Origin: an uncultured Bacilli bacterium
GTDB lineage: Bacteria; Bacillota_I; Bacilli_A; RF39; UBA660
Length of the DNA: 59,322 nucleotides
Assembly (NCBI GenBank): GCA_944329425.1
Contig: CALVIG010000004.1
Span: 1-59,322 of the forward strand
Direction: 5' to 3'
Shown here in pieces: positions 1-59,322 of this stretch (its first letter is position 1; each line of letters begins with the position of its first letter). The notes below the pieces were generated by a model. It was not told the origin of the DNA, ran no database searches, and saw only the letters and a list, made by a program, of their open reading frames with translations. The position numbers and the translations under genes were made by a program.

Positions 1-967
<967 letters not shown>

Positions 968-1021
968 ATATATTTATTTTTTTAGTTTTGTTTTCCTAGC
1001 TACTCAAATAATCTTGACGTT

Positions 1022-1066
1022 TTGCTCAGTTTTCAAAGATCATTTTCACCTTTGTTTTACAAAGGT
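1022..1066 (-). promoter_or_regulatory. rrn leader with boxA-like element and hairpin
   Basis: Between promoter and 16S the minus strand has a sequence around 1022-1041 containing ATCTTTGAAAACTGA. It resembles the boxA-type antitermination/processing element of Bacillota rrn leaders. Just upstream is a 7-bp hairpin (ACCTTTG/CAAAGGT, arms 1048-1054 and 1060-1066). On the plus strand this hairpin is followed by a T-run and could also act as a weak terminator. The role is inferred from position. Confidence 0.5.
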
Positions 1067-1098
1067 TTTTTACACTCTTTTTTGTCAAGTGCGTTATA

Positions 1099-1127
1099 AA
1101 TATACCACATCCAAATAAGCATGTCAA
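1099..1127 (-). promoter_or_regulatory. Strong sigma-A promoter of the rRNA operon
   Basis: On the minus strand a perfect -35 box TTGACA (1127-1122) is followed after exactly 17 nt by TATATT (1104-1099). It lies about 130 nt upstream of the mature 16S end. The rest of 1128-1251 is a T-rich tract (plus-strand sense) with no gene that I can see. Confidence 0.85.
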
Positions 1128-1251
1128 CAACTTTTTTTAAATTTTTTTATTTTTTTTTATTTTTTTTTCAAAAAACTCTTTTTTGCTTATTTTTTAATGT
1201 ATTTTTGACTTTTTAACATGCTCATTCTTATTTAATATATGCAAACTTTAA

Positions 1252-1788
1252 TTATTTATTACCAAGTAACAACATATATTTATCATAATATTTTTTTACA
1301 CATTTATAATCAAATGGCCCCCTCTTAAGTTCATATAATTTTATTAAGTTTTTTAACTCTTGCTTTACAATCAAATCTATTTCTTCAGGATAATTCATTT
1401 TGTTTTTATGATACTCATATTCAGACTTATCTAAAATTTTATAAGTACCATCTTTAAAAACCCTCAAGTCCAAATCATAATCAATGTATTTTATTACCTT
1501 GCCTTCTATTATGGTTGGGCTTGCTATATTACAATAATAATAAATTCCGGATTCCTTAAATTGAGTAATTATGTTGTACCATTTATTTTTATAATAAAAT
1601 ATAATCGCTGGTTCTTTAGTATACCATACCCTACCATCACTATTATTAACCCTTGCATGCTTGTTTCCAAATACCAAAAATTCTTTACTTACATCAAGAA
1701 GCATGGCTTCATCCCAACTCCTATGAATTGATCCATCATGCTTATAGCAGTGAATGGTATAATTATCACCTATTTTCATGTTCTTCAT
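1252..1788 (-). CDS. DUF402 nucleoside tri-/diphosphate phosphatase (YgaC/Ntdp family)
   Basis: A 178-residue protein. The whole length matches my memory of the YgaC/Ntdp family: the N-terminal YKHDGSIHRSW segment, the SDGRVWYTKEPAI segment, the YYYCNIASP strand and the YIDYDLDLRV motif, whose acidic residues bind metal in this family. Family members hydrolyse nucleoside tri- and diphosphates in the cytosol. The first ATG is supported by AGGTGATGTCAT just upstream, and a TATAAT-like box lies near 1808-1813. It is a single gene between the rrn promoter and the ctp terminator. Length is normal for the family. Confidence 0.9.
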   Translation of the reverse strand: MKNMKIGDNYTIHCYKHDGSIHRSWDEAMLLDVSKEFLVFGNKHARVNNSDGRVWYTKEPAIIFYYKNKWYNIITQFKESGIYYYCNIASPTIIEGKVIKYIDYDLDLRVFKDGTYKILDKSEYEYHKNKMNYPEEIDLIVKQELKNLIKLYELKRGPFDYKCVKKYYDKYMLLLGNK

Positions 1789-1823
1789 ATGACATCACCT
1801 AACTTTTATTATACTATATTTAT

Positions 1824-1853
1824 TTAAATAAAAAAAGCAAGATAAATCTTGCT
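1824..1853 (-). terminator. Intrinsic terminator of the S41 protease gene
   Basis: On the minus strand an 8-bp stem AGCAAGAT/ATCTTGCT (arms 1836-1843 and 1846-1853) is followed by a run of seven T. It starts directly after the stop codon of the protease gene. Confidence 0.85.
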
Positions 1854-1854
1854 C

Positions 1855-3105
1855 TTATTTCGCGCTTACTAATTCCAAAGCTTTTTGTAGTTGATTATCA
1901 TTATCAATTGATGGATTAGCTTCATAGCTTGATGAAAGTTCTATTTCATGGGTTGGTTTTACACCAACGTCGTTTACCCAGTTTCCTTCTGGAGAAAGCC
2001 ATTTTTGGATGGTATATTTAATCATTCCGCCACTTGATAAATTTTTAGTTGTTTGAACGGTACCTTTTCCGTACGTATAAGTACCCACCACATATGCACC
2101 ATAAGATTCTTTTAGACTTATTGCAAGTATCTCAGAAGCCGATGCACTAGATTCATTAACCAAAATTGCTAACGGGTAATTCCTAGATTCTTCAGTAGTT
2201 GAAGTATATTTATACGTCTTGTTTTTGTCGGCTATTTGATAGATAATTTTTCCTTTTGGCAAAAACATGTTTAACATGCTAGTAACCGAGTGCAAATAAC
2301 CTCCGGAATTATTTCTTACGTCAATAATTAATCCCTCTATATTTTGTGATTCTAAAGATTCTACGTTTTCCCTAAATTGTTCATAAGTATTATTCGCGAA
2401 CGTGTTAACTATAACATAACCTATTTTTTTATCATTTTTCTTAAGAACTTGCGACTCAACTGACTCAATTTCCACGTTTGATTTTTCAACATCAAACTCT
2501 AATTCTTCGTTTCCACGTTTTATTTTAATATGTGCAATAGAATTTTTTTCATCTTTTATTAAAGCTACAACCTCAGTAGTTGATAATCCTTTTGTAGAAG
2601 TTCCGTTTACCGATAAAATAACGTCATTAAATTTTAAACCGGCCAAAGCAGCAGGTGAATTTTTAAAAACCGAAAATATAAAAACTTCACCGTCAGAATT
2701 AATAGAAATTTCAGCCCCAATACCTTCATACGAACCATTCATTAATTCATTAAAGTTTTCTGCCTCTTGCTCACTAAAATAACTGGTATGTGGATCATTC
2801 AAAGAGGATAACATTCCGTTTATGGCTCCATTAACCAATTCATCTTTATCGACGTCTTGATAATAAGAATCATTTATTAAACTATAAACCTCCTCAAATT
2901 CTTTTAAAGCATCATCATCTAATGAAACGTTACTGTTTTTTATACCAGTAGAATTTATTTCATTCATTATAACAACGGTTAACAATACTGATGAAATTAT
3001 TATAAAGAAAGAAAATAAAACTAATTCATATATTTTAAAATCACTTCTTGCTTTTAATTTGTTTTTTATTAAATTTTTTTTATTACCTTGTTTATTATTT
3101 TTCAT
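1855..3105 (-). CDS. S41 C-terminal processing peptidase with PDZ domain (CtpA/CtpB-like)
   Basis: A 416-residue membrane-anchored serine protease. Reading order: a basic cytoplasmic tail, one membrane segment (about residues 27-50), an N-terminal helical region with the LNDPHTSYF motif typical of the family, a PDZ domain (about 115-200), then the S41 core. The catalytic serine is in SSASASEI and the general-base lysine in TYGKGTVQ. The C-terminal WLSPEGNW motif is also typical. The ATG at 3105 is chosen because GGAGG sits 5 nt before it; the longer in-frame extension has no such site. In spore formers CtpB cleaves SpoIVFA, but a general envelope role is equally possible. A terminator follows at once. 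Confidence 0.93.
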   Translation of the reverse strand: MKNNKQGNKKNLIKNKLKARSDFKIYELVLFSFFIIISSVLLTVVIMNEINSTGIKNSNVSLDDDALKEFEEVYSLINDSYYQDVDKDELVNGAINGMLSSLNDPHTSYFSEQEAENFNELMNGSYEGIGAEISINSDGEVFIFSVFKNSPAALAGLKFNDVILSVNGTSTKGLSTTEVVALIKDEKNSIAHIKIKRGNEELEFDVEKSNVEIESVESQVLKKNDKKIGYVIVNTFANNTYEQFRENVESLESQNIEGLIIDVRNNSGGYLHSVTSMLNMFLPKGKIIYQIADKNKTYKYTSTTEESRNYPLAILVNESSASASEILAISLKESYGAYVVGTYTYGKGTVQTTKNLSSGGMIKYTIQKWLSPEGNWVNDVGVKPTHEIELSSSYEANPSIDNDNQLQKALELVSAK

Positions 3106-3139
3106 CGTAACCTCCGCATAATAAAAGTATAACATAGGC

Positions 3140-3168
3140 AAAGAAAAAAGTAACTAAAAAGTTACTTT
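3140..3168 (-). terminator. Intrinsic terminator overlapping a stop codon
   Basis: Minus-strand stem AAAGTAAC/GTTACTTT (arms 3168-3161 and 3154-3147) followed by TTTTCTTT. The stop codon of the upstream small membrane protein gene lies inside the stem. Confidence 0.8.
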
Positions 3169-3659
3169 AACTCGCTTACTACGTCATCTTCACCCGTTAT
3201 ATAAGAACTAATTACACCGTTACTTATGGTTATTAAAGTTACATCATTTATTTTAAGGTCACTAAAAGTTTTTGCGTTAGGATTTGATTCATCACTAACA
3301 ACATATTTATTTATGGCTTCATCAATGTTTACCTTGTAAAGTTTTATACCATTGCTTGAAGAATCATACGAAGAAATTAAACTTTTTAAATTATCACTTG
3401 CTTCATTTTGAGAAAAGAAAATTACTTTGTACTCACTGCTTGATTGTTTAAACGTATCACTAGCTATTATCATGTTGTCATATAAAGAACTTACAACGTC
3501 ATTCTCTTGTAAATTTGAAGAATCATTAGAGCTTTCTTTTTCCGCTTTAGTGTTTCCTATTTCACCAGTCATTAAAAATGCCGTAGCAAAATAAACGATT
3601 ACTAAAACCAAAATCACTATAACAGTTATTATTATCCCATTTTTTATTGTTGAATTCAC
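3162..3659 (-). CDS. Membrane-anchored protein with possible thioredoxin-like fold, no CxxC
   Basis: About 165 residues. One N-terminal membrane segment (roughly 8-30), a Ser/Asn/Glu-rich linker, then an extracytoplasmic domain whose pattern (YKVIFFSQ, a helix, IKLYKVNID, a second helix, VTLITISNG) resembles a thioredoxin fold. No cysteine pair is present, so no redox role can be claimed. The GTG at 3659 fits best: GGTGAT lies 4 nt upstream, whereas a GTG nine bases earlier is part of that ribosome-binding site. It follows the lipoprotein gene and precedes the S41 protease. Function unknown. Confidence 0.75.
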   Translation of the reverse strand: MNSTIKNGIIITVIVILVLVIVYFATAFLMTGEIGNTKAEKESSNDSSNLQENDVVSSLYDNMIIASDTFKQSSSEYKVIFFSQNEASDNLKSLISSYDSSSNGIKLYKVNIDEAINKYVVSDESNPNAKTFSDLKINDVTLITISNGVISSYITGEDDVVSELK

Positions 3660-3669
3660 TAATATCACC

Positions 3670-3695
3670 CGTAAACATTATAACACATGTTTACG
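3670..3695 (-). promoter_or_regulatory. Palindrome overlapping a -10 box (possible operator)
   Basis: A perfect inverted repeat, CGTAAACAT / ATGTTTACG, with 8 nt between the 9-nt arms, lies directly upstream of the small membrane protein gene. On the minus strand a TATAAT box falls at the inner edge of the palindrome. There is no T-run after it, so it does not look like a terminator. A regulator binding here could block polymerase; the regulator is unknown. Confidence 0.5.
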
Positions 3696-3706
3696 TGAAA
3701 TTTAAA

Positions 3707-4714
3707 TTATTTATTTATAGGAAGTGACGAAATTGATTTTGCCACATTCAGTAAATCGCTACTACTCATTTCACTTGATACTAAGTAATAATCCACTCCC
3801 GCACTAGACCAGCTAATAGAAGAGTCATCAACAATAGCAATTGTATCCATGAATATGTCTAAATCACCACTAGTTGGTATAACGGTCATTTCTTCTTCTT
3901 TCGATACTGGTTCTTCAACCAACATAAAAGGTGTTGTCCCAGCAAAAGTAAGAATTATCCTTGAACCTTGATCAAGTTCAACCGTTTTTTCCGTTTCTAG
4001 ATATGTACCTTCAGGCAAATACATTGGATATATGGCTTCGTCCAATTCATTCATTTGAAGTTCGGTTTCTTCTTCAGTTTGTGAAAACGTTTGCATGTTT
4101 TCTTCCAACACAAAATAATCATCATCAAATTTTGCTTTCATGTCTATGGATTTAAAAGTAACTTTTATACCAGCATTTCCTTCATCATCTAATACCGTAA
4201 CACTTTTAATTTCATAATTTTTATTAACCACTACTTCTTGATGAGTTAAATTAACATTATTTTTATAATTAACGGTACTAGTAAATACATAACCATTATC
4301 ATTTTTTTTCATACTAAGTTTAGAATCGTTTTTCATATCATTAATAACGGATTGTAACAAATAACTTTGAGAATTATTATATGGCCATTTACTTTGAAAT
4401 TTAAAACTTTTATTAAGCGTAGGCGTTAAAACATAAACTCCATCTTCGTTTTTCAAAATTATTTGTTCATGATTATTAGTTTTGTTTCTAAGTGAAACCC
4501 TGTAGTTATCATCCTTTTTATAAGATACCGTAACATCATATTTATACGTATCTTCATTATTTATTAATTCCATTTCAGCTTCTAGCTTATAACCATTAAC
4601 ATTATTAACGTTTTTATCCAATTTATTCAGTATTGATTTTTTATCTTCCTTTCCACAACCCGTTAAACATACAATTACGGTTAAAACAAAAAAAACACCA
4701 AAAAATTTTTTCAT
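3707..4714 (-). CDS. Lipoprotein with LolA-like fold region and DUF4367 C-terminus
   Basis: About 335 residues. A lipoprotein signal peptide ends in the lipobox LTGC, so the mature protein should be lipid-anchored outside the membrane. The middle (about 30-200) consists of alternating beta strands of the LolA/GerS-like type seen in Gram-positive lipoproteins. The C-terminal part (about 220-335) has the LPEGTYLE, ITFAGTTPF, GVDYYLVSS and SSDLLNVAKSI pattern of DUF4367. The ATG at 4714 is preceded by GAGGTGA; the longer frame is not. GerS-type lipoproteins act in spore cortex germination, and gerQ and spo0A occur in this window, so a sporulation role is conceivable but not shown. Confidence 0.8.
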   Translation of the reverse strand: MKKFFGVFFVLTVIVCLTGCGKEDKKSILNKLDKNVNNVNGYKLEAEMELINNEDTYKYDVTVSYKKDDNYRVSLRNKTNNHEQIILKNEDGVYVLTPTLNKSFKFQSKWPYNNSQSYLLQSVINDMKNDSKLSMKKNDNGYVFTSTVNYKNNVNLTHQEVVVNKNYEIKSVTVLDDEGNAGIKVTFKSIDMKAKFDDDYFVLEENMQTFSQTEEETELQMNELDEAIYPMYLPEGTYLETEKTVELDQGSRIILTFAGTTPFMLVEEPVSKEEEMTVIPTSGDLDIFMDTIAIVDDSSISWSSAGVDYYLVSSEMSSSDLLNVAKSISSLPINK

Positions 4715-4822
4715 TAATTCACCTCTTTTAATCTTCAATTAATTATATGGTTTAATTTTACTATTATTCACGTATAAAAAAATTTTTTTTGATTATCATA
4801 TAAGTATAAAAGGAGGAAAATT

Positions 4823-5029
4823 ATGAAAACATTACAGATTATAGCTCTAACTGTTATGATTATTGGTGCGTTAAACTGGGGACTTATTGGTTTATTTAAC
4901 TTTGACCTTGTTGCAACAATATTTGGCGGAGCTAGTGCTTTAGGATCAAAAATAGTGTATATTTTAGTTGGTATCTGCGGACTTATTGGTATTAAGACCC
5001 TTGCCGATTTAATAGAAGATATTAAATAA
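4823..5029 (+). CDS. DUF378 small membrane protein (YuzA-like)
   Basis: A 68-residue protein of two membrane helices with the GALNWGLIGLF motif that defines DUF378. AAGGAGG lies 9 nt upstream of the ATG. One of the few plus-strand genes here, convergent with truA; a bidirectional terminator separates the two. Function of the family is unknown. Confidence 0.92.
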   Translation: MKTLQIIALTVMIIGALNWGLIGLFNFDLVATIFGGASALGSKIVYILVGICGLIGIKTLADLIEDIK

Positions 5030-5060
5030 AACAGTTTTCATGATGAAAACTGTTTTTATT
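5029..5060. terminator. Bidirectional terminator between DUF378 gene and truA
   Basis: A 12-bp perfect stem (arms 5029-5040 and 5044-5055) with a 3-nt loop. A-runs on one side and T-runs on the other allow termination in both directions, as expected between convergent genes. Confidence 0.9.
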
Positions 5061-5787
5061 TATAATCAACCGAAATTAAGGTTAGCCCTTCTGCGGGAGC
5101 TGTACCAGGAGCGCACCTTCTATCCTTTTTAGCTATTAATTTGCTTACGTCTTTATATGATAGTTTGCCTTCTCCTATTTTTATTAATAAACCTACCATG
5201 TTCCTTACCTGATATTTTAAAAAGCCCTTGCTTTTAAAGGTAATTGTAATGATGTTCCCTTTTTTTCTTAATTTAGCATAAGTTATCGTTCTAACTTTAT
5301 CATCACGTTTATCTTCTGCCGAAGAAAACGTAGTAAAATCATGCTTGCCTTTAAAGTACTTTATAGCCCTTTTCATATCCCTAGCGTTTAAAGTTTTACA
5401 ATATTGATACACGTGGGTGCGAAGTAAGGGATTGTAACAACCTACGTTTATGTTATATTCATAAGTTTTTGACTTCACCATATATCTAGCATGAAAATCA
5501 TCCGCAACAACATAAACATTATTAATGTGTAAGTCATTTGGAAGATAATTATTTAAAGCCCATTTTAATTTATATGGTGTCAAGTTAACCTTTAAATCAA
5601 AATGAGCTTTTTGATGCAAAGCATTAACCTTACTATCAGTTCTTCCGGCAGAGTAAATTATTACTTGTTCATTATTTATATTTGTTAAAACTTTTTCTAT
5701 CTCGCCCTGAACGGTTCGTAATTTAGGCTGCTTTTGATAACCATTAAACAATTGTCCAGAATAAGAAAAATCAATTAAATATCTCAA
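5056..5787 (-). CDS. truA: tRNA pseudouridine(38-40) synthase TruA
   Basis: A 243-residue protein matching TruA. It begins YLIDFSYSGQLFNGYQKQP, and the catalytic aspartate lies in GRTD (about residue 51). RNMVGLL and the PAEGLTL ending are also family motifs. The residues after GRTD read SKVNALHQ, whereas most relatives have AGVHALGQ, so this copy is divergent next to the active site. The start is TTG, immediately after the ecfT stop, with GGGGTGGT just upstream, so translation is probably coupled. The arrangement ecfA1-ecfA2-ecfT-truA is common in Bacilli. Confidence 0.95.
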   Translation of the reverse strand: MRYLIDFSYSGQLFNGYQKQPKLRTVQGEIEKVLTNINNEQVIIYSAGRTDSKVNALHQKAHFDLKVNLTPYKLKWALNNYLPNDLHINNVYVVADDFHARYMVKSKTYEYNINVGCYNPLLRTHVYQYCKTLNARDMKRAIKYFKGKHDFTTFSSAEDKRDDKVRTITYAKLRKKGNIITITFKSKGFLKYQVRNMVGLLIKIGEGKLSYKDVSKLIAKKDRRCAPGTAPAEGLTLISVDYK

Positions 5788-6528
5788 CTATGACCACCCC
5801 AACCATATTACCACATATAATAAAACTATATCAATAAAAACTAGTGTTTTATCAAATTTGGTAACCTTATTCTCATGATAATTAGTTCTTTTTTTTGAAT
5901 ACCCATAAAACCTTAATTTCATTGCCATAATTGTTTGACGCGATAATTTATAAGAAAGATTAATAGACGGAATAACCATTCTATTAAACGACTTAAGTTT
6001 ATTTTTACCATATGCAAGCCCACGATAAGCCATGGATTTTCTAACTTCATAAAATTTTTCAAATAACGTTGAAATAAACTTTATTGAAAAAGCTATTCTA
6101 AGTGAAAAATTAGAAACTGAAATTCCTATTTTTTCCATCGGCCTTAAAACACACTCAATTCCCCAAGCAATTTCACTTAAAGACGTGGTAAATGTTAAGA
6201 CAAGAAATAACACAATAATCAAAATGGTTTTTAAAACATCAAAAAATCCATTTAGTATGTTATGGTTAATTAAAAAAGACCCCACAAACACAATTATGTA
6301 AATAGGATATATTCTTATTAAGTTTTGCATGTATATCTTTATGTTTATTTTGCTTTGCAAAATAATAAACATTAAAAATAATAGGCAAATAATTAAAGAA
6401 AAGATATCTTTTATGATTAAGAAATTGATGATTAAAAGAATGAACCATATTATTTTCATTTTAGAATTCATCAAATGAAGTTTTGAATTTCCAGTTACGT
6501 ACCTAAAGAATTGATGATTACTTTTCAT
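5788..6528 (-). CDS. ecfT: ECF transporter transmembrane subunit EcfT
   Basis: About 246 residues with four to five membrane helices and a cytoplasmic helical region before the last helix. That region contains SMAYRGLAYGKNK, matching the Ala-Arg-Gly coupling helix that contacts the ATPases in EcfT proteins. The ATG at 6528 overlaps the end of ecfA2 by 11 nt and is preceded by GGTGGTGG; a longer in-frame start exists but lies inside ecfA2. With EcfA1 and EcfA2 it forms the energising module shared by several vitamin or metal substrate-binding S components, none of which is encoded here. Confidence 0.93.
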   Translation of the reverse strand: MKSNHQFFRYVTGNSKLHLMNSKMKIIWFILLIINFLIIKDIFSLIICLLFLMFIILQSKINIKIYMQNLIRIYPIYIIVFVGSFLINHNILNGFFDVLKTILIIVLFLVLTFTTSLSEIAWGIECVLRPMEKIGISVSNFSLRIAFSIKFISTLFEKFYEVRKSMAYRGLAYGKNKLKSFNRMVIPSINLSYKLSRQTIMAMKLRFYGYSKKRTNYHENKVTKFDKTLVFIDIVLLYVVIWLGWS

Positions 6529-7402
6529 TATTAACCACCACCATCTTTTTTTGTTCATTAATTACATTAGTTATTTTCCTAACTAACGAATTCATGTTTT
6601 CTACATATCCTAAATCAATACCAAAATTATCTTTTATTATGTTGCAAGTTCTAACCACGTTAGGAACGGGAACACGTTTTTCATCCAATAATTTTATATC
6701 ATTAAACACTTCAATTTTATTTCCTGTCTTAATAACCTTTCCGTCACTTAAAACAACAATATCATCAACTATTTCGTAAAGCATATCAACATCATGAGTA
6801 ACTATTATTATGGTTTTTAAATACTTTGTTTTTAAGCCTTTCAAAAGTCTCATTAATCTTTTTTTGCTATTACAATCAAGTCCTATTGTAGGTTCATCCA
6901 AAATAAGTAGTTTTGGGTTTGAAATTAATACGGATGCTATTGCAACCCTTCTTTTTTCCCCACCGTTTAATTCAAACGGACTTCTTTTAATATAGGTTTC
7001 ATCTAACCCTACCATTTTTAGTACCTTTTTAACTTTATTTTTTATGTTTCTGTTTTTGGGATCAAATATTTTTTGTGAAAAAGCTATTTCTTCACCAACG
7101 GTAGAACAAAAAAACTGTTTTTCTGGAAATTGGTAAACAAGCCCAACATCATATCTGAAATCATTAAAATTAAAATTACTTTTTTTATTAGTAAGCTCAT
7201 ACTCACCAACAAGTACTTCACCTTTAGAAGGCAATGTTATACCATTCATAAGTTCTAACATGGTTGATTTACCACTTCCAATCGGACCTATTATCCCATG
7301 AATTAGGTTACTTTCCAAAAATACGCTAACATTATTTAAAGCTAGTTTACCAGTTGGTGTGTCATTATATGAAAAACTCACGTTTCTAAAAATTACTTCC
7401 AT
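6518..7402 (-). CDS. ecfA2: ECF transporter ATPase EcfA2
   Basis: A 294-residue ABC ATPase. Walker A is GPIGSGKST, the Q-loop QFPEKQFF, the signature LNGGEKRR (Ser replaced by Asn), Walker B LLILDEPT and the H-loop VTHD. The PEKQ form of the Q-loop and the C-terminal extension are typical of EcfA2. The ATG overlaps the end of ecfA1 by 10 nt, so the three ECF genes are translationally coupled. Confidence 0.95.
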   Translation of the reverse strand: MEVIFRNVSFSYNDTPTGKLALNNVSVFLESNLIHGIIGPIGSGKSTMLELMNGITLPSKGEVLVGEYELTNKKSNFNFNDFRYDVGLVYQFPEKQFFCSTVGEEIAFSQKIFDPKNRNIKNKVKKVLKMVGLDETYIKRSPFELNGGEKRRVAIASVLISNPKLLILDEPTIGLDCNSKKRLMRLLKGLKTKYLKTIIIVTHDVDMLYEIVDDIVVLSDGKVIKTGNKIEVFNDIKLLDEKRVPVPNVVRTCNIIKDNFGIDLGYVENMNSLVRKITNVINEQKKMVVVNNEK

Positions 7403-8199
7403 ACGTTATTCACCAACCTTTCAAGGTCTAAACAAATGTCATCAACTAATCCATAAACCCTTAATTTTTGACTTAATTCAACCGTAAAAGGAACTTCAAG
7501 TCCTATCTTTCTCATAACTCTTTCCTCATCAAATACCCTAGGAAAAGAACCATCTACTAAAATTTTGCCATTATTTAAAACAACTAATCTATCAGAGTAG
7601 ATAGACTCATCTAAATTATGAGTAAAAGAAACAATGGTAACCCTTTTTTTTCTGTTATATTCTTTCAAAACTTTAAGAAGTTTTTCCCTTTCATTAATAT
7701 CAATCATCATTAAAGCTTCATCCAAAATTAAAATTCTAGGTTCTAACATAAGCGCACACCCTAAAGCAACCTTTTGTTTTTCTCCACCAGATAAAGAATA
7801 CGGATTTTCCTTTAATAAGCTTTCTAAGTTTAAAAGTTCTGATACTTCTTTTATTTTCTTTTTGATTGTTGATGGTTGAACAGCCATGTTTTCTAAAGAA
7901 AAAGCAAGTTCATCCTCTACCGTTTCACAAGCAAAAAAATTATCTGGATTATCAAACACAAATCCCACTTCTTTTCTAATCTCATATAAATTCTTTTTAA
8001 TAACCTTTTTACCCATAATAGTAACGTCAGAATAATTTTTCGCTAATCCCGCTAAAACCTTAACAAGCGTTGTTTTACCTGCTCCGTTTGGACCTGCGAT
8101 GGTGACCCAAGTTCCACGTTTTATTTTCAAACTAAAATCATCATAAATAAATTTGTTTCCATACCTAAACATAAGGTTATTTATTTCAATAATGTCCAA
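7393..8199 (-). CDS. ecfA1: ECF transporter ATPase EcfA1
   Basis: A 268-residue ABC ATPase. Walker A is GPNGAGKTT, the signature LSGGEKQ, Walker B LILDEA and the H-loop FTHN. The Q-loop reads FDNPDNFF, with Asp where the conserved glutamine of QNPDNQ normally sits. The start codon is TTG, well supported by AAGGAGGTGA six bases upstream. It is the first gene of the ecfA1-ecfA2-ecfT-truA unit. A TATAAT-like box lies near 8230 after an upstream terminator. Confidence 0.93.
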   Translation of the reverse strand: MDIIEINNLMFRYGNKFIYDDFSLKIKRGTWVTIAGPNGAGKTTLVKVLAGLAKNYSDVTIMGKKVIKKNLYEIRKEVGFVFDNPDNFFACETVEDELAFSLENMAVQPSTIKKKIKEVSELLNLESLLKENPYSLSGGEKQKVALGCALMLEPRILILDEALMMIDINEREKLLKVLKEYNRKKRVTIVSFTHNLDESIYSDRLVVLNNGKILVDGSFPRVFDEERVMRKIGLEVPFTVELSQKLRVYGLVDDICLDLERLVNNVWK

Positions 8200-8240
8200 C
8201 TTAAGTCACCTCCTTAAAAGTTAAGGAATTATTATATAAC

Positions 8241-8276
8241 AAAAAATAAAAAAATGCTACCTATTGATAGCACTTT
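8241..8276 (-). terminator. Intrinsic terminator of the SDR-pilin unit
   Basis: Minus-strand stem TGCTA/TAGCA with an 8-nt loop (arms 8255-8259 and 8268-8272) followed by seven T. It separates the pilin-like gene from the ECF operon. Confidence 0.7.
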
Positions 8277-8282
8277 AATACA

Positions 8283-8714
8283 TTATTCCTGTTTATAACC
8301 TTCTGTTTCATAATTTTCACAAGATATATATCCTTTAAATGATGGTCCGTCCGCTGTTTTTTTTACTTCTAAATAACCATCACAATACCCACTGCCAAAC
8401 GGACTTTTTAGTTGGCAATTATCTTTTTCACATTTTAATTCTTTTAAGTAATCTTTCAATTCATATAATGTTATTTTTTTAGAACTATCTAATTTCATAT
8501 CATCATAATTAAGTATACTCGTATCATCAGTTATAACTTCATTGCTATAGATTCCAGGCCCCAAATCCGCAATCGTATCTTCTAGTTTTTTAGCTTCTTG
8601 CAAAGCTGCATCATTCCTTATTTTCATAACCGAAACTCCCGCAATAGTCATTATAACACCTAAAACCACTATTACCGCTAAAAGCTCGATAAGAGTAAAA
8701 CCCCTGTTTTTCAT
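8283..8714 (-). CDS. Type IV pilin-like protein with prepilin N-terminus
   Basis: A 143-residue protein that starts with a prepilin cleavage site, GFTLIELL: Gly at -1, Phe at +1 and Glu at +5. A roughly 20-residue hydrophobic stretch follows. The C-terminal half contains four cysteines (CEKDNC, YC and SC) that could form disulfides. It overlaps the upstream SDR gene by 4 nt (ATGA). No pilus ATPase, platform protein or prepilin peptidase is in this window, so assembly must depend on genes elsewhere. It may be a ComG-type competence pseudopilin or a stand-alone pilin. Confidence 0.85.
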   Translation of the reverse strand: MKNRGFTLIELLAVIVVLGVIMTIAGVSVMKIRNDAALQEAKKLEDTIADLGPGIYSNEVITDDTSILNYDDMKLDSSKKITLYELKDYLKELKCEKDNCQLKSPFGSGYCDGYLEVKKTADGPSFKGYISCENYETEGYKQE

Positions 8715-9457
8715 TTTAATTTCCCTTTCTGTATTTTATAATCTATTTTTAATAATAATTTAAGTGGTGCGAACTTACACCCAAAAGCACCAATCTTGGA
8801 CATAACTCCAGGAATAATTACCAACTTGTTTTTAAACATCTTTTTAATGGCGTAATTAGTTACATAATTACTGGATAAACTTTTAACTGAAAAACTAACT
8901 TTTGCAACGTTATTAAAATTTGTGTCTACTGGGCCTGGGCAAAGAATAGAAACTTTAACGTTTGACTTAATTTGCTTTAATTCCTCATAAATAGCTGCCG
9001 TAAGCTTAAAAACGTAAGATTTAGTCGAATAATACGTACTCATTAAAGGGCCTGGTAAAAAGGCTGCTGATGAAGCCACGTTAAGAATTCTTCCAGAATC
9101 TTTTTTTATCATTTGTTTTAAATATAGTTTAGTAAGTATGTGTACCGCTTTTACGTTTAAATCTATCATGTTAATTTCTTTATCTAAATTTGTTTCATAA
9201 AAATTACCAAACAAACCAAAACCAGCGTTATTTATTAAAATATCAACGCCTCTATATTTATTAAATAATAACTTACAGTTTTTCTCTAAAGAAAGATCTA
9301 AGTCTTCTATAACCACGTTTGTTCTACATAACTTTGAAACTTTTTTTAAATTTGTTTTATTCCTCGAAACAAGTATTAAATCATATCCTAAATTGCTTAA
9401 TTTAATCGCAAAATCTTTTCCTAAACCACTAGATGCTCCAGTTATTAATGCTTTCAT
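8711..9457 (-). CDS. Short-chain dehydrogenase/reductase
   Basis: A 248-residue Rossmann-fold enzyme. The cofactor loop is TGASSGLG, with NNAG at about residues 80-83, serine in NVASSAA and the catalytic YxxxK in YYSTK. An arginine after the second strand (SRN) favours NADPH. The C-terminal part resembles the DltE-like/classical SDR group. The substrate cannot be told. The start is supported by GGTGAT. It overlaps the pilin-like gene by 4 nt, so the two are co-transcribed, although no functional link is obvious. Confidence 0.9.
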   Translation of the reverse strand: MKALITGASSGLGKDFAIKLSNLGYDLILVSRNKTNLKKVSKLCRTNVVIEDLDLSLEKNCKLLFNKYRGVDILINNAGFGLFGNFYETNLDKEINMIDLNVKAVHILTKLYLKQMIKKDSGRILNVASSAAFLPGPLMSTYYSTKSYVFKLTAAIYEELKQIKSNVKVSILCPGPVDTNFNNVAKVSFSVKSLSSNYVTNYAIKKMFKNKLVIIPGVMSKIGAFGCKFAPLKLLLKIDYKIQKGKLK

Positions 9458-9572
9458 ATTATCACCAACCCTATTATACTATAACATTAATAAATAATCA
9501 AAATTTTATATGTTGTAAATAATTAAAGATTATAATAAATCTTATGTTATAATTTTAATAAGGATGGATGTT

Positions 9573-10391
9573 ATGAAAATAAATAAAATTAATCTTAAAA
9601 AAGTAATCACATTTATATTAATTTTGGCACTATCACTGACATTTATTTTCTGTATGTATAAAATTATACTGTGGATAAATGATGGCGTAAAAACAAATAA
9701 AATAAAAGAAGAATTAATTAAAAACGTAGATGAAAAACCATCTATAGAAGAAAATACGGAAATAATAAATCCACCAAATGACAAGAAAAATGATTACTGG
9801 GATTACATAAAAATGAATATGTTAGACGTTAACTTTAGTGAACTCAAGAAAAAAAATAAAGATACAATAGGCTGGATAAAATTAGAAGGAACAAACGTTA
9901 ATTATCCTGTTGTTCAAGGAACGGATAATTCGTATTACTTAAATCATTCTTTTGATAAAAGTTATAACAAGGCTGGATGGGTTTTTATGGATTACCGAAA
10001 TGATTACGAAACTTTAAATAAAAACACCATAATATACGCCCATGCAAGAGTGGACGGAACAATGTTTGGAACACTAAAAAAAGTTTTAAATGAAGAATGG
10101 CATGAAAATAAAAGTAATCATATAATAAAGTTTTCTACTATAACAAAAAATTATTTATGGCAAATATTTTCTGTTTATGAAACTAAAAAAGAAAGCTACT
10201 ACTTAACAACCAAATTTTCTTCTGATAATGATTTTAATAACTTTATTAACGCATTAAAAGAAAGAAGCATTTTTAATTTTAGTGCTACACCAAAAATAAA
10301 TGATAAAATAATAACTTTATCTACTTGTAAAGACAGTAAGGGCAATAGAATCGTTGTACATGCAATATTAATAAAAATGGAAACAAAATAA
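9573..10391 (+). CDS. Class B sortase
   Basis: About 272 residues. An N-terminal membrane anchor (about 11-35) and a linker precede the class B sortase domain (about 85-270). The catalytic residues are His157 (YAHAR), Cys252 (LSTCK) and Arg259 (GNRIVVHA). The segments DTIGWIKLEGT and YPVVQGTDNSYYLNHSFD are typical of SrtB. The ATG at 9573 has AAGGATGG upstream; an ATG nine bases earlier would overlap that site. It has no substrate gene beside it, so it may be the housekeeping sortase acting on proteins encoded elsewhere, possibly including the NPxTS proteins at 24.9 and 29.3 kb. Confidence 0.93.
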   Translation: MKINKINLKKVITFILILALSLTFIFCMYKIILWINDGVKTNKIKEELIKNVDEKPSIEENTEIINPPNDKKNDYWDYIKMNMLDVNFSELKKKNKDTIGWIKLEGTNVNYPVVQGTDNSYYLNHSFDKSYNKAGWVFMDYRNDYETLNKNTIIYAHARVDGTMFGTLKKVLNEEWHENKSNHIIKFSTITKNYLWQIFSVYETKKESYYLTTKFSSDNDFNNFINALKERSIFNFSATPKINDKIITLSTCKDSKGNRIVVHAILIKMETK

Positions 10392-10422
10392 AAAAAGAAA
10401 GTTTTTTTACTTTCTTTTTTTA
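10388..10422. terminator. Bidirectional terminator between sortase and rplQ
   Basis: An AAAAAGAAAGT...ACTTTCTTTTT hairpin with flanking A and T runs, between the convergent sortase gene and the end of the ribosomal superoperon. Confidence 0.85.
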
Positions 10423-10764
10423 ATCTACTAATTCTAGTATTACCATTAGGGCATCGTCGCCCTTTCTTTCGGTTAATTTTAATATTCTAGTGTATCCACC
10501 ATTTCTTGTTTCATAACGTTTAGCTAAATCATTAAATACTTTTGTTACAGCTTCATTATCGTTATGTAAGAAAGCAAGTGCATTACGTCTAGAAACTAAG
10601 CTACCATTCTTACCATAGGTAACCATTTTATCAAAACATTTACGAACTTCTTTAGCACGAGTTTCGGTTGTTTCAATACGTTCATTTTTAATTAGATCTT
10701 TAGTTAAGTTTGCAAGCATAGCTCTTCTGTGTTTATTATTACGACCTAATTTTCTGTATGCCAT
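10420..10764 (-). CDS. rplQ: 50S ribosomal protein L17
   Basis: A 114-residue L17, recognised by the MAYRKLGR start, [14 protein letters not shown] and the RNGGYTRI motif. Last gene of the superoperon, 21 nt after rpoA, with AAGGAGG before the ATG. Normal length. Confidence 0.98.
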
Positions 10765-10785
10765 TTAAATTCCTCCTTACTTATC

Positions 10786-11736
10786 TTAATCGTCATTTCT
10801 AAATGAAAAACCAAGTTCTTTAACTTTATCAATAACTTCTTTAAGTGATTTTTTACCCAAATTACGTATCTTCATCATTTCATTTTCAGACTTTTGAGTT
10901 AAATCTTGTAACGTGTTAATGTTAGCTCTTTTTAAGCAGTTATAAGCCCTTACTGAAAACTCTAACTCATCAATTGACATTTCCAAAGCCTTTGTCTTTG
11001 AATCATCAACGTTTTGTTTCATAAGTCCAGTCTCATCTGCTATCTCATCTAACTTAGTTAAAATCTCAAAATGCTCAATAATTATTCTTGATGCCAAAGC
11101 AATAGCTTCTTCTGGTTTCATTGAACCATTAGTCCATACTTCCATAGTTAATTTATCATAAGTATCATCTTGCCCAACACGAGCTCCTTCTACTTCATAA
11201 TTAACTCTTTCAATTGGAGAAAAATTAGAATCCATTGCAATCGTGTTTAATTTAACGTCGCCTAATGCCTTCTTATTAGCTTCAGCTCTTACGTATCCAC
11301 GGCCACTACCAATGGTAATTTCCATGTCTAGTTTTCCACCCTTAACTAACGTAGCAATTTCTTGTTCAGGGTTAATAATTTCAACGTCAGCATCCTTTTG
11401 TATGTCAGCTGCCGTAACAACGCCTTCCTTGCTTACATTTAATTTTACAGTTTTAGGTTCGTTAGTATGGTTCTTAACAACCACACTTTTTAAATTTAAT
11501 ATAATTTGAGTTACATCTTCAATTACTCCATCAATTGTTTGAAATTCATGAAGTACACCATCAATGTGAACACTAGTTATAGCATCCCCTGGTAATGATG
11601 ATAACATTACCCTTCTAAGTGCGTTACCAAGTGTTGTACCAAAACCTCTTTCCAAAGGTTCTATCTCAAATTTTCCATAATTTCTGCTTTCCACATATTC
11701 AGCAACTTTAAATTGTGGTTTTTCGAATTTTATCAC
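10786..11736 (-). CDS. rpoA: RNA polymerase alpha subunit
   Basis: A 316-residue alpha subunit. The N-terminal dimerisation domain (about 1-230) includes EPLERGFGTTLGNALRR and LSSLPGDAI. The C-terminal domain (about 250-312) includes ELEFSVRAYNCLKRANI and MKIRNLGKKSLKEV, which contact UP elements and activators. The start is GTG with GGGAGTGA upstream. It lies between rpsK and rplQ as in other Bacillota. Confidence 0.98.
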   Translation of the reverse strand: MIKFEKPQFKVAEYVESRNYGKFEIEPLERGFGTTLGNALRRVMLSSLPGDAITSVHIDGVLHEFQTIDGVIEDVTQIILNLKSVVVKNHTNEPKTVKLNVSKEGVVTAADIQKDADVEIINPEQEIATLVKGGKLDMEITIGSGRGYVRAEANKKALGDVKLNTIAMDSNFSPIERVNYEVEGARVGQDDTYDKLTMEVWTNGSMKPEEAIALASRIIIEHFEILTKLDEIADETGLMKQNVDDSKTKALEMSIDELEFSVRAYNCLKRANINTLQDLTQKSENEMMKIRNLGKKSLKEVIDKVKELGFSFRNDD

Positions 11737-11760
11737 CTAAATTCACTCCCTTTTTCTAAA

Positions 11761-12144
11761 TTATCCACGTGGACGTTTTGGTGGACGACAACCATTGTGT
11801 GGCACCGGTGTTACGTCTGTAATTGAAAGAATTTCTAATCCGGCTGTTTGTAATGAACGAATTGCAGTTTCTCTTCCTGCGCCTAATCCTTTTACAAAAA
11901 CATCTACTTTTCTCATTCCAGAATCATATGCTGCCTTACCTGCTGCTTCAGCACTCATACCAGCAGCAAATGGAGTTTTCTTTTTACTTCCTTTGAATCC
12001 TGAAGTTCCAGATGTAGCCCATGATACAACGTTTCCATCTTTATCCGTAATGGTAACTATCGTATTATTAAACGTAGAATGAATGTGTGCTTGTCCTTCA
12101 GGTATGTTTTTCTTTACCTTACGTTTTCTTGCTTTGTAAGCCAT
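11761..12144 (-). CDS. rpsK: 30S ribosomal protein S11
   Basis: A 127-residue S11 with [15 protein letters not shown], the SGFKGSKK segment and the C-terminal [13 protein letters not shown]. Part of the alpha operon segment rpsM-rpsK-rpoA-rplQ. Confidence 0.98.
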
Positions 12145-12162
12145 TATTTACCCTCCTTTTTC

Positions 12163-12528
12163 CTACTTCTTCTTGTTTGCTACGGTTTTACCTCTACCCT
12201 TACGAGTCTTAGCATTACTTCTTGTAGATTGTCCTCTTACAGGTAAACCTTTACGATGACGAATTCCTTGGTAAGAACCGATTTCCATCTTAGTTTTAAT
12301 ATTCATTGAAACTTCTCTTCTTAAATCACCTTCAAGTAGGTAATTATCTAATTCTTTACGAATTTTAGAAACTTCTTCATCAGTTAAATCCTTAGCCTTT
12401 GTATCTAAGTTAATGTTTAACTTTGTTAATATTTTTCTTGATAATTTTCTACCAATACCATGAATGTAAGTTAACGCAACTTCGATTCTTTTTTCGTTTG
12501 GTAAATCAACGTTTTTTATACGAGCCAT
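12163..12528 (-). CDS. rpsM: 30S ribosomal protein S13
   Basis: A 121-residue S13: starts [14 protein letters not shown], contains YIHGIGR and the [17 protein letters not shown] segment, and ends in a lysine-rich tail. Position between rpmJ and rpsK is canonical. Confidence 0.98.
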
Positions 12529-12546
12529 TTACTTTTACACCTCCTG

Positions 12547-12660
12547 TTATCCTTGTCTTTGTTTGTGTTTTGGATTTTCACAAATAACCATTACTTTTCC
12601 ATTTCTTTTAATGATTTTACATTTTTCGCAAATTTTCTTTACTGATGGTCTAACTTTCAT
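12547..12660 (-). CDS. rpmJ: 50S ribosomal protein L36 (zinc-ribbon type)
   Basis: Read directly from the minus strand: a 37-residue protein beginning [14 protein letters not shown] and ending NPKHKQRQG. Cys11, Cys14, Cys27 and His32 form the zinc ligand set of C+ type L36. It fills the gap between infA and rpsM, the normal rpmJ position. The start ATG is at 12660 with AGGAGG upstream. Confidence 0.97.
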
Positions 12661-12674
12661 ATTCTATCCTCCTA

Positions 12675-12890
12675 TTACTTTCTATAGGTTATACGCCCAC
12701 GTGTTAAATCATAAGGTGATATCTCTAGAACTACTGTATCACCTGGTAAGATACGAATTTTATTCATTCGCATTTTACCAGAAACGCGGGCTTCTACAGT
12801 ATGTCCATTTTCTAATTTGACTTTGAAATCTCCACCTTTTAGAAGTTCAATAACCTTACCCTCAACTTCTATAACGTCTTCTTTAGCCAC
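12675..12890 (-). CDS. infA: Translation initiation factor IF-1
   Basis: A 71-residue OB-fold protein: [13 protein letters not shown] start, then [17 protein letters not shown] and the [10 protein letters not shown] ending, all typical of IF-1. It binds the 30S A site during initiation. The map stop is 7 nt upstream of its start. Confidence 0.98.
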
Positions 12891-12897
12891 TTATAAA

Positions 12898-13644
12898 TCA
12901 CTCTCCCGTTAATATCTGATAACCATCTTTAGTAACTAAAACCGTGTGCTCAAAGTGAGCCGAAGGTTTTCTGTCTAAAGTTGTTATTGTCCAGTCATTA
13001 TCCTCTACCACTATATCATCAGTTCCTAAATTAAGCATTGGTTCAATTGCAATTACCATTCCTTCTTTTAATATAGGACCAGTATGAGCAAAACCATAAT
13101 TAGGAACGTCGGGTTCTTCATGAAGATGATTCCCTACACCATGACCACATAGTTCTCTTACAATGCCAAGATCATGGTCATTTGCATAGCATTCAATGGC
13201 ATGACTAATATCACCTATTCGATTTCCTGGTTTAACCATTTTTATACCTTCGTATAAAGCTTTTTTTGTATGCTCCATTAAATATTTTTTATCATCATCA
13301 ATTAAACCAACCGCATATGACCAAGCGGAGTCTCCATGATAACCTTTATAATCAGCACCTATATCTATAGATACTATATCACCTTTTTTTAGTTTTCTAT
13401 TAGAAGGAATTCCATGCACAACTTCTTCATTTACTGATATACATGTTGCATTAGGAAACCCTTCATAATTCTTAAACGAAGGCTTGGCACCTTTGCTTAT
13501 TATAAACTTTTCCGCTTCTGAGTCAAGTTCTAACAAACTTACTCCTGGTTTTATTAAAGGTTTTAAATGTTTATGGGTTTCATAAACTATGTTGCCCGCA
13601 ACAATCATTAATTCAATTTCCCTTTTTGATTTAATGCTTATCAT
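12898..13644 (-). CDS. map: Methionine aminopeptidase, type I
   Basis: A 248-residue enzyme. Metal ligands are visible in IDIGADYKGYHGD (two Asp), GHGVGNHLHEEP (His), AIEPM (Glu) and HFEHT (Glu). It removes the initiator methionine from nascent proteins. Lies between adk and infA as in Bacillus. The ribosome-binding site is AGAAGG. Confidence 0.97.
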   Translation of the reverse strand: MISIKSKREIELMIVAGNIVYETHKHLKPLIKPGVSLLELDSEAEKFIISKGAKPSFKNYEGFPNATCISVNEEVVHGIPSNRKLKKGDIVSIDIGADYKGYHGDSAWSYAVGLIDDDKKYLMEHTKKALYEGIKMVKPGNRIGDISHAIECYANDHDLGIVRELCGHGVGNHLHEEPDVPNYGFAHTGPILKEGMVIAIEPMLNLGTDDIVVEDNDWTITTLDRKPSAHFEHTVLVTKDGYQILTGE

Positions 13645-13655
13645 CTTTTGCCTTC

Positions 13656-14309
13656 TTATTTTTCTAAAATTTCAACCGCATCGTTAAAAGTATCATACTT
13701 ACTTTCATGCGCTTCAATCGTTTTTAATACACCTTTATTTTTATAATAATCAAATAATGGCATAGTTTTGTTTACGTATTCATCAAACCTTTTTATAAAA
13801 GTTTCTTCACTATCATCTGAACGTTGTGTTAATTCAACTCCACAATCATCGCAAATACCTTCAACTTTTGGTTTCATTTCATTTGAATACTTATTATAAA
13901 TCTTTCCGCATTTTGGACATGTTATTCTTGAACATGCACGCTTCATAGCCATTTCTTTATCAATGTTAATGTATATTACAACGCCTAAATCCTTACCAAG
14001 CTCTTTTAATAATTCATCATATTTTTCAGCTTGAACTAAAGTCCTTGGAAAACCATCTAGTATGTAACCATTTTCACAATCAGGTTTAGTAATACGATTA
14101 GAAATAAGCTCTATGATAACATCATCAGAAACAAACTTACCTTGTTTCATTAAATCTTCGGCTTGTTTTCCAATTTCAGTTTGATTTTTTATTTCCTCTC
14201 TTAATAAATCTCCTGTTGATATATGGCCATAACCGTACTTATTCACTAACATTTCTGATAAAGTGCCCTTACCCGCAGCAGGTGGTGCTAAAAATATTAT
14301 ATTTTTCAT
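13656..14309 (-). CDS. adk: Adenylate kinase with zinc-binding lid
   Basis: A 217-residue enzyme of the long, lid-containing type. The lid carries CPKCG and CDDCG, a four-cysteine zinc site as in Gram-positive Adk. The DGFPRT motif and the STGDLLREE segment are intact. The P-loop reads APPAAGKGT, so the first and fourth P-loop glycines are alanine rather than the usual GPPGAGKGT. The start overlaps the secY stop by one base (TAATG), so the two are translationally coupled. Confidence 0.96.
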   Translation of the reverse strand: MKNIIFLAPPAAGKGTLSEMLVNKYGYGHISTGDLLREEIKNQTEIGKQAEDLMKQGKFVSDDVIIELISNRITKPDCENGYILDGFPRTLVQAEKYDELLKELGKDLGVVIYINIDKEMAMKRACSRITCPKCGKIYNKYSNEMKPKVEGICDDCGVELTQRSDDSEETFIKRFDEYVNKTMPLFDYYKNKGVLKTIEAHESKYDTFNDAVEILEK

Positions 14310-15580
14310 TATCTTCGATAACCCCTTTCATATTTTCGTGCTGATAGTGTACTCTCAATTTGATTATAAGTTTCAAGAGCAACACCAACTACGATTAATA
14401 AACCAGTACCTCCAACGGTAACACTTGTTGGTAACTCACTAAAGTTAGATACTAATATTGGAAGTCCTGCTATTATAACCAAGAATAACGCTCCTAAGAA
14501 AGTTGTTCTTGATAATACCTTACTAATATAAGTTTTGGTTTCTTTACCAGGTCTGATTCCAGGAACATAACCACCTTGTTTATTAAGGTTTTCAGATAAT
14601 TCCTTTGGCCTTAACCCAGACGCCATAAACGTATATAAATAAGAAAATAAAATTATCAATAGTACATATAAAATGAATCCAGTTACCGTATTGTAATTAA
14701 TATAGCTATTTACAAAAAGCGAAAACGAATCATTTTTTACAAAAGCCGCTATTAATGACGGTATTGATATCAAACTTGATGCAAAGATTACTGGCATTAC
14801 TCCAGAAGAATTTAATTTAAATGGTATGTAAGTTTGCTTAGCTCCATAAGCCGTAGATGTTCTGTTAGAATATTGGATTGGTATTCTTCTTTCTGATTTT
14901 TCAATAAATACCACTCCAACAATAATAGCAACATAAACTAATAAGAATAACACAAACTTTGTAATTCCTAAAGCAACTTCTTGAACCGTTCCGGTTACCA
15001 CGAAAGAACCAAACGCATCAACCATCATTGACGGAGTACTTATTAATATACCTGCCATAATTAAAATTGATATCCCATTTCCTACTCCTTTTCTAGTGAT
15101 TTCATCACCTAGCCAAAGTAAGAAACAAGTTCCTGCGGTTAAAATAACCGAAACCCTTAAGTATTCAATTGCTGTTGCAGATTCTCCAAGGAACGAAAAT
15201 GACATCACAAGTCCTTGTAAAAAAGCCATTGCAATACCGACGTACCTAGTTATCTTATTTAATTTAACTCTCCCAGTATGTCCTTCTTTTGCTAAATTTG
15301 AAAAATACGGAATAATGTCCATTTGAAACAACTGTATTATAATTGAAGCACTAATATATGGAGTAACACCTAAAGCAAATATTGAAAAATTTCTTAGTGA
15401 GCCTCCACTCATAACGTTTAAAAGTTCCAAAAAACCTAAATCTTGAGTTATGTTATTAGTGCCTGGAACCCTTACGGTTGTTCCTAATTTATAAACGAAC
15501 AATATAAGAAGCGTAAATAAAATCTTATTTCTAACATCTTTATTGCCAGGAGAAAAAATCTGTTTGATGCCCTTAAACAT
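14309..15580 (-). CDS. secY: Protein translocase subunit SecY
   Basis: A 423-residue membrane protein with about ten helices. Family motifs include FALGVTPYISASIIIQL, the ERRIPIQY loop and GLRPKELSENL. It forms the Sec channel with SecE and SecG, which are not encoded here. Positioned after rplO, as in the spc operon. Confidence 0.97.
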   Translation of the reverse strand: MFKGIKQIFSPGNKDVRNKILFTLLILFVYKLGTTVRVPGTNNITQDLGFLELLNVMSGGSLRNFSIFALGVTPYISASIIIQLFQMDIIPYFSNLAKEGHTGRVKLNKITRYVGIAMAFLQGLVMSFSFLGESATAIEYLRVSVILTAGTCFLLWLGDEITRKGVGNGISILIMAGILISTPSMMVDAFGSFVVTGTVQEVALGITKFVLFLLVYVAIIVGVVFIEKSERRIPIQYSNRTSTAYGAKQTYIPFKLNSSGVMPVIFASSLISIPSLIAAFVKNDSFSLFVNSYINYNTVTGFILYVLLIILFSYLYTFMASGLRPKELSENLNKQGGYVPGIRPGKETKTYISKVLSRTTFLGALFLVIIAGLPILVSNFSELPTSVTVGGTGLLIVVGVALETYNQIESTLSARKYERGYRR

Positions 15581-15581
15581 T

Positions 15582-16025
15582 TTACATCACCTCAGCTTTT
15601 CCACCTGCTGCTTCTATCTTTTCTTTTGCACTATTAGAAAATACGTTTGCTCTAACCGTTAATTTCTTTTCAAGTGAACCGTTTCCTAAAACCTTTACAC
15701 CTGATAATTGTTTTTTTATAATACCCATTTCTTTTAATAATTCTGGGGTTACTACCGTACCTTCATCAAACATGTTTAAATCTGATACGTTTATTATAGA
15801 ATAAGTTGTTTTAAACATAGCGTTAGAAAATCCACGTTTTGGTAACCTTCTATATAAAGGTAATTGTCCACCTTCAAAAGTAGGTTTTACACCTCCACCA
15901 CTTCTAGCATTTTGTCCTTTATGTCCTTTACCACTTGTTTTTCCAGTACCGCTACTAGAACCACGACCTAATCTTTTGATATCCTTTTTAGAACCTTCGT
16001 TGTATTTTAACTCATTTAACTTCAT
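15582..16025 (-). CDS. rplO: 50S ribosomal protein L15
   Basis: A 147-residue L15: glycine-rich N-terminus ([19 protein letters not shown]), then [17 protein letters not shown]. Its ATG overlaps the rpsE stop by one base; in most Bacillota rpmD (L30) sits between these two genes. Confidence 0.98.
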
Positions 16026-16534
16026 TATCCTAAAATCTCCTCTACAGATTTTCCTCTTAACTCAGCAATATGATTTGCTGATTTTTGTGATTTTAGAGCG
16101 TCAATTGTAGCTCTTGCGGTATTTAATTTTGTATTAGATCCAAGTGATTTTGAAATAATATCTTTAACTCCAGCTAACTCTAAGATAGCACGAACTGAAC
16201 CACCAGCTATGATACCAGTACCAGCTTTTGCAGGTTTAATTAAAACCCTAGCAGCACCAGATGTACCAATAGCATCATGAGAAACGGTTCTGTCTTCTAC
16301 TAAATCTAACTTAATTACGTTATTAGTAGCATCTTGAATTGCTTTTTTGATTGCATCTTGAACTTCGTTTGCTTTTCCAGTTCCAAGGCCAACTTTTCCT
16401 TTTCCATCTCCAACTGCAACGGTTGCTGCAAAACGAAGACGACGTCCACCTTTGGTAACTTTTGTAACACGATTAACGGAAATAACTGATTCGTTATATT
16501 CTTTTTCGCGTGGTTTGCTATTTCTTCTTTCCAC
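16025..16534 (-). CDS. rpsE: 30S ribosomal protein S5
   Basis: A 169-residue S5 with [16 protein letters not shown], the [12 protein letters not shown] helix and [14 protein letters not shown]. Directly followed by rplO with a 1-nt overlap and no room for rpmD. Confidence 0.98.
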
Positions 16535-16548
16535 TTTGTTACCCTCCT

Positions 16549-16911
16549 TTAGAATTCTAATCCATTTTCGCGGGCAGCTTCTGCAAGCGCTGCTACACGT
16601 CCATGATATAAGTATCCACCTCTGTCGAATACTACTTTACTAATTTTTGCTTTCTTTGCCTTTTTTGCAATCTCAGCTCCTACAATTTTACTAGCTTCTA
16701 TGTTGCCACCATTTTTAATGTTTAAATCTTTATCTAATGATGAAGCGCTAACCAAAGTAACTCCTTTAGTGTCATCAATTATTTGAACACTAATGTTTTT
16801 TAAAGATCTAAATACACATAATCTTGGTAACTCACTAGTTCCGCTGACCTTTGCTCTTATTCTAGCGTGTCTAGCTTTACGAGCTTCATTACGTGATGTT
16901 TTCTTTATCAT
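16549..16911 (-). CDS. rplR: 50S ribosomal protein L18
   Basis: A 120-residue L18: basic N-terminus, then [40 protein letters not shown] and the GLEF end. It binds 5S rRNA. Canonical position between rplF and rpsE. Confidence 0.98.
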
Positions 16912-16932
16912 TGTAATAATCTCCCTTTCCTA

Positions 16933-17472
16933 TTATTTAGAAGCTTTCTTTCCTTCTTTACGGCGAACATGTTCACCTTTATAACGGATACCTTTACCTT
17001 TGTAAGGTTCTGGTTTTCTAACTTCTCTTATTTCAGCAGCAAATTTTCCTACTGCTTCTTTGTCAATTCCTTTTACGTTTATTTCTGTTGCACTTACTGT
17101 TTCAACCGTTATACCTTCAGGAATATCAAGATTAACTTTATGTGAGTATCCTGCGCTTATTTCTAATACTTTCCCTTTAACGTTAAAACGGTAACCAACA
17201 CCTAAAATTTCAAGGCCTTTTTCATATCCTTCTGATACACCTTTAATCATGTTAGCGATTAAAGCGTTTGTTGTACCATGCATTTGTTTAACTTTTTTTA
17301 TTTCACTGTTTCTTGTAACCTTAACTTCGTTACCTTCTACCAAAACGCTAATGTTTGCGTCCAAGTTTAATGATAATTCTCCCTTAGGTCCTTTTACAGT
17401 GATTTGTCCTTCTGAAGATGTTACGGTAACGTTTTCTGGAACCGTTAACACTCTATTTCCAATACGACTCAT
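16933..17472 (-). CDS. rplF: 50S ribosomal protein L6
   Basis: A 179-residue L6: starts MSRIGNRVLTVPENV, contains TVKGPKGELS, and the C-terminal RKPEPYKGKGIRYKGE that contacts 23S rRNA near the sarcin-ricin loop. Confidence 0.98.
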   Translation of the reverse strand: MSRIGNRVLTVPENVTVTSSEGQITVKGPKGELSLNLDANISVLVEGNEVKVTRNSEIKKVKQMHGTTNALIANMIKGVSEGYEKGLEILGVGYRFNVKGKVLEISAGYSHKVNLDIPEGITVETVSATEINVKGIDKEAVGKFAAEIREVRKPEPYKGKGIRYKGEHVRRKEGKKASK

Positions 17473-17495
17473 CTTTTAGTTCCTCCTTGTTTGAA

Positions 17496-17894
17496 TTACC
17501 ATACATACGCTAAAACTTCTCCACCTAAGTTTTCTTTTCTAGCTTCTTTACCAGTCATAATACCCTTAGATGTTGAAACGATAGATATTCCAAGTCCATT
17601 TAAAACCATAGGTACATCTTCTGCTTTAGCATATACACGTAGTCCTGGTTTAGATATTCTTTTTAAACCAGATATTACTCTTTCTTTATTTTGTCCATAT
17701 TTTAATGTAACGATAATGTTATCTTGTACTTCGTTTTTTTCTAGTTTGTAGTCCTTTATATAACCTTCATTTTTTAGTATTTTAACTATTTGTAACTTAA
17801 CGTTTGATGAAGGAATAACTACTTCATTATAACGCATTTGATTTGCATTACGTATACGCGTAAGTAAATCTGCGATTGGATCTGTTACTGACAT
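17496..17894 (-). CDS. rpsH: 30S ribosomal protein S8
   Basis: A 132-residue S8: [15 protein letters not shown] near the start, and the C-terminal [15 protein letters not shown] that binds the 16S central domain. Confidence 0.98.
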
Positions 17895-17923
17895 ATGAAT
17901 CCTCCCTTCTCGTATCTTTATTC

Positions 17924-18109
17924 TTACCAGCTTGATTTTTTAACGCCAGGAATTTCTCCTTTGTACGCTAATTCTCTAAAGCAAATACGGCAGATACCAA
18001 ACTTTTTCATTACTGAATGTGGACGACCGCATCTGTTGCAACGAGTGTATTCTTGTACTTTATATTTTTTTGGTCTTTTTGCTTTTGCGACCATACTTTT
18101 CTTTGCCAT
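17924..18109 (-). CDS. rpsN: 30S ribosomal protein S14, zinc-binding type Z
   Basis: A 61-residue short S14. Two cysteine pairs (CNRC and CRIC) form the zinc site and [13 protein letters not shown] is typical. This is the type Z form found in the spc operon of Bacillota. Confidence 0.98.
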
Positions 18110-18127
18110 TAAATTCCTCCCATTTGC

Positions 18128-18667
18128 CTACTTTTTAAAAGGTAAACCAAATCCTTTTAATAAGTCTAATGCTTCTTCATTTGTTTTCGCTGTTGTAACA
18201 AAAACAATGTCCATTCCACGTACTTTTACAACTTCATCATAAACTATTTCTGGGAATATTGTTTGTTCTTTAATTCCTAAAGTATAGTTTCCTCTACCAT
18301 CAAAAGCTTTTGGAGAAATACCCCTAAAATCACGTACACGAGGTAAAACGATTTTTATAAGCTTTTCTAAGAAAGTATACATAGTTTCTCCACGAAGTGT
18401 AACCTTACATCCTATTGCTTGTCCTTCTCTTAATTTAAAACCAGCAATTGATTTTTTTGCTTTTGTAATAACAGGTTGTTGACCAGTTATTTTCTCAAGT
18501 TCTGAAACTGCAACGTCTAATAATTTACTATTTAAAGTTGCATCTCCAACTCCCATATTAACTACGATCTTTTCTAGCTTTGGTACAGCCATGACAGTAG
18601 TATAATTATATTTTTTCGTTAATTCAGGAACGATTTGTTTTGTATATTGTTCTTTTAAACTGTTCAT
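18128..18667 (-). CDS. rplE: 50S ribosomal protein L5
   Basis: A 179-residue L5 with [28 protein letters not shown] and the C-terminal DEEALDLL-type helix (here [15 protein letters not shown]). Binds 5S rRNA with L18. Confidence 0.98.
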
Positions 18668-18685
18668 AGTTACCCTCCTTCCAAC

Positions 18686-18991
18686 TTAGTCTAATTTATT
18701 TTTCGACTTGCTAGAAACTCTAATTTTTTTTCCATCTTTATCGATTTGTTTTGCTATTCTGGTACGTTTTTTTGTTTTTGGATCAATAATCATAACGTTT
18801 GAAACATGAATAGCGGCTTCCTTATCAACAATTCCACCATTTTGGTCTTGTCCGTTTGGCTTAATATGTTTTTTAACCATATTAACACCTTCAACAAAAA
18901 CTTTTTCACCTTTCTTAGCGATGATTTTTCCTTCTTTTCCTTTGTCCTTACCAGCAATAACAATTACTTTATCTCCAACTTTTAAATTCAT
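18686..18991 (-). CDS. rplX: 50S ribosomal protein L24
   Basis: A 101-residue L24 with the KOW motif (VGDKVIVIAGKDKGKEGKI) and NMVKKHIKP. It initiates 50S assembly. Position rplN-rplX-rplE is canonical. Confidence 0.98.
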   Translation of the reverse strand: MNLKVGDKVIVIAGKDKGKEGKIIAKKGEKVFVEGVNMVKKHIKPNGQDQNGGIVDKEAAIHVSNVMIIDPKTKKRTRIAKQIDKDGKKIRVSSKSKNKLD

Positions 18992-19012
18992 GATTTTTCC
19001 TCCTTAAAAGGT

Positions 19013-19381
19013 CTATAACACTTCTTTTGCCAACGATACAATTTTCATGAAATCTTTATCACGTAATTCGCGTGCTACTGGACCTAAAACTCTTGTTCCA
19101 ACTGGTGTCTTGTCATCTTTAATAATAACGCAAGCATTATCATCAAATTTGATGTAAGAACCATCATCTCTGCGCATTCCAAACTTACTTCTAACGATAA
19201 CCGCTTTTACGACTTTACCGCTTGCTATATTACCATTTGGAGTTGCTTTTTTTACTGTTCCAACTACTATGTCACCGATATTTCCGGTTTTCCTTTTACT
19301 TCCGCCTAAAACCCTAATTACCATTAGTTCACGAGCACCAGAGTTATCAGCAACCTTTAAACGACTTTGTTGTTGAATCAT
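19013..19381 (-). CDS. rplN: 50S ribosomal protein L14
   Basis: A 122-residue L14: [19 protein letters not shown] start and [15 protein letters not shown] near the end. Confidence 0.98.
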
Positions 19382-19412
19382 TAACGTTTCCTCCTTCTCA
19401 TTTGTAAAGTGC

Positions 19413-19670
19413 CTATAAAATTACGGCTTCTTCTACTATTTCCACTAAACTAAATCTTTTTGTTTTTGATAATGGTTTAGTTGCTACAACCTTAACGATA
19501 TCGCCAACTTTTGCTTGGTTATTTTCGTCATGAGCTGCATACTTCTTTGAGTATTTAACACGCTTACCGTATTTTGGATCTTTTTTATAAGTTTCAACTA
19601 AAATTGTAATTGTTTTATCATTTTTTGCACTTACAACTTTACCGATTACTTCATGTCTTTTCTTTTCCAT
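19413..19670 (-). CDS. rpsQ: 30S ribosomal protein S17
   Basis: An 85-residue S17 with the OB-fold segments [17 protein letters not shown] and [12 protein letters not shown], and the [13 protein letters not shown] end. Confidence 0.98.
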
Positions 19671-19682
19671 AAATAACCCTCC

Positions 19683-19874
19683 TTACGCTTCCTTACGTTC
19701 AGCTAAAATAGTTTTCATTCTAGCAACGTCTTTTCTTAATTCGTGTATTCTTGAAGGTTTTTCTAGATTTCCAGTAGCTTGTTGCATGCGTAAATTAAAT
19801 ATCTCATCTTTTGCTTCAACAATTTTAGATTCAATTTGTTCAGTGGTTAATTCTCTAATTTCTTTAACCTTCAT
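19683..19874 (-). CDS. rpmC: 50S ribosomal protein L29
   Basis: A 63-residue L29: [17 protein letters not shown] and [18 protein letters not shown] are typical. The ATG at 19874 was chosen because L29 proteins begin here and GGTGGTGA lies upstream; a longer frame opens earlier inside rplP. It overlaps the rplP end by 11 nt. Confidence 0.96.
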
Positions 19875-20295
19875 TTGTTTCACCACCATTTTCTTTTGTT
19901 ACAAACTTACATTTAATTGGTAACTTATGCATTGCAAGCCTTAAAGCTTCACGTGCAACTTCTTCAGTAACACCTGATACTTCAAACATAACTTTGCCTT
20001 CCTTTACAACAGCAACCCAACTTTCAGGATTACCTTTACCTTTACCTTGACGAGTTTCCAAAGGTTTCTTTGTTAATGAAAGGTGTGGAAATATATTAAC
20101 ATAAACTTTACCGCCACGTTTCATGTAACGAGTCATAGCAACACGAGCTGCTTCGATTTGTTGTGCAGTAATCCAAGCACCTTCCTTTGCCATTAAACCA
20201 TATTCACCAAAACTAACTTTAGTGTTACCTTTAGATTTTCCTTCGTAATAAATTCTGTGAGGTTTACGATATTTAGTTCTTTTTGGTATTAACAT
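19864..20295 (-). CDS. rplP: 50S ribosomal protein L16
   Basis: A 143-residue L16: [14 protein letters not shown] start, [22 protein letters not shown] and [13 protein letters not shown]. The ATG at 20295 has AGGGAGGTAATAAAG before it; the open frame extends further upstream but only within rpsC. It overlaps rpsC by 23 nt, indicating coupled translation. Confidence 0.97.
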
Positions 20296-20950
20296 CTTTA
20301 TTACCTCCCTTATTCTTTGAAGGAAGTATTTCACCTTTATAAATCCATACTTTAACACCAATCTTACCATAAGTTGTATCTGCTTCAGCAGTAGCATAAT
20401 CAATGTCAGCTCTTAAAGTATGTAAAGGTGTAGTACCTTCATTGTAGCCTTCGCTACGAGCGATTTCTGCTCCGTTTAAACGACCTGAACACAAAGTTTT
20501 AATTCCTTTTGCCCCAGCCTTCATAGTGTTTCTAATAGCTCTTTTTTGAGCCATTCTGTATGAACCCCTGTTTTCTATTTGACTTGCAATGTTATTTGCA
20601 ACTAATTGTGCATCCAAGTCGGGATTCTTAACTTCCATTATGGAAATTTGTACTTCCTCACCAACTAATTTATTTAAACTATTTTTTAACTTTTCGATTT
20701 CTTCACCGCCATGCCCGATAACAACACCAGGTTTTGCAGTACTAATTTTAACTTCCGTTTTCTTATTGTTATTTCTTTCAATAGTTATAGAAGAAACCGC
20801 AGCGTTCTTTAGTTTTTTTGATAAAAACTCACGAATCTTCATGTCATTTTCCAAAGTTTTAGAGAAATCTTTACTTGGTGCATACCATTTAGCAGTCCAA
20901 TCCTTGTTTATACCAAGTCTTAAACCTGCAGGATTAACTTTTTGACCCAT
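20273..20950 (-). CDS. rpsC: 30S ribosomal protein S3
   Basis: A 225-residue S3: [14 protein letters not shown] start, a KH domain with [16 protein letters not shown], and the C-terminal [12 protein letters not shown] and [10 protein letters not shown]. The C-terminal tail overlaps the start of rplP. Confidence 0.98.
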
Positions 20951-20967
20951 TAGTTTTCCTCCTTATA

Positions 20968-21300
20968 TTATCTTTCTGCAACAATCACTGTAACGTGACT
21001 AGTACGGTGATCATTCTTTGCAATTCTTCCTCTTGAATCAGGAACTGATCTTTTAAGTACAGGACCATCATTAACATAAGCTTCTTTTACATACAACTTA
21101 CTTTTATCAAGATTATGGTTATTTTCAGCATTAGCTACTGCTGAAGTTAAAACTTTTTTTATAACGCGAGCAGCCTTATTATTCATGTTATTTAAAACAC
21201 TCATGGCATCACTTACGTTTTTTCCGTTTATTAACCTCATAACTAAACGAGATTTTAAAGCGGAAATACGAACTGTTTTCGCAATTGCTTTCGCTTCCAT
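20968..21300 (-). CDS. rplV: 50S ribosomal protein L22
   Basis: A 110-residue L22 with VRISALKSRLVMRLI, and SRGRIAKNDHRTSH, the beta-hairpin end that lines the exit tunnel. Confidence 0.98.
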   Translation of the reverse strand: MEAKAIAKTVRISALKSRLVMRLINGKNVSDAMSVLNNMNNKAARVIKKVLTSAVANAENNHNLDKSKLYVKEAYVNDGPVLKRSVPDSRGRIAKNDHRTSHVTVIVAER

Positions 21301-21321
21301 GTTTATTCTCCCTTCTAGTTA

Positions 21322-21594
21322 TTACTTTTTATCTTTATTCTCGCCGTGTCCACCACATTTACGAGTAGGTGAGAATTCACCAAGTTTATGTCCAACCATG
21401 TCTTCTGTTACATAAACTGGTATGAATTCTTTACCATTGTGAACCGCAAATGTATGCCCAATAAAATCTGGAAATATTGTTGAACGGCGTGACCAAGTTT
21501 TAATTACTTCTTTTTTTCCTTCTTTGTTTAATTTTTGAACCTTTGTTAATAATCTAGGAAATACATAAGGTCCTTTTTTAATGCTTCTTGCCAT
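21322..21594 (-). CDS. rpsS: 30S ribosomal protein S19
   Basis: A 90-residue S19: [11 protein letters not shown] start, [22 protein letters not shown] and [11 protein letters not shown]. Normal length. Confidence 0.98.
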
Positions 21595-21613
21595 TTACAC
21601 TTCTTCCTTTCTT

Positions 21614-22441
21614 TTATTTTTTACGGCTTATAATTAACTTAGTTGAAGCTTTTTTACTCTTACGAGTCTTCATACCAAGTGCTGGTTTACCCCAAGGTGT
21701 CATTGGTTGTTTACGTCCTACTGGAGCTCTACCTTCACCACCACCATGTGGGTGATCGTTAGGGTTCATAACTGAACCACGTACCGTTGGGCGAATACCC
21801 ATATGGCGTGTACGGCCTGCTTTACCGAAGTTAACCAATGCATAATCAGCATTTCCTACTTCTCCGATAGTAGCCATACAAGTACCAAGTATTTTTCTTG
21901 TTTCACCACTTCTTAATCTTACCAATACGTATTTTTCTTCACGTCCAAGAATTTGTGCACTTGATCCCGCACTACGAGCAATTTGAGCTCCTTTTCCTGG
22001 CCTCATTTCAATGTTGTGAATAACGGTACCAACTGGAATATTAGCAATTGGCATTGCGTTACCAACCTTAACATCTACGTTTTGTCCACTAACAATTACA
22101 TCTCCAACCTTTAATCCGTTTGGTGCAATTATGTATCTTTTTTCACCATCTAAATAATTGATTAAAGCAATGTTAGCACTTCTGTTTGGATCGTATTCAA
22201 TTGCAGCAACTTTACCAGTAATATCAAATTTATTTCTCTTAAAATCAATAATACGGTATTTACGTTTTTCTGCTCCGCCACGGTGTCTTACCGTAATGCG
22301 TCCCATATTATTACGTCCATCTGTCTTTTTCTTCTTAACTACTAAGCTTTTTTCAGGAGTATTTTTAGTTATTTCATCATTAACCAAAGTACTCATTTGT
22401 CTTCTAGCATTTGTAGTTGGTCTGAACTTTTTAACTGGCAT
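21614..22441 (-). CDS. rplB: 50S ribosomal protein L2
   Basis: A 275-residue L2: [16 protein letters not shown] start, [17 protein letters not shown], and the C-terminal [16 protein letters not shown] with the histidine important for peptidyl transfer. Confidence 0.98.
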
Positions 22442-22456
22442 TATTTTTCCTCCTTA

Positions 22457-22729
22457 TTAGCTTAAGTCTAACTTGCTACCTTCAGCTAAAGTTACGATTG
22501 CTTTTTTGTAAGCTTTAGTTTTTCCTTCGTAGCGTCCTACTCTTTTTTTCTTAGCGCGAACACTTACCGTGTTAACGTTTGTTACTTTAACATCAAAAGC
22601 TTTTTCTACAGCTTGTCTTATTTGAACTTTGTTTGCATCCTTTGCTACTTTTAGCACTACTTTTTTTCCATCAGCTGATATATTTGCTGATTTTTCTGTT
22701 ATAATTGGTGCCTTTATTACGTCTTTCAT
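22457..22729 (-). CDS. rplW: 50S ribosomal protein L23
   Basis: A 90-residue L23 with IKAPIITEKSA, QIRQAVEKAFDVKV and VNTVSVRAKKKRVGR. Its ATG overlaps the rplD stop by one base. Confidence 0.98.
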   Translation of the reverse strand: MKDVIKAPIITEKSANISADGKKVVLKVAKDANKVQIRQAVEKAFDVKVTNVNTVSVRAKKKRVGRYEGKTKAYKKAIVTLAEGSKLDLS

Positions 22730-23355
22730 TACTTAAGCACCTCCTCAACATATTTTAATGCATCTTCAGTAATAACCAACTTATCACAATATAAAACGTC
22801 ATAAGTGTTTATTTCGTTTGCTAATATTAATTTAATTGAATCAATGTTTCTGGTAGCTAAAATAGCGTTTTCCGTTAATTCGGTAGTAACGATTAACAAT
22901 TTACCAGAAAGCTTTAACCCATCTAATAGCTTAAGCATGTCCTTAGTCTTATTTGTTTCAGCGTCAAACTTTTCAATTGCAACTATTTCATTAGCTTTAG
23001 CTTTGTAAGTTAACGCTGATTTAAGTGCTAAACGACGTTCCTTTTTATTCATTTTTTTAGTGTAGTTTCTATCTGAACTAGGTCCAAATACAACTCCACC
23101 ACCAACCCAGTGTGGTGCTCTTGTAGAACCTTGTCTTGCATTACCTGTTCCTTTTTGTCTCCATGGCTTTCTTCCACCACCAGAAACCTCACTACGAGTT
23201 TTAACTTTATGGCTACCTTGTCTTGCGTTAGCCATTGTTAAATTTATATGTTCATAAATGACTTGATCATTCGGAGTTATTCCCCAAACATCATCATTTA
23301 ATTTAATGTCTTTAATTTTTTCACCTTTTAAACTTAAAAGTGCTGTCTTTGGCAT
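22729..23355 (-). CDS. rplD: 50S ribosomal protein L4
   Basis: A 208-residue L4 with ARQGSHKVKTRSEVSGGG and KPWRQKGTGNARQGS, the tunnel loop. The ATG at 23355 has AAAGGAGG upstream and gives the usual MPKTALLS start; the longer frame lacks support. Confidence 0.97.
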   Translation of the reverse strand: MPKTALLSLKGEKIKDIKLNDDVWGITPNDQVIYEHINLTMANARQGSHKVKTRSEVSGGGRKPWRQKGTGNARQGSTRAPHWVGGGVVFGPSSDRNYTKKMNKKERRLALKSALTYKAKANEIVAIEKFDAETNKTKDMLKLLDGLKLSGKLLIVTTELTENAILATRNIDSIKLILANEINTYDVLYCDKLVITEDALKYVEEVLK

Positions 23356-23412
23356 TTTAGTTCCTCCTTTCATCACAAGTATAAACAATCACAATAAATT
23401 TAAATAACAAAA

Positions 23413-24153
23413 TTATTCAGCTGTTTCTTGTGATGTTTCGTTTATCTCAGTTTCAGCTTCCGAAGCGGTTTTAGGTTCTTCGTTTGAATAACTAACTAAT
23501 TCAACCTTTTCTTTTTTAACTTCAGGCATTTTAACAGCTGACTTGATGATAACTAAAGACTTTTTAGCACCTGGAACATTACCTTTAATTAAAATAACGT
23601 TTTCTTCAGGTATAACAGCTACTATTTCAAGGTTTTGCATAGTAACGGTTACTTGTCCCATGTGTCCTGGTAATTTCTTACCCTTAAATACACGCATTGG
23701 TCTCATTGTTCCTAAAGAACCAACACCTCTGTGATATTGAGAACCATGTCCCATAGGTCCTCTTGATTGATTGTAACGTTTAATAACGCCTTGGAAACCT
23801 TTACCTTTAGAGATTCCAGTAACATCAACCATTTCTCCTTCTTCAAAAACTTCTACGGTAAGTTCTTGACCAAGTTGATACTTACTAACATCTACTCCGC
23901 GAATCTCTTTTAAGAAGCGCTTAGGAGCAGTATTAGCTTTTGCTAGATGACCTTTTTCTGCTTTGTTACTTAGTTTTTCTCTTTTTGTGTCAAAACCAAG
24001 TTGAATAGCATCATATCCATCTGTTTCAGTAGTTTTGATTTGAGTAACAACGTTTGGTTCTACCTCAACTACGGTAACAGGAATAAGCTTACCATTCTTA
24101 GAGAAAACCTGAGTCATTCCTAGCTTTTTACCTAAGATTCCTTTTCTTTCCAT
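23413..24153 (-). CDS. rplC: 50S ribosomal protein L3 with acidic C-terminal extension
   Basis: A 246-residue L3. [26 protein letters not shown] and [28 protein letters not shown] are all present as short motifs along the protein. The usual bacterial length is about 205-215. The extra C-terminal 35 or so residues are rich in Glu, Thr and Ser. Confidence 0.97.
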
Positions 24154-24169
24154 TTTTTCCTCCTAATAA

Positions 24170-24478
24170 TTATTTAATTTCAATATCTACACCACTTGGT
24201 AAATCAAGATGTTGTAACGCATCTATTGTTTCCTTGCTTGGTGATAAGATATCTATTAATCTTTTGTGGGTACGCATTTCGAATTGTTCACGTGAATCTT
24301 TATACTTATGAACAGCTCTTAATATCGTGTACTTTTGAATTTCGGTTGGTAATGGTACAGGTCCGCTTACCTTTCCTCCAGTACGTTTAACTGTTTCAAC
24401 TATTTTAGAAGCAGCTAAATCCAAAGAGCGATGATCATATGCTTTTAATCTAATTCGAATTTTATTTGTCATACTCAT
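24170..24478 (-). CDS. rpsJ: 30S ribosomal protein S10
   Basis: A 102-residue S10: [32 protein letters not shown] and [14 protein letters not shown]. First gene of the superoperon. Two ATGs lie 6 nt apart; the first is only 4 nt after GGAGG and the second 10 nt, so the true start could be either. S10 also functions in NusB-dependent antitermination. Confidence 0.98.
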
Positions 24479-24603
24479 ATATCCTCCCTTCGCCTATATC
24501 TGGTATAGACTTGCTCCGAACGAATTACCTGAATTCCCTTTAAGTACAAAAGCAACTTAACCGGGTGTATCAGCAACCTCGCACATCTATGCATCTACAC
24601 GCA
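24479..24603 (-). promoter_or_regulatory. Structured 5' leader of the ribosomal superoperon
   Basis: About 125 nt of untranslated leader between the promoter and rpsJ. It is much more GC-rich than the surrounding intergenic DNA and contains several possible stems: GTGTA/TACAC, TTAAGT/ACTTAA, GAATT/AATTC and, just before the Shine-Dalgarno site, CTATA/TATAG (arms 24494-24498 and 24504-24508). The segment GGTTGCTGATACACCCGG resembles what I remember of rpsJ leaders in Bacilli. It is a candidate for autoregulation by a ribosomal protein; the effector is not known to me. Confidence 0.65.
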
Positions 24604-24609
24604 GTAACA

Positions 24610-24638
24610 ATTATATCAGAAGAATTCCTTTATTTCAA
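24610..24638 (-). promoter_or_regulatory. Promoter of the S10-spc-alpha superoperon
   Basis: Minus-strand TTGAAA (24638-24633), 17-nt spacer, perfect TATAAT (24615-24610). Transcription would start near 24603. No other promoter of comparable quality was noticed inside the roughly 14-kb operon. Confidence 0.85.
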
Positions 24639-24639
24639 G

Positions 24640-24885
24640 GGGTTTTTGCAAGTTTTTTAAACTTTTGTTAATTCACATTAAGAAGTCCCTTTTTAAATAA
24701 AAACTGCAATAAATTTAAATACATTATAATATATGTCACACTTCTCGCAGTTTAAATAAAAAACAAATTAAATACATTTAAATTAGAAAGATAAAAAAAC
24801 TATTAGCTCATGTACTACTCACAATCATAAATTAATTAATTTTATTAATAAAACATATATAACTACTATAAAAATGATGTTTTAT
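24640..24885. other. AT-rich intergenic stretch
   Basis: No gene is visible. The only structure noted is a loose inverted repeat AAACTGC / GCAGTTT (24701-24707 and 24747-24753) with a 39-nt loop; on the minus strand the second arm is followed by TTTTATTT. It could be a weak terminator or a relic. The duplicated surface-gene block begins near 24886. Confidence 0.4.
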
Positions 24886-24910
24886 AAATAATAATGCCAT
24901 TATAAATAAA

Positions 24911-24935
24911 AAATATCTAGATATTCTAGATATTT
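24911..24935 (-). terminator. Terminator of cohesin-like gene A
   Basis: An 11-bp perfect stem AAATATCTAGA/TCTAGATATTT with a 3-nt loop, followed on the minus strand by TTTATTT. The stop codon of the gene lies in the stem. Confidence 0.85.
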
Positions 24936-25584
24936 ATTTACCTAACTTTTTTAATCTTCTTACGCCAACTATTACTCCTGTTAAAACAATTAACGTAACC
25001 AAACCAATAATTACTATGTTTACATCACTTGTACTTGGATTTTTTATTTCATTTTGTGTACCATTAGTTGTTTGGCCTGCTTCTTCATTGGCATTTGTAT
25101 TTTGATTATTATTAGTTTCTTCATTTACTTCTTTTTTATTTACAAAAGTTAGTTTTTTCGTTACATTTCCGGCAGATTTTTCTACTCCATCCACGTTTCC
25201 TAGCATAATATCATTTACACTTAGTGTTATTTCTTGACTTTCTCCTACCGTTATTCCTTCTTTTATTTTTACCTTCATTGTTACTATATTAAACGTACCA
25301 GTTTTTTCAACGTCTGTATATAACTGTATATCTCCGTTTTCGGCATCTCCTTCCCATATATCTGATGCCGTTGGTATTATTTCAAACGTCTGATCTTCTG
25401 TGTTTAAACTTCCTGATACACTTATTATTTCTTCGTCCGTTGTTGCCTTTAACGTACACACTGCTTCTTCTTGAACGTTATACGTTTGTTTATCACATGC
25501 TATTTCTACTTTACTTGCAGCCTTGATGTTTAATGGCATAATTGCCATTAATCCTATTATCATTAAACTACATATCTTCTTCAT
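24934..25584 (-). CDS. Cohesin-like cell-wall protein with NPSTS sorting signal, copy A
   Basis: A 216-residue surface protein. Signal peptide (1-23), a beta-rich domain (about 25-150), a low-complexity Asn/Glu/Thr linker (150-180), then the sorting signal NPSTS (182-186), a hydrophobic stretch (188-208) and the basic tail RRLKKLGK. The beta domain follows the cohesin pattern: an N-terminal VEIACDKQTYNVQEE strand pair, SVSGSLNTEDQTFEI, FNIVTMKVKIKEG and an ITLSVNDIMLGNVDG ending. Two cysteines near its start could form a disulfide. NPxTS fits class B sortases. The ATG at 25584 has GGGTGA upstream and is 13 nt after the LRR-dockerin stop, so the two genes form an operon. The cohesin call rests on pattern only. 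Confidence 0.75.
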   Translation of the reverse strand: MKKICSLMIIGLMAIMPLNIKAASKVEIACDKQTYNVQEEAVCTLKATTDEEIISVSGSLNTEDQTFEIIPTASDIWEGDAENGDIQLYTDVEKTGTFNIVTMKVKIKEGITVGESQEITLSVNDIMLGNVDGVEKSAGNVTKKLTFVNKKEVNEETNNNQNTNANEEAGQTTNGTQNEIKNPSTSDVNIVIIGLVTLIVLTGVIVGVRRLKKLGK

Positions 25585-25597
25585 CTTTTCACCCTTT

Positions 25598-27703
25598 CTA
25601 TAACTCATTTATTTTTCCTTTAACATACCTATATAACAATGATACATCCATTATTGTTATTTTACCATCATTATTTATATCACTTATTAAAAGTGTTTCT
25701 TGGTCTGTTATTATGCTTCTTTTCTTTATGTGTCTATATAACATAGACACATCTATTATCGTTATTTTATCATCATTGTTTATATCACCTTTTAACCTTG
25801 ATGATACCGTATATGTTTTTATTACTTCACTACCATACTTAATATACAACTTACCATTACTATACTCTTTTGCTGCGTTTGTTACTTTAATATTATCTAA
25901 ATCAAACGTTTCATCTTTTCCTATTCTTATATTATCCTTACTTAAATCATACTTACTTGATGATACACTTACTATTTTGTATGATTCCATAACCGTATTG
26001 CCATACTTTATTTCCAAAGTATTATCATTCACCACCGTTGTTAAATTAACTAGTTTTATGTTACTTAAAGAAAAACTATTTGTTCCAACATAAATATACT
26101 CTTTACTTAAATCATAAGTAGTCGATGAATAACTTAATAACTTATAACTATCTAATGTTTCACCATTGTACTTTATGTTTAAAATATTATCATTTACCTC
26201 TAAAGTACAATTTATACAATTTATCTTGGTTTTATCAAACACATTTGTTCCAACATAAATATACTCTTTACTCATATCATACTTACTTGATGATACACTT
26301 ACTATTTTATATTCTTCTACAACAACATCTCCATCCATTACTTTAAAGATACTATTTTCTATCTTTCCAGTTCCATTTTCAACCGTTATATTTTTCATTA
26401 TAGTGCTACTATCGGTATCATTCTTAGTATAAATATATTTATCCTCTTTATTTATCTCATATTTATCAGACTTTATATCAAACACCTTTATGGTTCCTTC
26501 TACTACTAAATCTTCAGAATTACTTAAGGATGAAGATTTAATTCCTTTTAGTGTTGCTTTTAGAGAAGTCGTTCCACTTTTAAGTCCTTTTATTGTTCCA
26601 TCTTCATAAGTTGCAATATCACTATCTTCCATTTCATACGTAATTGGAAATTGCTCTGGTAATTTTATATTACCAACACTATTACCTTCCACAACAGTTC
26701 CTTTAATTAGTCTATATTCTCCAAGTGATAATGGATTGTTATACAATTCCAAACGTTTTAAGGCGGTATTCTTACTTACATCTATACTACTTATGTTATT
26801 AGAATTCAAATCCAAAGTTGTTAATGCTGTATTGTTACTTAAGTCTATACTACTTAAGTTATTAAGCCTCAAATCCAAAGATATTAAGGAGGTATTCTTA
26901 CTTAAGTTTATACTATTCAAATTATTACCACCCAAATCCAAAGATGTTAAGGAGGTATTCTTACTTAAGTCTATTTCACTTATGTTATTACCACCCAAAT
27001 CCAAATATGTTAATGCAGTATTGGTGCTTACATCTATATTGTTTAGATTGTTACTATCCAAATACAAAGCTTTTAAAGCAGTATTATTACTTAAGTCTAT
27101 ATTGTTTAGATTGTTACTATACAAAAACAAAGTTTTTAAAGCAGTATTATTACTTAAGTCTATTTCACTTAAATTATTATGACCCAAATCCAAAGTTGTT
27201 AATGCTGTATTGTTACTTAAGTCTATTTCACTTAAATTATTATGACCCAAACCCAAAGTTGTTAATGCAGTATTTTTACTTACGTCTATACTGCTTAGAT
27301 TGTTATAATACAAATCCAAAGATTTTAAAGCGGTTAATTTTTCCAATCCTTTTGCACTTGTTATTTTTTCATTAGATGGTTTAAATAAGTCATCATAACT
27401 AATACTTGTTATAGTGCTTAACTGCTCATCCGTTAGGTTTGTTGTATATGGTAAACTTGTTTTATTTTCTTTGTTATATGCATCCACTACTGCTTTATAA
27501 AATATCTCATCATCAAATGCTTTATTAGCAGGTGCTCCTTTATTTATTACGCTTGCTATTATACTATTTATCTTCGTTGGGTTTGTTAAATTAATGTATA
27601 TAAAAGCTGAGGTAAATATCATTAAGAACATTATGGTTAACAATACTACTTTTCTTTTATTCTTTGTTATTAAACTTATTATTTTATTCATTCTTTTTTT
27701 CAT
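25598..27703 (-). CDS. LRR surface protein with C-terminal dockerin, copy A
   Basis: A 701-residue secreted protein. An N-terminal hydrophobic segment (about 18-38) is a signal peptide or anchor. A cap region leads into ten 21-residue leucine-rich repeats (about 123-332) of the form TALxxLxLxxNNLxxIDxSxN, the last one a divergent cap. An Ig-like region (GTTSLKATLKG) follows, then four tandem modules of about 55-60 residues starting near SDKYEINKE and SKYDMSKEYIYVG. The C-terminal 63 residues are a type I dockerin with two F-hand calcium loops, DINNDDKITIID and DINNDGKITIMD. No sorting signal is present, so attachment is expected through the dockerin. GGTGAG lies 8 nt before the ATG. Confidence 0.9.
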   Translation of the reverse strand: MKKRMNKIISLITKNKRKVVLLTIMFLMIFTSAFIYINLTNPTKINSIIASVINKGAPANKAFDDEIFYKAVVDAYNKENKTSLPYTTNLTDEQLSTITSISYDDLFKPSNEKITSAKGLEKLTALKSLDLYYNNLSSIDVSKNTALTTLGLGHNNLSEIDLSNNTALTTLDLGHNNLSEIDLSNNTALKTLFLYSNNLNNIDLSNNTALKALYLDSNNLNNIDVSTNTALTYLDLGGNNISEIDLSKNTSLTSLDLGGNNLNSINLSKNTSLISLDLRLNNLSSIDLSNNTALTTLDLNSNNISSIDVSKNTALKRLELYNNPLSLGEYRLIKGTVVEGNSVGNIKLPEQFPITYEMEDSDIATYEDGTIKGLKSGTTSLKATLKGIKSSSLSNSEDLVVEGTIKVFDIKSDKYEINKEDKYIYTKNDTDSSTIMKNITVENGTGKIENSIFKVMDGDVVVEEYKIVSVSSSKYDMSKEYIYVGTNVFDKTKINCINCTLEVNDNILNIKYNGETLDSYKLLSYSSTTYDLSKEYIYVGTNSFSLSNIKLVNLTTVVNDNTLEIKYGNTVMESYKIVSVSSSKYDLSKDNIRIGKDETFDLDNIKVTNAAKEYSNGKLYIKYGSEVIKTYTVSSRLKGDINNDDKITIIDVSMLYRHIKKRSIITDQETLLISDINNDGKITIMDVSLLYRYVKGKINEL
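26708..27336 (-). repeat. LRR array A: ten 63-bp repeats
   Basis: Tandem 63-bp units encoding 21-residue leucine-rich repeats, nine full plus one divergent C-terminal cap. Repeats 2 and 3 differ in only one residue in the encoded protein. Confidence 0.9.
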
Positions 27704-27762
27704 ATTATACACTCACCACACTATAATTATTGATAACTAATACTGCTCGCCACCTTATGTTT

Positions 27763-27792
27763 ATAGTATCATTAATAATAATTAGTGGTCAA
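27763..27792 (-). promoter_or_regulatory. Predicted promoter of LRR-dockerin gene A
   Basis: Minus-strand TTGACC (27792-27787), 18-nt spacer, TACTAT (27768-27763), about 60 nt upstream of the ATG. The same boxes occur in copy B. A short palindrome, GTCAA-AATA-TTGAC, overlaps the -35 box in this copy. Confidence 0.55.
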
Positions 27793-27840
27793 TATTTTGA
27801 CTTTTCTTGTGGATAATTTTGTGTCAATTTTTGTAAAACA

Positions 27841-27900
27841 AAAAAACACCTTAAAGGGTGTTAATCTCTGATTTTGCCAAACAAGTTAAGTAAACTTAAA
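27841..27900 (-). pseudogene. Relic of the 3' end of the Bax-inhibitor-like gene with its terminator
   Basis: The minus strand encodes ILSLLNLFGKIRD followed by a stop and an AACACC...GGTGTT hairpin with T-run. The intact gene at 32667-33338 ends LSLLNLFGKSRD followed by the same kind of hairpin. Nothing upstream of these 13 codons resembles that gene, so this is a fragment copied along with the LRR-cohesin unit. Confidence 0.88.
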
Positions 27901-28080
27901 ATCAGCTATCAAAAATACACAGCAAATAATTTCGTAGCTGATGATGATACTTTGTTTTTTACTAATAGAAATATTTTTAGACGTATTTATATACATTTAT
28001 ATTATGAATTTATAGTTTCATATTTTTTAACATCAAATCATAATAAACAATTTAAGCTATTAAAAACATAATTTTGTTTA
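27901..28080. other. AT-rich spacer at the duplication breakpoint
   Basis: About 180 nt downstream of the sortase gene with no convincing gene. It opens with an inverted repeat ATCAGCTA / TAGCTGAT (arms 8 nt, 26 nt apart, 27901-27942), directly at the end of the duplicated block. A small plus-strand open frame here overlaps the relic and has no family features. Confidence 0.5.
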
Positions 28081-28084
28081 TTAT
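28040..28084 (-). terminator. Possible long-loop hairpin after the sortase gene
   Basis: 11-nt perfect arms ATAATAAACAA / TTGTTTATTAT (28040-28050 and 28074-28084) enclosing 23 nt. The T-run expected of an intrinsic terminator is weak, so the role is uncertain. Confidence 0.4.
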
Positions 28085-29223
28085 CCTATTAGTTTAGCAT
28101 GTAAAACCATTCTTTTTTCATCATCATAGCATGATGATAAAGTAAGTATTTTATCGCTAGTTGTAACCGTAACACCAAAATCATAAATGCTTCTTGATTT
28201 GATAGTTTGTAAAAAAGCATTAAACTTTTCATCATTACTGAAACTAGTTGTTATATAATAGCTTTCTGGTTCTATAGTATATATACTAAATACTTGCCAT
28301 TTCAAATTTCCATTAGGAGTTGCTATCGTTATTATTTGGTTATCTTTGTTTTTATACCAAGAAGGTTTTAAAGTCTTTCTCATTGAGCCAAACATTTCAT
28401 TAGTAACAAGCCCATGAGCATACAAAACGTTATTTTTACTTAAATTATTTATATCATTCCTATAGTCTAAGAACACCCATCCTTTTTTATTGCTTGTTTT
28501 ATCAAATGTATGTTTTAAGTAATAGTCATTATCATTAGTATGTACAAAAGGATAATTTATTTTAGTTCCGTTTACCTTTATCCATCCTACCGTATCAGGA
28601 TTGATGTTTTTTAAGTTATCAAAATTAACTTCCAAAATACTCATATTACCATATATATCATATAAAGTAGGTTCTTTTGTCGTGGTTACTTTATTCTCAT
28701 TAGTAGTAGTTGTAACCGGCTTTTCTTCTAACTCTGCTACCTCATATATAGTATCTAAAACTTCATTTGTTTTTTTATTTTCTAAATACCAATTAATAAG
28801 AATAACCATTAAAATTATTAAGATAAAAGAACATATTGCTATAACAAAAGTCCATATATTTTTTTCAAGCTTTACCTTTTTCTTAGCTTTTTCATTAGCT
28901 TTTACAATTCCATTAATATCAGTTATATCAAGTGTTTTAGTAAAGTCTAATATTTCTATTACCTCTTTACTAGGCATTTTAATGCTTTGTGTAAAATCAA
29001 GTACTTCAATATCTTCTTTTACTGGCTTTATTTCCTTTTTAATTACTGGTTTATTTTTATATCTTTTCTTTAATTCTTTAGAATATATTTTTAAAAACCT
29101 CTTAAACCATCTTTTACTCTTAAGCCACCTAACGTCCTCTATTGATAAATAACTAGAGCTTAAACAATCGAGTAAGCTTTGTTCTTCAGAAGAAAAAACA
29201 TCATTAGCATCTTTTTTATTCAT
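28081..29223 (-). CDS. Class B sortase with long cytoplasmic N-terminal region
   Basis: A 380-residue sortase. A cytoplasmic part of about 122 residues, unusually long for this family, is followed by one membrane segment (about 123-147), a Thr-rich linker (TTTTNENKVTTTKEP) and the class B sortase domain (about 190-380). Catalytic residues: His270 (YAHGL), Cys365 (LSSCYD), Arg371 (KRMVLHA). The cytoplasmic part contains a short repeat, IEVLDFTQSI (72-81) and IEILDFTKTL (89-98). GGGAGAA precedes the ATG. It sits between two cohesin-like genes with NPSTS signals, so those are its likely substrates. Confidence 0.93.
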   Translation of the reverse strand: MNKKDANDVFSSEEQSLLDCLSSSYLSIEDVRWLKSKRWFKRFLKIYSKELKKRYKNKPVIKKEIKPVKEDIEVLDFTQSIKMPSKEVIEILDFTKTLDITDINGIVKANEKAKKKVKLEKNIWTFVIAICSFILIILMVILINWYLENKKTNEVLDTIYEVAELEEKPVTTTTNENKVTTTKEPTLYDIYGNMSILEVNFDNLKNINPDTVGWIKVNGTKINYPFVHTNDNDYYLKHTFDKTSNKKGWVFLDYRNDINNLSKNNVLYAHGLVTNEMFGSMRKTLKPSWYKNKDNQIITIATPNGNLKWQVFSIYTIEPESYYITTSFSNDEKFNAFLQTIKSRSIYDFGVTVTTSDKILTLSSCYDDEKRMVLHAKLIG

Positions 29224-29275
29224 AATTATGTTCTCCCTTCTTTATTCTACAAATAATAATACCATTATAAATAAA

Positions 29276-29300
29276 AAATATCTAGATATTCTAGATATTT
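29276..29300 (-). terminator. Terminator of cohesin-like gene B
   Basis: Identical in sequence and position to the terminator at 24911-24935, with the stop codon in the stem. Confidence 0.85.
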
Positions 29301-29949
29301 ATTTACTTAACTTTTTTAATCTTCTTACGCCAACTATTACTCCTGTTAAAACAATTAACGTAACCAAACCAATAATTACTATGTTTACATCACTTGTACT
29401 TGGATTTTTTATTTCATTTTGTGTACCATTAGTTGTTTGGCCTGCTTCTTCATTGGCATTTGTATTTTGATTATTATTAGTTTCTTCATTTACTTCTTTT
29501 TTATTTACAAAAGTTAGTTTTTTCGTTACATTTCCGGCAGATTTTTCTACTCCATCCACGTTTCCTAGCATAATATCATTTACACTTAGTGTTATTTCTT
29601 GACTTTCTCCTACCGTTATTCCTTCTTTTATTTTTACCTTCATTGTTACTATATTAAACGTACCAGTTTTTTCAACGTCTGTATATAACTGTATATCTCC
29701 GTTTTCGGCATCTCCTTCCCATATATCTGATGCCGTTGGTATTATTTCAAACGTCTGATCTTCTGTGTTTAAACTTCCTGATACACTTATTATTTCTTCG
29801 TCCGTTGTTGCCTTTAACGTACACACTGCTTCTTCTTGAACGTTATACGTTTGTTTATCACATGCTATTTCTACTTTACTTGCAGCCTTGATGTTTAATG
29901 GCATAATTGCCATTAATCCTATTATCATTAAACTACATATCTTCTTCAT
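29299..29949 (-). CDS. Cohesin-like cell-wall protein with NPSTS sorting signal, copy B
   Basis: A 216-residue protein identical to copy A except for one residue in the C-terminal tail (LSK instead of LGK). Same layout: signal peptide, cohesin-like beta domain, Asn/Glu/Thr linker, NPSTS, membrane stretch and basic tail. It lies 13 nt after the LRR-dockerin B stop and about 75 nt upstream of the class B sortase gene, so the three genes probably form the original unit: LRR-dockerin, cohesin, sortase. The protein is expected to be cut at NPST-S and linked to peptidoglycan; this is inference from class B sortase biology. Confidence 0.75.
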   Translation of the reverse strand: MKKICSLMIIGLMAIMPLNIKAASKVEIACDKQTYNVQEEAVCTLKATTDEEIISVSGSLNTEDQTFEIIPTASDIWEGDAENGDIQLYTDVEKTGTFNIVTMKVKIKEGITVGESQEITLSVNDIMLGNVDGVEKSAGNVTKKLTFVNKKEVNEETNNNQNTNANEEAGQTTNGTQNEIKNPSTSDVNIVIIGLVTLIVLTGVIVGVRRLKKLSK

Positions 29950-29962
29950 CTTTTCACCCTTT

Positions 29963-32509
29963 CTATAACTCATTTATTTTTCCTTTAACATACCTATATA
30001 ACAATGATACATCCATTATTGTTATTTTACCATCATTATTTATATCACTTATTAAAAGTGTTTCTTGGTCTGTTATTATGCTTCTTTTCTTTATGTGTCT
30101 ATATAACATAGACACATCTATTATCGTTATTTTATCATCATTGTTTATATCACCTTTTAACCTTGATGATACCGTATATGTTTTTATTACTTCACTACCA
30201 TACTTAATATACAACTTACCATTACTATACTCTTTTGCTGCGTTTGTTACTTTAATATTATCTAAATCAAACGTTTCATCTTTTCCTATTCTTATATTAT
30301 CCTTACTTAAATCATACTTACTTGATGATACACTTACTATTTTGTATGATTCCATAACCGTATTGCCATACTTTATTTCCAAAGTATTATCATTCACCAC
30401 CGTTGTTAAATTAACTAGTTTTATGTTACTTAAAGAAAAACTATTTGTTCCAACATAAATATACTCTTTACTTAAATCATAAGTAGTCGATGAATAACTT
30501 AATAACTTATAACTATCTAATGTTTCACCATTGTACTTTATGTTTAAAATATTATCATTTACCTCTAAAGTACAATTTATACAATTTATCTTGGTTTTAT
30601 CAAACACATTTGTTCCAACATAAATATACTCTTTACTCATATCATACTTACTTGATGATACACTTACTATTTTATATTCTTCTACAACAACATCTCCATC
30701 CATTACTTTAAAGATACTATTTTCTATCTTTCCAGTTCCATTTTCAACCGTTATATTTTTCATTATAGTGCTACTATCGGTATCATTCTTAGTATAAATA
30801 TATTTATCCTCTTTATTTATCTCATATTTATCAGACTTTATATCAAACACCTTTATGGTTCCTTCTACTACTAAATCTTCAGAATTACTTAAGGATGAAG
30901 ATTTAATTCCTTTTAGTGTTGCTTTTAGAGAAGTCGTTCCACTTTTAAGTCCTTTTATTGTTCCATCTTCATAAGTTGCAATATCACTATCTTCCATTTC
31001 ATACGTAATTGGAAATTGCTCTGGTAATTTTATATTACCAACACTATTACCTTCCACAACAGTTCCTTTAATTAGTCTATATTCTCCAAGTGATAATGGA
31101 TTGTTATACAATTCCAAACGTTTTAAGGAGGTATTCTTACTTACGTCTATACTACTTAAATTATTACTACTCAAATCTAAAGATGTTAAGGAGGTATTCT
31201 TACTTACGTCTATACTACTTATGTTATTAGAATTCAAATCCAAAGATGTTAAGGAGGTATTGTTATTTAAGTCTATGCTAATTAAATTATTACTACTCAA
31301 ATACAAATACGTTAATGCTGTATTGTTACTTAAGTCTATACTACTTATGTTATTAAGCCTCAAATCCAAATATGTTAATGCAGTATTGGTGCTTACATCT
31401 ATACTGCTTAAGTTACTAGACCTCAAATACAAATACGTTAATGCTGTATTCTTACTTACGTCTATACTACTTAAATTATTATTACTCAAATACAAAGTTG
31501 TTAATGCCGTATTGTTACTTACGTCTATACTACTTATGTTGTTATATCCCAAATACAAAAATGTTAATGCGGTATTCTTACTTAAGTCTATACTACTTAT
31601 GTTATTATATCTCAAATCCAAAGTTGTTAATGCGGTATTGTTATTTACATCTATGCTGCTTAAGTTATTAGAGTACAAATTCAAATATGTTAATGCTGTA
31701 TTCTTACTTACGTCTATACTACTTAAATTATTATTACTCAAATACAAAAATGTTAATGCGGTATTCTTACTTAAGTCTATACTACTTATGTTATTATATC
31801 TCAAATCCAAAGTTGTTAATGCGGTATTGTTATTTACATCTATGCTGCTTAAGTTATTAGAGTACAAATTCAAACGTGTTAATGCGGTATTCTTACTTAA
31901 GTCTATTTCACTTAAATTATTATTACTCAAATACAAAGTTGTTAATGCCGTATTGTTACTTACGTCTATACTACTTATGTTGTTATATCCCAAATTCAAA
32001 TATGTTAATGCTGTATTCTTACTTACGTCTATACTACTTAAATTATTATTACTCAAATACAAAGTTGTTAATGCCGTATTGTTACTTACGTCTATACTGC
32101 TTAGATTATTATAATACAAATCCAAAGATTTTAAAGCGGTTAATTTTTCCAATCCTTTTGAACTTATTATTTTTTCATTAGATGGTTTACCATAGCCACT
32201 ATAACTAATACTTGTTATAGTGCTTAACTGCTCATCCGTTAGGTTTGTTGTGTATGGTAGGCTTGTATTATTTTCTTTGTTATATGCATCCAATACTGCT
32301 TTATAAAATATCTCATCATCAAATGCTTTATTAGCAGGTGCTCCTTTATTTATTACGCTTGCTATCATACTATTTATCTTCGTCGGATTTGTTAAATTAA
32401 TGTATATAAAAGCTGAGGTAAATATCATTAAGAACATTATGGTTAATAATACTACTTTTCTTTTATTCTTTGTTATTAAACTTATTATTTTATTCATTCT
32501 TTTTTTCAT
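29963..32509 (-). CDS. LRR surface protein with C-terminal dockerin, copy B
   Basis: An 848-residue paralogue of the protein at 25598-27703. Signal or anchor segment at about 18-38, then 17 leucine-rich repeats of 21 residues (about 123-479, the last a cap), an Ig-like segment, four tandem modules of about 55-60 residues and a two-loop type I dockerin (about 786-848). It is longer than copy A by exactly 147 residues, or seven repeats. The part after the array appears identical to copy A, whereas the cap before it differs (for example SISYSGYGK against SISYDDLFK). LRR surfaces typically bind proteins or glycans; the ligand is unknown. Confidence 0.9.
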   Translation of the reverse strand: MKKRMNKIISLITKNKRKVVLLTIMFLMIFTSAFIYINLTNPTKINSMIASVINKGAPANKAFDDEIFYKAVLDAYNKENNTSLPYTTNLTDEQLSTITSISYSGYGKPSNEKIISSKGLEKLTALKSLDLYYNNLSSIDVSNNTALTTLYLSNNNLSSIDVSKNTALTYLNLGYNNISSIDVSNNTALTTLYLSNNNLSEIDLSKNTALTRLNLYSNNLSSIDVNNNTALTTLDLRYNNISSIDLSKNTALTFLYLSNNNLSSIDVSKNTALTYLNLYSNNLSSIDVNNNTALTTLDLRYNNISSIDLSKNTALTFLYLGYNNISSIDVSNNTALTTLYLSNNNLSSIDVSKNTALTYLYLRSSNLSSIDVSTNTALTYLDLRLNNISSIDLSNNTALTYLYLSSNNLISIDLNNNTSLTSLDLNSNNISSIDVSKNTSLTSLDLSSNNLSSIDVSKNTSLKRLELYNNPLSLGEYRLIKGTVVEGNSVGNIKLPEQFPITYEMEDSDIATYEDGTIKGLKSGTTSLKATLKGIKSSSLSNSEDLVVEGTIKVFDIKSDKYEINKEDKYIYTKNDTDSSTIMKNITVENGTGKIENSIFKVMDGDVVVEEYKIVSVSSSKYDMSKEYIYVGTNVFDKTKINCINCTLEVNDNILNIKYNGETLDSYKLLSYSSTTYDLSKEYIYVGTNSFSLSNIKLVNLTTVVNDNTLEIKYGNTVMESYKIVSVSSSKYDLSKDNIRIGKDETFDLDNIKVTNAAKEYSNGKLYIKYGSEVIKTYTVSSRLKGDINNDDKITIIDVSMLYRHIKKRSIITDQETLLISDINNDGKITIMDVSLLYRYVKGKINEL
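31073..32142 (-). repeat. LRR array B: seventeen 63-bp repeats
   Basis: Sixteen full 63-bp repeats plus a divergent cap. A larger duplication is visible inside: the roughly 130 bp starting at 31561 recur at 31750, a shift of 189 bp or exactly three repeats, apparently without change. Confidence 0.9.
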
Positions 32510-32568
32510 ATTATATACTCACCACTCTATAATTATTGATAACTAATACTGCTCACTACCTTAAGTTT

Positions 32569-32598
32569 ATAGTATCATTAATAATAATTAATGGTCAA
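32569..32598 (-). promoter_or_regulatory. Predicted promoter of LRR-dockerin gene B
   Basis: Minus-strand TTGACC (32598-32593), 18-nt spacer, TACTAT (32574-32569), the same arrangement as in copy A. Confidence 0.55.
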
Positions 32599-32644
32599 TA
32601 TTTTGGCTTTTCCTGTGGATAATTTTGTGTCAATTTTTGTAAAA

Positions 32645-32668
32645 CAAAAAAACACCTTAAAAGGTGTT
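32645..32668 (-). terminator. Terminator of the Bax-inhibitor-like gene
   Basis: Minus-strand stem AACACCTT/AAGGTGTT (arms 32668-32661 and 32658-32651) followed by seven T. A near-copy is at 27839-27862 as part of the duplication. Confidence 0.85.
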
Positions 32669-33338
32669 AATCTCTACTTTTTCCAAACAAGTTAAGTAAG
32701 CTTAAGAATATGTTAATAAAGTCTAAATACAAATCTAGTGCACCATATATTGCCATTTTACCTAACTCTCGTTCATCAGATGAATAATAATTATACATTG
32801 CCTTTAATGCTTGCATATCCCAAGCGGTAAGTCCCAAGAATATTACCACTGACACTATTGATATAAATATGTTAAATGATTCATTACCAACAAAAATGTT
32901 TATAAGTGACATTACAACTATTGCTAGTAAGGCAAATATAAGTATTTTACCTAAAGATGATAAATCTTGCTTTGTTATGTATCCATATAACGCTAGTAAA
33001 CCAAACATTACCGCTGCTGATAAAAATACCAAGCCAACACTTTCAATTTTATATACTAAGAAAATTGATGATAACGTAAGTCCACTTATAGCGGAATATG
33101 CAATAAATAAAATTTTAGCAACCAGTGGTGATACTTTATTTCTTAAAGCGCTAAAAGCTATTACAACGATTAGTTCAATAATAAGTATCAAGTTAAAGCT
33201 TGAATAAACCATTCGTATCATTGCTGGAGTAACAGAAGTGTAATAAGCAACGCCTCCTGATATTAAAAGTCCTATGAACATCCATAGGTAAACCTTGGAA
33301 AAAAATTTTGATATTCCGTTTTCACTATTTATAACCAT
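32667..33338 (-). CDS. Bax inhibitor-1/YccA family membrane protein
   Basis: A 223-residue integral membrane protein with about seven helices. Family features: the N-terminal KVYLWMFIGLLISGGVAYY, AYSAISGLTLSSIF in the middle and the C-terminal ALDLYLDFINIFLSLLNLFG. Related proteins in bacteria are proposed calcium leak channels or protease modulators. AGGAGG lies just upstream of the ATG. It is the gene whose 3' end was copied into the duplicated block. Confidence 0.93.
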   Translation of the reverse strand: MVINSENGISKFFSKVYLWMFIGLLISGGVAYYTSVTPAMIRMVYSSFNLILIIELIVVIAFSALRNKVSPLVAKILFIAYSAISGLTLSSIFLVYKIESVGLVFLSAAVMFGLLALYGYITKQDLSSLGKILIFALLAIVVMSLINIFVGNESFNIFISIVSVVIFLGLTAWDMQALKAMYNYYSSDERELGKMAIYGALDLYLDFINIFLSLLNLFGKSRD

Positions 33339-33399
33339 AAAATCCTCCTAATAATTATATTATATCATCCAATTATTAAAAAATTATTAAAATAAACAA

Positions 33400-33421
33400 A
33401 AAAAGCTAAAATATTTAGCTT
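33400..33421 (-). terminator. Terminator of spo0A
   Basis: Minus-strand stem AAGCTAAA/TTTAGCTT with a 3-nt loop and a following T-run. The spo0A stop codon is in the stem. Confidence 0.85.
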
Positions 33422-34200
33422 GTTTGCTTTGCATTATTAAATTCCAACCTTAATTTATCAGAAACGGTCACAATAAACTCACTATTAGTTGGTTTTGCTC
33501 TATCATAATCGACGCTATGACCAAAGATTTCTTCCATTAAATCAATATCACCACGGTTCCAGCTAACTTCAATAGCATGTCTTATCGCTCTTTCTACTCT
33601 AGATACGGTTGTATCAAATCTATTTGCAATTTCTGGATATAATTCTTTAGTGATTGCACCAACTATATCTGGTTTTTCATACATTAAAATTACGCCTTCT
33701 CTGATATACTGATAACCCTTTATATGGGATGGTACTCCAAGTCCATGTAACAACTTAGTTACCGAGATTTCCAAGTTATTGTGATACACGTTTATTTTAC
33801 TATCCTTGGATGGCACAAAGTTTACTGCATCAAGAATCTTATTTTCTAAATCACTCATATCAAATGGCTTTAATATAAAATGTTTGGGATTATATTTAGA
33901 TACTCTAGCGATCGTTTCATCAGCATTAAAAGAAGTTCCTATCACAACCGGTTTTTCTATTCCTTTTTTCTTAAGTTCTTCTAATACGTATATACCATCT
34001 TTTTTTGGCATTATTAAATCCAAAAGTAAAACATCAAAATTATCCTTGTTTTCTTCTATTTTCTTAACCGCGTCCAATCCGTTATAAGCCTCATTCACAA
34101 TGTTTATCTTTTTATGATCTTCAAAATAATCTTTAAGCATTCCAACCAAACTTTCGTTATCATCTACAACCATTAATCTTATTTGTTTTTCTTCTTTCAT
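33415..34200 (-). CDS. spo0A: Sporulation response regulator Spo0A
   Basis: A 261-residue protein with an N-terminal receiver domain (about 1-125) and the Spo0A-specific C-terminal DNA-binding domain. The phospho-acceptor aspartate is in LLLDLIMPKKDG and the conserved lysine in ILKPFD. The DNA-binding part contains LLHGLGVPSHIKGYQYIREG, SRVERAIRHAIEVSWNRG and AKPTNSEFI, which are diagnostic of Spo0A. It is the master regulator of entry into sporulation. The usual upstream neighbour spoIVB is missing; an unknown gene at 34324 precedes it instead. Confidence 0.96.
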   Translation of the reverse strand: MKEEKQIRLMVVDDNESLVGMLKDYFEDHKKINIVNEAYNGLDAVKKIEENKDNFDVLLLDLIMPKKDGIYVLEELKKKGIEKPVVIGTSFNADETIARVSKYNPKHFILKPFDMSDLENKILDAVNFVPSKDSKINVYHNNLEISVTKLLHGLGVPSHIKGYQYIREGVILMYEKPDIVGAITKELYPEIANRFDTTVSRVERAIRHAIEVSWNRGDIDLMEEIFGHSVDYDRAKPTNSEFIVTVSDKLRLEFNNAKQTS

Positions 34201-34274
34201 TATATGTCCTCCTTGTCAAACTATTAGGTATTATATTACACGGTTTTTAATTAAATTATCAAACATTGTCGAAT

Positions 34275-34310
34275 AAAAAAAGAATGTAATACTACATCCT
34301 TAAAAATTAT
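34275..34310 (-). terminator. Terminator downstream of the unknown gene before spo0A
   Basis: Minus-strand stem GGATGTA/TACATTC with a 4-nt loop and one G-T pair, followed by seven T. This suggests that spo0A is transcribed separately. Confidence 0.7.
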
Positions 34311-34323
34311 TCTACTTTTTATT

Positions 34324-34716
34324 TTATGCTGCTTTTGAATCTGGATTTGAGCCGCCTTCTGCCGGGCTTTTATAATGTCCATCGGTCTTTATTAGTGATC
34401 TACCTTTACCATTACCAGAATCTTGATAAATATCATTATCAATTATATTCTCCATTTGGTTAATTGATAAAGATTCATTATCATTAGTCTTGCTTGGCTT
34501 AATTTCAAAATACTCTTTAAACAAATCATCTATAGCCGAGCTAACACCATCGTCCTGAACCACATGTTTTTCATCAGAAAGTATTTTTTTAAATTCGCTT
34601 TTCTTAATATAATCACTAACCAACTTTTTAATTGTTAAAGTAAGACGTATATCCAGCAAAGCATCAATAAGCTTACTTCTATCCGGTTGTTTTGGAAATT
34701 CAATAATTTCTGCCAT
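34324..34716 (-). CDS. Hypothetical protein next to spo0A
   Basis: A 130-residue hydrophilic protein that I do not recognise. It begins MAEIIEFPKQPDRSK, has a predicted helical N-terminal half and an apparently disordered, Gly/Ser/Asn-rich C-terminus ending in EGGSNPDSKAA. No membrane segment, cysteines or known motif. A ribosome-binding site (GGAAG) precedes the ATG and a terminator follows, so it is a plausible single-gene unit. Its position before spo0A is the only functional hint. Confidence 0.7.
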   Translation of the reverse strand: MAEIIEFPKQPDRSKLIDALLDIRLTLTIKKLVSDYIKKSEFKKILSDEKHVVQDDGVSSAIDDLFKEYFEIKPSKTNDNESLSINQMENIIDNDIYQDSGNGKGRSLIKTDGHYKSPAEGGSNPDSKAA

Positions 34717-34810
34717 ATTTATACTTCCCTTCCTAGTCTTACATTTTTAGCATAGCACAATTTTAACAGAAAAGAAAAGAATAATTTGTTGAAAAACATT
34801 ATCCTTTACA

Positions 34811-35518
34811 CTATTTTATACAATTTATTATTTGTTGTAGTTCTTTTTCGTCCACTGATGAACTTCCTATTAGATAACCATCTAATTTTTCACTTTTAAT
34901 ATTACTTATGTTGTTTGAAGTAACTGAACCACCATAAAGCAGTTTATAATTTCTTATACCATAATAATCCACTATTTTCTTTATATACGTAATAGTATCA
35001 TCTATTTCTTTTTTAGTTAAAGCGGTTTTACCACCGATTAAATATTCTGGTTCATATGCAATAAATATTTCCTGCGAATCATCTAGTTTTACGTTTTCTA
35101 AAGCGGTATCAAGCTGTTTTTTTATGACTTCTGGTGTTCTCATAAGTTCTCTATCAAGTCTAGTTTCTCCCACGCATAAAATAGGTGTCATTGAATTTCT
35201 TAAAATTGCTTTTATTTTTGCGTTAATCGCCTTATTATCATCATACTTTCTTCTTTCACTATGACCAACTAATGAGTATTTAACTCCTATTAAAGATAAA
35301 TCGTAAGCGGATACTTCTCCAGTATAAGAACCTTTATCTTCATAAAAAGCATCTTGTGACCCCAATTTGTATCTAGAAAAGACGTCATAGTTCAAATAAT
35401 TTGGACAAATTATTAAATCTATACCAGAAGTATCAATTGTGTCTATTTTTTTTCTCAAAACCTTAGATTCATCCCTAGTCAAATACATCTTATGGTTACA
35501 AACTATTATTTTTTTCAC
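34811..35518 (-). CDS. tpiA: Triosephosphate isomerase (divergent)
   Basis: A 235-residue TIM barrel. The catalytic residues are present: Lys in CNHKM, His in GHSERR and Glu in AYEPEYLIG. Loop 6 reads EPEYLIGGKTA instead of the common EPVWAIGTGKTA, and the phosphate motif near the end is IGSSSV instead of GGASL. About 15 residues shorter than typical. The start is GTG with GGGTGAT upstream, and it overlaps the glycosyltransferase stop by 4 nt (GTGA). It interconverts DHAP and G3P; pgk and gap lie nearby. Confidence 0.88.
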   Translation of the reverse strand: MKKIIVCNHKMYLTRDESKVLRKKIDTIDTSGIDLIICPNYLNYDVFSRYKLGSQDAFYEDKGSYTGEVSAYDLSLIGVKYSLVGHSERRKYDDNKAINAKIKAILRNSMTPILCVGETRLDRELMRTPEVIKKQLDTALENVKLDDSQEIFIAYEPEYLIGGKTALTKKEIDDTITYIKKIVDYYGIRNYKLLYGGSVTSNNISNIKSEKLDGYLIGSSSVDEKELQQIINCIK

Positions 35519-36747
35519 TTCGTATCACCCGTTTTAACAAAAACTTTTTTTACTTTATTAATAACTTTTTTAAGTGTATTAGTATCTTTGTTTATTACAC
35601 TTTCATACACCTCAAGTACCCTTTTTGCATAAACCTCAGGATTATAAGCGTTAGCGGTTATTCTAGCTTGTTTTGCAATCATCTTTGCATAAGATGGATT
35701 ATTATAAAGTTCTATTATTAACCGTTGATACTCTTCTTTTGTTTCAAAAAATAGTCCATCTTGTTTATCCTTCATAACAAGTTCAAAGCTTTCGTCTTTA
35801 ATCGCCACAACTGGTTTTTCCGCTGCCATTGCCTCTATTACGGTAAGACCTTGAGTCTCTGTTTTAGATGCCGTAACAAATACGTTAGCTAATTGATAAT
35901 ATTTTGGAATTTCACTCCATGGTACTTTACCAGTAAAAGTCACGTGTTTATCCAGCTTATTTTCACGAACCAAGAGTGCTAGCTCGTTCATGTCTGGCCC
36001 ATCTCCAACTATTATCATCCTTGCTTTCGGAACTTTCTTTAATATTGCTTTTAAATTTTTTATTAAAAAATCTATGCTCTTTTCTTTAGCAATCCTACCT
36101 ACAAATAATATAACAAAATCATCCTTTTTTATATTTAATTCCTTTTTTAGTGACTTAATTGATAATAAATCCACGTTTTCTTTATAAAACCTTGTTACAT
36201 CTATTCCACTAGGTATTATATGAACATCTCTTTTTACCTTATATTTTTCTTTAAATAAATCATGCGTTTTCTTTGTTGGAACAATTAATTCTTCTACCGT
36301 TTTATCGCACAAAAACAATGTAAGGTACTCAACCAATTTTTTAGAAGCCCCATCAAAGTATCCCTTGGTTATATAGTATATATACTCCTCATACATGGTA
36401 TGGTAAGTATGAACAAGCGGAATATTGTACTGTTTTGCAATTAGCCTAGCAAACGTGCCAACGGCAAATTCAGTGTGGGTATGAATTACATCTAAATTCC
36501 AGCTTTTTATTATTTTTAATGCCCTTAAAGGATACAAGCTTGTCATTCTAAAATCATATATTCCAATAGGAATACCTGGTATCATTAAAACGTTATCTTC
36601 CTTTTTATAATGAAAGTTCTCACTGTTTACCGTAACAACATACACTTCGTGCCCAAGTTTTTCCAATCCCTGTTTTAACATTAAAACACTAGTTGAAACT
36701 CCGTTTATGTATGGTGGATAAGTATCCGTAAATAACCCTATTCTCAT
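35515..36747 (-). CDS. Family 4 glycosyltransferase (diacylglycerol glucosyltransferase-like)
   Basis: A 410-residue GT-B enzyme. The N-terminus MRIGLFTDTYPPYINGVS is characteristic of the GT4 group that glucosylates diacylglycerol or related lipids, and HTHTEFAVG is also conserved. The donor site includes FVGRIAKEKS and the EX7E motif in KTETQGLTVIEAMA. It overlaps the flippase-like gene before it and tpiA after it by 4 nt each. With the flippase-like partner it may make a glycolipid anchor for lipoteichoic acid; the acceptor is not certain. Confidence 0.88.
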   Translation of the reverse strand: MRIGLFTDTYPPYINGVSTSVLMLKQGLEKLGHEVYVVTVNSENFHYKKEDNVLMIPGIPIGIYDFRMTSLYPLRALKIIKSWNLDVIHTHTEFAVGTFARLIAKQYNIPLVHTYHTMYEEYIYYITKGYFDGASKKLVEYLTLFLCDKTVEELIVPTKKTHDLFKEKYKVKRDVHIIPSGIDVTRFYKENVDLLSIKSLKKELNIKKDDFVILFVGRIAKEKSIDFLIKNLKAILKKVPKARMIIVGDGPDMNELALLVRENKLDKHVTFTGKVPWSEIPKYYQLANVFVTASKTETQGLTVIEAMAAEKPVVAIKDESFELVMKDKQDGLFFETKEEYQRLIIELYNNPSYAKMIAKQARITANAYNPEVYAKRVLEVYESVINKDTNTLKKVINKVKKVFVKTGDTK

Positions 36748-37754
36748 TTTTTATTCACTTCCTTTTTAAATACTAAAACCATATAGCCAATTACCATCCC
36801 TAAAAAATAAGTAACAAAACGCCATAATAACATCGCACTTGATAAAATTGACTTGCTTGAAATAAAGCTGCCAAAGAAACAAATAAAACTATATTCAATT
36901 CCTCCAGTTGCACCAGGTATTGGAATAAAGTTGCCTATTAACATTATAAAGGCCGTTACAACAACCGAAGCAAAAGGAGTAACACTATCACAACCAATTG
37001 ATTTAAAAATAATAAACGGTATTAAATAAAGTAACACTAGATTAATTACGTTATATGTTATTGCAAGAAAAAGTTTTAACTTATCTTTTCTTAGTTCAAT
37101 TCCACTTTCATAAAAATTTGATAACCCTGACATTATCCTTTCCTTTGTAATACTTGTTTTTTTAACAATTTTTAGCCTAAAAACCGCATCCAATAATTTA
37201 TTAATTATTTTTAAAGACGTTTTCTTAGTGCTTGTTATTAAAAACAAAAACAAAAGTACTATAACGTTTATAATAAAACCTAGCCCAATCAACCAATTTA
37301 GATAACTTTGTTTAGCCATAACACCAAATAATTTGTTACTAACGAGCGCTATTACTCCCATTAAAATTAGGGCTATTTGAAAAGAAATAAAATCCTTTAT
37401 CATCGCACTTGTGGAATCACTTATTCTAATTCCTTGTTTCTTTAACAAATAAACTTGAAATGGTTGGCCCCCTGATTGAAACGGGGTAATACCATTTAAA
37501 AACTGTCCAATTAAAGTTAACTCGTAAGTTTTTTTCCAAGGATAATCTTTTTTATGATTTTTAATAAACATATGTAAGCTTAACGATTTAAATGCTAAAG
37601 ACGTAACGTATATAAGAATTGCAAAAACAAAGATCCAAAGGTTAACCTTAGATAATTGTTTTAAAACATCTTTAAAATTATCTTTTAGTGCAAAATAAAG
37701 TACTAACAAAAACGCTATCGTTAAAATAAATAAATTAATTTTTTTATTTTTCAT
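36744..37754 (-). CDS. YbhN/LPG-synthase-type membrane protein (flippase-like)
   Basis: A 336-residue protein with about eight membrane helices of the UPF0104/lysylphosphatidylglycerol synthase transmembrane family. The motif NGITPFQSGGQPFQVYLLKKQG and the later PIPGATGGIEYSF are family hallmarks. Members without the catalytic domain are thought to move lipids across the membrane. It overlaps the glycosyltransferase gene by 4 nt, a common pairing in Bacillota. Confidence 0.88.
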   Translation of the reverse strand: MKNKKINLFILTIAFLLVLYFALKDNFKDVLKQLSKVNLWIFVFAILIYVTSLAFKSLSLHMFIKNHKKDYPWKKTYELTLIGQFLNGITPFQSGGQPFQVYLLKKQGIRISDSTSAMIKDFISFQIALILMGVIALVSNKLFGVMAKQSYLNWLIGLGFIINVIVLLFLFLITSTKKTSLKIINKLLDAVFRLKIVKKTSITKERIMSGLSNFYESGIELRKDKLKLFLAITYNVINLVLLYLIPFIIFKSIGCDSVTPFASVVVTAFIMLIGNFIPIPGATGGIEYSFICFFGSFISSKSILSSAMLLWRFVTYFLGMVIGYMVLVFKKEVNKK

Positions 37755-37761
37755 ACTACAC

Positions 37762-38946
37762 CTATTTTTCTTCTATTATATCAATTCCAGGCAAAGTCTT
37801 TCCTTCAATAAACTCTAAAGAAGCTCCACCACCTGTTGAAATGTGCGAAAAAGAATCTTTATATCCAAACTTTATCGCTGCTGCCGCAGAGTCACCACCA
37901 CCCACAACAACAATTGCACCACTTTCTTTTAAAGTTTGACAAACCTGTTTAGTACCATATTCAAAATTACTAAATTCGGATACCCCAACTGGCCCATTCC
38001 AAAAAACCGTTTTCGCTTTATTTATGTATTCTGAAAACAATTTAATAGTCTTAGGCCCTATATCTAAAATCATAATCCCATCAGGAATGTTTGTCATATC
38101 AGAATAACTAACTTCAAGGCCATCTTGGTATGCATTAGAACCATACCCATCAATTGGCAATATAATTTTATCTTCATATTTTTTTAACATATTACTTGCA
38201 AAAGATATGCTATCTTTATCATAAACCGAAGACTTAATATCCATTCCCCTCGCTTTAAGAAAAGTATTAGCAATGCCGCCGCCAAGCAAAATATAATCCG
38301 CCTTAGTAACTAACTTTTCAATCACAGGAATTTTATCATTTATTTTGGCACCCCCCATAATAACCAAATAAGGCTTTTTAGGATTATTTAGGGTGTCACC
38401 AAGCATCTTAAGCTCTTGCTCGATTAAAAAGCCTATACCAGATGGCAATATACTGGCGATACCAACATTTGAAGCATGGCACCTGTGAGCGGTTCCAAAA
38501 GCATCATTTATAAATATATCACCCAAACTAGCCCAATATTTTCCAAGTTCCGGATCATTTTTACTTTCTTTTTTATCAGGATAGTCTTCATATCTTGTAT
38601 TTTGAACTAAAATTACATCTTTAGGTTTCATGTTTTCAATTGCATTTTCTAACACATGTCCACGTGTTTCATCTATAAATTCTACCTTGGTATTAAGTAA
38701 TTCAGAAAGTCTAATTGAAACTGGATAAAGAGAATTTTTAATTTTATCTTCCTCGCTACTTACCCTTCCTAAATGAGATAAGATTATTACTTTAGCATTA
38801 TTATCAATAGCATATTTTATTGTTTTAACGCTTGACCTAATTCTATTATCATCAAGTATAACTCCATCTTTTATTGGAACGTTTAGGTCACATCTTATTA
38901 TTACCTTTTTATTTAATAAATCAAAATCCCTTATTGTCTTTTTCAT
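37762..38946 (-). CDS. pgk: Phosphoglycerate kinase
   Basis: A 394-residue enzyme: VIIRCDLNVPIKDG, the HLGR motif, GTAHRCHASNVGIA, PYLVIMGGAKINDKI and the C-terminal GGGDSAAAA and STGGGASLEF. It makes ATP and 3-phosphoglycerate. The ATG at 38946 follows GGAGG by 5 nt; an earlier in-frame ATG overlaps that site. Confidence 0.97.
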   Translation of the reverse strand: MKKTIRDFDLLNKKVIIRCDLNVPIKDGVILDDNRIRSSVKTIKYAIDNNAKVIILSHLGRVSSEEDKIKNSLYPVSIRLSELLNTKVEFIDETRGHVLENAIENMKPKDVILVQNTRYEDYPDKKESKNDPELGKYWASLGDIFINDAFGTAHRCHASNVGIASILPSGIGFLIEQELKMLGDTLNNPKKPYLVIMGGAKINDKIPVIEKLVTKADYILLGGGIANTFLKARGMDIKSSVYDKDSISFASNMLKKYEDKIILPIDGYGSNAYQDGLEVSYSDMTNIPDGIMILDIGPKTIKLFSEYINKAKTVFWNGPVGVSEFSNFEYGTKQVCQTLKESGAIVVVGGGDSAAAAIKFGYKDSFSHISTGGGASLEFIEGKTLPGIDIIEEK

Positions 38947-38979
38947 GCTATCCTCCATTTTCATTATAACACGGTTAAT

Positions 38980-39009
38980 AAAAAAATAGGAAATAAATTC
39001 CTATTTAAC
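38980..39009 (-). terminator. Terminator of the Ig-like surface protein gene
   Basis: Minus-strand stem AAATAGGAA/TTCCTATTT with a 4-nt loop, followed by a T-run. The TAG stop codon is in the stem. Confidence 0.85.
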
Positions 39010-40299
39010 GGTAACTCTAGTTGTCGCCGACTTACCGTTTGAACCTCTTACGGTTATTATTGCACTTCCCCTTGATTTAGCATAAACAACTCCGCCACTT
39101 ACGGTTGCTACGCTAGGATTATCACTACTCCAAGAAACCGTTTTATCAGTTGCGTTTGATGGTGTATAAAAAACCGTTAATGTTTTACTTTGTCCAACCG
39201 ATAAAACGAAATCATTAGGTGATATTGATATTCCCGTTAGAGGTATACTACTTGACTTAACCACCACGGTTCTGCTAACGCTTGACTTATTACCATAATT
39301 ATCCGTTACCGAATACGTTATGTAATAAGTTCCAGCTACACTAGTATTAACATTACCTGATACCTTAACCCTAGAAGTTATGTTACCGCCCAATGAATCC
39401 ACGGCAGAATAACCAGGGTCATTATATCTATCACCCGTATTTATCGTAATTGTTCTACTACCATACAAAGTAATTACAGGAGGCGTGGTTGGCCTTTTTG
39501 TAGTAACTTTTTTTGTAGTGGTAACATTATTTTTCTTGGTGGTGGTTTTTTTAGTACTTTCCGTTTTAGTGGTGGTTGCTTTTTGAACAACCTTTACCGT
39601 TCTTTTTACTTCAGATTTATTTCCGGCTTTATCTGAAACAGAGTAAGTTATCGTATATGTACCAGCTTTCGACGTATCAACACTACCGGTTTTCTTAACT
39701 GATGAAGATAAATCTCCATCCACGTTATCGGTTGCCGTTACTCCAGGGTCTTCAAACTTATCCCCAACGTTTATCACTATTTCTTTTTCTCCCTTTAAAA
39801 CCAAATCTGGTTTAGTGGTATCTTTATTTTCTTTAGTAGTTGTTGTCTCATTACTAATTAAATTACTTACATAACCCGAAGTGGTATACATATTCCCACA
39901 CTTTATGTATGAAGAATATTTTTCCGTATCTTGCTTAACCGCAATAACGTACCCTTCACAAACTTTGGCCGCTTTAACTTTGCTAGAATCAATAAATCCG
40001 CCATTTTCTAACAATAAATCCTTTAAGTTTATTACTAATTCTTCTCCAGTTAAAACAATCTGCTTTTGAGAAATATAAGTAGGTGCTTCCTCCACCATTC
40101 TTTCTTCTAACTTATTAAAGTCATCTAAAGTATAAGTTTCTTTTTTCTTTTCGTTTACTTTCACAACGATAATCACAATTACGGTTATTAAAATAATAAG
40201 TGCTAATACCGCTAAAATAACCATACCACGGGTTATTTGAAACTTTTTTTTATCTTTTGTTTCATATTCAACGTCAGTAGAATAATTTAAATCATTCAC
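39001..40299 (-). CDS. Membrane-anchored surface protein with DUF5011 and BIG2 Ig-like domains
   Basis: A 432-residue protein. Short cytoplasmic tail, one membrane segment (about 27-48), a helical domain with two cysteines, then two DUF5011-type Ig-like domains containing GDKFEDPGVTATDNVDGDLS and GDRYNDPGYSAVDSLGGNIT. These are joined by a Thr/Lys-rich linker (TTTK repeats). A C-terminal BIG2-like domain ends the protein. No sorting signal. The start is GTG, with GGGTGGTGAT upstream. Such domains serve as stalks or adhesins; function unknown. Confidence 0.88.
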   Translation of the reverse strand: MNDLNYSTDVEYETKDKKKFQITRGMVILAVLALIILITVIVIIVVKVNEKKKETYTLDDFNKLEERMVEEAPTYISQKQIVLTGEELVINLKDLLLENGGFIDSSKVKAAKVCEGYVIAVKQDTEKYSSYIKCGNMYTTSGYVSNLISNETTTTKENKDTTKPDLVLKGEKEIVINVGDKFEDPGVTATDNVDGDLSSSVKKTGSVDTSKAGTYTITYSVSDKAGNKSEVKRTVKVVQKATTTKTESTKKTTTKKNNVTTTKKVTTKRPTTPPVITLYGSRTITINTGDRYNDPGYSAVDSLGGNITSRVKVSGNVNTSVAGTYYITYSVTDNYGNKSSVSRTVVVKSSSIPLTGISISPNDFVLSVGQSKTLTVFYTPSNATDKTVSWSSDNPSVATVSGGVVYAKSRGSAIITVRGSNGKSATTRVTVK

Positions 40300-40351
40300 A
40301 ATATCACCACCCTATTATTTCATATATTTTATTATAACATGAATAAATTAA

Positions 40352-40382
40352 AAAAACACTAGCTTTTTTAGCAAGTGTTTTA
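40352..40382 (-). terminator. Terminator of gap
   Basis: Minus-strand stem AAACACTTGCT/AGCTAGTGTTT (one mismatch) followed by seven T, directly after the gap stop codon. Confidence 0.85.
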
Positions 40383-41387
40383 TTTATTAACAAAATATTT
40401 AGCCGTTCTAACCATTTGTTGTGAATAACTCATTTCGTTATCATACCAAGCAACAACCTTAACTAATTGTTTACCATCTACTTCAATAACGTTAGTTAAA
40501 AGTCCATCTACCAAAGATCCACATTCGATACCAATTATATCACTTGAAACGATAGGATCAGTGGTATACTTTAAGGTTTCGTTTTGGTTACTGCTAAACA
40601 ACTCATTTATTTCCTCTTTAGTTACGTTTGTTTTAAGTTCTAAAGTTAAATCAACAACAGAGCCAGTTGTAACAGGAACCCTCATGGCCGTTCCGTCAAG
40701 CCTACCTTTTAATTCAGGAATAACAAGACCAATGGCACTTGCCGCTCCAGTAGACGCTGGCACAATGTTAGCGGCTGCCGCCCTTCCTCTTCTTGACATA
40801 AAACCTTTTTTATGAGCAACATCAAGGGTTGCTTGATCATTAGTGTACGCATGAACCGTTGTCATAAAACCTTTTTCTACTCCATAATTATCACATAATA
40901 ATTTCATAACTGGTGCTAAGCAATTAGTGGTGCAGCTAGCAGCACTTATTATTTTTTCATCTCCTGTTAAAGTTTCATGGTTAACGTTATAAACGATTGT
41001 TTTTAGATCTCCCTTAGCTGGGGCGGATATAATTACCTTTTTTGCCCCCGCCTTTACGTGAGCTTCAGCTTTTTCCTTACTCGTAAAAAAACCAGTACAT
41101 TCGAACACTAGGTCTATACCTAAACTACCCCATGGTAAATTTGAAGGATCTTGTTCCTTATATATTTTAATTTTTTGATCTCCTATTATTATATTACTTT
41201 CATCATTTGTAATTTCTTCAGTTCTATACCTTCTATGTGAAGTATCATACTTAAGTAAATAAGCTAACTGGGAAGCATCAGTTAAATCATTTATTGCTAC
41301 CACTTCAAAAGAAGGGTCTTCCTGCATTATTCTAAATACTAATCTACCTATTCTTCCAAAACCATTTATTGCAACTTTAATAGCCAT
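40380..41387 (-). CDS. gap: Glyceraldehyde-3-phosphate dehydrogenase
   Basis: A 335-residue enzyme: NAD site INGFGRIGRL at the start, Asp in AINDLTD (NAD preference), the catalytic cysteine in SAASCTTNCLAP and the YDNEMSYSQQMV end. GGAGATGATTAA precedes the ATG. It lies upstream of pgk but is separated from it by the Ig-like surface gene, unlike the usual gap-pgk operon. Confidence 0.97.
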   Translation of the reverse strand: MAIKVAINGFGRIGRLVFRIMQEDPSFEVVAINDLTDASQLAYLLKYDTSHRRYRTEEITNDESNIIIGDQKIKIYKEQDPSNLPWGSLGIDLVFECTGFFTSKEKAEAHVKAGAKKVIISAPAKGDLKTIVYNVNHETLTGDEKIISAASCTTNCLAPVMKLLCDNYGVEKGFMTTVHAYTNDQATLDVAHKKGFMSRRGRAAAANIVPASTGAASAIGLVIPELKGRLDGTAMRVPVTTGSVVDLTLELKTNVTKEEINELFSSNQNETLKYTTDPIVSSDIIGIECGSLVDGLLTNVIEVDGKQLVKVVAWYDNEMSYSQQMVRTAKYFVNK

Positions 41388-41421
41388 TTAATCATCTCCT
41401 ATAAATATATTGTAACATTTG

Positions 41422-43080
41422 TTAATCTTTAAAACAACTTCCTCCGATAAATTCTCTAATTATCGAATCGCTAGGAACATTATCACTAGGCATACCTAAA
41501 ATCATTCTAAATAAATTTATTAGTCTAATTGCCTCATCATAATTTGGATCATCTTCCATTACGGAAAATAAAAGTGGTTCTGCATAAGTTTTTAAAACCC
41601 CAAGTTCATATACCAATGACGTGTTTAATAAATAATCAGCGTCTTTTAAGTATGGCAAAATTATTTCATCTTCTGCTTTTCTTACGTTTTTCCAAGTTTC
41701 TAGGGTAACTGATGCAGAAGCACCCCTTGATCTATTATCCCTAACGATTCTTCTTAAAAGCCTATTATCAGTAGATTTAAATAAGTTATGATTATCAATG
41801 TTTAATGGTGTTAATGGACATATGTATATCTTAAACTTATTTTTATCTGGAATCATTTCGGTAAGTTGTTCGTTAAAAGCATGAATTCCCTCTATAATTA
41901 GTACGCTTTTTTCATCCATCTTTGTTGCTTTTTCACTTAATTCTTGCTTTCCTGTAATAAAATTGTACTTAGGTAAATAAACTTCTTTATTATTTAATAA
42001 CTCAGATATTTTCTTGTTAAATTGGTTAGTATCAATCGCTTCAATTCTTTCTTTTTCTGGCTGTCCATTTTCATCTAAAACCCTATCTTTTAAGTCAACG
42101 TAAAAGTCATCAACCGATATAGGTATTGGTTTTAAGCCCTTACTCTTTAAAAATAAAGTCAATTTTTTAGAAGTTGTGGTCTTCCCTGAAGAAGATGGAC
42201 CCGTTATTAAAATTACTTTCAAATCTTTATTCTTGCTTATTCTTTCTGATATTTCTAATAATTCATTATTTTGAAGTGCTTCACTTACCCTTATTAAATC
42301 ATCATAATTACCAGTTGATATAGCTTTATTAAGTTCAACTGACGTACTTATATCCAAACTATTTAAATAATCATCATTTTGTTTAATGGCTTCAAGCATC
42401 TTTTCATTTTTTACAAACTTATAATCATCAAAAGAATCTATGTCATTCATGTTCGGCATCAGTAACACAACTTTGTTTTCCTTTAAATATTTAACATTAA
42501 ACTTATCTAAAAGCTTAGTGTTATTTGGTAAAACCCCATAAAAATAATCTAAGGTATCATCTAATTTATATAAACTTATACTTGAGTTACTTATATATCT
42601 AAGAGAATTTGACTTATCTTCTTGGTTTATTTTAGAATAATAATCAATAGCTTCAATTCTTGATACCATTATCTTTGATATCGGAATACAATCTTCTACT
42701 AAATGTCTCATTTGAATTTTTATTTTTTCTACCGTAACTTCTGAAATCAAGTTATTAGTAAGTATTTCAGCATAAACACCTTTATCTAGTGAATGTAATA
42801 ATTTTACATCACAGTTTAAAACGTCTTTTACCGACTTACAAAATAAGAAAAAAACGCCTCTTTCATAAACGTTACTACCAATAACGGAAGATATGTCAAA
42901 AAAATCAATTACACAATCCCTAGTTAGTTTATCATCTAAACTAGTTAACCTATTATTAACCGTGGAAGCTAATATATCATATTTATAATCTTCCTTTACT
43001 TTTTCAGCAATTTCACTAACTAAAATACCTCTTTCATACTCAGTTTCCTTGTTTTTATACGTTACTTTTATAACAGACAT
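41422..43080 (-). CDS. Nucleoside kinase with TGS-like N-terminus (uridine kinase family)
   Basis: A 552-residue protein. The N-terminal part (about 1-65) resembles a TGS domain, followed by a region reminiscent of the threonyl-tRNA synthetase editing domain. The C-terminal part (about 290-500) is a P-loop kinase of the uridine kinase/phosphoribulokinase family, with GPSSSGKTT, SVDDFYVD and IIEGIHAFNE. Phosphorylation of uridine or cytidine is the likely reaction, but this fused subfamily is poorly defined. GGGTGAT precedes the ATG. Divergent from clpP. Confidence 0.85.
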   Translation of the reverse strand: MSVIKVTYKNKETEYERGILVSEIAEKVKEDYKYDILASTVNNRLTSLDDKLTRDCVIDFFDISSVIGSNVYERGVFFLFCKSVKDVLNCDVKLLHSLDKGVYAEILTNNLISEVTVEKIKIQMRHLVEDCIPISKIMVSRIEAIDYYSKINQEDKSNSLRYISNSSISLYKLDDTLDYFYGVLPNNTKLLDKFNVKYLKENKVVLLMPNMNDIDSFDDYKFVKNEKMLEAIKQNDDYLNSLDISTSVELNKAISTGNYDDLIRVSEALQNNELLEISERISKNKDLKVILITGPSSSGKTTTSKKLTLFLKSKGLKPIPISVDDFYVDLKDRVLDENGQPEKERIEAIDTNQFNKKISELLNNKEVYLPKYNFITGKQELSEKATKMDEKSVLIIEGIHAFNEQLTEMIPDKNKFKIYICPLTPLNIDNHNLFKSTDNRLLRRIVRDNRSRGASASVTLETWKNVRKAEDEIILPYLKDADYLLNTSLVYELGVLKTYAEPLLFSVMEDDPNYDEAIRLINLFRMILGMPSDNVPSDSIIREFIGGSCFKD

Positions 43081-43202
43081 ATTATCACCCTTATCTATTC
43101 TTTAATCCTAATAATATTCTATCAGAAATGATGAAAAAAGTCACAATATTTTAGGTAATATTTATTAACTTACCATACATAATATTACTAGGGTGATAAA
43201 AT

Positions 43203-43772
43203 ATGAACATAATTCCTAGTATTATTGAAAAAACAAAAACAGGAGAAAGAGCGTATGATATATATTCTAGGCTTTTAAAAGACAGAATTATATTTATAAG
43301 CGGAGAAATAGATGACGAACTAGCAAACTCAGTCATTGGACAATTACTGTTCTTAGATTCAAAATCCCACGATGATATAAGTTTGTACATAAATAGTCCG
43401 GGAGGAAGTATAACAGCTGGTATGGCTATATACGACACAATGAACTTCATAAAAAGTAGTGTTTCTACGATTTGTGTTGGAATGGCTGCTTCAATGGCTT
43501 CAGTTTTACTAGCTAGTGGCGAAAAGAAAAAAAGGTTTATATTACCAAATAGTGAGGTTATGATACATCAACCTTTAGGAGGAGTTAGTGGTCAGGCAAC
43601 GGAAATAAAAATAGTTGCAGACCGAATTTTATATTTACGAAATAAATTAAACAAAATATTATCAGAAAAAACAAATAAAGATATTAAAATGATAGAGCAA
43701 GATACCGAAAGAGATCATTATTTATCCGCAAAAGAAGCATTAGAATACGGAATAGTTGATAAAATTTTATAA
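43203..43772 (+). CDS. clpP: ATP-dependent Clp protease proteolytic subunit
   Basis: A 189-residue ClpP. Catalytic triad: Ser in GMAASMAS, His in MIHQPLGG and Asp in [19 protein letters not shown] is also conserved. GGGTGAT precedes the ATG by 5 nt. The 14-mer works with an AAA+ unfoldase such as the ClpC-like protein at 45834. I found no clear CtsR operator upstream. Confidence 0.97.
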
Positions 43773-43800
43773 AGAGCACTATAAAAGTGCTCTTTATTTT
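43771..43800. terminator. Terminator after clpP
   Basis: Stem AGAGCACT/AGTGCTCT (arms 43773-43780 and 43786-43793) followed by TTTATTTT, between convergent genes. Confidence 0.85.
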
Positions 43801-44302
43801 AACGTTTTTTACTAATAAACGTTTTCGTACAATCAGCTAAGACTAATACAACAAATATAATAGTTACCCATATAGGAATCTTTTTTATTATATTTTTTAA
43901 AAACGGATGAATAACATAAATAAAAATTATGCTTATAACACCCCAGACGGCAGTCATTTCTAAGGATATATACTTACCTATATTATGTTTATGATTGCTA
44001 TAATCCCAAAAAGAAATTCCAAACGTTTTTTCAATTAAAACTCCACCAAGCGCTTCAAGTGTTGATAAAACTATTGCTGCAACTATGAAAACAACAAGGG
44101 TTTCAATTATTCTATTCATATGCAGGTTTTTAAATAAATATTCTGATATAAACAAAATAGTTACGGCTCCTATTCCATATACCGGAGTCCACCATCCATT
44201 TAAAATACCACTTTTATAACTTGTATTAGTTATTAAGGCAACAACCGTTTCTAAAACGTAACCTAAAATGGAATAAATAAAAAAGCAATTTAAATAATAC
44301 AC
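43799..44302 (-). CDS. CmpB-type putative ABC transporter membrane protein
   Basis: About 167 residues with five membrane helices. FFIYSILGYVLET and GILNGWWTPVYGIGA near the start, then FWDYSNHKHNIGKYISL, are typical of the CmpB/PF06541 family. Transport has not been shown for this family. The GTG at 44302 has AGGTGAG upstream; another GTG nine bases earlier sits inside that site. Confidence 0.82.
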   Translation of the reverse strand: MYYLNCFFIYSILGYVLETVVALITNTSYKSGILNGWWTPVYGIGAVTILFISEYLFKNLHMNRIIETLVVFIVAAIVLSTLEALGGVLIEKTFGISFWDYSNHKHNIGKYISLEMTAVWGVISIIFIYVIHPFLKNIIKKIPIWVTIIFVVLVLADCTKTFISKKR

Positions 44303-44347
44303 ATTACTCACCTTCTATTAGTATGTATTATTAAATTGCTTTCTATA

Positions 44348-45742
44348 CTATTTTATTAACGACCAAGTAGTTCCTTCTCTTGTATCTTTAATCTCAATGT
44401 TTTTTTCTTTTAATTCGTTTCTTATTTGGTCCGCTAGTTCATAATTTTTATTTTTCTTAGCTTCTTGTCTTTCTTTTATTTTTTCTTCTACATAGGCTTC
44501 TAACTCTTTATCAACCGTTGTTTGTGTTAATAAATCAAGTGATAAAACCGAATCAAAAGACTTAATTAGTGTTTTTTTTGTTAAATCACTTAACTTACCA
44601 TCTTTTAAAACATCATATAAAACAGTTAACGCACTAGATGTATTCATATCTTCATTTAAAAATTTTAAAAATAAGTTTTTATAATTATTAAACTCATTTT
44701 CATCTAAAACTCCATTATCTGTTAAGGACAAAGTTCTTTGCTTTAACTTTTTATACGATTGCTCGGCATTATCTAAGTTTTCAAAAGAAAATACAAGTTG
44801 TTTACGATAATGTGATTGTAAGCACATTAATCTGTATGATAATGGATTATATCCTTTTTCTTCTAGCAACGAAACGGTAAGAAAATCTCCTTTACTTTTG
44901 CTCATTTTTCCGTTTTTATCATTTAGGTGTTCACAATGTACCCAATAATTACACCATTTATGGCCTAAATATGCTTCACTTTGTGCAATTTCATTAGTAT
45001 GGTGCGGAAATATATTATCAACACCACCGCAGTGTATATCCACGTATTCACCTAAATGCTTCATACAAATACAAGAACATTCAATATGCCAACCTGGATA
45101 TCCCAATCCCCAAGGAGATTCCCATTTTAATTCTTGATCCTCAAATTTAGACTTTGTAAACCATAACACAAAATCTGCTTGATTTTTTTTGTTAGAGTCA
45201 CTTTCAACACCTTGTCTTACTCCTACCACCATCTCATCTTCCTTATGGTTAGTAAGAACGTAATAATCTTCTAATTTAGACGTGTCAAAATACACGTTTC
45301 CACCAGAAAAATACGCAAAACCTTTTTCTAATAAAACCTTAATCAAATTAATGTAATCGTCAATCAAGTTAGTGGCAGGTTCAATTATGTCTGGTTTTTT
45401 TATGTTTAATTTTTTGAAATCATTAAAAAATGCTTCGGTATAAAACTTAGCAATATCTAGTACCGTTTTATGTTGCTTTTTAGCGCTACTAACCATTTTA
45501 TCATCACCGGTATCAGAATCACTAGAAAGATGCCCAACATCAGTTATATTCATAACCCTTTTTACTTTATAACCATTATACATAAGTGTTTTTTCTAATA
45601 TATCTTCCATTATATAACTTCTTAAATTACCAATGTGAGCATAATGGTAAACGGTAGGACCACACGTGTACATCCTAACCACGTTTTTTTCTCTAGGAAC
45701 AAATTCTTCAACCTTTCTAGTTAAAGTATTATAAAGTTTCAT
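44348..45742 (-). CDS. cysS: Cysteinyl-tRNA synthetase
   Basis: A 464-residue class I synthetase. Zinc ligands are in TCGPTVY, the CSCIC segment and IHCGGVDNIFPHH; HIGN stands for HIGH and KMSKSKGD is the second signature. The ATG at 45742 is preceded by GAAGGTGAT; an upstream in-frame ATG is unsupported. It charges tRNA-Cys. I saw no T-box leader in the short upstream region. A TATAAT box lies near 45800. Confidence 0.97.
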   Translation of the reverse strand: MKLYNTLTRKVEEFVPREKNVVRMYTCGPTVYHYAHIGNLRSYIMEDILEKTLMYNGYKVKRVMNITDVGHLSSDSDTGDDKMVSSAKKQHKTVLDIAKFYTEAFFNDFKKLNIKKPDIIEPATNLIDDYINLIKVLLEKGFAYFSGGNVYFDTSKLEDYYVLTNHKEDEMVVGVRQGVESDSNKKNQADFVLWFTKSKFEDQELKWESPWGLGYPGWHIECSCICMKHLGEYVDIHCGGVDNIFPHHTNEIAQSEAYLGHKWCNYWVHCEHLNDKNGKMSKSKGDFLTVSLLEEKGYNPLSYRLMCLQSHYRKQLVFSFENLDNAEQSYKKLKQRTLSLTDNGVLDENEFNNYKNLFLKFLNEDMNTSSALTVLYDVLKDGKLSDLTKKTLIKSFDSVLSLDLLTQTTVDKELEAYVEEKIKERQEAKKNKNYELADQIRNELKEKNIEIKDTREGTTWSLIK

Positions 45743-45833
45743 TTGCATCACCTTCATTTTATTATAAAGCATTCAAACGCTTTTTCTTAATACATTATAT
45801 TATACTATAAATAATAAAATTAAAAAAGTGATA

Positions 45834-48092
45834 TTATTCTATAACATCACTTTTAACAAGTATTTCTGATTGCTTTTTGATTATTCCGTCTATTACTTTA
45901 CTTTCAAACTCATTTTGAACCAAGGTATCAATGTTTATATTATTCTTAGCATTTTGTAACTTAAATAATATTTTATTTAAATAATTATCATCAACGCTTA
46001 TCTTAAAGTTTTCATACTTTTTTATAACTTTACCAATTTTTTTATTAAGTAGCGTTTTTTTGTCTTCTTCGTTTAATTCCTTCATCGCTATTATTGTTGA
46101 TACGTTATTAGTTAATTCATCGGGCAAAAAAGAAAAATCTTCTTTAACATTTGAATTAAAACCAACCGGGCAATCACTAACATCCTTATCTTCAATAAAG
46201 AAGATCATCCCATTAGTAAAATCTATTTCTTTTCCACTAGAATCTTGTACTTTTCCTTCCGTTAATATTTTAATAAATAAACTTTGCACTTCTATGCAAC
46301 CTCTTTCAAAATTACTTACAATTAACGCTGTTGAAGGATTTGTTCTAACCTTTTCAAATATGTTATTTTTATTATCATATCCCAAATATCCTGCGGTTGT
46401 TCCTAAAAGTTTACTAATCATATGGTGTTCCGTATACTCAGATAAATCTATTTTAATTATACTATTCTTATTAAAAACGCTTTTAATAAACGTATTAACA
46501 AGTAACTTTTTTCCACTATTTTTTTTGCCCATTATTAAAGCAGAATAACATTTTTTATTTTTAGCTATGTTTTTTATTCTAAAGTTCATGATTAATTTTC
46601 TTATGTTTTCGTCTTGACCAATAACTTCTTTTCTTATCATACATTCAATGTTTTCGTAAAACGTATTTTGATTTTCATCACCAAATGGTATTTTAATGTT
46701 TCCTTTTTCTTTTATTACTTGTAAAACATCATCTTTATTTACTTTTTTTATGCTGTTTTTTATGTTATTTATATTATTTATTACGTTATTTTCATCATTT
46801 TTAAGCTCATAAGCCCTTTTAAAATCCTTATTTGATAAAGCTCTTAACTTTTCTTTTTTTATTTTTTCCAATCTTTTTTCAAGAACGTTTTTTCTTCTTT
46901 CTTCGTAGTTTTCTGTCGCTGAAGATCTTGCACAGACCTCATCTAAAATATCAATTGAACGGTCAGGTTCCGCTCTATTAATTAAGTATCTTCCCGCTAA
47001 AATGGCAATATCTTTAAGCAATTCATCTGAAATTAATATGTTATGGTATTTTTCATATAAAGGTTTTATACCTTTTAAAATCTTAACAACGTTTTCAAAG
47101 TTAGGTTCTTCAACTAATACACTTTGAAACCTCCTTGATAAGGCTGCATCAGGCTCTATAAATTTTTTATATTCTTCCGTGGTGGTTGCACCTATTATTT
47201 TTATTGTACCCCTTGCTAACGCAGGTTTTAAAATGTTTGATGCGTCGACCGCTCCTTCAGCACCACCAGCACCAACCATGGTATGAATTTCATCAATAAA
47301 TAAAATAACATCTTGGTTTTCTTCCAACTCTTTAATTAATAACTTCATTTTTTCTTCAAATTCACCTCGGTATTTAGTACCTGACACCAATTGAAACATG
47401 TTTAAAGCAATGATCTTTTTATCTTTTAAATATTTTGGACATTTATTAGAAATAATTAAATTAGAAATACCTTCAACAATTGCGGTTTTACCTACTCCTG
47501 CTGGTCCTATTAAAATTGGGTTATTTTTTTTCCTTCTAAGTAAAATTTCAATGGTTCTTGAAACCTCTTTTTCTCTACCTATTACGGGATCAAGCATTTT
47601 ATTTTTTGCAAGTTTTGTCATGTCTGTACCAAGTTCATCTAACAACAACTTTTTTCGTTTGTTGTTTTTAACAACCCTATTATTTTTAATATCAAAGTAC
47701 AACTTATCAATGTTTACTTTCATACTTTTTAAAATAGTGTATGCAACACCATCTTCTTCATCTAAAATAGAAATAATAAGCATTTCTGGAGTAACGTTTT
47801 TGTTATTATCTTCTTTAGCTTCTATAACAGAATTTTCCAAAACCCGTTTTAAAAGTGGGGTATATAAGATAAAATCACTTTGTTTACTTCCTATTCCTAC
47901 TAAAGAAATTAATCTTTGTTTAAATTTATCATACGTGATCCTATGTTTTTTAAATATTTGCGTTAATTTACTATCTTTTAAAATGGATAATAGTAAATGC
48001 TCACTTCCAACGTAAGGATGGTTTAAATTATCTTTTTCAGCTTCAGCTTGCTTTAAAAGATGTTTAGTTTCTTCACTAAAGTTAACAAACAT
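45834..48092 (-). CDS. clpC: ClpC-like AAA+ unfoldase with degenerate second ATPase domain
   Basis: A 752-residue Clp/Hsp100 protein. Clp-N domain (about 1-145), AAA+ D1 with Walker A GPAGVGKT (about 196), Walker B LFIDEIH and the RRFQ arginine finger, a short coiled-coil M region (about 400-460), then D2. D2 has lost key residues: Walker A is GKKNSGKK (Lys for Thr, about 521-528), Walker B is IVSNFERG (Ser-Asn for Asp-Glu, about 590) and the NRID arginine site reads NNVS. The ClpP-docking tripeptide VGF is kept (about 642). It should still deliver substrates to ClpP but power may come only from D1. CtsR, McsA and McsB genes are absent nearby. AAAGGAG precedes the ATG. Confidence 0.92.
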   Translation of the reverse strand: MFVNFSEETKHLLKQAEAEKDNLNHPYVGSEHLLLSILKDSKLTQIFKKHRITYDKFKQRLISLVGIGSKQSDFILYTPLLKRVLENSVIEAKEDNNKNVTPEMLIISILDEEDGVAYTILKSMKVNIDKLYFDIKNNRVVKNNKRKKLLLDELGTDMTKLAKNKMLDPVIGREKEVSRTIEILLRRKKNNPILIGPAGVGKTAIVEGISNLIISNKCPKYLKDKKIIALNMFQLVSGTKYRGEFEEKMKLLIKELEENQDVILFIDEIHTMVGAGGAEGAVDASNILKPALARGTIKIIGATTTEEYKKFIEPDAALSRRFQSVLVEEPNFENVVKILKGIKPLYEKYHNILISDELLKDIAILAGRYLINRAEPDRSIDILDEVCARSSATENYEERRKNVLEKRLEKIKKEKLRALSNKDFKRAYELKNDENNVINNINNIKNSIKKVNKDDVLQVIKEKGNIKIPFGDENQNTFYENIECMIRKEVIGQDENIRKLIMNFRIKNIAKNKKCYSALIMGKKNSGKKLLVNTFIKSVFNKNSIIKIDLSEYTEHHMISKLLGTTAGYLGYDNKNNIFEKVRTNPSTALIVSNFERGCIEVQSLFIKILTEGKVQDSSGKEIDFTNGMIFFIEDKDVSDCPVGFNSNVKEDFSFLPDELTNNVSTIIAMKELNEEDKKTLLNKKIGKVIKKYENFKISVDDNYLNKILFKLQNAKNNINIDTLVQNEFESKVIDGIIKKQSEILVKSDVIE

Positions 48093-48149
48093 AGAAATCT
48101 CCTTTCTTAATTATTCTATGTTTATTATGAGTGTAATATTTTATTTTGA

Positions 48150-48178
48150 TACAAAAAAAGAGACCTAAAGGTCTCTTA
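48150..48178 (-). terminator. Terminator of the TM2-containing transporter gene
   Basis: Minus-strand stem AAGAGACC/GGTCTCTT (arms 48177-48170 and 48165-48158) and seven T. Confidence 0.88.
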
Positions 48179-49861
48179 AACTAACGCATATACAATTATT
48201 GAAGTTATGATTACTATAATTAGTAACGCTACTAACAATTTCCATATGAACTTAAACCATTTGTTATATGGGATGTTTAAGTAATATAATCCTATTACTA
48301 ATCCAACTGAAGTAGGTGCTATTATCATTACTAAATTATATACACTTTGTAGTATTAAAGAAATTACACCATAATATTCTTGGTTTGAAACTACAACGTT
48401 AAATACAGTACCTACGGTTGATATTAAGTAATAAAAATCACTTGTTAAAACACTACCAATTATTGTTGCAAGCGTAGCGGTCGCTATATTGAAACCATCA
48501 GCTAGTTTTAATATTCCGTTAGTTATTGTTACACTTATTCCGGTTGTTACTGCCATAACCAAAACAATGCTTAATAACATTGCCGTTAAAGCAACTGGCA
48601 ATATTTTTTTAGTGCCTTCAGTTACGGTTGCGATGAAATCATTAACTTTAATACCATTAATCACAGCAAACAAAGCGGTAAGCACAAATAATAGTATTGC
48701 GATATCCGTAATTGACCAAGTACCAAACACACTAATTACACCGGTTGTTGAACCTGTCGTTTGATCAACCGATAAAGGTAATCCAATAATATTACCAAAA
48801 ATAGAATAATCACCTATTTTAATGCCTGCTAACCAAGTATTAAAATCACTAAATACGCTACAATTTTCTATTAATGATTCCCAAGGTATTATTGCGCCAA
48901 TTATAAATAGCACAAATAGTACTAGAGCAACACCAAAAGAAACGTTTCTTCTTCTTTCACTCGTAACTGATATCATGCCTTTCTTATCAGCTTTTTCAGT
49001 TAGCACGGTAATGAATTCTGCTATTGATAATATGGTAGGAATTCCTGTCCAACAGAACAATATACTTAGTATTCCTGCTTTTACTTTACCAGCATAAAAT
49101 TTATTTACACCGATTGTTCCAAGTAACAAGGTAAGAATTGCATAAACTGATTTTCTTACTTTTTTATCCTTCGTAGTAACCTTTTTAACCGGTTTTTCTT
49201 TTACTTCCTCTTTAGTAGTCTTTTTAACTGCTTTAGAAGTTGTTTTTTTAACTACTGCTTTTTTAACTTCTTTTTTAGGTGCGGTTAAAATCATTAAAAC
49301 TGCTATAGATATAACAAATAAAATTAACTTAACTAATAATAGTGTATTTAAATCAAGTCCAAATGCAGTAAATAACGTACTGTTATAAATTCCGCACATA
49401 GAACCGATTAAAGCTGCTACTAAAGTTGAAGATAAAATTATTTTTTTATCTATGTCTAACTCTTTCATAACCTTGTAAATAAATGGTACAAAAACCAAAA
49501 GAATTAAAAAGTCATTTACTAAAAGAGCTAAAATTCCAAATACTAGCATGGTAATAATAACTAATGCTTTTTCTTTTCCTTTGAACAAAGAAGCTGTTTT
49601 ACTAACAAAAGTATTATAAACATCTACTTTATTTAAAACTGCATAGAAACATGCTAATGCAATTAAAAATACTGCAATTGCGTTAAAGTATGATATTGAA
49701 ATACTTAAATTAGATAACAATCCCCATATTCCTACTCCTGTAATTCCGGTTGTTGCAACTTCACCAGTGTAATCAACGTATGAACCAGGAATAAACAAAG
49801 TAAGCAACCAAGTTATAAAAATCGTTATTGCTAAAACCTTGAATAAATTATACTTTTTCAT
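48176..49861 (-). CDS. YfcC/DcuC-like permease with inserted TM2 domain
   Basis: A 561-residue membrane protein. The N-terminal half (about 1-193) and the C-terminal half (about 305-561) together resemble a YfcC/C4-dicarboxylate-type permease with about ten helices. Between them lies a Lys/Thr-rich stretch (about 195-236) and a two-helix TM2 domain (about 236-291), recognised by LGTIGVNKFYAGKVKAGILSI. TM2 domains are normally separate small proteins. The transported substrate is unknown. GGGAGG precedes the ATG. No apparent partner genes. Confidence 0.75.
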   Translation of the reverse strand: MKKYNLFKVLAITIFITWLLTLFIPGSYVDYTGEVATTGITGVGIWGLLSNLSISISYFNAIAVFLIALACFYAVLNKVDVYNTFVSKTASLFKGKEKALVIITMLVFGILALLVNDFLILLVFVPFIYKVMKELDIDKKIILSSTLVAALIGSMCGIYNSTLFTAFGLDLNTLLLVKLILFVISIAVLMILTAPKKEVKKAVVKKTTSKAVKKTTKEEVKEKPVKKVTTKDKKVRKSVYAILTLLLGTIGVNKFYAGKVKAGILSILFCWTGIPTILSIAEFITVLTEKADKKGMISVTSERRRNVSFGVALVLFVLFIIGAIIPWESLIENCSVFSDFNTWLAGIKIGDYSIFGNIIGLPLSVDQTTGSTTGVISVFGTWSITDIAILLFVLTALFAVINGIKVNDFIATVTEGTKKILPVALTAMLLSIVLVMAVTTGISVTITNGILKLADGFNIATATLATIIGSVLTSDFYYLISTVGTVFNVVVSNQEYYGVISLILQSVYNLVMIIAPTSVGLVIGLYYLNIPYNKWFKFIWKLLVALLIIVIITSIIVYALV

Positions 49862-49963
49862 TTTTCCTCCCTAATAATATTTTATTTTATTTTTGGGCCA
49901 AAATTATGTCATTACGCACCATTATCATAACCTTGTCCTACAATTAAATTATAACACAAATTT

Positions 49964-50935
49964 CTATAAAGTTTCCATATATTCTTTCATTGTATTAATA
50001 AATTCTTCTTTTGTAGTAATCTCATACAGCCTCTTTTTCACTGCAACGGCGTTAGGCAACCCTTTCAAATACCAAGCTCCATGGGTTCTCATTTCTAAAA
50101 CCGCTATTTTTTCTGGTTTTATTTGTAATAAATAATCAAAATGTTTAAGACAAGTTTGTATTTTTTCTTTAGGAGATTGATTTGGAATTAGTTCACCAGT
50201 TTTTAAATATGTTAAAACTTGCTTTATTAAAAACGGATTACCTAGTACTCCCCTTCCAATCATTACGGCATCACAACCAGTTTGATCAATCATTTTTTTA
50301 GCATCCTTTGCGCTAACAATATCACCATTACCAATTACCGGAATATTAACGCTTTCTTTTACTTTTTTTATTATAGACCAATCAGCCAAGCCTTGATACC
50401 CTTGGCTGCGTGTTCTAGGATGAACAGTTATGGCACTAGCGCCAGCTTTTTCACATACTTTTGCTATTTCAACCGCATTAATACTATTATGATCCCAACC
50501 GCTTCTTATTTTAACGGTTACCGGAACGTCAACGGCTTCAACTACTGATTTAACAATTTCATATACCTTTTCAGGATCTTTAAGAAGGGCAGCCCCTGCC
50601 TGAGCCCTAAGTGCAACCTTAGGAACAGGGCATCCCATGTTAATATCAATAATATCAGGTGACATTTCTTTTATAACCATTTTTGCCGCCTCAACGAAAC
50701 TTTTTTTATCACTACCAAAAATTTGCTGTGCTATAGGCCTTTCCTCTTCAGTCATATAAAGCATCTCTTTTGTTTTTTCGTTGTTATAAACAAGCGCCTT
50801 ATCACTAACCATTTCAGCATATAAAAGGCCGCACCCCATTTCTTTTATTATTCTTCTAAAAGCGCTGTTACAAACTCCTGCCATAGGTGCCAAAACAACT
50901 TCATTTTTCATTTTTATATTTCCTATTTTAAACAT
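49964..50935 (-). CDS. dusB: tRNA-dihydrouridine synthase (DusB type)
   Basis: A 323-residue flavin enzyme: LAPMAGVCNSAFRRI, YAEMVSDKAL, DINMGCPVPKV with the catalytic cysteine in the following ALRAQAG-containing loop region replaced by the usual A-rich segment, VKIRSGWD, VHPRTRSQGY and GNGDI. It reduces uridines in tRNA with NADPH. The ATG at 50935 has AAGTGAT upstream and gives the normal FKIGNI start; a longer in-frame start is less likely. Confidence 0.93.
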   Translation of the reverse strand: MFKIGNIKMKNEVVLAPMAGVCNSAFRRIIKEMGCGLLYAEMVSDKALVYNNEKTKEMLYMTEEERPIAQQIFGSDKKSFVEAAKMVIKEMSPDIIDINMGCPVPKVALRAQAGAALLKDPEKVYEIVKSVVEAVDVPVTVKIRSGWDHNSINAVEIAKVCEKAGASAITVHPRTRSQGYQGLADWSIIKKVKESVNIPVIGNGDIVSAKDAKKMIDQTGCDAVMIGRGVLGNPFLIKQVLTYLKTGELIPNQSPKEKIQTCLKHFDYLLQIKPEKIAVLEMRTHGAWYLKGLPNAVAVKKRLYEITTKEEFINTMKEYMETL

Positions 50936-50969
50936 AAATATCACTTCCAAACTAAAATAATTATATAAT

Positions 50970-51000
50970 AAAAAGAACTCATTTAAAAGTTCTTTTATTT
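50970..51000 (-). terminator. Terminator of the FemAB-like gene
   Basis: Minus-strand stem AAAAGAACT/AGTTCTTTT (arms 50996-50988 and 50979-50971) followed by TATTAT; sits downstream of the femX-like stop. Confidence 0.75.
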
Positions 51001-51022
51001 TAATACTCTTAATTACTAATGC

Positions 51023-52264
51023 TTATCTTTTAGAGCGCACAAATTTTAACGTTTTAACCGCAGCGTTAAACATTGAAAACCAAAACTTATTAATAACTAA
51101 ATCAAACTCCCCAACAAGCTCTAATACTTCCGGATTAAACTTAGATTTAAAAGTAGATAAATGATCGTTTAAAGAACCATCAACACCACCTAAATCGCAA
51201 TAATCACAACCATTATCTAAACAATAACAAAGTCTATAGTACATAAGACCATTTGTTATTTTTAATGAAGGCATAATTTTCGTATTAGTGCCCGCGTACA
51301 AGAACGAAGCCGTTTTTATACCAGTATTACAAGTTGGCATCATAACAATAGTAGCACCCGCTAAAGGTTTATTTCCAAATTCTTTTTTTATTTCTTCCGC
51401 TTCTTTTATTTGTTTTTCACAAAACTCTTTTTTATCAGGATGTTTTTCTAAATCTTGCTTTAAAAAATTAACGTACTTTATAACATCTACTCTTGCAAAG
51501 AAAAGAACCGCGTTTTTTGGAAAACAATCCATTACTTTTTGAAAATATTTTTCACTTCTTAAAGCTATATGCTGTCTTTGTTCAGTACAATGAAGTACGC
51601 TAACTAAATCTTTTACATCTTCCTTGTTGGTAGAATAACTAAATTCCACTCCCCTTTCTTCTTGGTAGGAGCCTATATAATTTCTTGTGTTTTTAGGAAA
51701 AGTTCTTCTTAATGATTCTTTATCATAAAAATTACCATTTTTATCTTTTAAAGATATTGCCATTGTATATCTAGGCTGAATATATGCATTTACTTCTTTT
51801 TTATATCCACCATGTTTAAATCCTAAATCTTCTAATTCCTTAATAATCTCATTGGTATTAGTGGTAAAACTTTTCCTAACTTCTATTCCTTTGTTTTTTC
51901 TAATGTTTTGAATGTTATCTTCGTTAAAACATATAAACGGATCAATTTTTATATCAATTGCGCCATCTTTTTTTGCATATTTTTTTAATTCAACCATAAA
52001 CGTTTTAAGAGCCTTTTTATCTTTATAATCAGCAACTATTCCTCTTGGAATATAAAATAACTTTTTACCCAAAAAAAGTTTTCTTTTTAATATCATGGCA
52101 CCACAAACCAATTTATCTTTCGTATACAACCCAACAAAATCGTGTGCCCAAGCCGTTTTCACATGTGCCCAAGAAGGGGTTTGCATAAAACTTGTAGAAG
52201 GAAAATTTCTTACAAACGTATCATATTCTTTTTCATTAATACCAATCTTAAACTCATAATTCAT
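51023..52264 (-). CDS. FemAB/FemX-type peptidoglycan bridge aminoacyltransferase
   Basis: A 413-residue protein of the Fem family. It shows FMQTPSWAHVK near the start, the KIDPFI segment, and in the second GNAT-like half RRTFPKNTRNYIG and PSLKITNGLMYYRL, followed by CDYCDLGGVDGS. Fem enzymes add amino acids from aminoacyl-tRNA to lipid II in the cytoplasm, making the interpeptide bridge used by sortases. A middle region rich in Lys/Glu (about 275-305) fits the coiled-coil arm. GGGATGAT lies upstream of the ATG. Confidence 0.92.
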   Translation of the reverse strand: MNYEFKIGINEKEYDTFVRNFPSTSFMQTPSWAHVKTAWAHDFVGLYTKDKLVCGAMILKRKLFLGKKLFYIPRGIVADYKDKKALKTFMVELKKYAKKDGAIDIKIDPFICFNEDNIQNIRKNKGIEVRKSFTTNTNEIIKELEDLGFKHGGYKKEVNAYIQPRYTMAISLKDKNGNFYDKESLRRTFPKNTRNYIGSYQEERGVEFSYSTNKEDVKDLVSVLHCTEQRQHIALRSEKYFQKVMDCFPKNAVLFFARVDVIKYVNFLKQDLEKHPDKKEFCEKQIKEAEEIKKEFGNKPLAGATIVMMPTCNTGIKTASFLYAGTNTKIMPSLKITNGLMYYRLCYCLDNGCDYCDLGGVDGSLNDHLSTFKSKFNPEVLELVGEFDLVINKFWFSMFNAAVKTLKFVRSKR

Positions 52265-52278
52265 ATAATCATCCCTTT

Positions 52279-52845
52279 TTATTTTACTATTAGTTCTGCC
52301 TCATCACCATTATTAATTAAAAACGCATTAGCATCATCGGTATCCAAATGAACCTCATAAGAAAATTTATCACTTAATCTAACATATACATTTTCTAGTA
52401 TTCCACTTTTTTGTCCTTTTACTACCAAAGTAACAAATTCCTTATCTTTAAATCCATATTTTTCAGCATCCTGCATTGTTGCATGTATGTGTCTTGCAGC
52501 AATAATAGCCGCGTTTTTTGTAACTTGTCCTTTAGGTCCAATTATCGTTATTTCTGCAGCACCATCAAGATCACCAGAATTTCTAACCGGTGGTTTTATT
52601 CCTAACACAAACGAATCAGTTCTTGATACCTCTACTTGAGTCTCATTTCTTTCTGGGCCAAGTATCCTTACTCTTTCAATTTTACCCTTAGGTCCACAAA
52701 TTATAACTTGTTCGTTACACGCAAATTGACCAGGCTGAGATAAATCCACTTTCTTTGTTAACTTATAGTCTTCTCCAAATAAAACTTTTATATCTTCCTT
52801 AGTAACATGTACGTGTCTAGCTGACACACCTATTTTTACCATCAT
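52279..52845 (-). CDS. pduL: PduL-type phosphate acyltransferase
   Basis: A 188-residue PduL. The metal-binding motifs SARHVHV, AARHIHA and EVHLDTDDAN are all intact, and PVRNSGDLDGAA is typical. It swaps phosphate and CoA on acetyl or propanoyl groups. There is no N-terminal encapsulation peptide and no microcompartment genes nearby, so it probably serves as the general phosphotransacetylase. Two adjacent ATGs; the first is used here with GGAG upstream. Divergent from gerQ. Confidence 0.95.
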   Translation of the reverse strand: MMVKIGVSARHVHVTKEDIKVLFGEDYKLTKKVDLSQPGQFACNEQVIICGPKGKIERVRILGPERNETQVEVSRTDSFVLGIKPPVRNSGDLDGAAEITIIGPKGQVTKNAAIIAARHIHATMQDAEKYGFKDKEFVTLVVKGQKSGILENVYVRLSDKFSYEVHLDTDDANAFLINNGDEAELIVK

Positions 52846-52938
52846 TTATAACATCTCCTTAACAAGGATAATTATAACATGTATAATTGTTTTAATTCAA
52901 TCATATGTTTAAATGAATTAAAAAAAAGGAGATTTTAT

Positions 52939-53355
52939 ATGAACACAAATTATTATTCAAATCCAACTTATCCTAATATTGGAGAAGCGGGATTTCAAGC
53001 CACCGCAATGGGCGGAATTGCATCTATGCCAAGCAATAACACAAACAATGCTAGTAATAATAATTTAGCAAAAATACAATCAAATAATAACATGTTAGAA
53101 TTAGAACAATCATACATCGAAAATATTTTAAGACTAAACCGAGGAAAGTTAGCAACCCTTTATTTTTCATATCCGGATTCTGTTGAATGGAGGGATAAAA
53201 CATACACCGGAATAATTGAAGCCGCAGGAAGAGATCACATAATCGTCAGTGATCCTAAAAACGGAAAATGGTACTTATTATTAATGATTTATTTAAATTA
53301 CGTAGAGTTTGAAGAAAAAATAAATTACAGCCCAGAATACTATCCTCAAAACTAA
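52939..53355 (+). CDS. gerQ: Spore coat/germination protein GerQ
   Basis: A 138-residue protein. A low-complexity Asn/Ser-rich N-terminal half is followed by the GerQ core: LEQSYIENILRLNRGKLAT, WRDKTYTGIIEAAGRDHII and SDPKNGKWYLLLMIYLNYV. In Bacillus GerQ is a coat protein crosslinked by transglutaminase and needed for the cortex lytic enzyme CwlJ. The ATG at 52939 has AAAAAGGAG upstream; an earlier frame opening is unsupported. With spo0A it indicates sporulation capacity. Confidence 0.92.
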   Translation: MNTNYYSNPTYPNIGEAGFQATAMGGIASMPSNNTNNASNNNLAKIQSNNNMLELEQSYIENILRLNRGKLATLYFSYPDSVEWRDKTYTGIIEAAGRDHIIVSDPKNGKWYLLLMIYLNYVEFEEKINYSPEYYPQN

Positions 53356-53390
53356 ATTACCTTGTAAATATTATTTAGTTTTGCTATAAT
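53349..53390 (+). promoter_or_regulatory. gerQ 3' hairpin overlapping the LemA-like gene promoter
   Basis: A hairpin with arms AAACTAAAT / ATTTAGTTT lies just after gerQ, without a proper T-run. Overlapping it are TTGTAA (53362-53367), a 17-nt spacer and a perfect TATAAT (53385-53390), 24 nt before the LemA-like start. Confidence 0.6.
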
Positions 53391-53414
53391 CATTTTAGGA
53401 TAGAGGTAGATAAA

Positions 53415-53948
53415 ATGATATTAATAGTTATAACTTTAGTAATATGTTTAATAGTATTTATGGGAGTAATGTACCATGATAAACTATCTTTTCTTAACAT
53501 AAAATTAAAAAATATTGAAGAAAAAATAAATAGTACACTAATTAAAAGAAAGTCTTTAATACAAGATTCTGAAACAATAATTAAAGAAGTTTTAAACACT
53601 GATAAACAAATTTATGAAAACCTAACAGAAATAAATAACCAAAGTATAAACATGATGGAATTAGATAGAAAATTATTAATATACATTAACGAATTTTATT
53701 TAATAAAAGATAAATATAAGAAATTACAAAATAACGAAAATTTTCAGCAAATAGCATATGCGATAAACGAAACTGAAGATAAATTAAACGCATACAAAGA
53801 ATATTATAATGATAACGCAGCTAAATATAACGAATTGATACAAAAGTTCCCTTTAAATATAATATCTTTTTTTAAAAAAAGAAAAGAAAAAAATTTCTTT
53901 GACCAAAAAAGTATAAACGACAATGATTATAACGATTTTAAATATTAA
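53415..53948 (+). CDS. LemA-family-like membrane protein
   Basis: A 177-residue protein. N-terminal membrane helix (about 2-20), then a long helical, coiled-coil-rich region. The segment YNDNAAKYNELIQKFPLNIISFF matches the LemA signature of a YN-x-FP-N-I core, spread over residues about 135-158. Function of LemA proteins is unknown. AGGATAGAGGTAG lies upstream. The conservation is limited to the C-terminal half. Confidence 0.75.
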   Translation: MILIVITLVICLIVFMGVMYHDKLSFLNIKLKNIEEKINSTLIKRKSLIQDSETIIKEVLNTDKQIYENLTEINNQSINMMELDRKLLIYINEFYLIKDKYKKLQNNENFQQIAYAINETEDKLNAYKEYYNDNAAKYNELIQKFPLNIISFFKKRKEKNFFDQKSINDNDYNDFKY

Positions 53949-53985
53949 AAAACTTGTTAACCATTTAGTTAACAAGTTTTTGTTT
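53948..53985. terminator. Bidirectional terminator between LemA-like gene and ung
   Basis: A 12-bp stem AAACTTGTTAAC/GTTAACAAGTTT with a 6-nt loop, flanked by A and T runs, between convergent genes. Confidence 0.9.
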
Positions 53986-53987
53986 GC

Positions 53988-54638
53988 CTAGAACTTAATT
54001 TCCGTTTTATTATGTTCTTTTAAATACTTATTTGTTTTAGAAAAGGGTGCACTACCAAAAAAACCATTATATGCAGATAAAGGCGAAGGATGAGCAGATT
54101 CTATAATATAATGACTTGGATTGGTTATAATACGTTTTTTTTCTCTAGCCTGTCTTCCCCATAGTATGAATACAACGTTTTTTAATTTATCATTTATTTG
54201 ACCTATAACATAATCAGTAAATATTTCCCATCCAATATCTTTGTGAGAATTAGCTTTATCTTTTTCCACGGTAAGAACGGTATTAAGCAAAAAAACCCCT
54301 TGTTTAGCCCAATCAGATAAATCCGTATCAGTTCTGTTTATACCTAAATCATCGTATAACTCTTTAAATATATTTCTAAGCGAAGGTGGTGTTCTAACCC
54401 CTCTTCTAACCGAGAAAGAAAGTCCCATAGCCTCTTTTTCTCCATGATATGGATCTTGCCCTAATATTACAACTTTAATGTCTTTAAAATCCGTTAACTT
54501 AAAAGCATTAAATAAATCCGTAGCTGGTGGATATACGGTTTTTGAAAGTCTTTCTTCCTTTATAAACTCTTTAATATGTTTAAAGTAGCTTTTTTGCATT
54601 TCCTCCTTTAAAATATCATCCCAACTATTATGAAACAT
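53988..54638 (-). CDS. ung: Uracil-DNA glycosylase
   Basis: A 216-residue family 1 UDG: the water-activating Asp in GQDPYHGE, FLLNTVLTVE, VFILWGRQA and the leucine-loop motif AHPSPLSAYNGF. It removes uracil from DNA. The ATG at 54638 follows TTAGGAGTG by 5 nt; a longer frame upstream lacks a ribosome-binding site. Confidence 0.97.
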   Translation of the reverse strand: MFHNSWDDILKEEMQKSYFKHIKEFIKEERLSKTVYPPATDLFNAFKLTDFKDIKVVILGQDPYHGEKEAMGLSFSVRRGVRTPPSLRNIFKELYDDLGINRTDTDLSDWAKQGVFLLNTVLTVEKDKANSHKDIGWEIFTDYVIGQINDKLKNVVFILWGRQAREKKRIITNPSHYIIESAHPSPLSAYNGFFGSAPFSKTNKYLKEHNKTEIKF

Positions 54639-54704
54639 GTAACCACTCCTAATATTTTTATTTAACGAAACATTATTCATTAAGTATATAATAACACCAT
54701 ATTA

Positions 54705-54730
54705 ACTAAAAAAAAAGCTACTTATGATAG
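54705..54730 (-). terminator. Terminator of rlmH
   Basis: Minus-strand AAAGCTA/TAGCTTT hairpin followed by nine T; the rlmH stop codon TAG is in the second arm. Confidence 0.85.
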
Positions 54731-55164
54731 CTTTCTTTATTTATTATTTTAAATGCTCTATATATTTGTTCTAATAAAATCACCCTAAATAATTGATGTG
54801 GAAAAGTTAAATTAGAAAAAGATAAAGAATAATTAGATCTTTTTATAACATCTTCACAAAGGCCATATGAGCCTCCTATTACAAAAGTAATGTTTTTTGA
54901 AATATTTTTATCAATAAAACCAGAAAATTCCATCGATGATAAAGGTTTACCCGCTATCTCTAACGTTACAACAAAATCCTTATCATTTATTTTAGATAAT
55001 ATTTTTTTACCTTCTTCATTAATTGTTTTTAACACATCATAATTAAAATCCGGCACCTCAATTATTTCAAGCTTTGTATATTTTACAATTCTTTTTTGAT
55101 ATTCCTTAATAGCTTCGTTAAAAAACCTTTCTTTTTCCTTACCTACACAAATAATTTTTATCAT
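54718..55164 (-). CDS. rlmH: 23S rRNA (pseudouridine1915-N3)-methyltransferase
   Basis: A 148-residue SPOUT methyltransferase: MIKIICVGK start, FVIGGSYGLCEDV (SAM knot) and FPHQLFRVILLEQIYRA. Overlaps the walJ-like stop by 4 nt (ATGA). The walJ-rlmH pairing near the replication origin is common in Bacillota. Confidence 0.97.
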   Translation of the reverse strand: MIKIICVGKEKERFFNEAIKEYQKRIVKYTKLEIIEVPDFNYDVLKTINEEGKKILSKINDKDFVVTLEIAGKPLSSMEFSGFIDKNISKNITFVIGGSYGLCEDVIKRSNYSLSFSNLTFPHQLFRVILLEQIYRAFKIINKESYHK

Positions 55165-55928
55165 ACTTCTATCCAATCCGTTCTTTGTTTTTGCTTAGCA
55201 ACGATTAAAGTTTTCAGCTTTTTATCTTTTTTATCAAGCACTTCTTTTACCGTTTGTAGTGCGATATCAGGATTATTATTTTCATCACTTAAATGGGCTA
55301 AAATAACCGTTTTGGTCTTATCTCCAATAAACTCTGATAAATAATACGCAGCATCATCATTAGATAAATGCCCTTTATCACCTAGTATTCTTTTCTTTAA
55401 ATGGTAAGGATACCCTCCATTCATTAACATCTTAACATCATGGTTACTTTCCATAATATATAAATTATGGTTTTTTAATAAGGAAAAATATTTACTATTA
55501 ATGTATCCCGTATCGGTTATGTAGACACATGATGAATTATTGTCATTTATTACAAAGCCAACTGAACCTTTTGCATCGTGTGATGTTTTAATAAGGGTAA
55601 TTGTAATATTACCTATTATTGCTTTATTATTTTCATATAGTTTGTATTGGGCATCTAAATCATATTCTCTTAATAAAGACAATAATTCTTCAGTAACATA
55701 CACGATTGGGTGGTATTTTTTTAAAAAAACCTTAAGACCTTGTATATGGTCCACGTGGGTGTGTGTTATTAATATTGCGTTTATATTTTTAGGATCCTCT
55801 TCTAACTCGTTCAATTTTTCTTCTACGTATGATTTGGTGACACCTAAATCTATTAAAATTTTGGTGTCACCATTATCTATCAGCGTACTATTACCTTTAC
55901 TTCCGCTTGATAAAACCGATAATTTCAT
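55161..55928 (-). CDS. walJ: Metallo-beta-lactamase fold hydrolase (WalJ/YycJ)
   Basis: A 255-residue protein: LSSGSKGNSTLI at the start, metal motif HTHVDH (about 57-62), SHDAKGSVGFVI, ITDTGYI and the C-terminal LAHLSDENN. WalJ is a predicted nuclease linked to the WalRK two-component system and to coordination of wall synthesis with replication. The walRK genes are not in this window. Its start overlaps the M23 peptidase stop by one base. Confidence 0.93.
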   Translation of the reverse strand: MKLSVLSSGSKGNSTLIDNGDTKILIDLGVTKSYVEEKLNELEEDPKNINAILITHTHVDHIQGLKVFLKKYHPIVYVTEELLSLLREYDLDAQYKLYENNKAIIGNITITLIKTSHDAKGSVGFVINDNNSSCVYITDTGYINSKYFSLLKNHNLYIMESNHDVKMLMNGGYPYHLKKRILGDKGHLSNDDAAYYLSEFIGDKTKTVILAHLSDENNNPDIALQTVKEVLDKKDKKLKTLIVAKQKQRTDWIEV

Positions 55929-57403
55929 TATCTATATAAAGTTAGAGGATCGATAGGAATTCCATCCCTGTATGGCATTCCGTTTTTATATAAACCAAAG
56001 TGAAGGTGAGTTCCTGTTGCAAAACCAGTATGGCCCATAGTTCCAATTTGTTGCCCTTTTTGAACAGCTTGTCCTTGAGTAACCAATAAAGACGCCATAT
56101 GTGCATAAATTGTATAATAACCATTATTATGATTTATTACCACGTAGTTACCCAAACTACTTGCATTTCTTTTAGCCGTAACAACGTTACCTGCACCAGC
56201 TGCATAAATAGGAGAGCCTTCTCCACTACCTGCGATATCTAATGCTTCGTGAACTTTACCCCAACGATAACCAAAGTAACTAGAAATATAATATTGTGAA
56301 ATAGTTGGCCAAACCCAGTCACCAGAAGCTATTACTACGGTACCACCTCCAATTGATTTAGTACCAATTTTTACAACTTTATCAACTGCCGGTGTTATTG
56401 TTTCAGAACTTACGATTACAACGTTATTGGTTTCACCATTAACCGTTTTAATCTTTGTAGTTAAACGATTTACTCCGTTTTGTCCTTCTACTTCTACTTT
56501 TTGCGTACCTGCAAGCATGGTTGAATCATATTCTGTTACTGTTTTATATTGACTTTCTTGGTCCAATACCGTATGTGATTCTACCACCACATCAACTATT
56601 GGAGCTATTAAACCTACTTTTACTTGCTGTCCAACTGATAATAAGTTATTTGCACTAGTAAACTCCGGATTAACAATCAAAAACTCTTCTGTAGCTAATT
56701 TGTGATCATAAGCTATAGAATCAATAGTATCTCCTTCTTGTACCGTATAATATTGATCTTCTTTTAAATCACCAAAAAGCAAATACTTTGTTAATAATTT
56801 TTCATCAGTAAAAATCTGCTCGTCAGTGGATATATATCCTTCTTTTATGGTAATATCTTGATCTATATATATATCCTCTATTAATGAACCCACGTCTTTT
56901 ATTTCAGGCTGTGTGTCATTTTCATAATTTTTTACCTGATCAGCACTAACAAAAGCTTCTACAACAGATCTTAAAGCCTTGTCAAACATGTTCTTGTCTA
57001 AAACGTTTATTATGATAGGTTCTTCACCTTCTGTATTTGGCTTTATGGTTATCTTATAACCCTTAATCGTAAATGGTTTTTCTTCCTTTATCAAATTATG
57101 AACTTGTTTAGCAGTAAGAACTTCTTTTTCATAAGTAGTACATTTTTGTATATCAACACCAGACGGTATATATACTTTATCAACGTTGTATTCTTCTTTT
57201 AAATCTTTTTGCTCATCATTTATGTATTCCTCTAACTCTTGCTTATCCTTTATATTTCCAATAACCTTACCATCTAAATATACTTTATACACTTCTTTTG
57301 GGCTTAACTGATACTTATTTACAAAATTTACAAACGACATAATAAGTACCGCAACCAAAATGCTTATTAAGTAAAAAATCCCCTTTTTTATTACATTTAT
57401 CAT
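55928..57403 (-). CDS. LysM-G5-M23 peptidoglycan endopeptidase
   Basis: A 491-residue exported protein. N-terminal membrane segment (about 7-26), a helical region, a LysM domain (YYTVQEGDTIDSIAYDH, about 218-263), a G5 domain (about 275-350) and a C-terminal M23 domain (about 365-491). Zinc ligands are in HEALDIAG and HLHFGLY. It probably cleaves peptide cross-links or activates another hydrolase. First ATG used; it lies directly after the dnaB stop (TAATAATG). Confidence 0.93.
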   Translation of the reverse strand: MINVIKKGIFYLISILVAVLIMSFVNFVNKYQLSPKEVYKVYLDGKVIGNIKDKQELEEYINDEQKDLKEEYNVDKVYIPSGVDIQKCTTYEKEVLTAKQVHNLIKEEKPFTIKGYKITIKPNTEGEEPIIINVLDKNMFDKALRSVVEAFVSADQVKNYENDTQPEIKDVGSLIEDIYIDQDITIKEGYISTDEQIFTDEKLLTKYLLFGDLKEDQYYTVQEGDTIDSIAYDHKLATEEFLIVNPEFTSANNLLSVGQQVKVGLIAPIVDVVVESHTVLDQESQYKTVTEYDSTMLAGTQKVEVEGQNGVNRLTTKIKTVNGETNNVVIVSSETITPAVDKVVKIGTKSIGGGTVVIASGDWVWPTISQYYISSYFGYRWGKVHEALDIAGSGEGSPIYAAGAGNVVTAKRNASSLGNYVVINHNNGYYTIYAHMASLLVTQGQAVQKGQQIGTMGHTGFATGTHLHFGLYKNGMPYRDGIPIDPLTLYR

Positions 57404-57405
57404 TA

Positions 57406-58749
57406 TTATTCACCAGTCTCTTTCTGAAAATTAACAAACGTGCTAGTATCTTTTCTAAACAATAATTCTATTGTCTTAGTAGGACCACTTCTGTTCTTGC
57501 CAATAATAAACTCAGTTATACTAGCGTTATCATCACGTCTTGCCTCTTTATTATAATAATCATCTCTGTACAAAAACGAAACTATGTCAGCATCTTGTTC
57601 GATAGAACCAGATTCACGTAAATCACTCATAATCGGTCTTTTATCTTCACGAGATTCAACCGCACGAGAAAGCTGTGCTAAAGCTATTACCGGAACGCCA
57701 AGCTCAAGTGCCATGGTTTTTAAACTTCTAGATATTTCCGAAACTTCTTGTTGCCTATTACCTGCGGTTTTAGCTGGTCCTGTGATAAGTTGTAGATAAT
57801 CAATTACAACCAAACCCAAACCCTTATCAGAATTACTTAGCCTTCTACATTTTGACCTTATTTCACCAATGGTTATTCCCGGTGTATCATCCAAAAAAAG
57901 GTTAGTATCAGACAATCTACTTATAGCCTCATTAAGTCTTTTCCAATCATTATGTTCTAAGCGTCCAGTACGCATTTTACTTCCGTTTATTTGGCCTAAA
58001 GATTGAAGAATCCTATTGGCTAACTGCTCCACACTCATTTCAAGGTTAAACAACGCAACTGATTTTTTACTATGCATGGCAGCATAAGTTGCTAAATTAA
58101 GTGCAAAGGCTGTTTTTCCCATTGCAGGACGAGCCGCTATTATTATAAATTGGTTAGGCTGTAAACCAGCGGTTAATTTATCAAACTCGGTAAAACCTGT
58201 GGATAATCCCGTTATTTCTGCACCTTGTTCTGATAATTTTTCTAAGTTTGCTTGCTCACGATAAGCAACATCTTGTATCCTTTGAAATTCAGAAGTTTTT
58301 CGCATGTTACCTATACGCAACATTTTCATTTCAGCGTTTTCTAAAACTTCATAAATTGAATCTTCGGAAAGATAAGCATCATTAGCTATCTCAGTAGCAG
58401 TTTCTATTATCTTTCTTCCTACCATTTTTTCCTTAACGATATTTATGTAGTATTCTACGTTTGAAGCACTAGGTACGGAATCAATTAACTCGGACAAATA
58501 TTCAACGTTACCTACTTGACTTAAAATTTTCTTATCATTTAATCTATTTGTAAGAATGGTTATATCAATAGGCGATGAAGAATCATTTAGTTCTTGCAAA
58601 GTCTCAAAAATCTTAGCATTAGCTTCGCTATAAAAGGCATCACTTGATAATTCATCACACATTTTTTGCAAAGCATTTTTAGACAAAAGGGCAGAGCCCA
58701 ACACTGCCTTCTCCGCTTCTATACTATTTGGTGCTTTTCGTTCTGCCAT
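57406..58749 (-). CDS. dnaB: Replicative DNA helicase
   Basis: A 447-residue DnaB-type helicase (called DnaC in Bacillus). N-terminal domain with NSIEAEKAVLGSALLS, Walker A in ARPAMGKTAF, Walker B in LVVIDYLQLI, and RESGSIEQDADIV and IGKNRSGPTKTI in the C-terminal RecA-like domain. The hexamer unwinds DNA at the fork. AAGGATGTGATGAA precedes the ATG. Downstream of rplI, as in many Bacillota. Confidence 0.98.
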   Translation of the reverse strand: MAERKAPNSIEAEKAVLGSALLSKNALQKMCDELSSDAFYSEANAKIFETLQELNDSSSPIDITILTNRLNDKKILSQVGNVEYLSELIDSVPSASNVEYYINIVKEKMVGRKIIETATEIANDAYLSEDSIYEVLENAEMKMLRIGNMRKTSEFQRIQDVAYREQANLEKLSEQGAEITGLSTGFTEFDKLTAGLQPNQFIIIAARPAMGKTAFALNLATYAAMHSKKSVALFNLEMSVEQLANRILQSLGQINGSKMRTGRLEHNDWKRLNEAISRLSDTNLFLDDTPGITIGEIRSKCRRLSNSDKGLGLVVIDYLQLITGPAKTAGNRQQEVSEISRSLKTMALELGVPVIALAQLSRAVESREDKRPIMSDLRESGSIEQDADIVSFLYRDDYYNKEARRDDNASITEFIIGKNRSGPTKTIELLFRKDTSTFVNFQKETGE

Positions 58750-58769
58750 TTCATCACATCCTTTACTTC

Positions 58770-59210
58770 TTATTTAATTAATTGAACCGTTATACTAGCT
58801 TGAACTTTTTTATGTAAATTTATCATAACCTTATGAAATCCAAGAGAACTAATTTGTTCATCCAAAACTATTTTCTTTTTATCTATATCATATCCCATTT
58901 TTGCTAGTTCACCAGCAATTTGCTTTGTTGATATACTGCCAAAAACTTGATCTTGCTTTCCAGTTTTAACCTTAAAAGTTATAACCTTATTATCTAACTC
59001 TTGCTTTATTTTTTCACATTTTTCTATTTCCTTAGCAAGAGCATCAGCTTTATTTTTGTTTTTTATATCTAAAATTTCTTTACTTCTTGATGTATATGCA
59101 ACCGCATATCCGTTTCTTATCAAAAAATTTTGAGCATATCCATCCTTTACTTCTTTTATTTCTCCTTCTTTTCCTTGACCCTTAACGTCCTTGATAAATA
59201 TAACCTTCAT
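58770..59210 (-). CDS. rplI: 50S ribosomal protein L9
   Basis: A 146-residue L9: MKVIFIKDVKGQGKEGEI, the GYAQNFLIRNGYA motif, a long connecting helix, and FGSISTKQIA in the C-terminal domain. The ATG at 59210 has GGAAGGTGA upstream; the longer frame start is unsupported. Confidence 0.97.
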   Translation of the reverse strand: MKVIFIKDVKGQGKEGEIKEVKDGYAQNFLIRNGYAVAYTSRSKEILDIKNKNKADALAKEIEKCEKIKQELDNKVITFKVKTGKQDQVFGSISTKQIAGELAKMGYDIDKKKIVLDEQISSLGFHKVMINLHKKVQASITVQLIK

Positions 59211-59275
59211 CTCATTCACCTTCCAATTAATAGACAATTACTTTAGTATTATAACATAATTTTTATTTAAATAAA

Positions 59276-59312
59276 AGAAAGCTTATGCACAAAGCATCGC
59301 TTTCTTTTTACT
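59276..59312. terminator. Hairpin at the right edge, likely bidirectional terminator
   Basis: Outer stem AAAGAAAGC/GCTTTCTTT with an inner ATGC/GCAT stem, flanked by A- and T-rich tracts. It probably ends the gene that lies to the right of the window. Confidence 0.75.
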
Positions 59313-59322
59313 TTGAAAATGG

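Follow-up and report, generated by a model that had tools for sequence, protein, structure and literature searches.

Gene order at the BI-1/S10 locus

The window (the whole stretch of 59,322 nucleotides that was analysed, from a host genome of 1.1 Mb assembled in 18 contigs) carries on its minus strand, between a BI-1 gene and the S10 ribosomal operon, two cassettes that each pair an LRR gene with a gene for a predicted cohesin. The minus-strand order is BI-1, LRR-B (29963..32509, 848 aa), cohesin-B (29299..29973, 224 aa), a class B sortase located between the cassettes (28081..29223, 380 aa; NCBIfam equivalog TIGR03064, 177.1 bits, cut-off 153.75), a copy of the 3' end of the BI-1 gene with its terminator and leader (27733..27905), LRR-A (25598..27703, 701 aa), cohesin-A (24934..25608, 224 aa) and the S10 operon. 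In both cassettes the cohesin gene is directly 3' of the LRR gene and overlaps it. The BI-1 tail copy upstream of LRR-A is identical at 158 of 173 positions to its counterpart, the BI-1 3' end and LRR-B leader (32539..32711, also minus strand). A second class B sortase (9564-10391; TIGR03064, 187.9 bits) is encoded on the opposite (plus) strand, beside the ribosomal operon.

LRR-B is composed of a predicted membrane-spanning N-terminus, an LRR cap, 16 LRRs of 21 aa with a C cap, a stalk of beta repeats and a type I dockerin; LRR-A has the same architecture with nine LRR units and a cap. Both proteins pass the Pfam cut-offs for LRR and for type I dockerin (PF00404, 43.1 and 42.7 bits, cut-off 22.9), with the calcium-loop/F-hand motif present twice, as two DxNxDxxxxxxD loops, in the dockerin (25622..25792 in LRR-A and 29987..30157 in LRR-B, minus strand).

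The slot between BI-1 and S10 differs among species of the genus. In seven others (G001, G005, G008, G010, G011, G012, G015) S10 follows BI-1 directly; in G013 and G003 the slot is occupied by a protein ending in NPKTSD or NPKTAD and a class B sortase, and in G017 by a 338-aa NPKTSD protein, a sortase and LRR genes. The gene of the 338-aa protein and cohesin-B have a common 3' end and terminator and a similar leader, and at position B the LRR-cohesin cassette probably took the place of an earlier sortase substrate by way of these common ends.

Repeat arrays and uneven divergence

Tandem Repeats Finder reports a period of 63 at 26744-27328 (score 531) and 31123-32140 (score 1171). Array A has nine full 63-bp units (26753..27319) and array B has 16 (31118..32125), both on the minus strand, and the same degenerate cap closes each of them (C-cap units at 26690-26752 and 31055-31117). 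An earlier note on this DNA had placed both arrays correctly; its counts of 10 and 17 units include the cap. When counted from the equivalent ATG, the genes have 701 and 848 codons (ORF A reaches 704 aa only from an upstream GTG), and the difference of 441 bp, or 7 x 63, agrees with the 147 residues (7 x 21) reported previously. That this amounts to exactly seven units, which the note had singled out, is not in itself evidence: outside the arrays A and B are equal in length, so the arrays can differ only by whole units, and an integer difference is expected of any in-frame LRR pair.

Array B contains an exact 136-bp duplication (first copy 31739..31874, second copy 31550..31685, minus strand), by which units 5-6 equal units 8-9. 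The offset of 189 bp is that of the duplication described earlier, of which the extent has to be corrected: the exact copy comprises two units, and the third unit differs, units 7 and 10 being only 84% identical. Unit 7 is not duplicated and matches units elsewhere instead. Further exact block repeats of 95, 86, 73, 63 and 60 bp are present in array B, and array A has no exact self-repeat longer than 42 bp; recent expansion or shuffling is visible in array B and not in array A. The proposal that repeats are gained and lost without a change in anchoring is sustained by the equal lengths of the N-terminus, stalk, dockerin and anchor partner in the two cassettes and by the recent block duplications of array B.

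Divergence between the cassettes is uneven. The leaders differ at 13 of 192 positions and the N-terminal regions at 18 of 384 (together 31/576, or 5.4%), and about 16% of the paired array positions differ; there are no differences in the 1,155 positions of the C-terminal half and only one in the 675 of the cohesin gene. The exact block, 24943..26763 in cassette A and 29308..31128 in cassette B (minus strand), is 1,821 bp long and comprises the dockerin/cohesin half; at the 5' rate approximately 98 differences would be expected in it and none is observed (P ~2e-44). The identity is explained either by gene conversion or by partial copying in the very recent past, with homogenisation by the assembler as the main alternative; a very recent copying event could have produced the block without any continuing conversion, and so could assembly or polishing. 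Identical anchor halves joined to differing binding surfaces suggest that the binding part is being diversified by recombination.

In a related species, G017 (CASEKZ01, a metagenome bin), one contig holds the sortase, a copy of the BI-1 tail and an LRR gene that is truncated where the contig stops; a second contig holds another LRR gene, the S10 operon and a gene for a cohesin with 88% protein identity. The first LRR gene of G017 is a mosaic: of the 14 informative homologous sites up to window position 27641, 13 agree with copy A, and from 27581 on all 20 agree with copy B, so that the turn from A-like to B-like lies within 27582..27640 on the minus strand (13 A-like and one B-like site left of the breakpoint vs 0/20 A-like right of it; Fisher 1.5e-8). 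Grouping by N-terminal sequence joins B with the G017 gene, and grouping by the C-terminal half joins A with B. DNA identity between G017 and the window is 68-81% in the upstream housekeeping genes and 84-88% in the ribosomal genes; it is 93% in the sortase, 97.6% in the intergenic region and 99.5% in the LRR-B N-terminus. These identities mark the shared stretch as an exchanged island, and a binning error does not account for it because a single contig holds both the diverged flank and the conserved island. Apart from CASEKZ01, the close relative, a scan of named genomes returned nothing but a distant dockerin protein of Candidatus Aphodocola, and no relatives were found in viral contigs. Just upstream of the second LRR gene of G017 is an apparent fragment of an insertion-sequence transposase (L021 1-340, noted by eye). 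The stalk in G017 (L045/L021 409-2889) has one extra 55-aa beta repeat, indicating that stalk length varies too, and lengths of 22 or 26 aa occur among the LRR units there.

In LRR proteins the LxLxx strand lines the concave face of the solenoid. Repeat positions 21, 2, 4 and 5, which are exposed around this strand, vary more than any other of the 5,985 possible sets of four positions, and again show the greatest variability in the seven regular units of G017; the strand positions in a structural model of LRR-A agree with a concave placement of the variable residues. At these positions pN/pS is about 5 (bootstrap 3.0-16.6) and elsewhere about 0.25 (0.19-0.31), a ratio among paralogous repeats that is not a formal selection test, so that it points to selection as the probable cause of the variability rather than establishing it. 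The earlier suggestion that array size is a route to surface variation thus had the right direction and was incomplete, most of the variation being residue change on the concave face, not length.

Three of the four variable codons always have T in the third place (P ~3e-5, given codon use in the window). This is better read as first- and second-base change at a conserved NNT codon, a reading preferred because the A bases of invariant Asn codons do not vary. A diversity-generating retroelement was considered and rejected, as the only RVT_1 match of the genome is retron-like; no LRR template repeat was found on contig 16, which carries this reverse transcriptase (7746-8321, the only one found in the genome; best PADLOC match, the retron Ec107-like family). 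Antigenic variation from silent cassettes, of the vls or pilin type, was rejected as well, since no silent partial copies were found: a search of the host's own genome (95.8% complete) for donor copies matched only the two full loci.

An ordinary recent tandem duplication of the LRR-cohesin unit, followed by neutral drift in repeat number without any special diversification, would fit the presence of the BI-1 tail as a direct repeat ahead of both copies, and the unit duplications of array B are typical of unequal recombination. Such a history is nevertheless unlikely, for it predicts even divergence, whereas one half of the cassette is invariant and the 5' end is not; nor does it sit well with the mosaic gene of G017 or with variation that is concentrated at concave positions and includes few silent changes.

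Predicted fold and display of the proteins

By sequence, the best solved relative of the LRR proteins is InlJ (PDB 3bz5; phmmer E 2.6e-48 for B and 3.3e-37 for A), and the AlphaFold model of LRR-A (pLDDT >90 across most of the solenoid, approximately 35 in the dockerin) matches 3bz5 with Z 33.2 and 2.1 A over 279 residues. InlJ-specific traits were not found in either protein: the repeats have no Cys, the C-terminus is a dockerin, and the NCBIfam InlJ model gives 103.7 bits against a cut-off of 1700. LRR-A and LRR-B are InlJ-like, not InlJ.

Because cohesin-A and cohesin-B have no match to the Pfam cohesin family PF00963, their assignment as cohesins is a prediction from structure, made on a two-sequence AlphaFold model with a mean pLDDT of 64 (one of five models was good). 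Foldseek places cohesins first (2vo8, E 4e-6), VIA aligns the model to 2vo8 with Z 13.8 and 2.6 A over 124 residues, and the best 28 rows are all cohesin or cohesin-like modules. Each 224-aa protein consists of a single such domain, predicted to have the cohesin jelly-roll fold, a linker and a sorting tail, in which NPSTSD is followed by a hydrophobic segment and a basic RRLKK tail. This corresponds to the pattern of class B sortase substrates (NPxTx motif, membrane segment, basic tail), and comparable NPKTSD or NPKTAD tails are encoded immediately before the sortase gene in G013, G006 and G003. The NPSTSD tail is therefore a putative class B sortase substrate, through which the cohesin protein is probably attached to the wall; gene order and co-duplication argue for the putative pairing of dockerin with cohesin.

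The N-terminal hydrophobic stretch of the LRR proteins lacks an obvious cleavage motif. If it stays uncleaved and anchors the protein in the membrane, as it may, the dockerin would be a second tether or would reach elsewhere. One could then suppose that the LRR protein is held in the membrane by its N-terminus and that its dockerin captures other cohesin proteins, as a scaffold or a cell-cell tether instead of a wall-docked adhesin; on contig 15 another Pfam cohesin match does adjoin a dockerin, beside or within a dockerin-bearing protein (2365-2900). This is improbable given that a cohesin gene overlaps the end of the LRR gene in both copies, and that G010, too, has an LRR-dockerin gene near a cohesin-like gene of weak similarity, with one LRR gene between them. 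Within the genus, 13 of 18 genomes have a Pfam cohesin match, for the most part in open frames that run to about 530 aa. On host contig 4 (83482-83640) a pilin-like protein, which starts with a prepilin-type N-terminus, ends in a dockerin.

A probable cohesin-anchored adhesin and its relation to known systems

The preferred reading, to which a probability of roughly 0.6 is given, is that of a duplicated, cohesin-anchored adhesin of which the binding face diversifies by recombination and selection and the anchor is homogenised. Two copies of the adhesin cassette would occupy the slot between BI-1 and the S10 operon; the LRR protein would be secreted by means of its N-terminal hydrophobic segment, its C-terminal dockerin would dock onto the cohesin protein encoded just downstream, and the neighbouring class B sortase would link that protein to the cell wall by its NPSTSD tail. 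The concave face of the InlJ-type solenoid would bind a ligand that is most probably a glycoprotein, mucin for example. Homologous recombination would keep the dockerin/cohesin half identical (by ectopic gene conversion or recent copying), duplicate and shuffle 63-bp units within the arrays, and swap 5' halves between loci and species, and residue change on the concave face would be favoured by selection. Of this, the anatomy of the locus, the identity block, the unit duplications, the mosaic gene and the variability of the concave positions were observed directly; the pairing of cohesin with dockerin, the attachment to the wall, the ligand and the role of selection are inferred. The earlier note, whose interpretation is partly supported, had not recognised the predicted dockerin-cohesin-sortase anchoring, the 1,821-bp identity or the recombination of 5' halves between loci and species. 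That repeats were collapsed or copies homogenised by the assembler or by polishing, making identity and copy numbers unreliable, is the least probable of the alternatives: although a perfect 1,821-bp repeat is hard for short reads, the G017 assembly breaks inside the first array units, and the host genome is in 18 contigs with the type of sequencing not given, the copies have distinct flanks within one contig, one difference at the cohesin 3' end and others just downstream survive, the frames are intact in both genes, and the corresponding region of G017 has two LRR genes too.

Listeria InlJ is a surface adhesin that binds MUC2 (PMC7291126), and on account of this mucin or another glycoprotein is at most a reasonable guess for the ligand. 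The 21-residue LRR with its IDVSxNTxLTxL core is common to InlJ and the proteins described here, InlJ being the strongest match in both sequence and fold. InlJ differs in having a Cys ladder, in which Cys is replaced here by Leu, and in being displayed by its own LPXTG tail, whereas display through a dockerin is predicted here, with two recombining copies. The joining of LRRs to a dockerin for cohesin-mediated display recalls Ruminococcus flavefaciens FD-1, in which 28 LRR entries are listed among the dockerin proteins (PMC2930009); there they belong to a large cellulosome, and here to a minimal pair of LRR and cohesin accompanied by a class B sortase of its own, in a genome of 1.1 Mb. Flavobacterium psychrophilum, of another phylum, has a cluster of tandem LRR genes of which the number differs between isolates (PMC8400371); in the part of that account available, the variation is mainly in gene number and a cohesin anchor is not described. 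No direct precedent for repeat-number variation in bacterial LRRs was found in the literature beyond F. psychrophilum, and no report of LRR, dockerin-cohesin and sortase in combination was found in the open-licence literature.

More tentatively, the locus might be a receptor-like system, functionally resembling the variable lymphocyte receptors (VLRs) of lampreys, in which recombination, both between the paired loci and between species, exchanges a hypervariable LRR binding face and alters its length on a constant dockerin-cohesin-sortase display module. The likeness to VLRs is one of geometry only, the two not being homologous as systems, and a silent donor archive was not found here.

The identical anchor half, the mosaic gene common to the two species and the variability of the concave face are more interesting than the repeat count. 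If the preferred reading of a diversifying adhesin on a homogenised anchor is true, this poorly known lineage of the gut, with a genome of 1.1 Mb, keeps its display module constant and lets a separate LRR binder diversify rapidly. The locus would then offer a specific example, open to checking, of diversification on the concave face of bacterial LRRs, along with a natural set of binder variants and a reason for the breaks of short-read assemblies at such loci. A repeat-rich family is also found in G010, where tandem genes (L044 10464-13001) consist of a near-identical short repeat (TKENKDELTKGIIQTNDA...) of which the unit number seems to vary.
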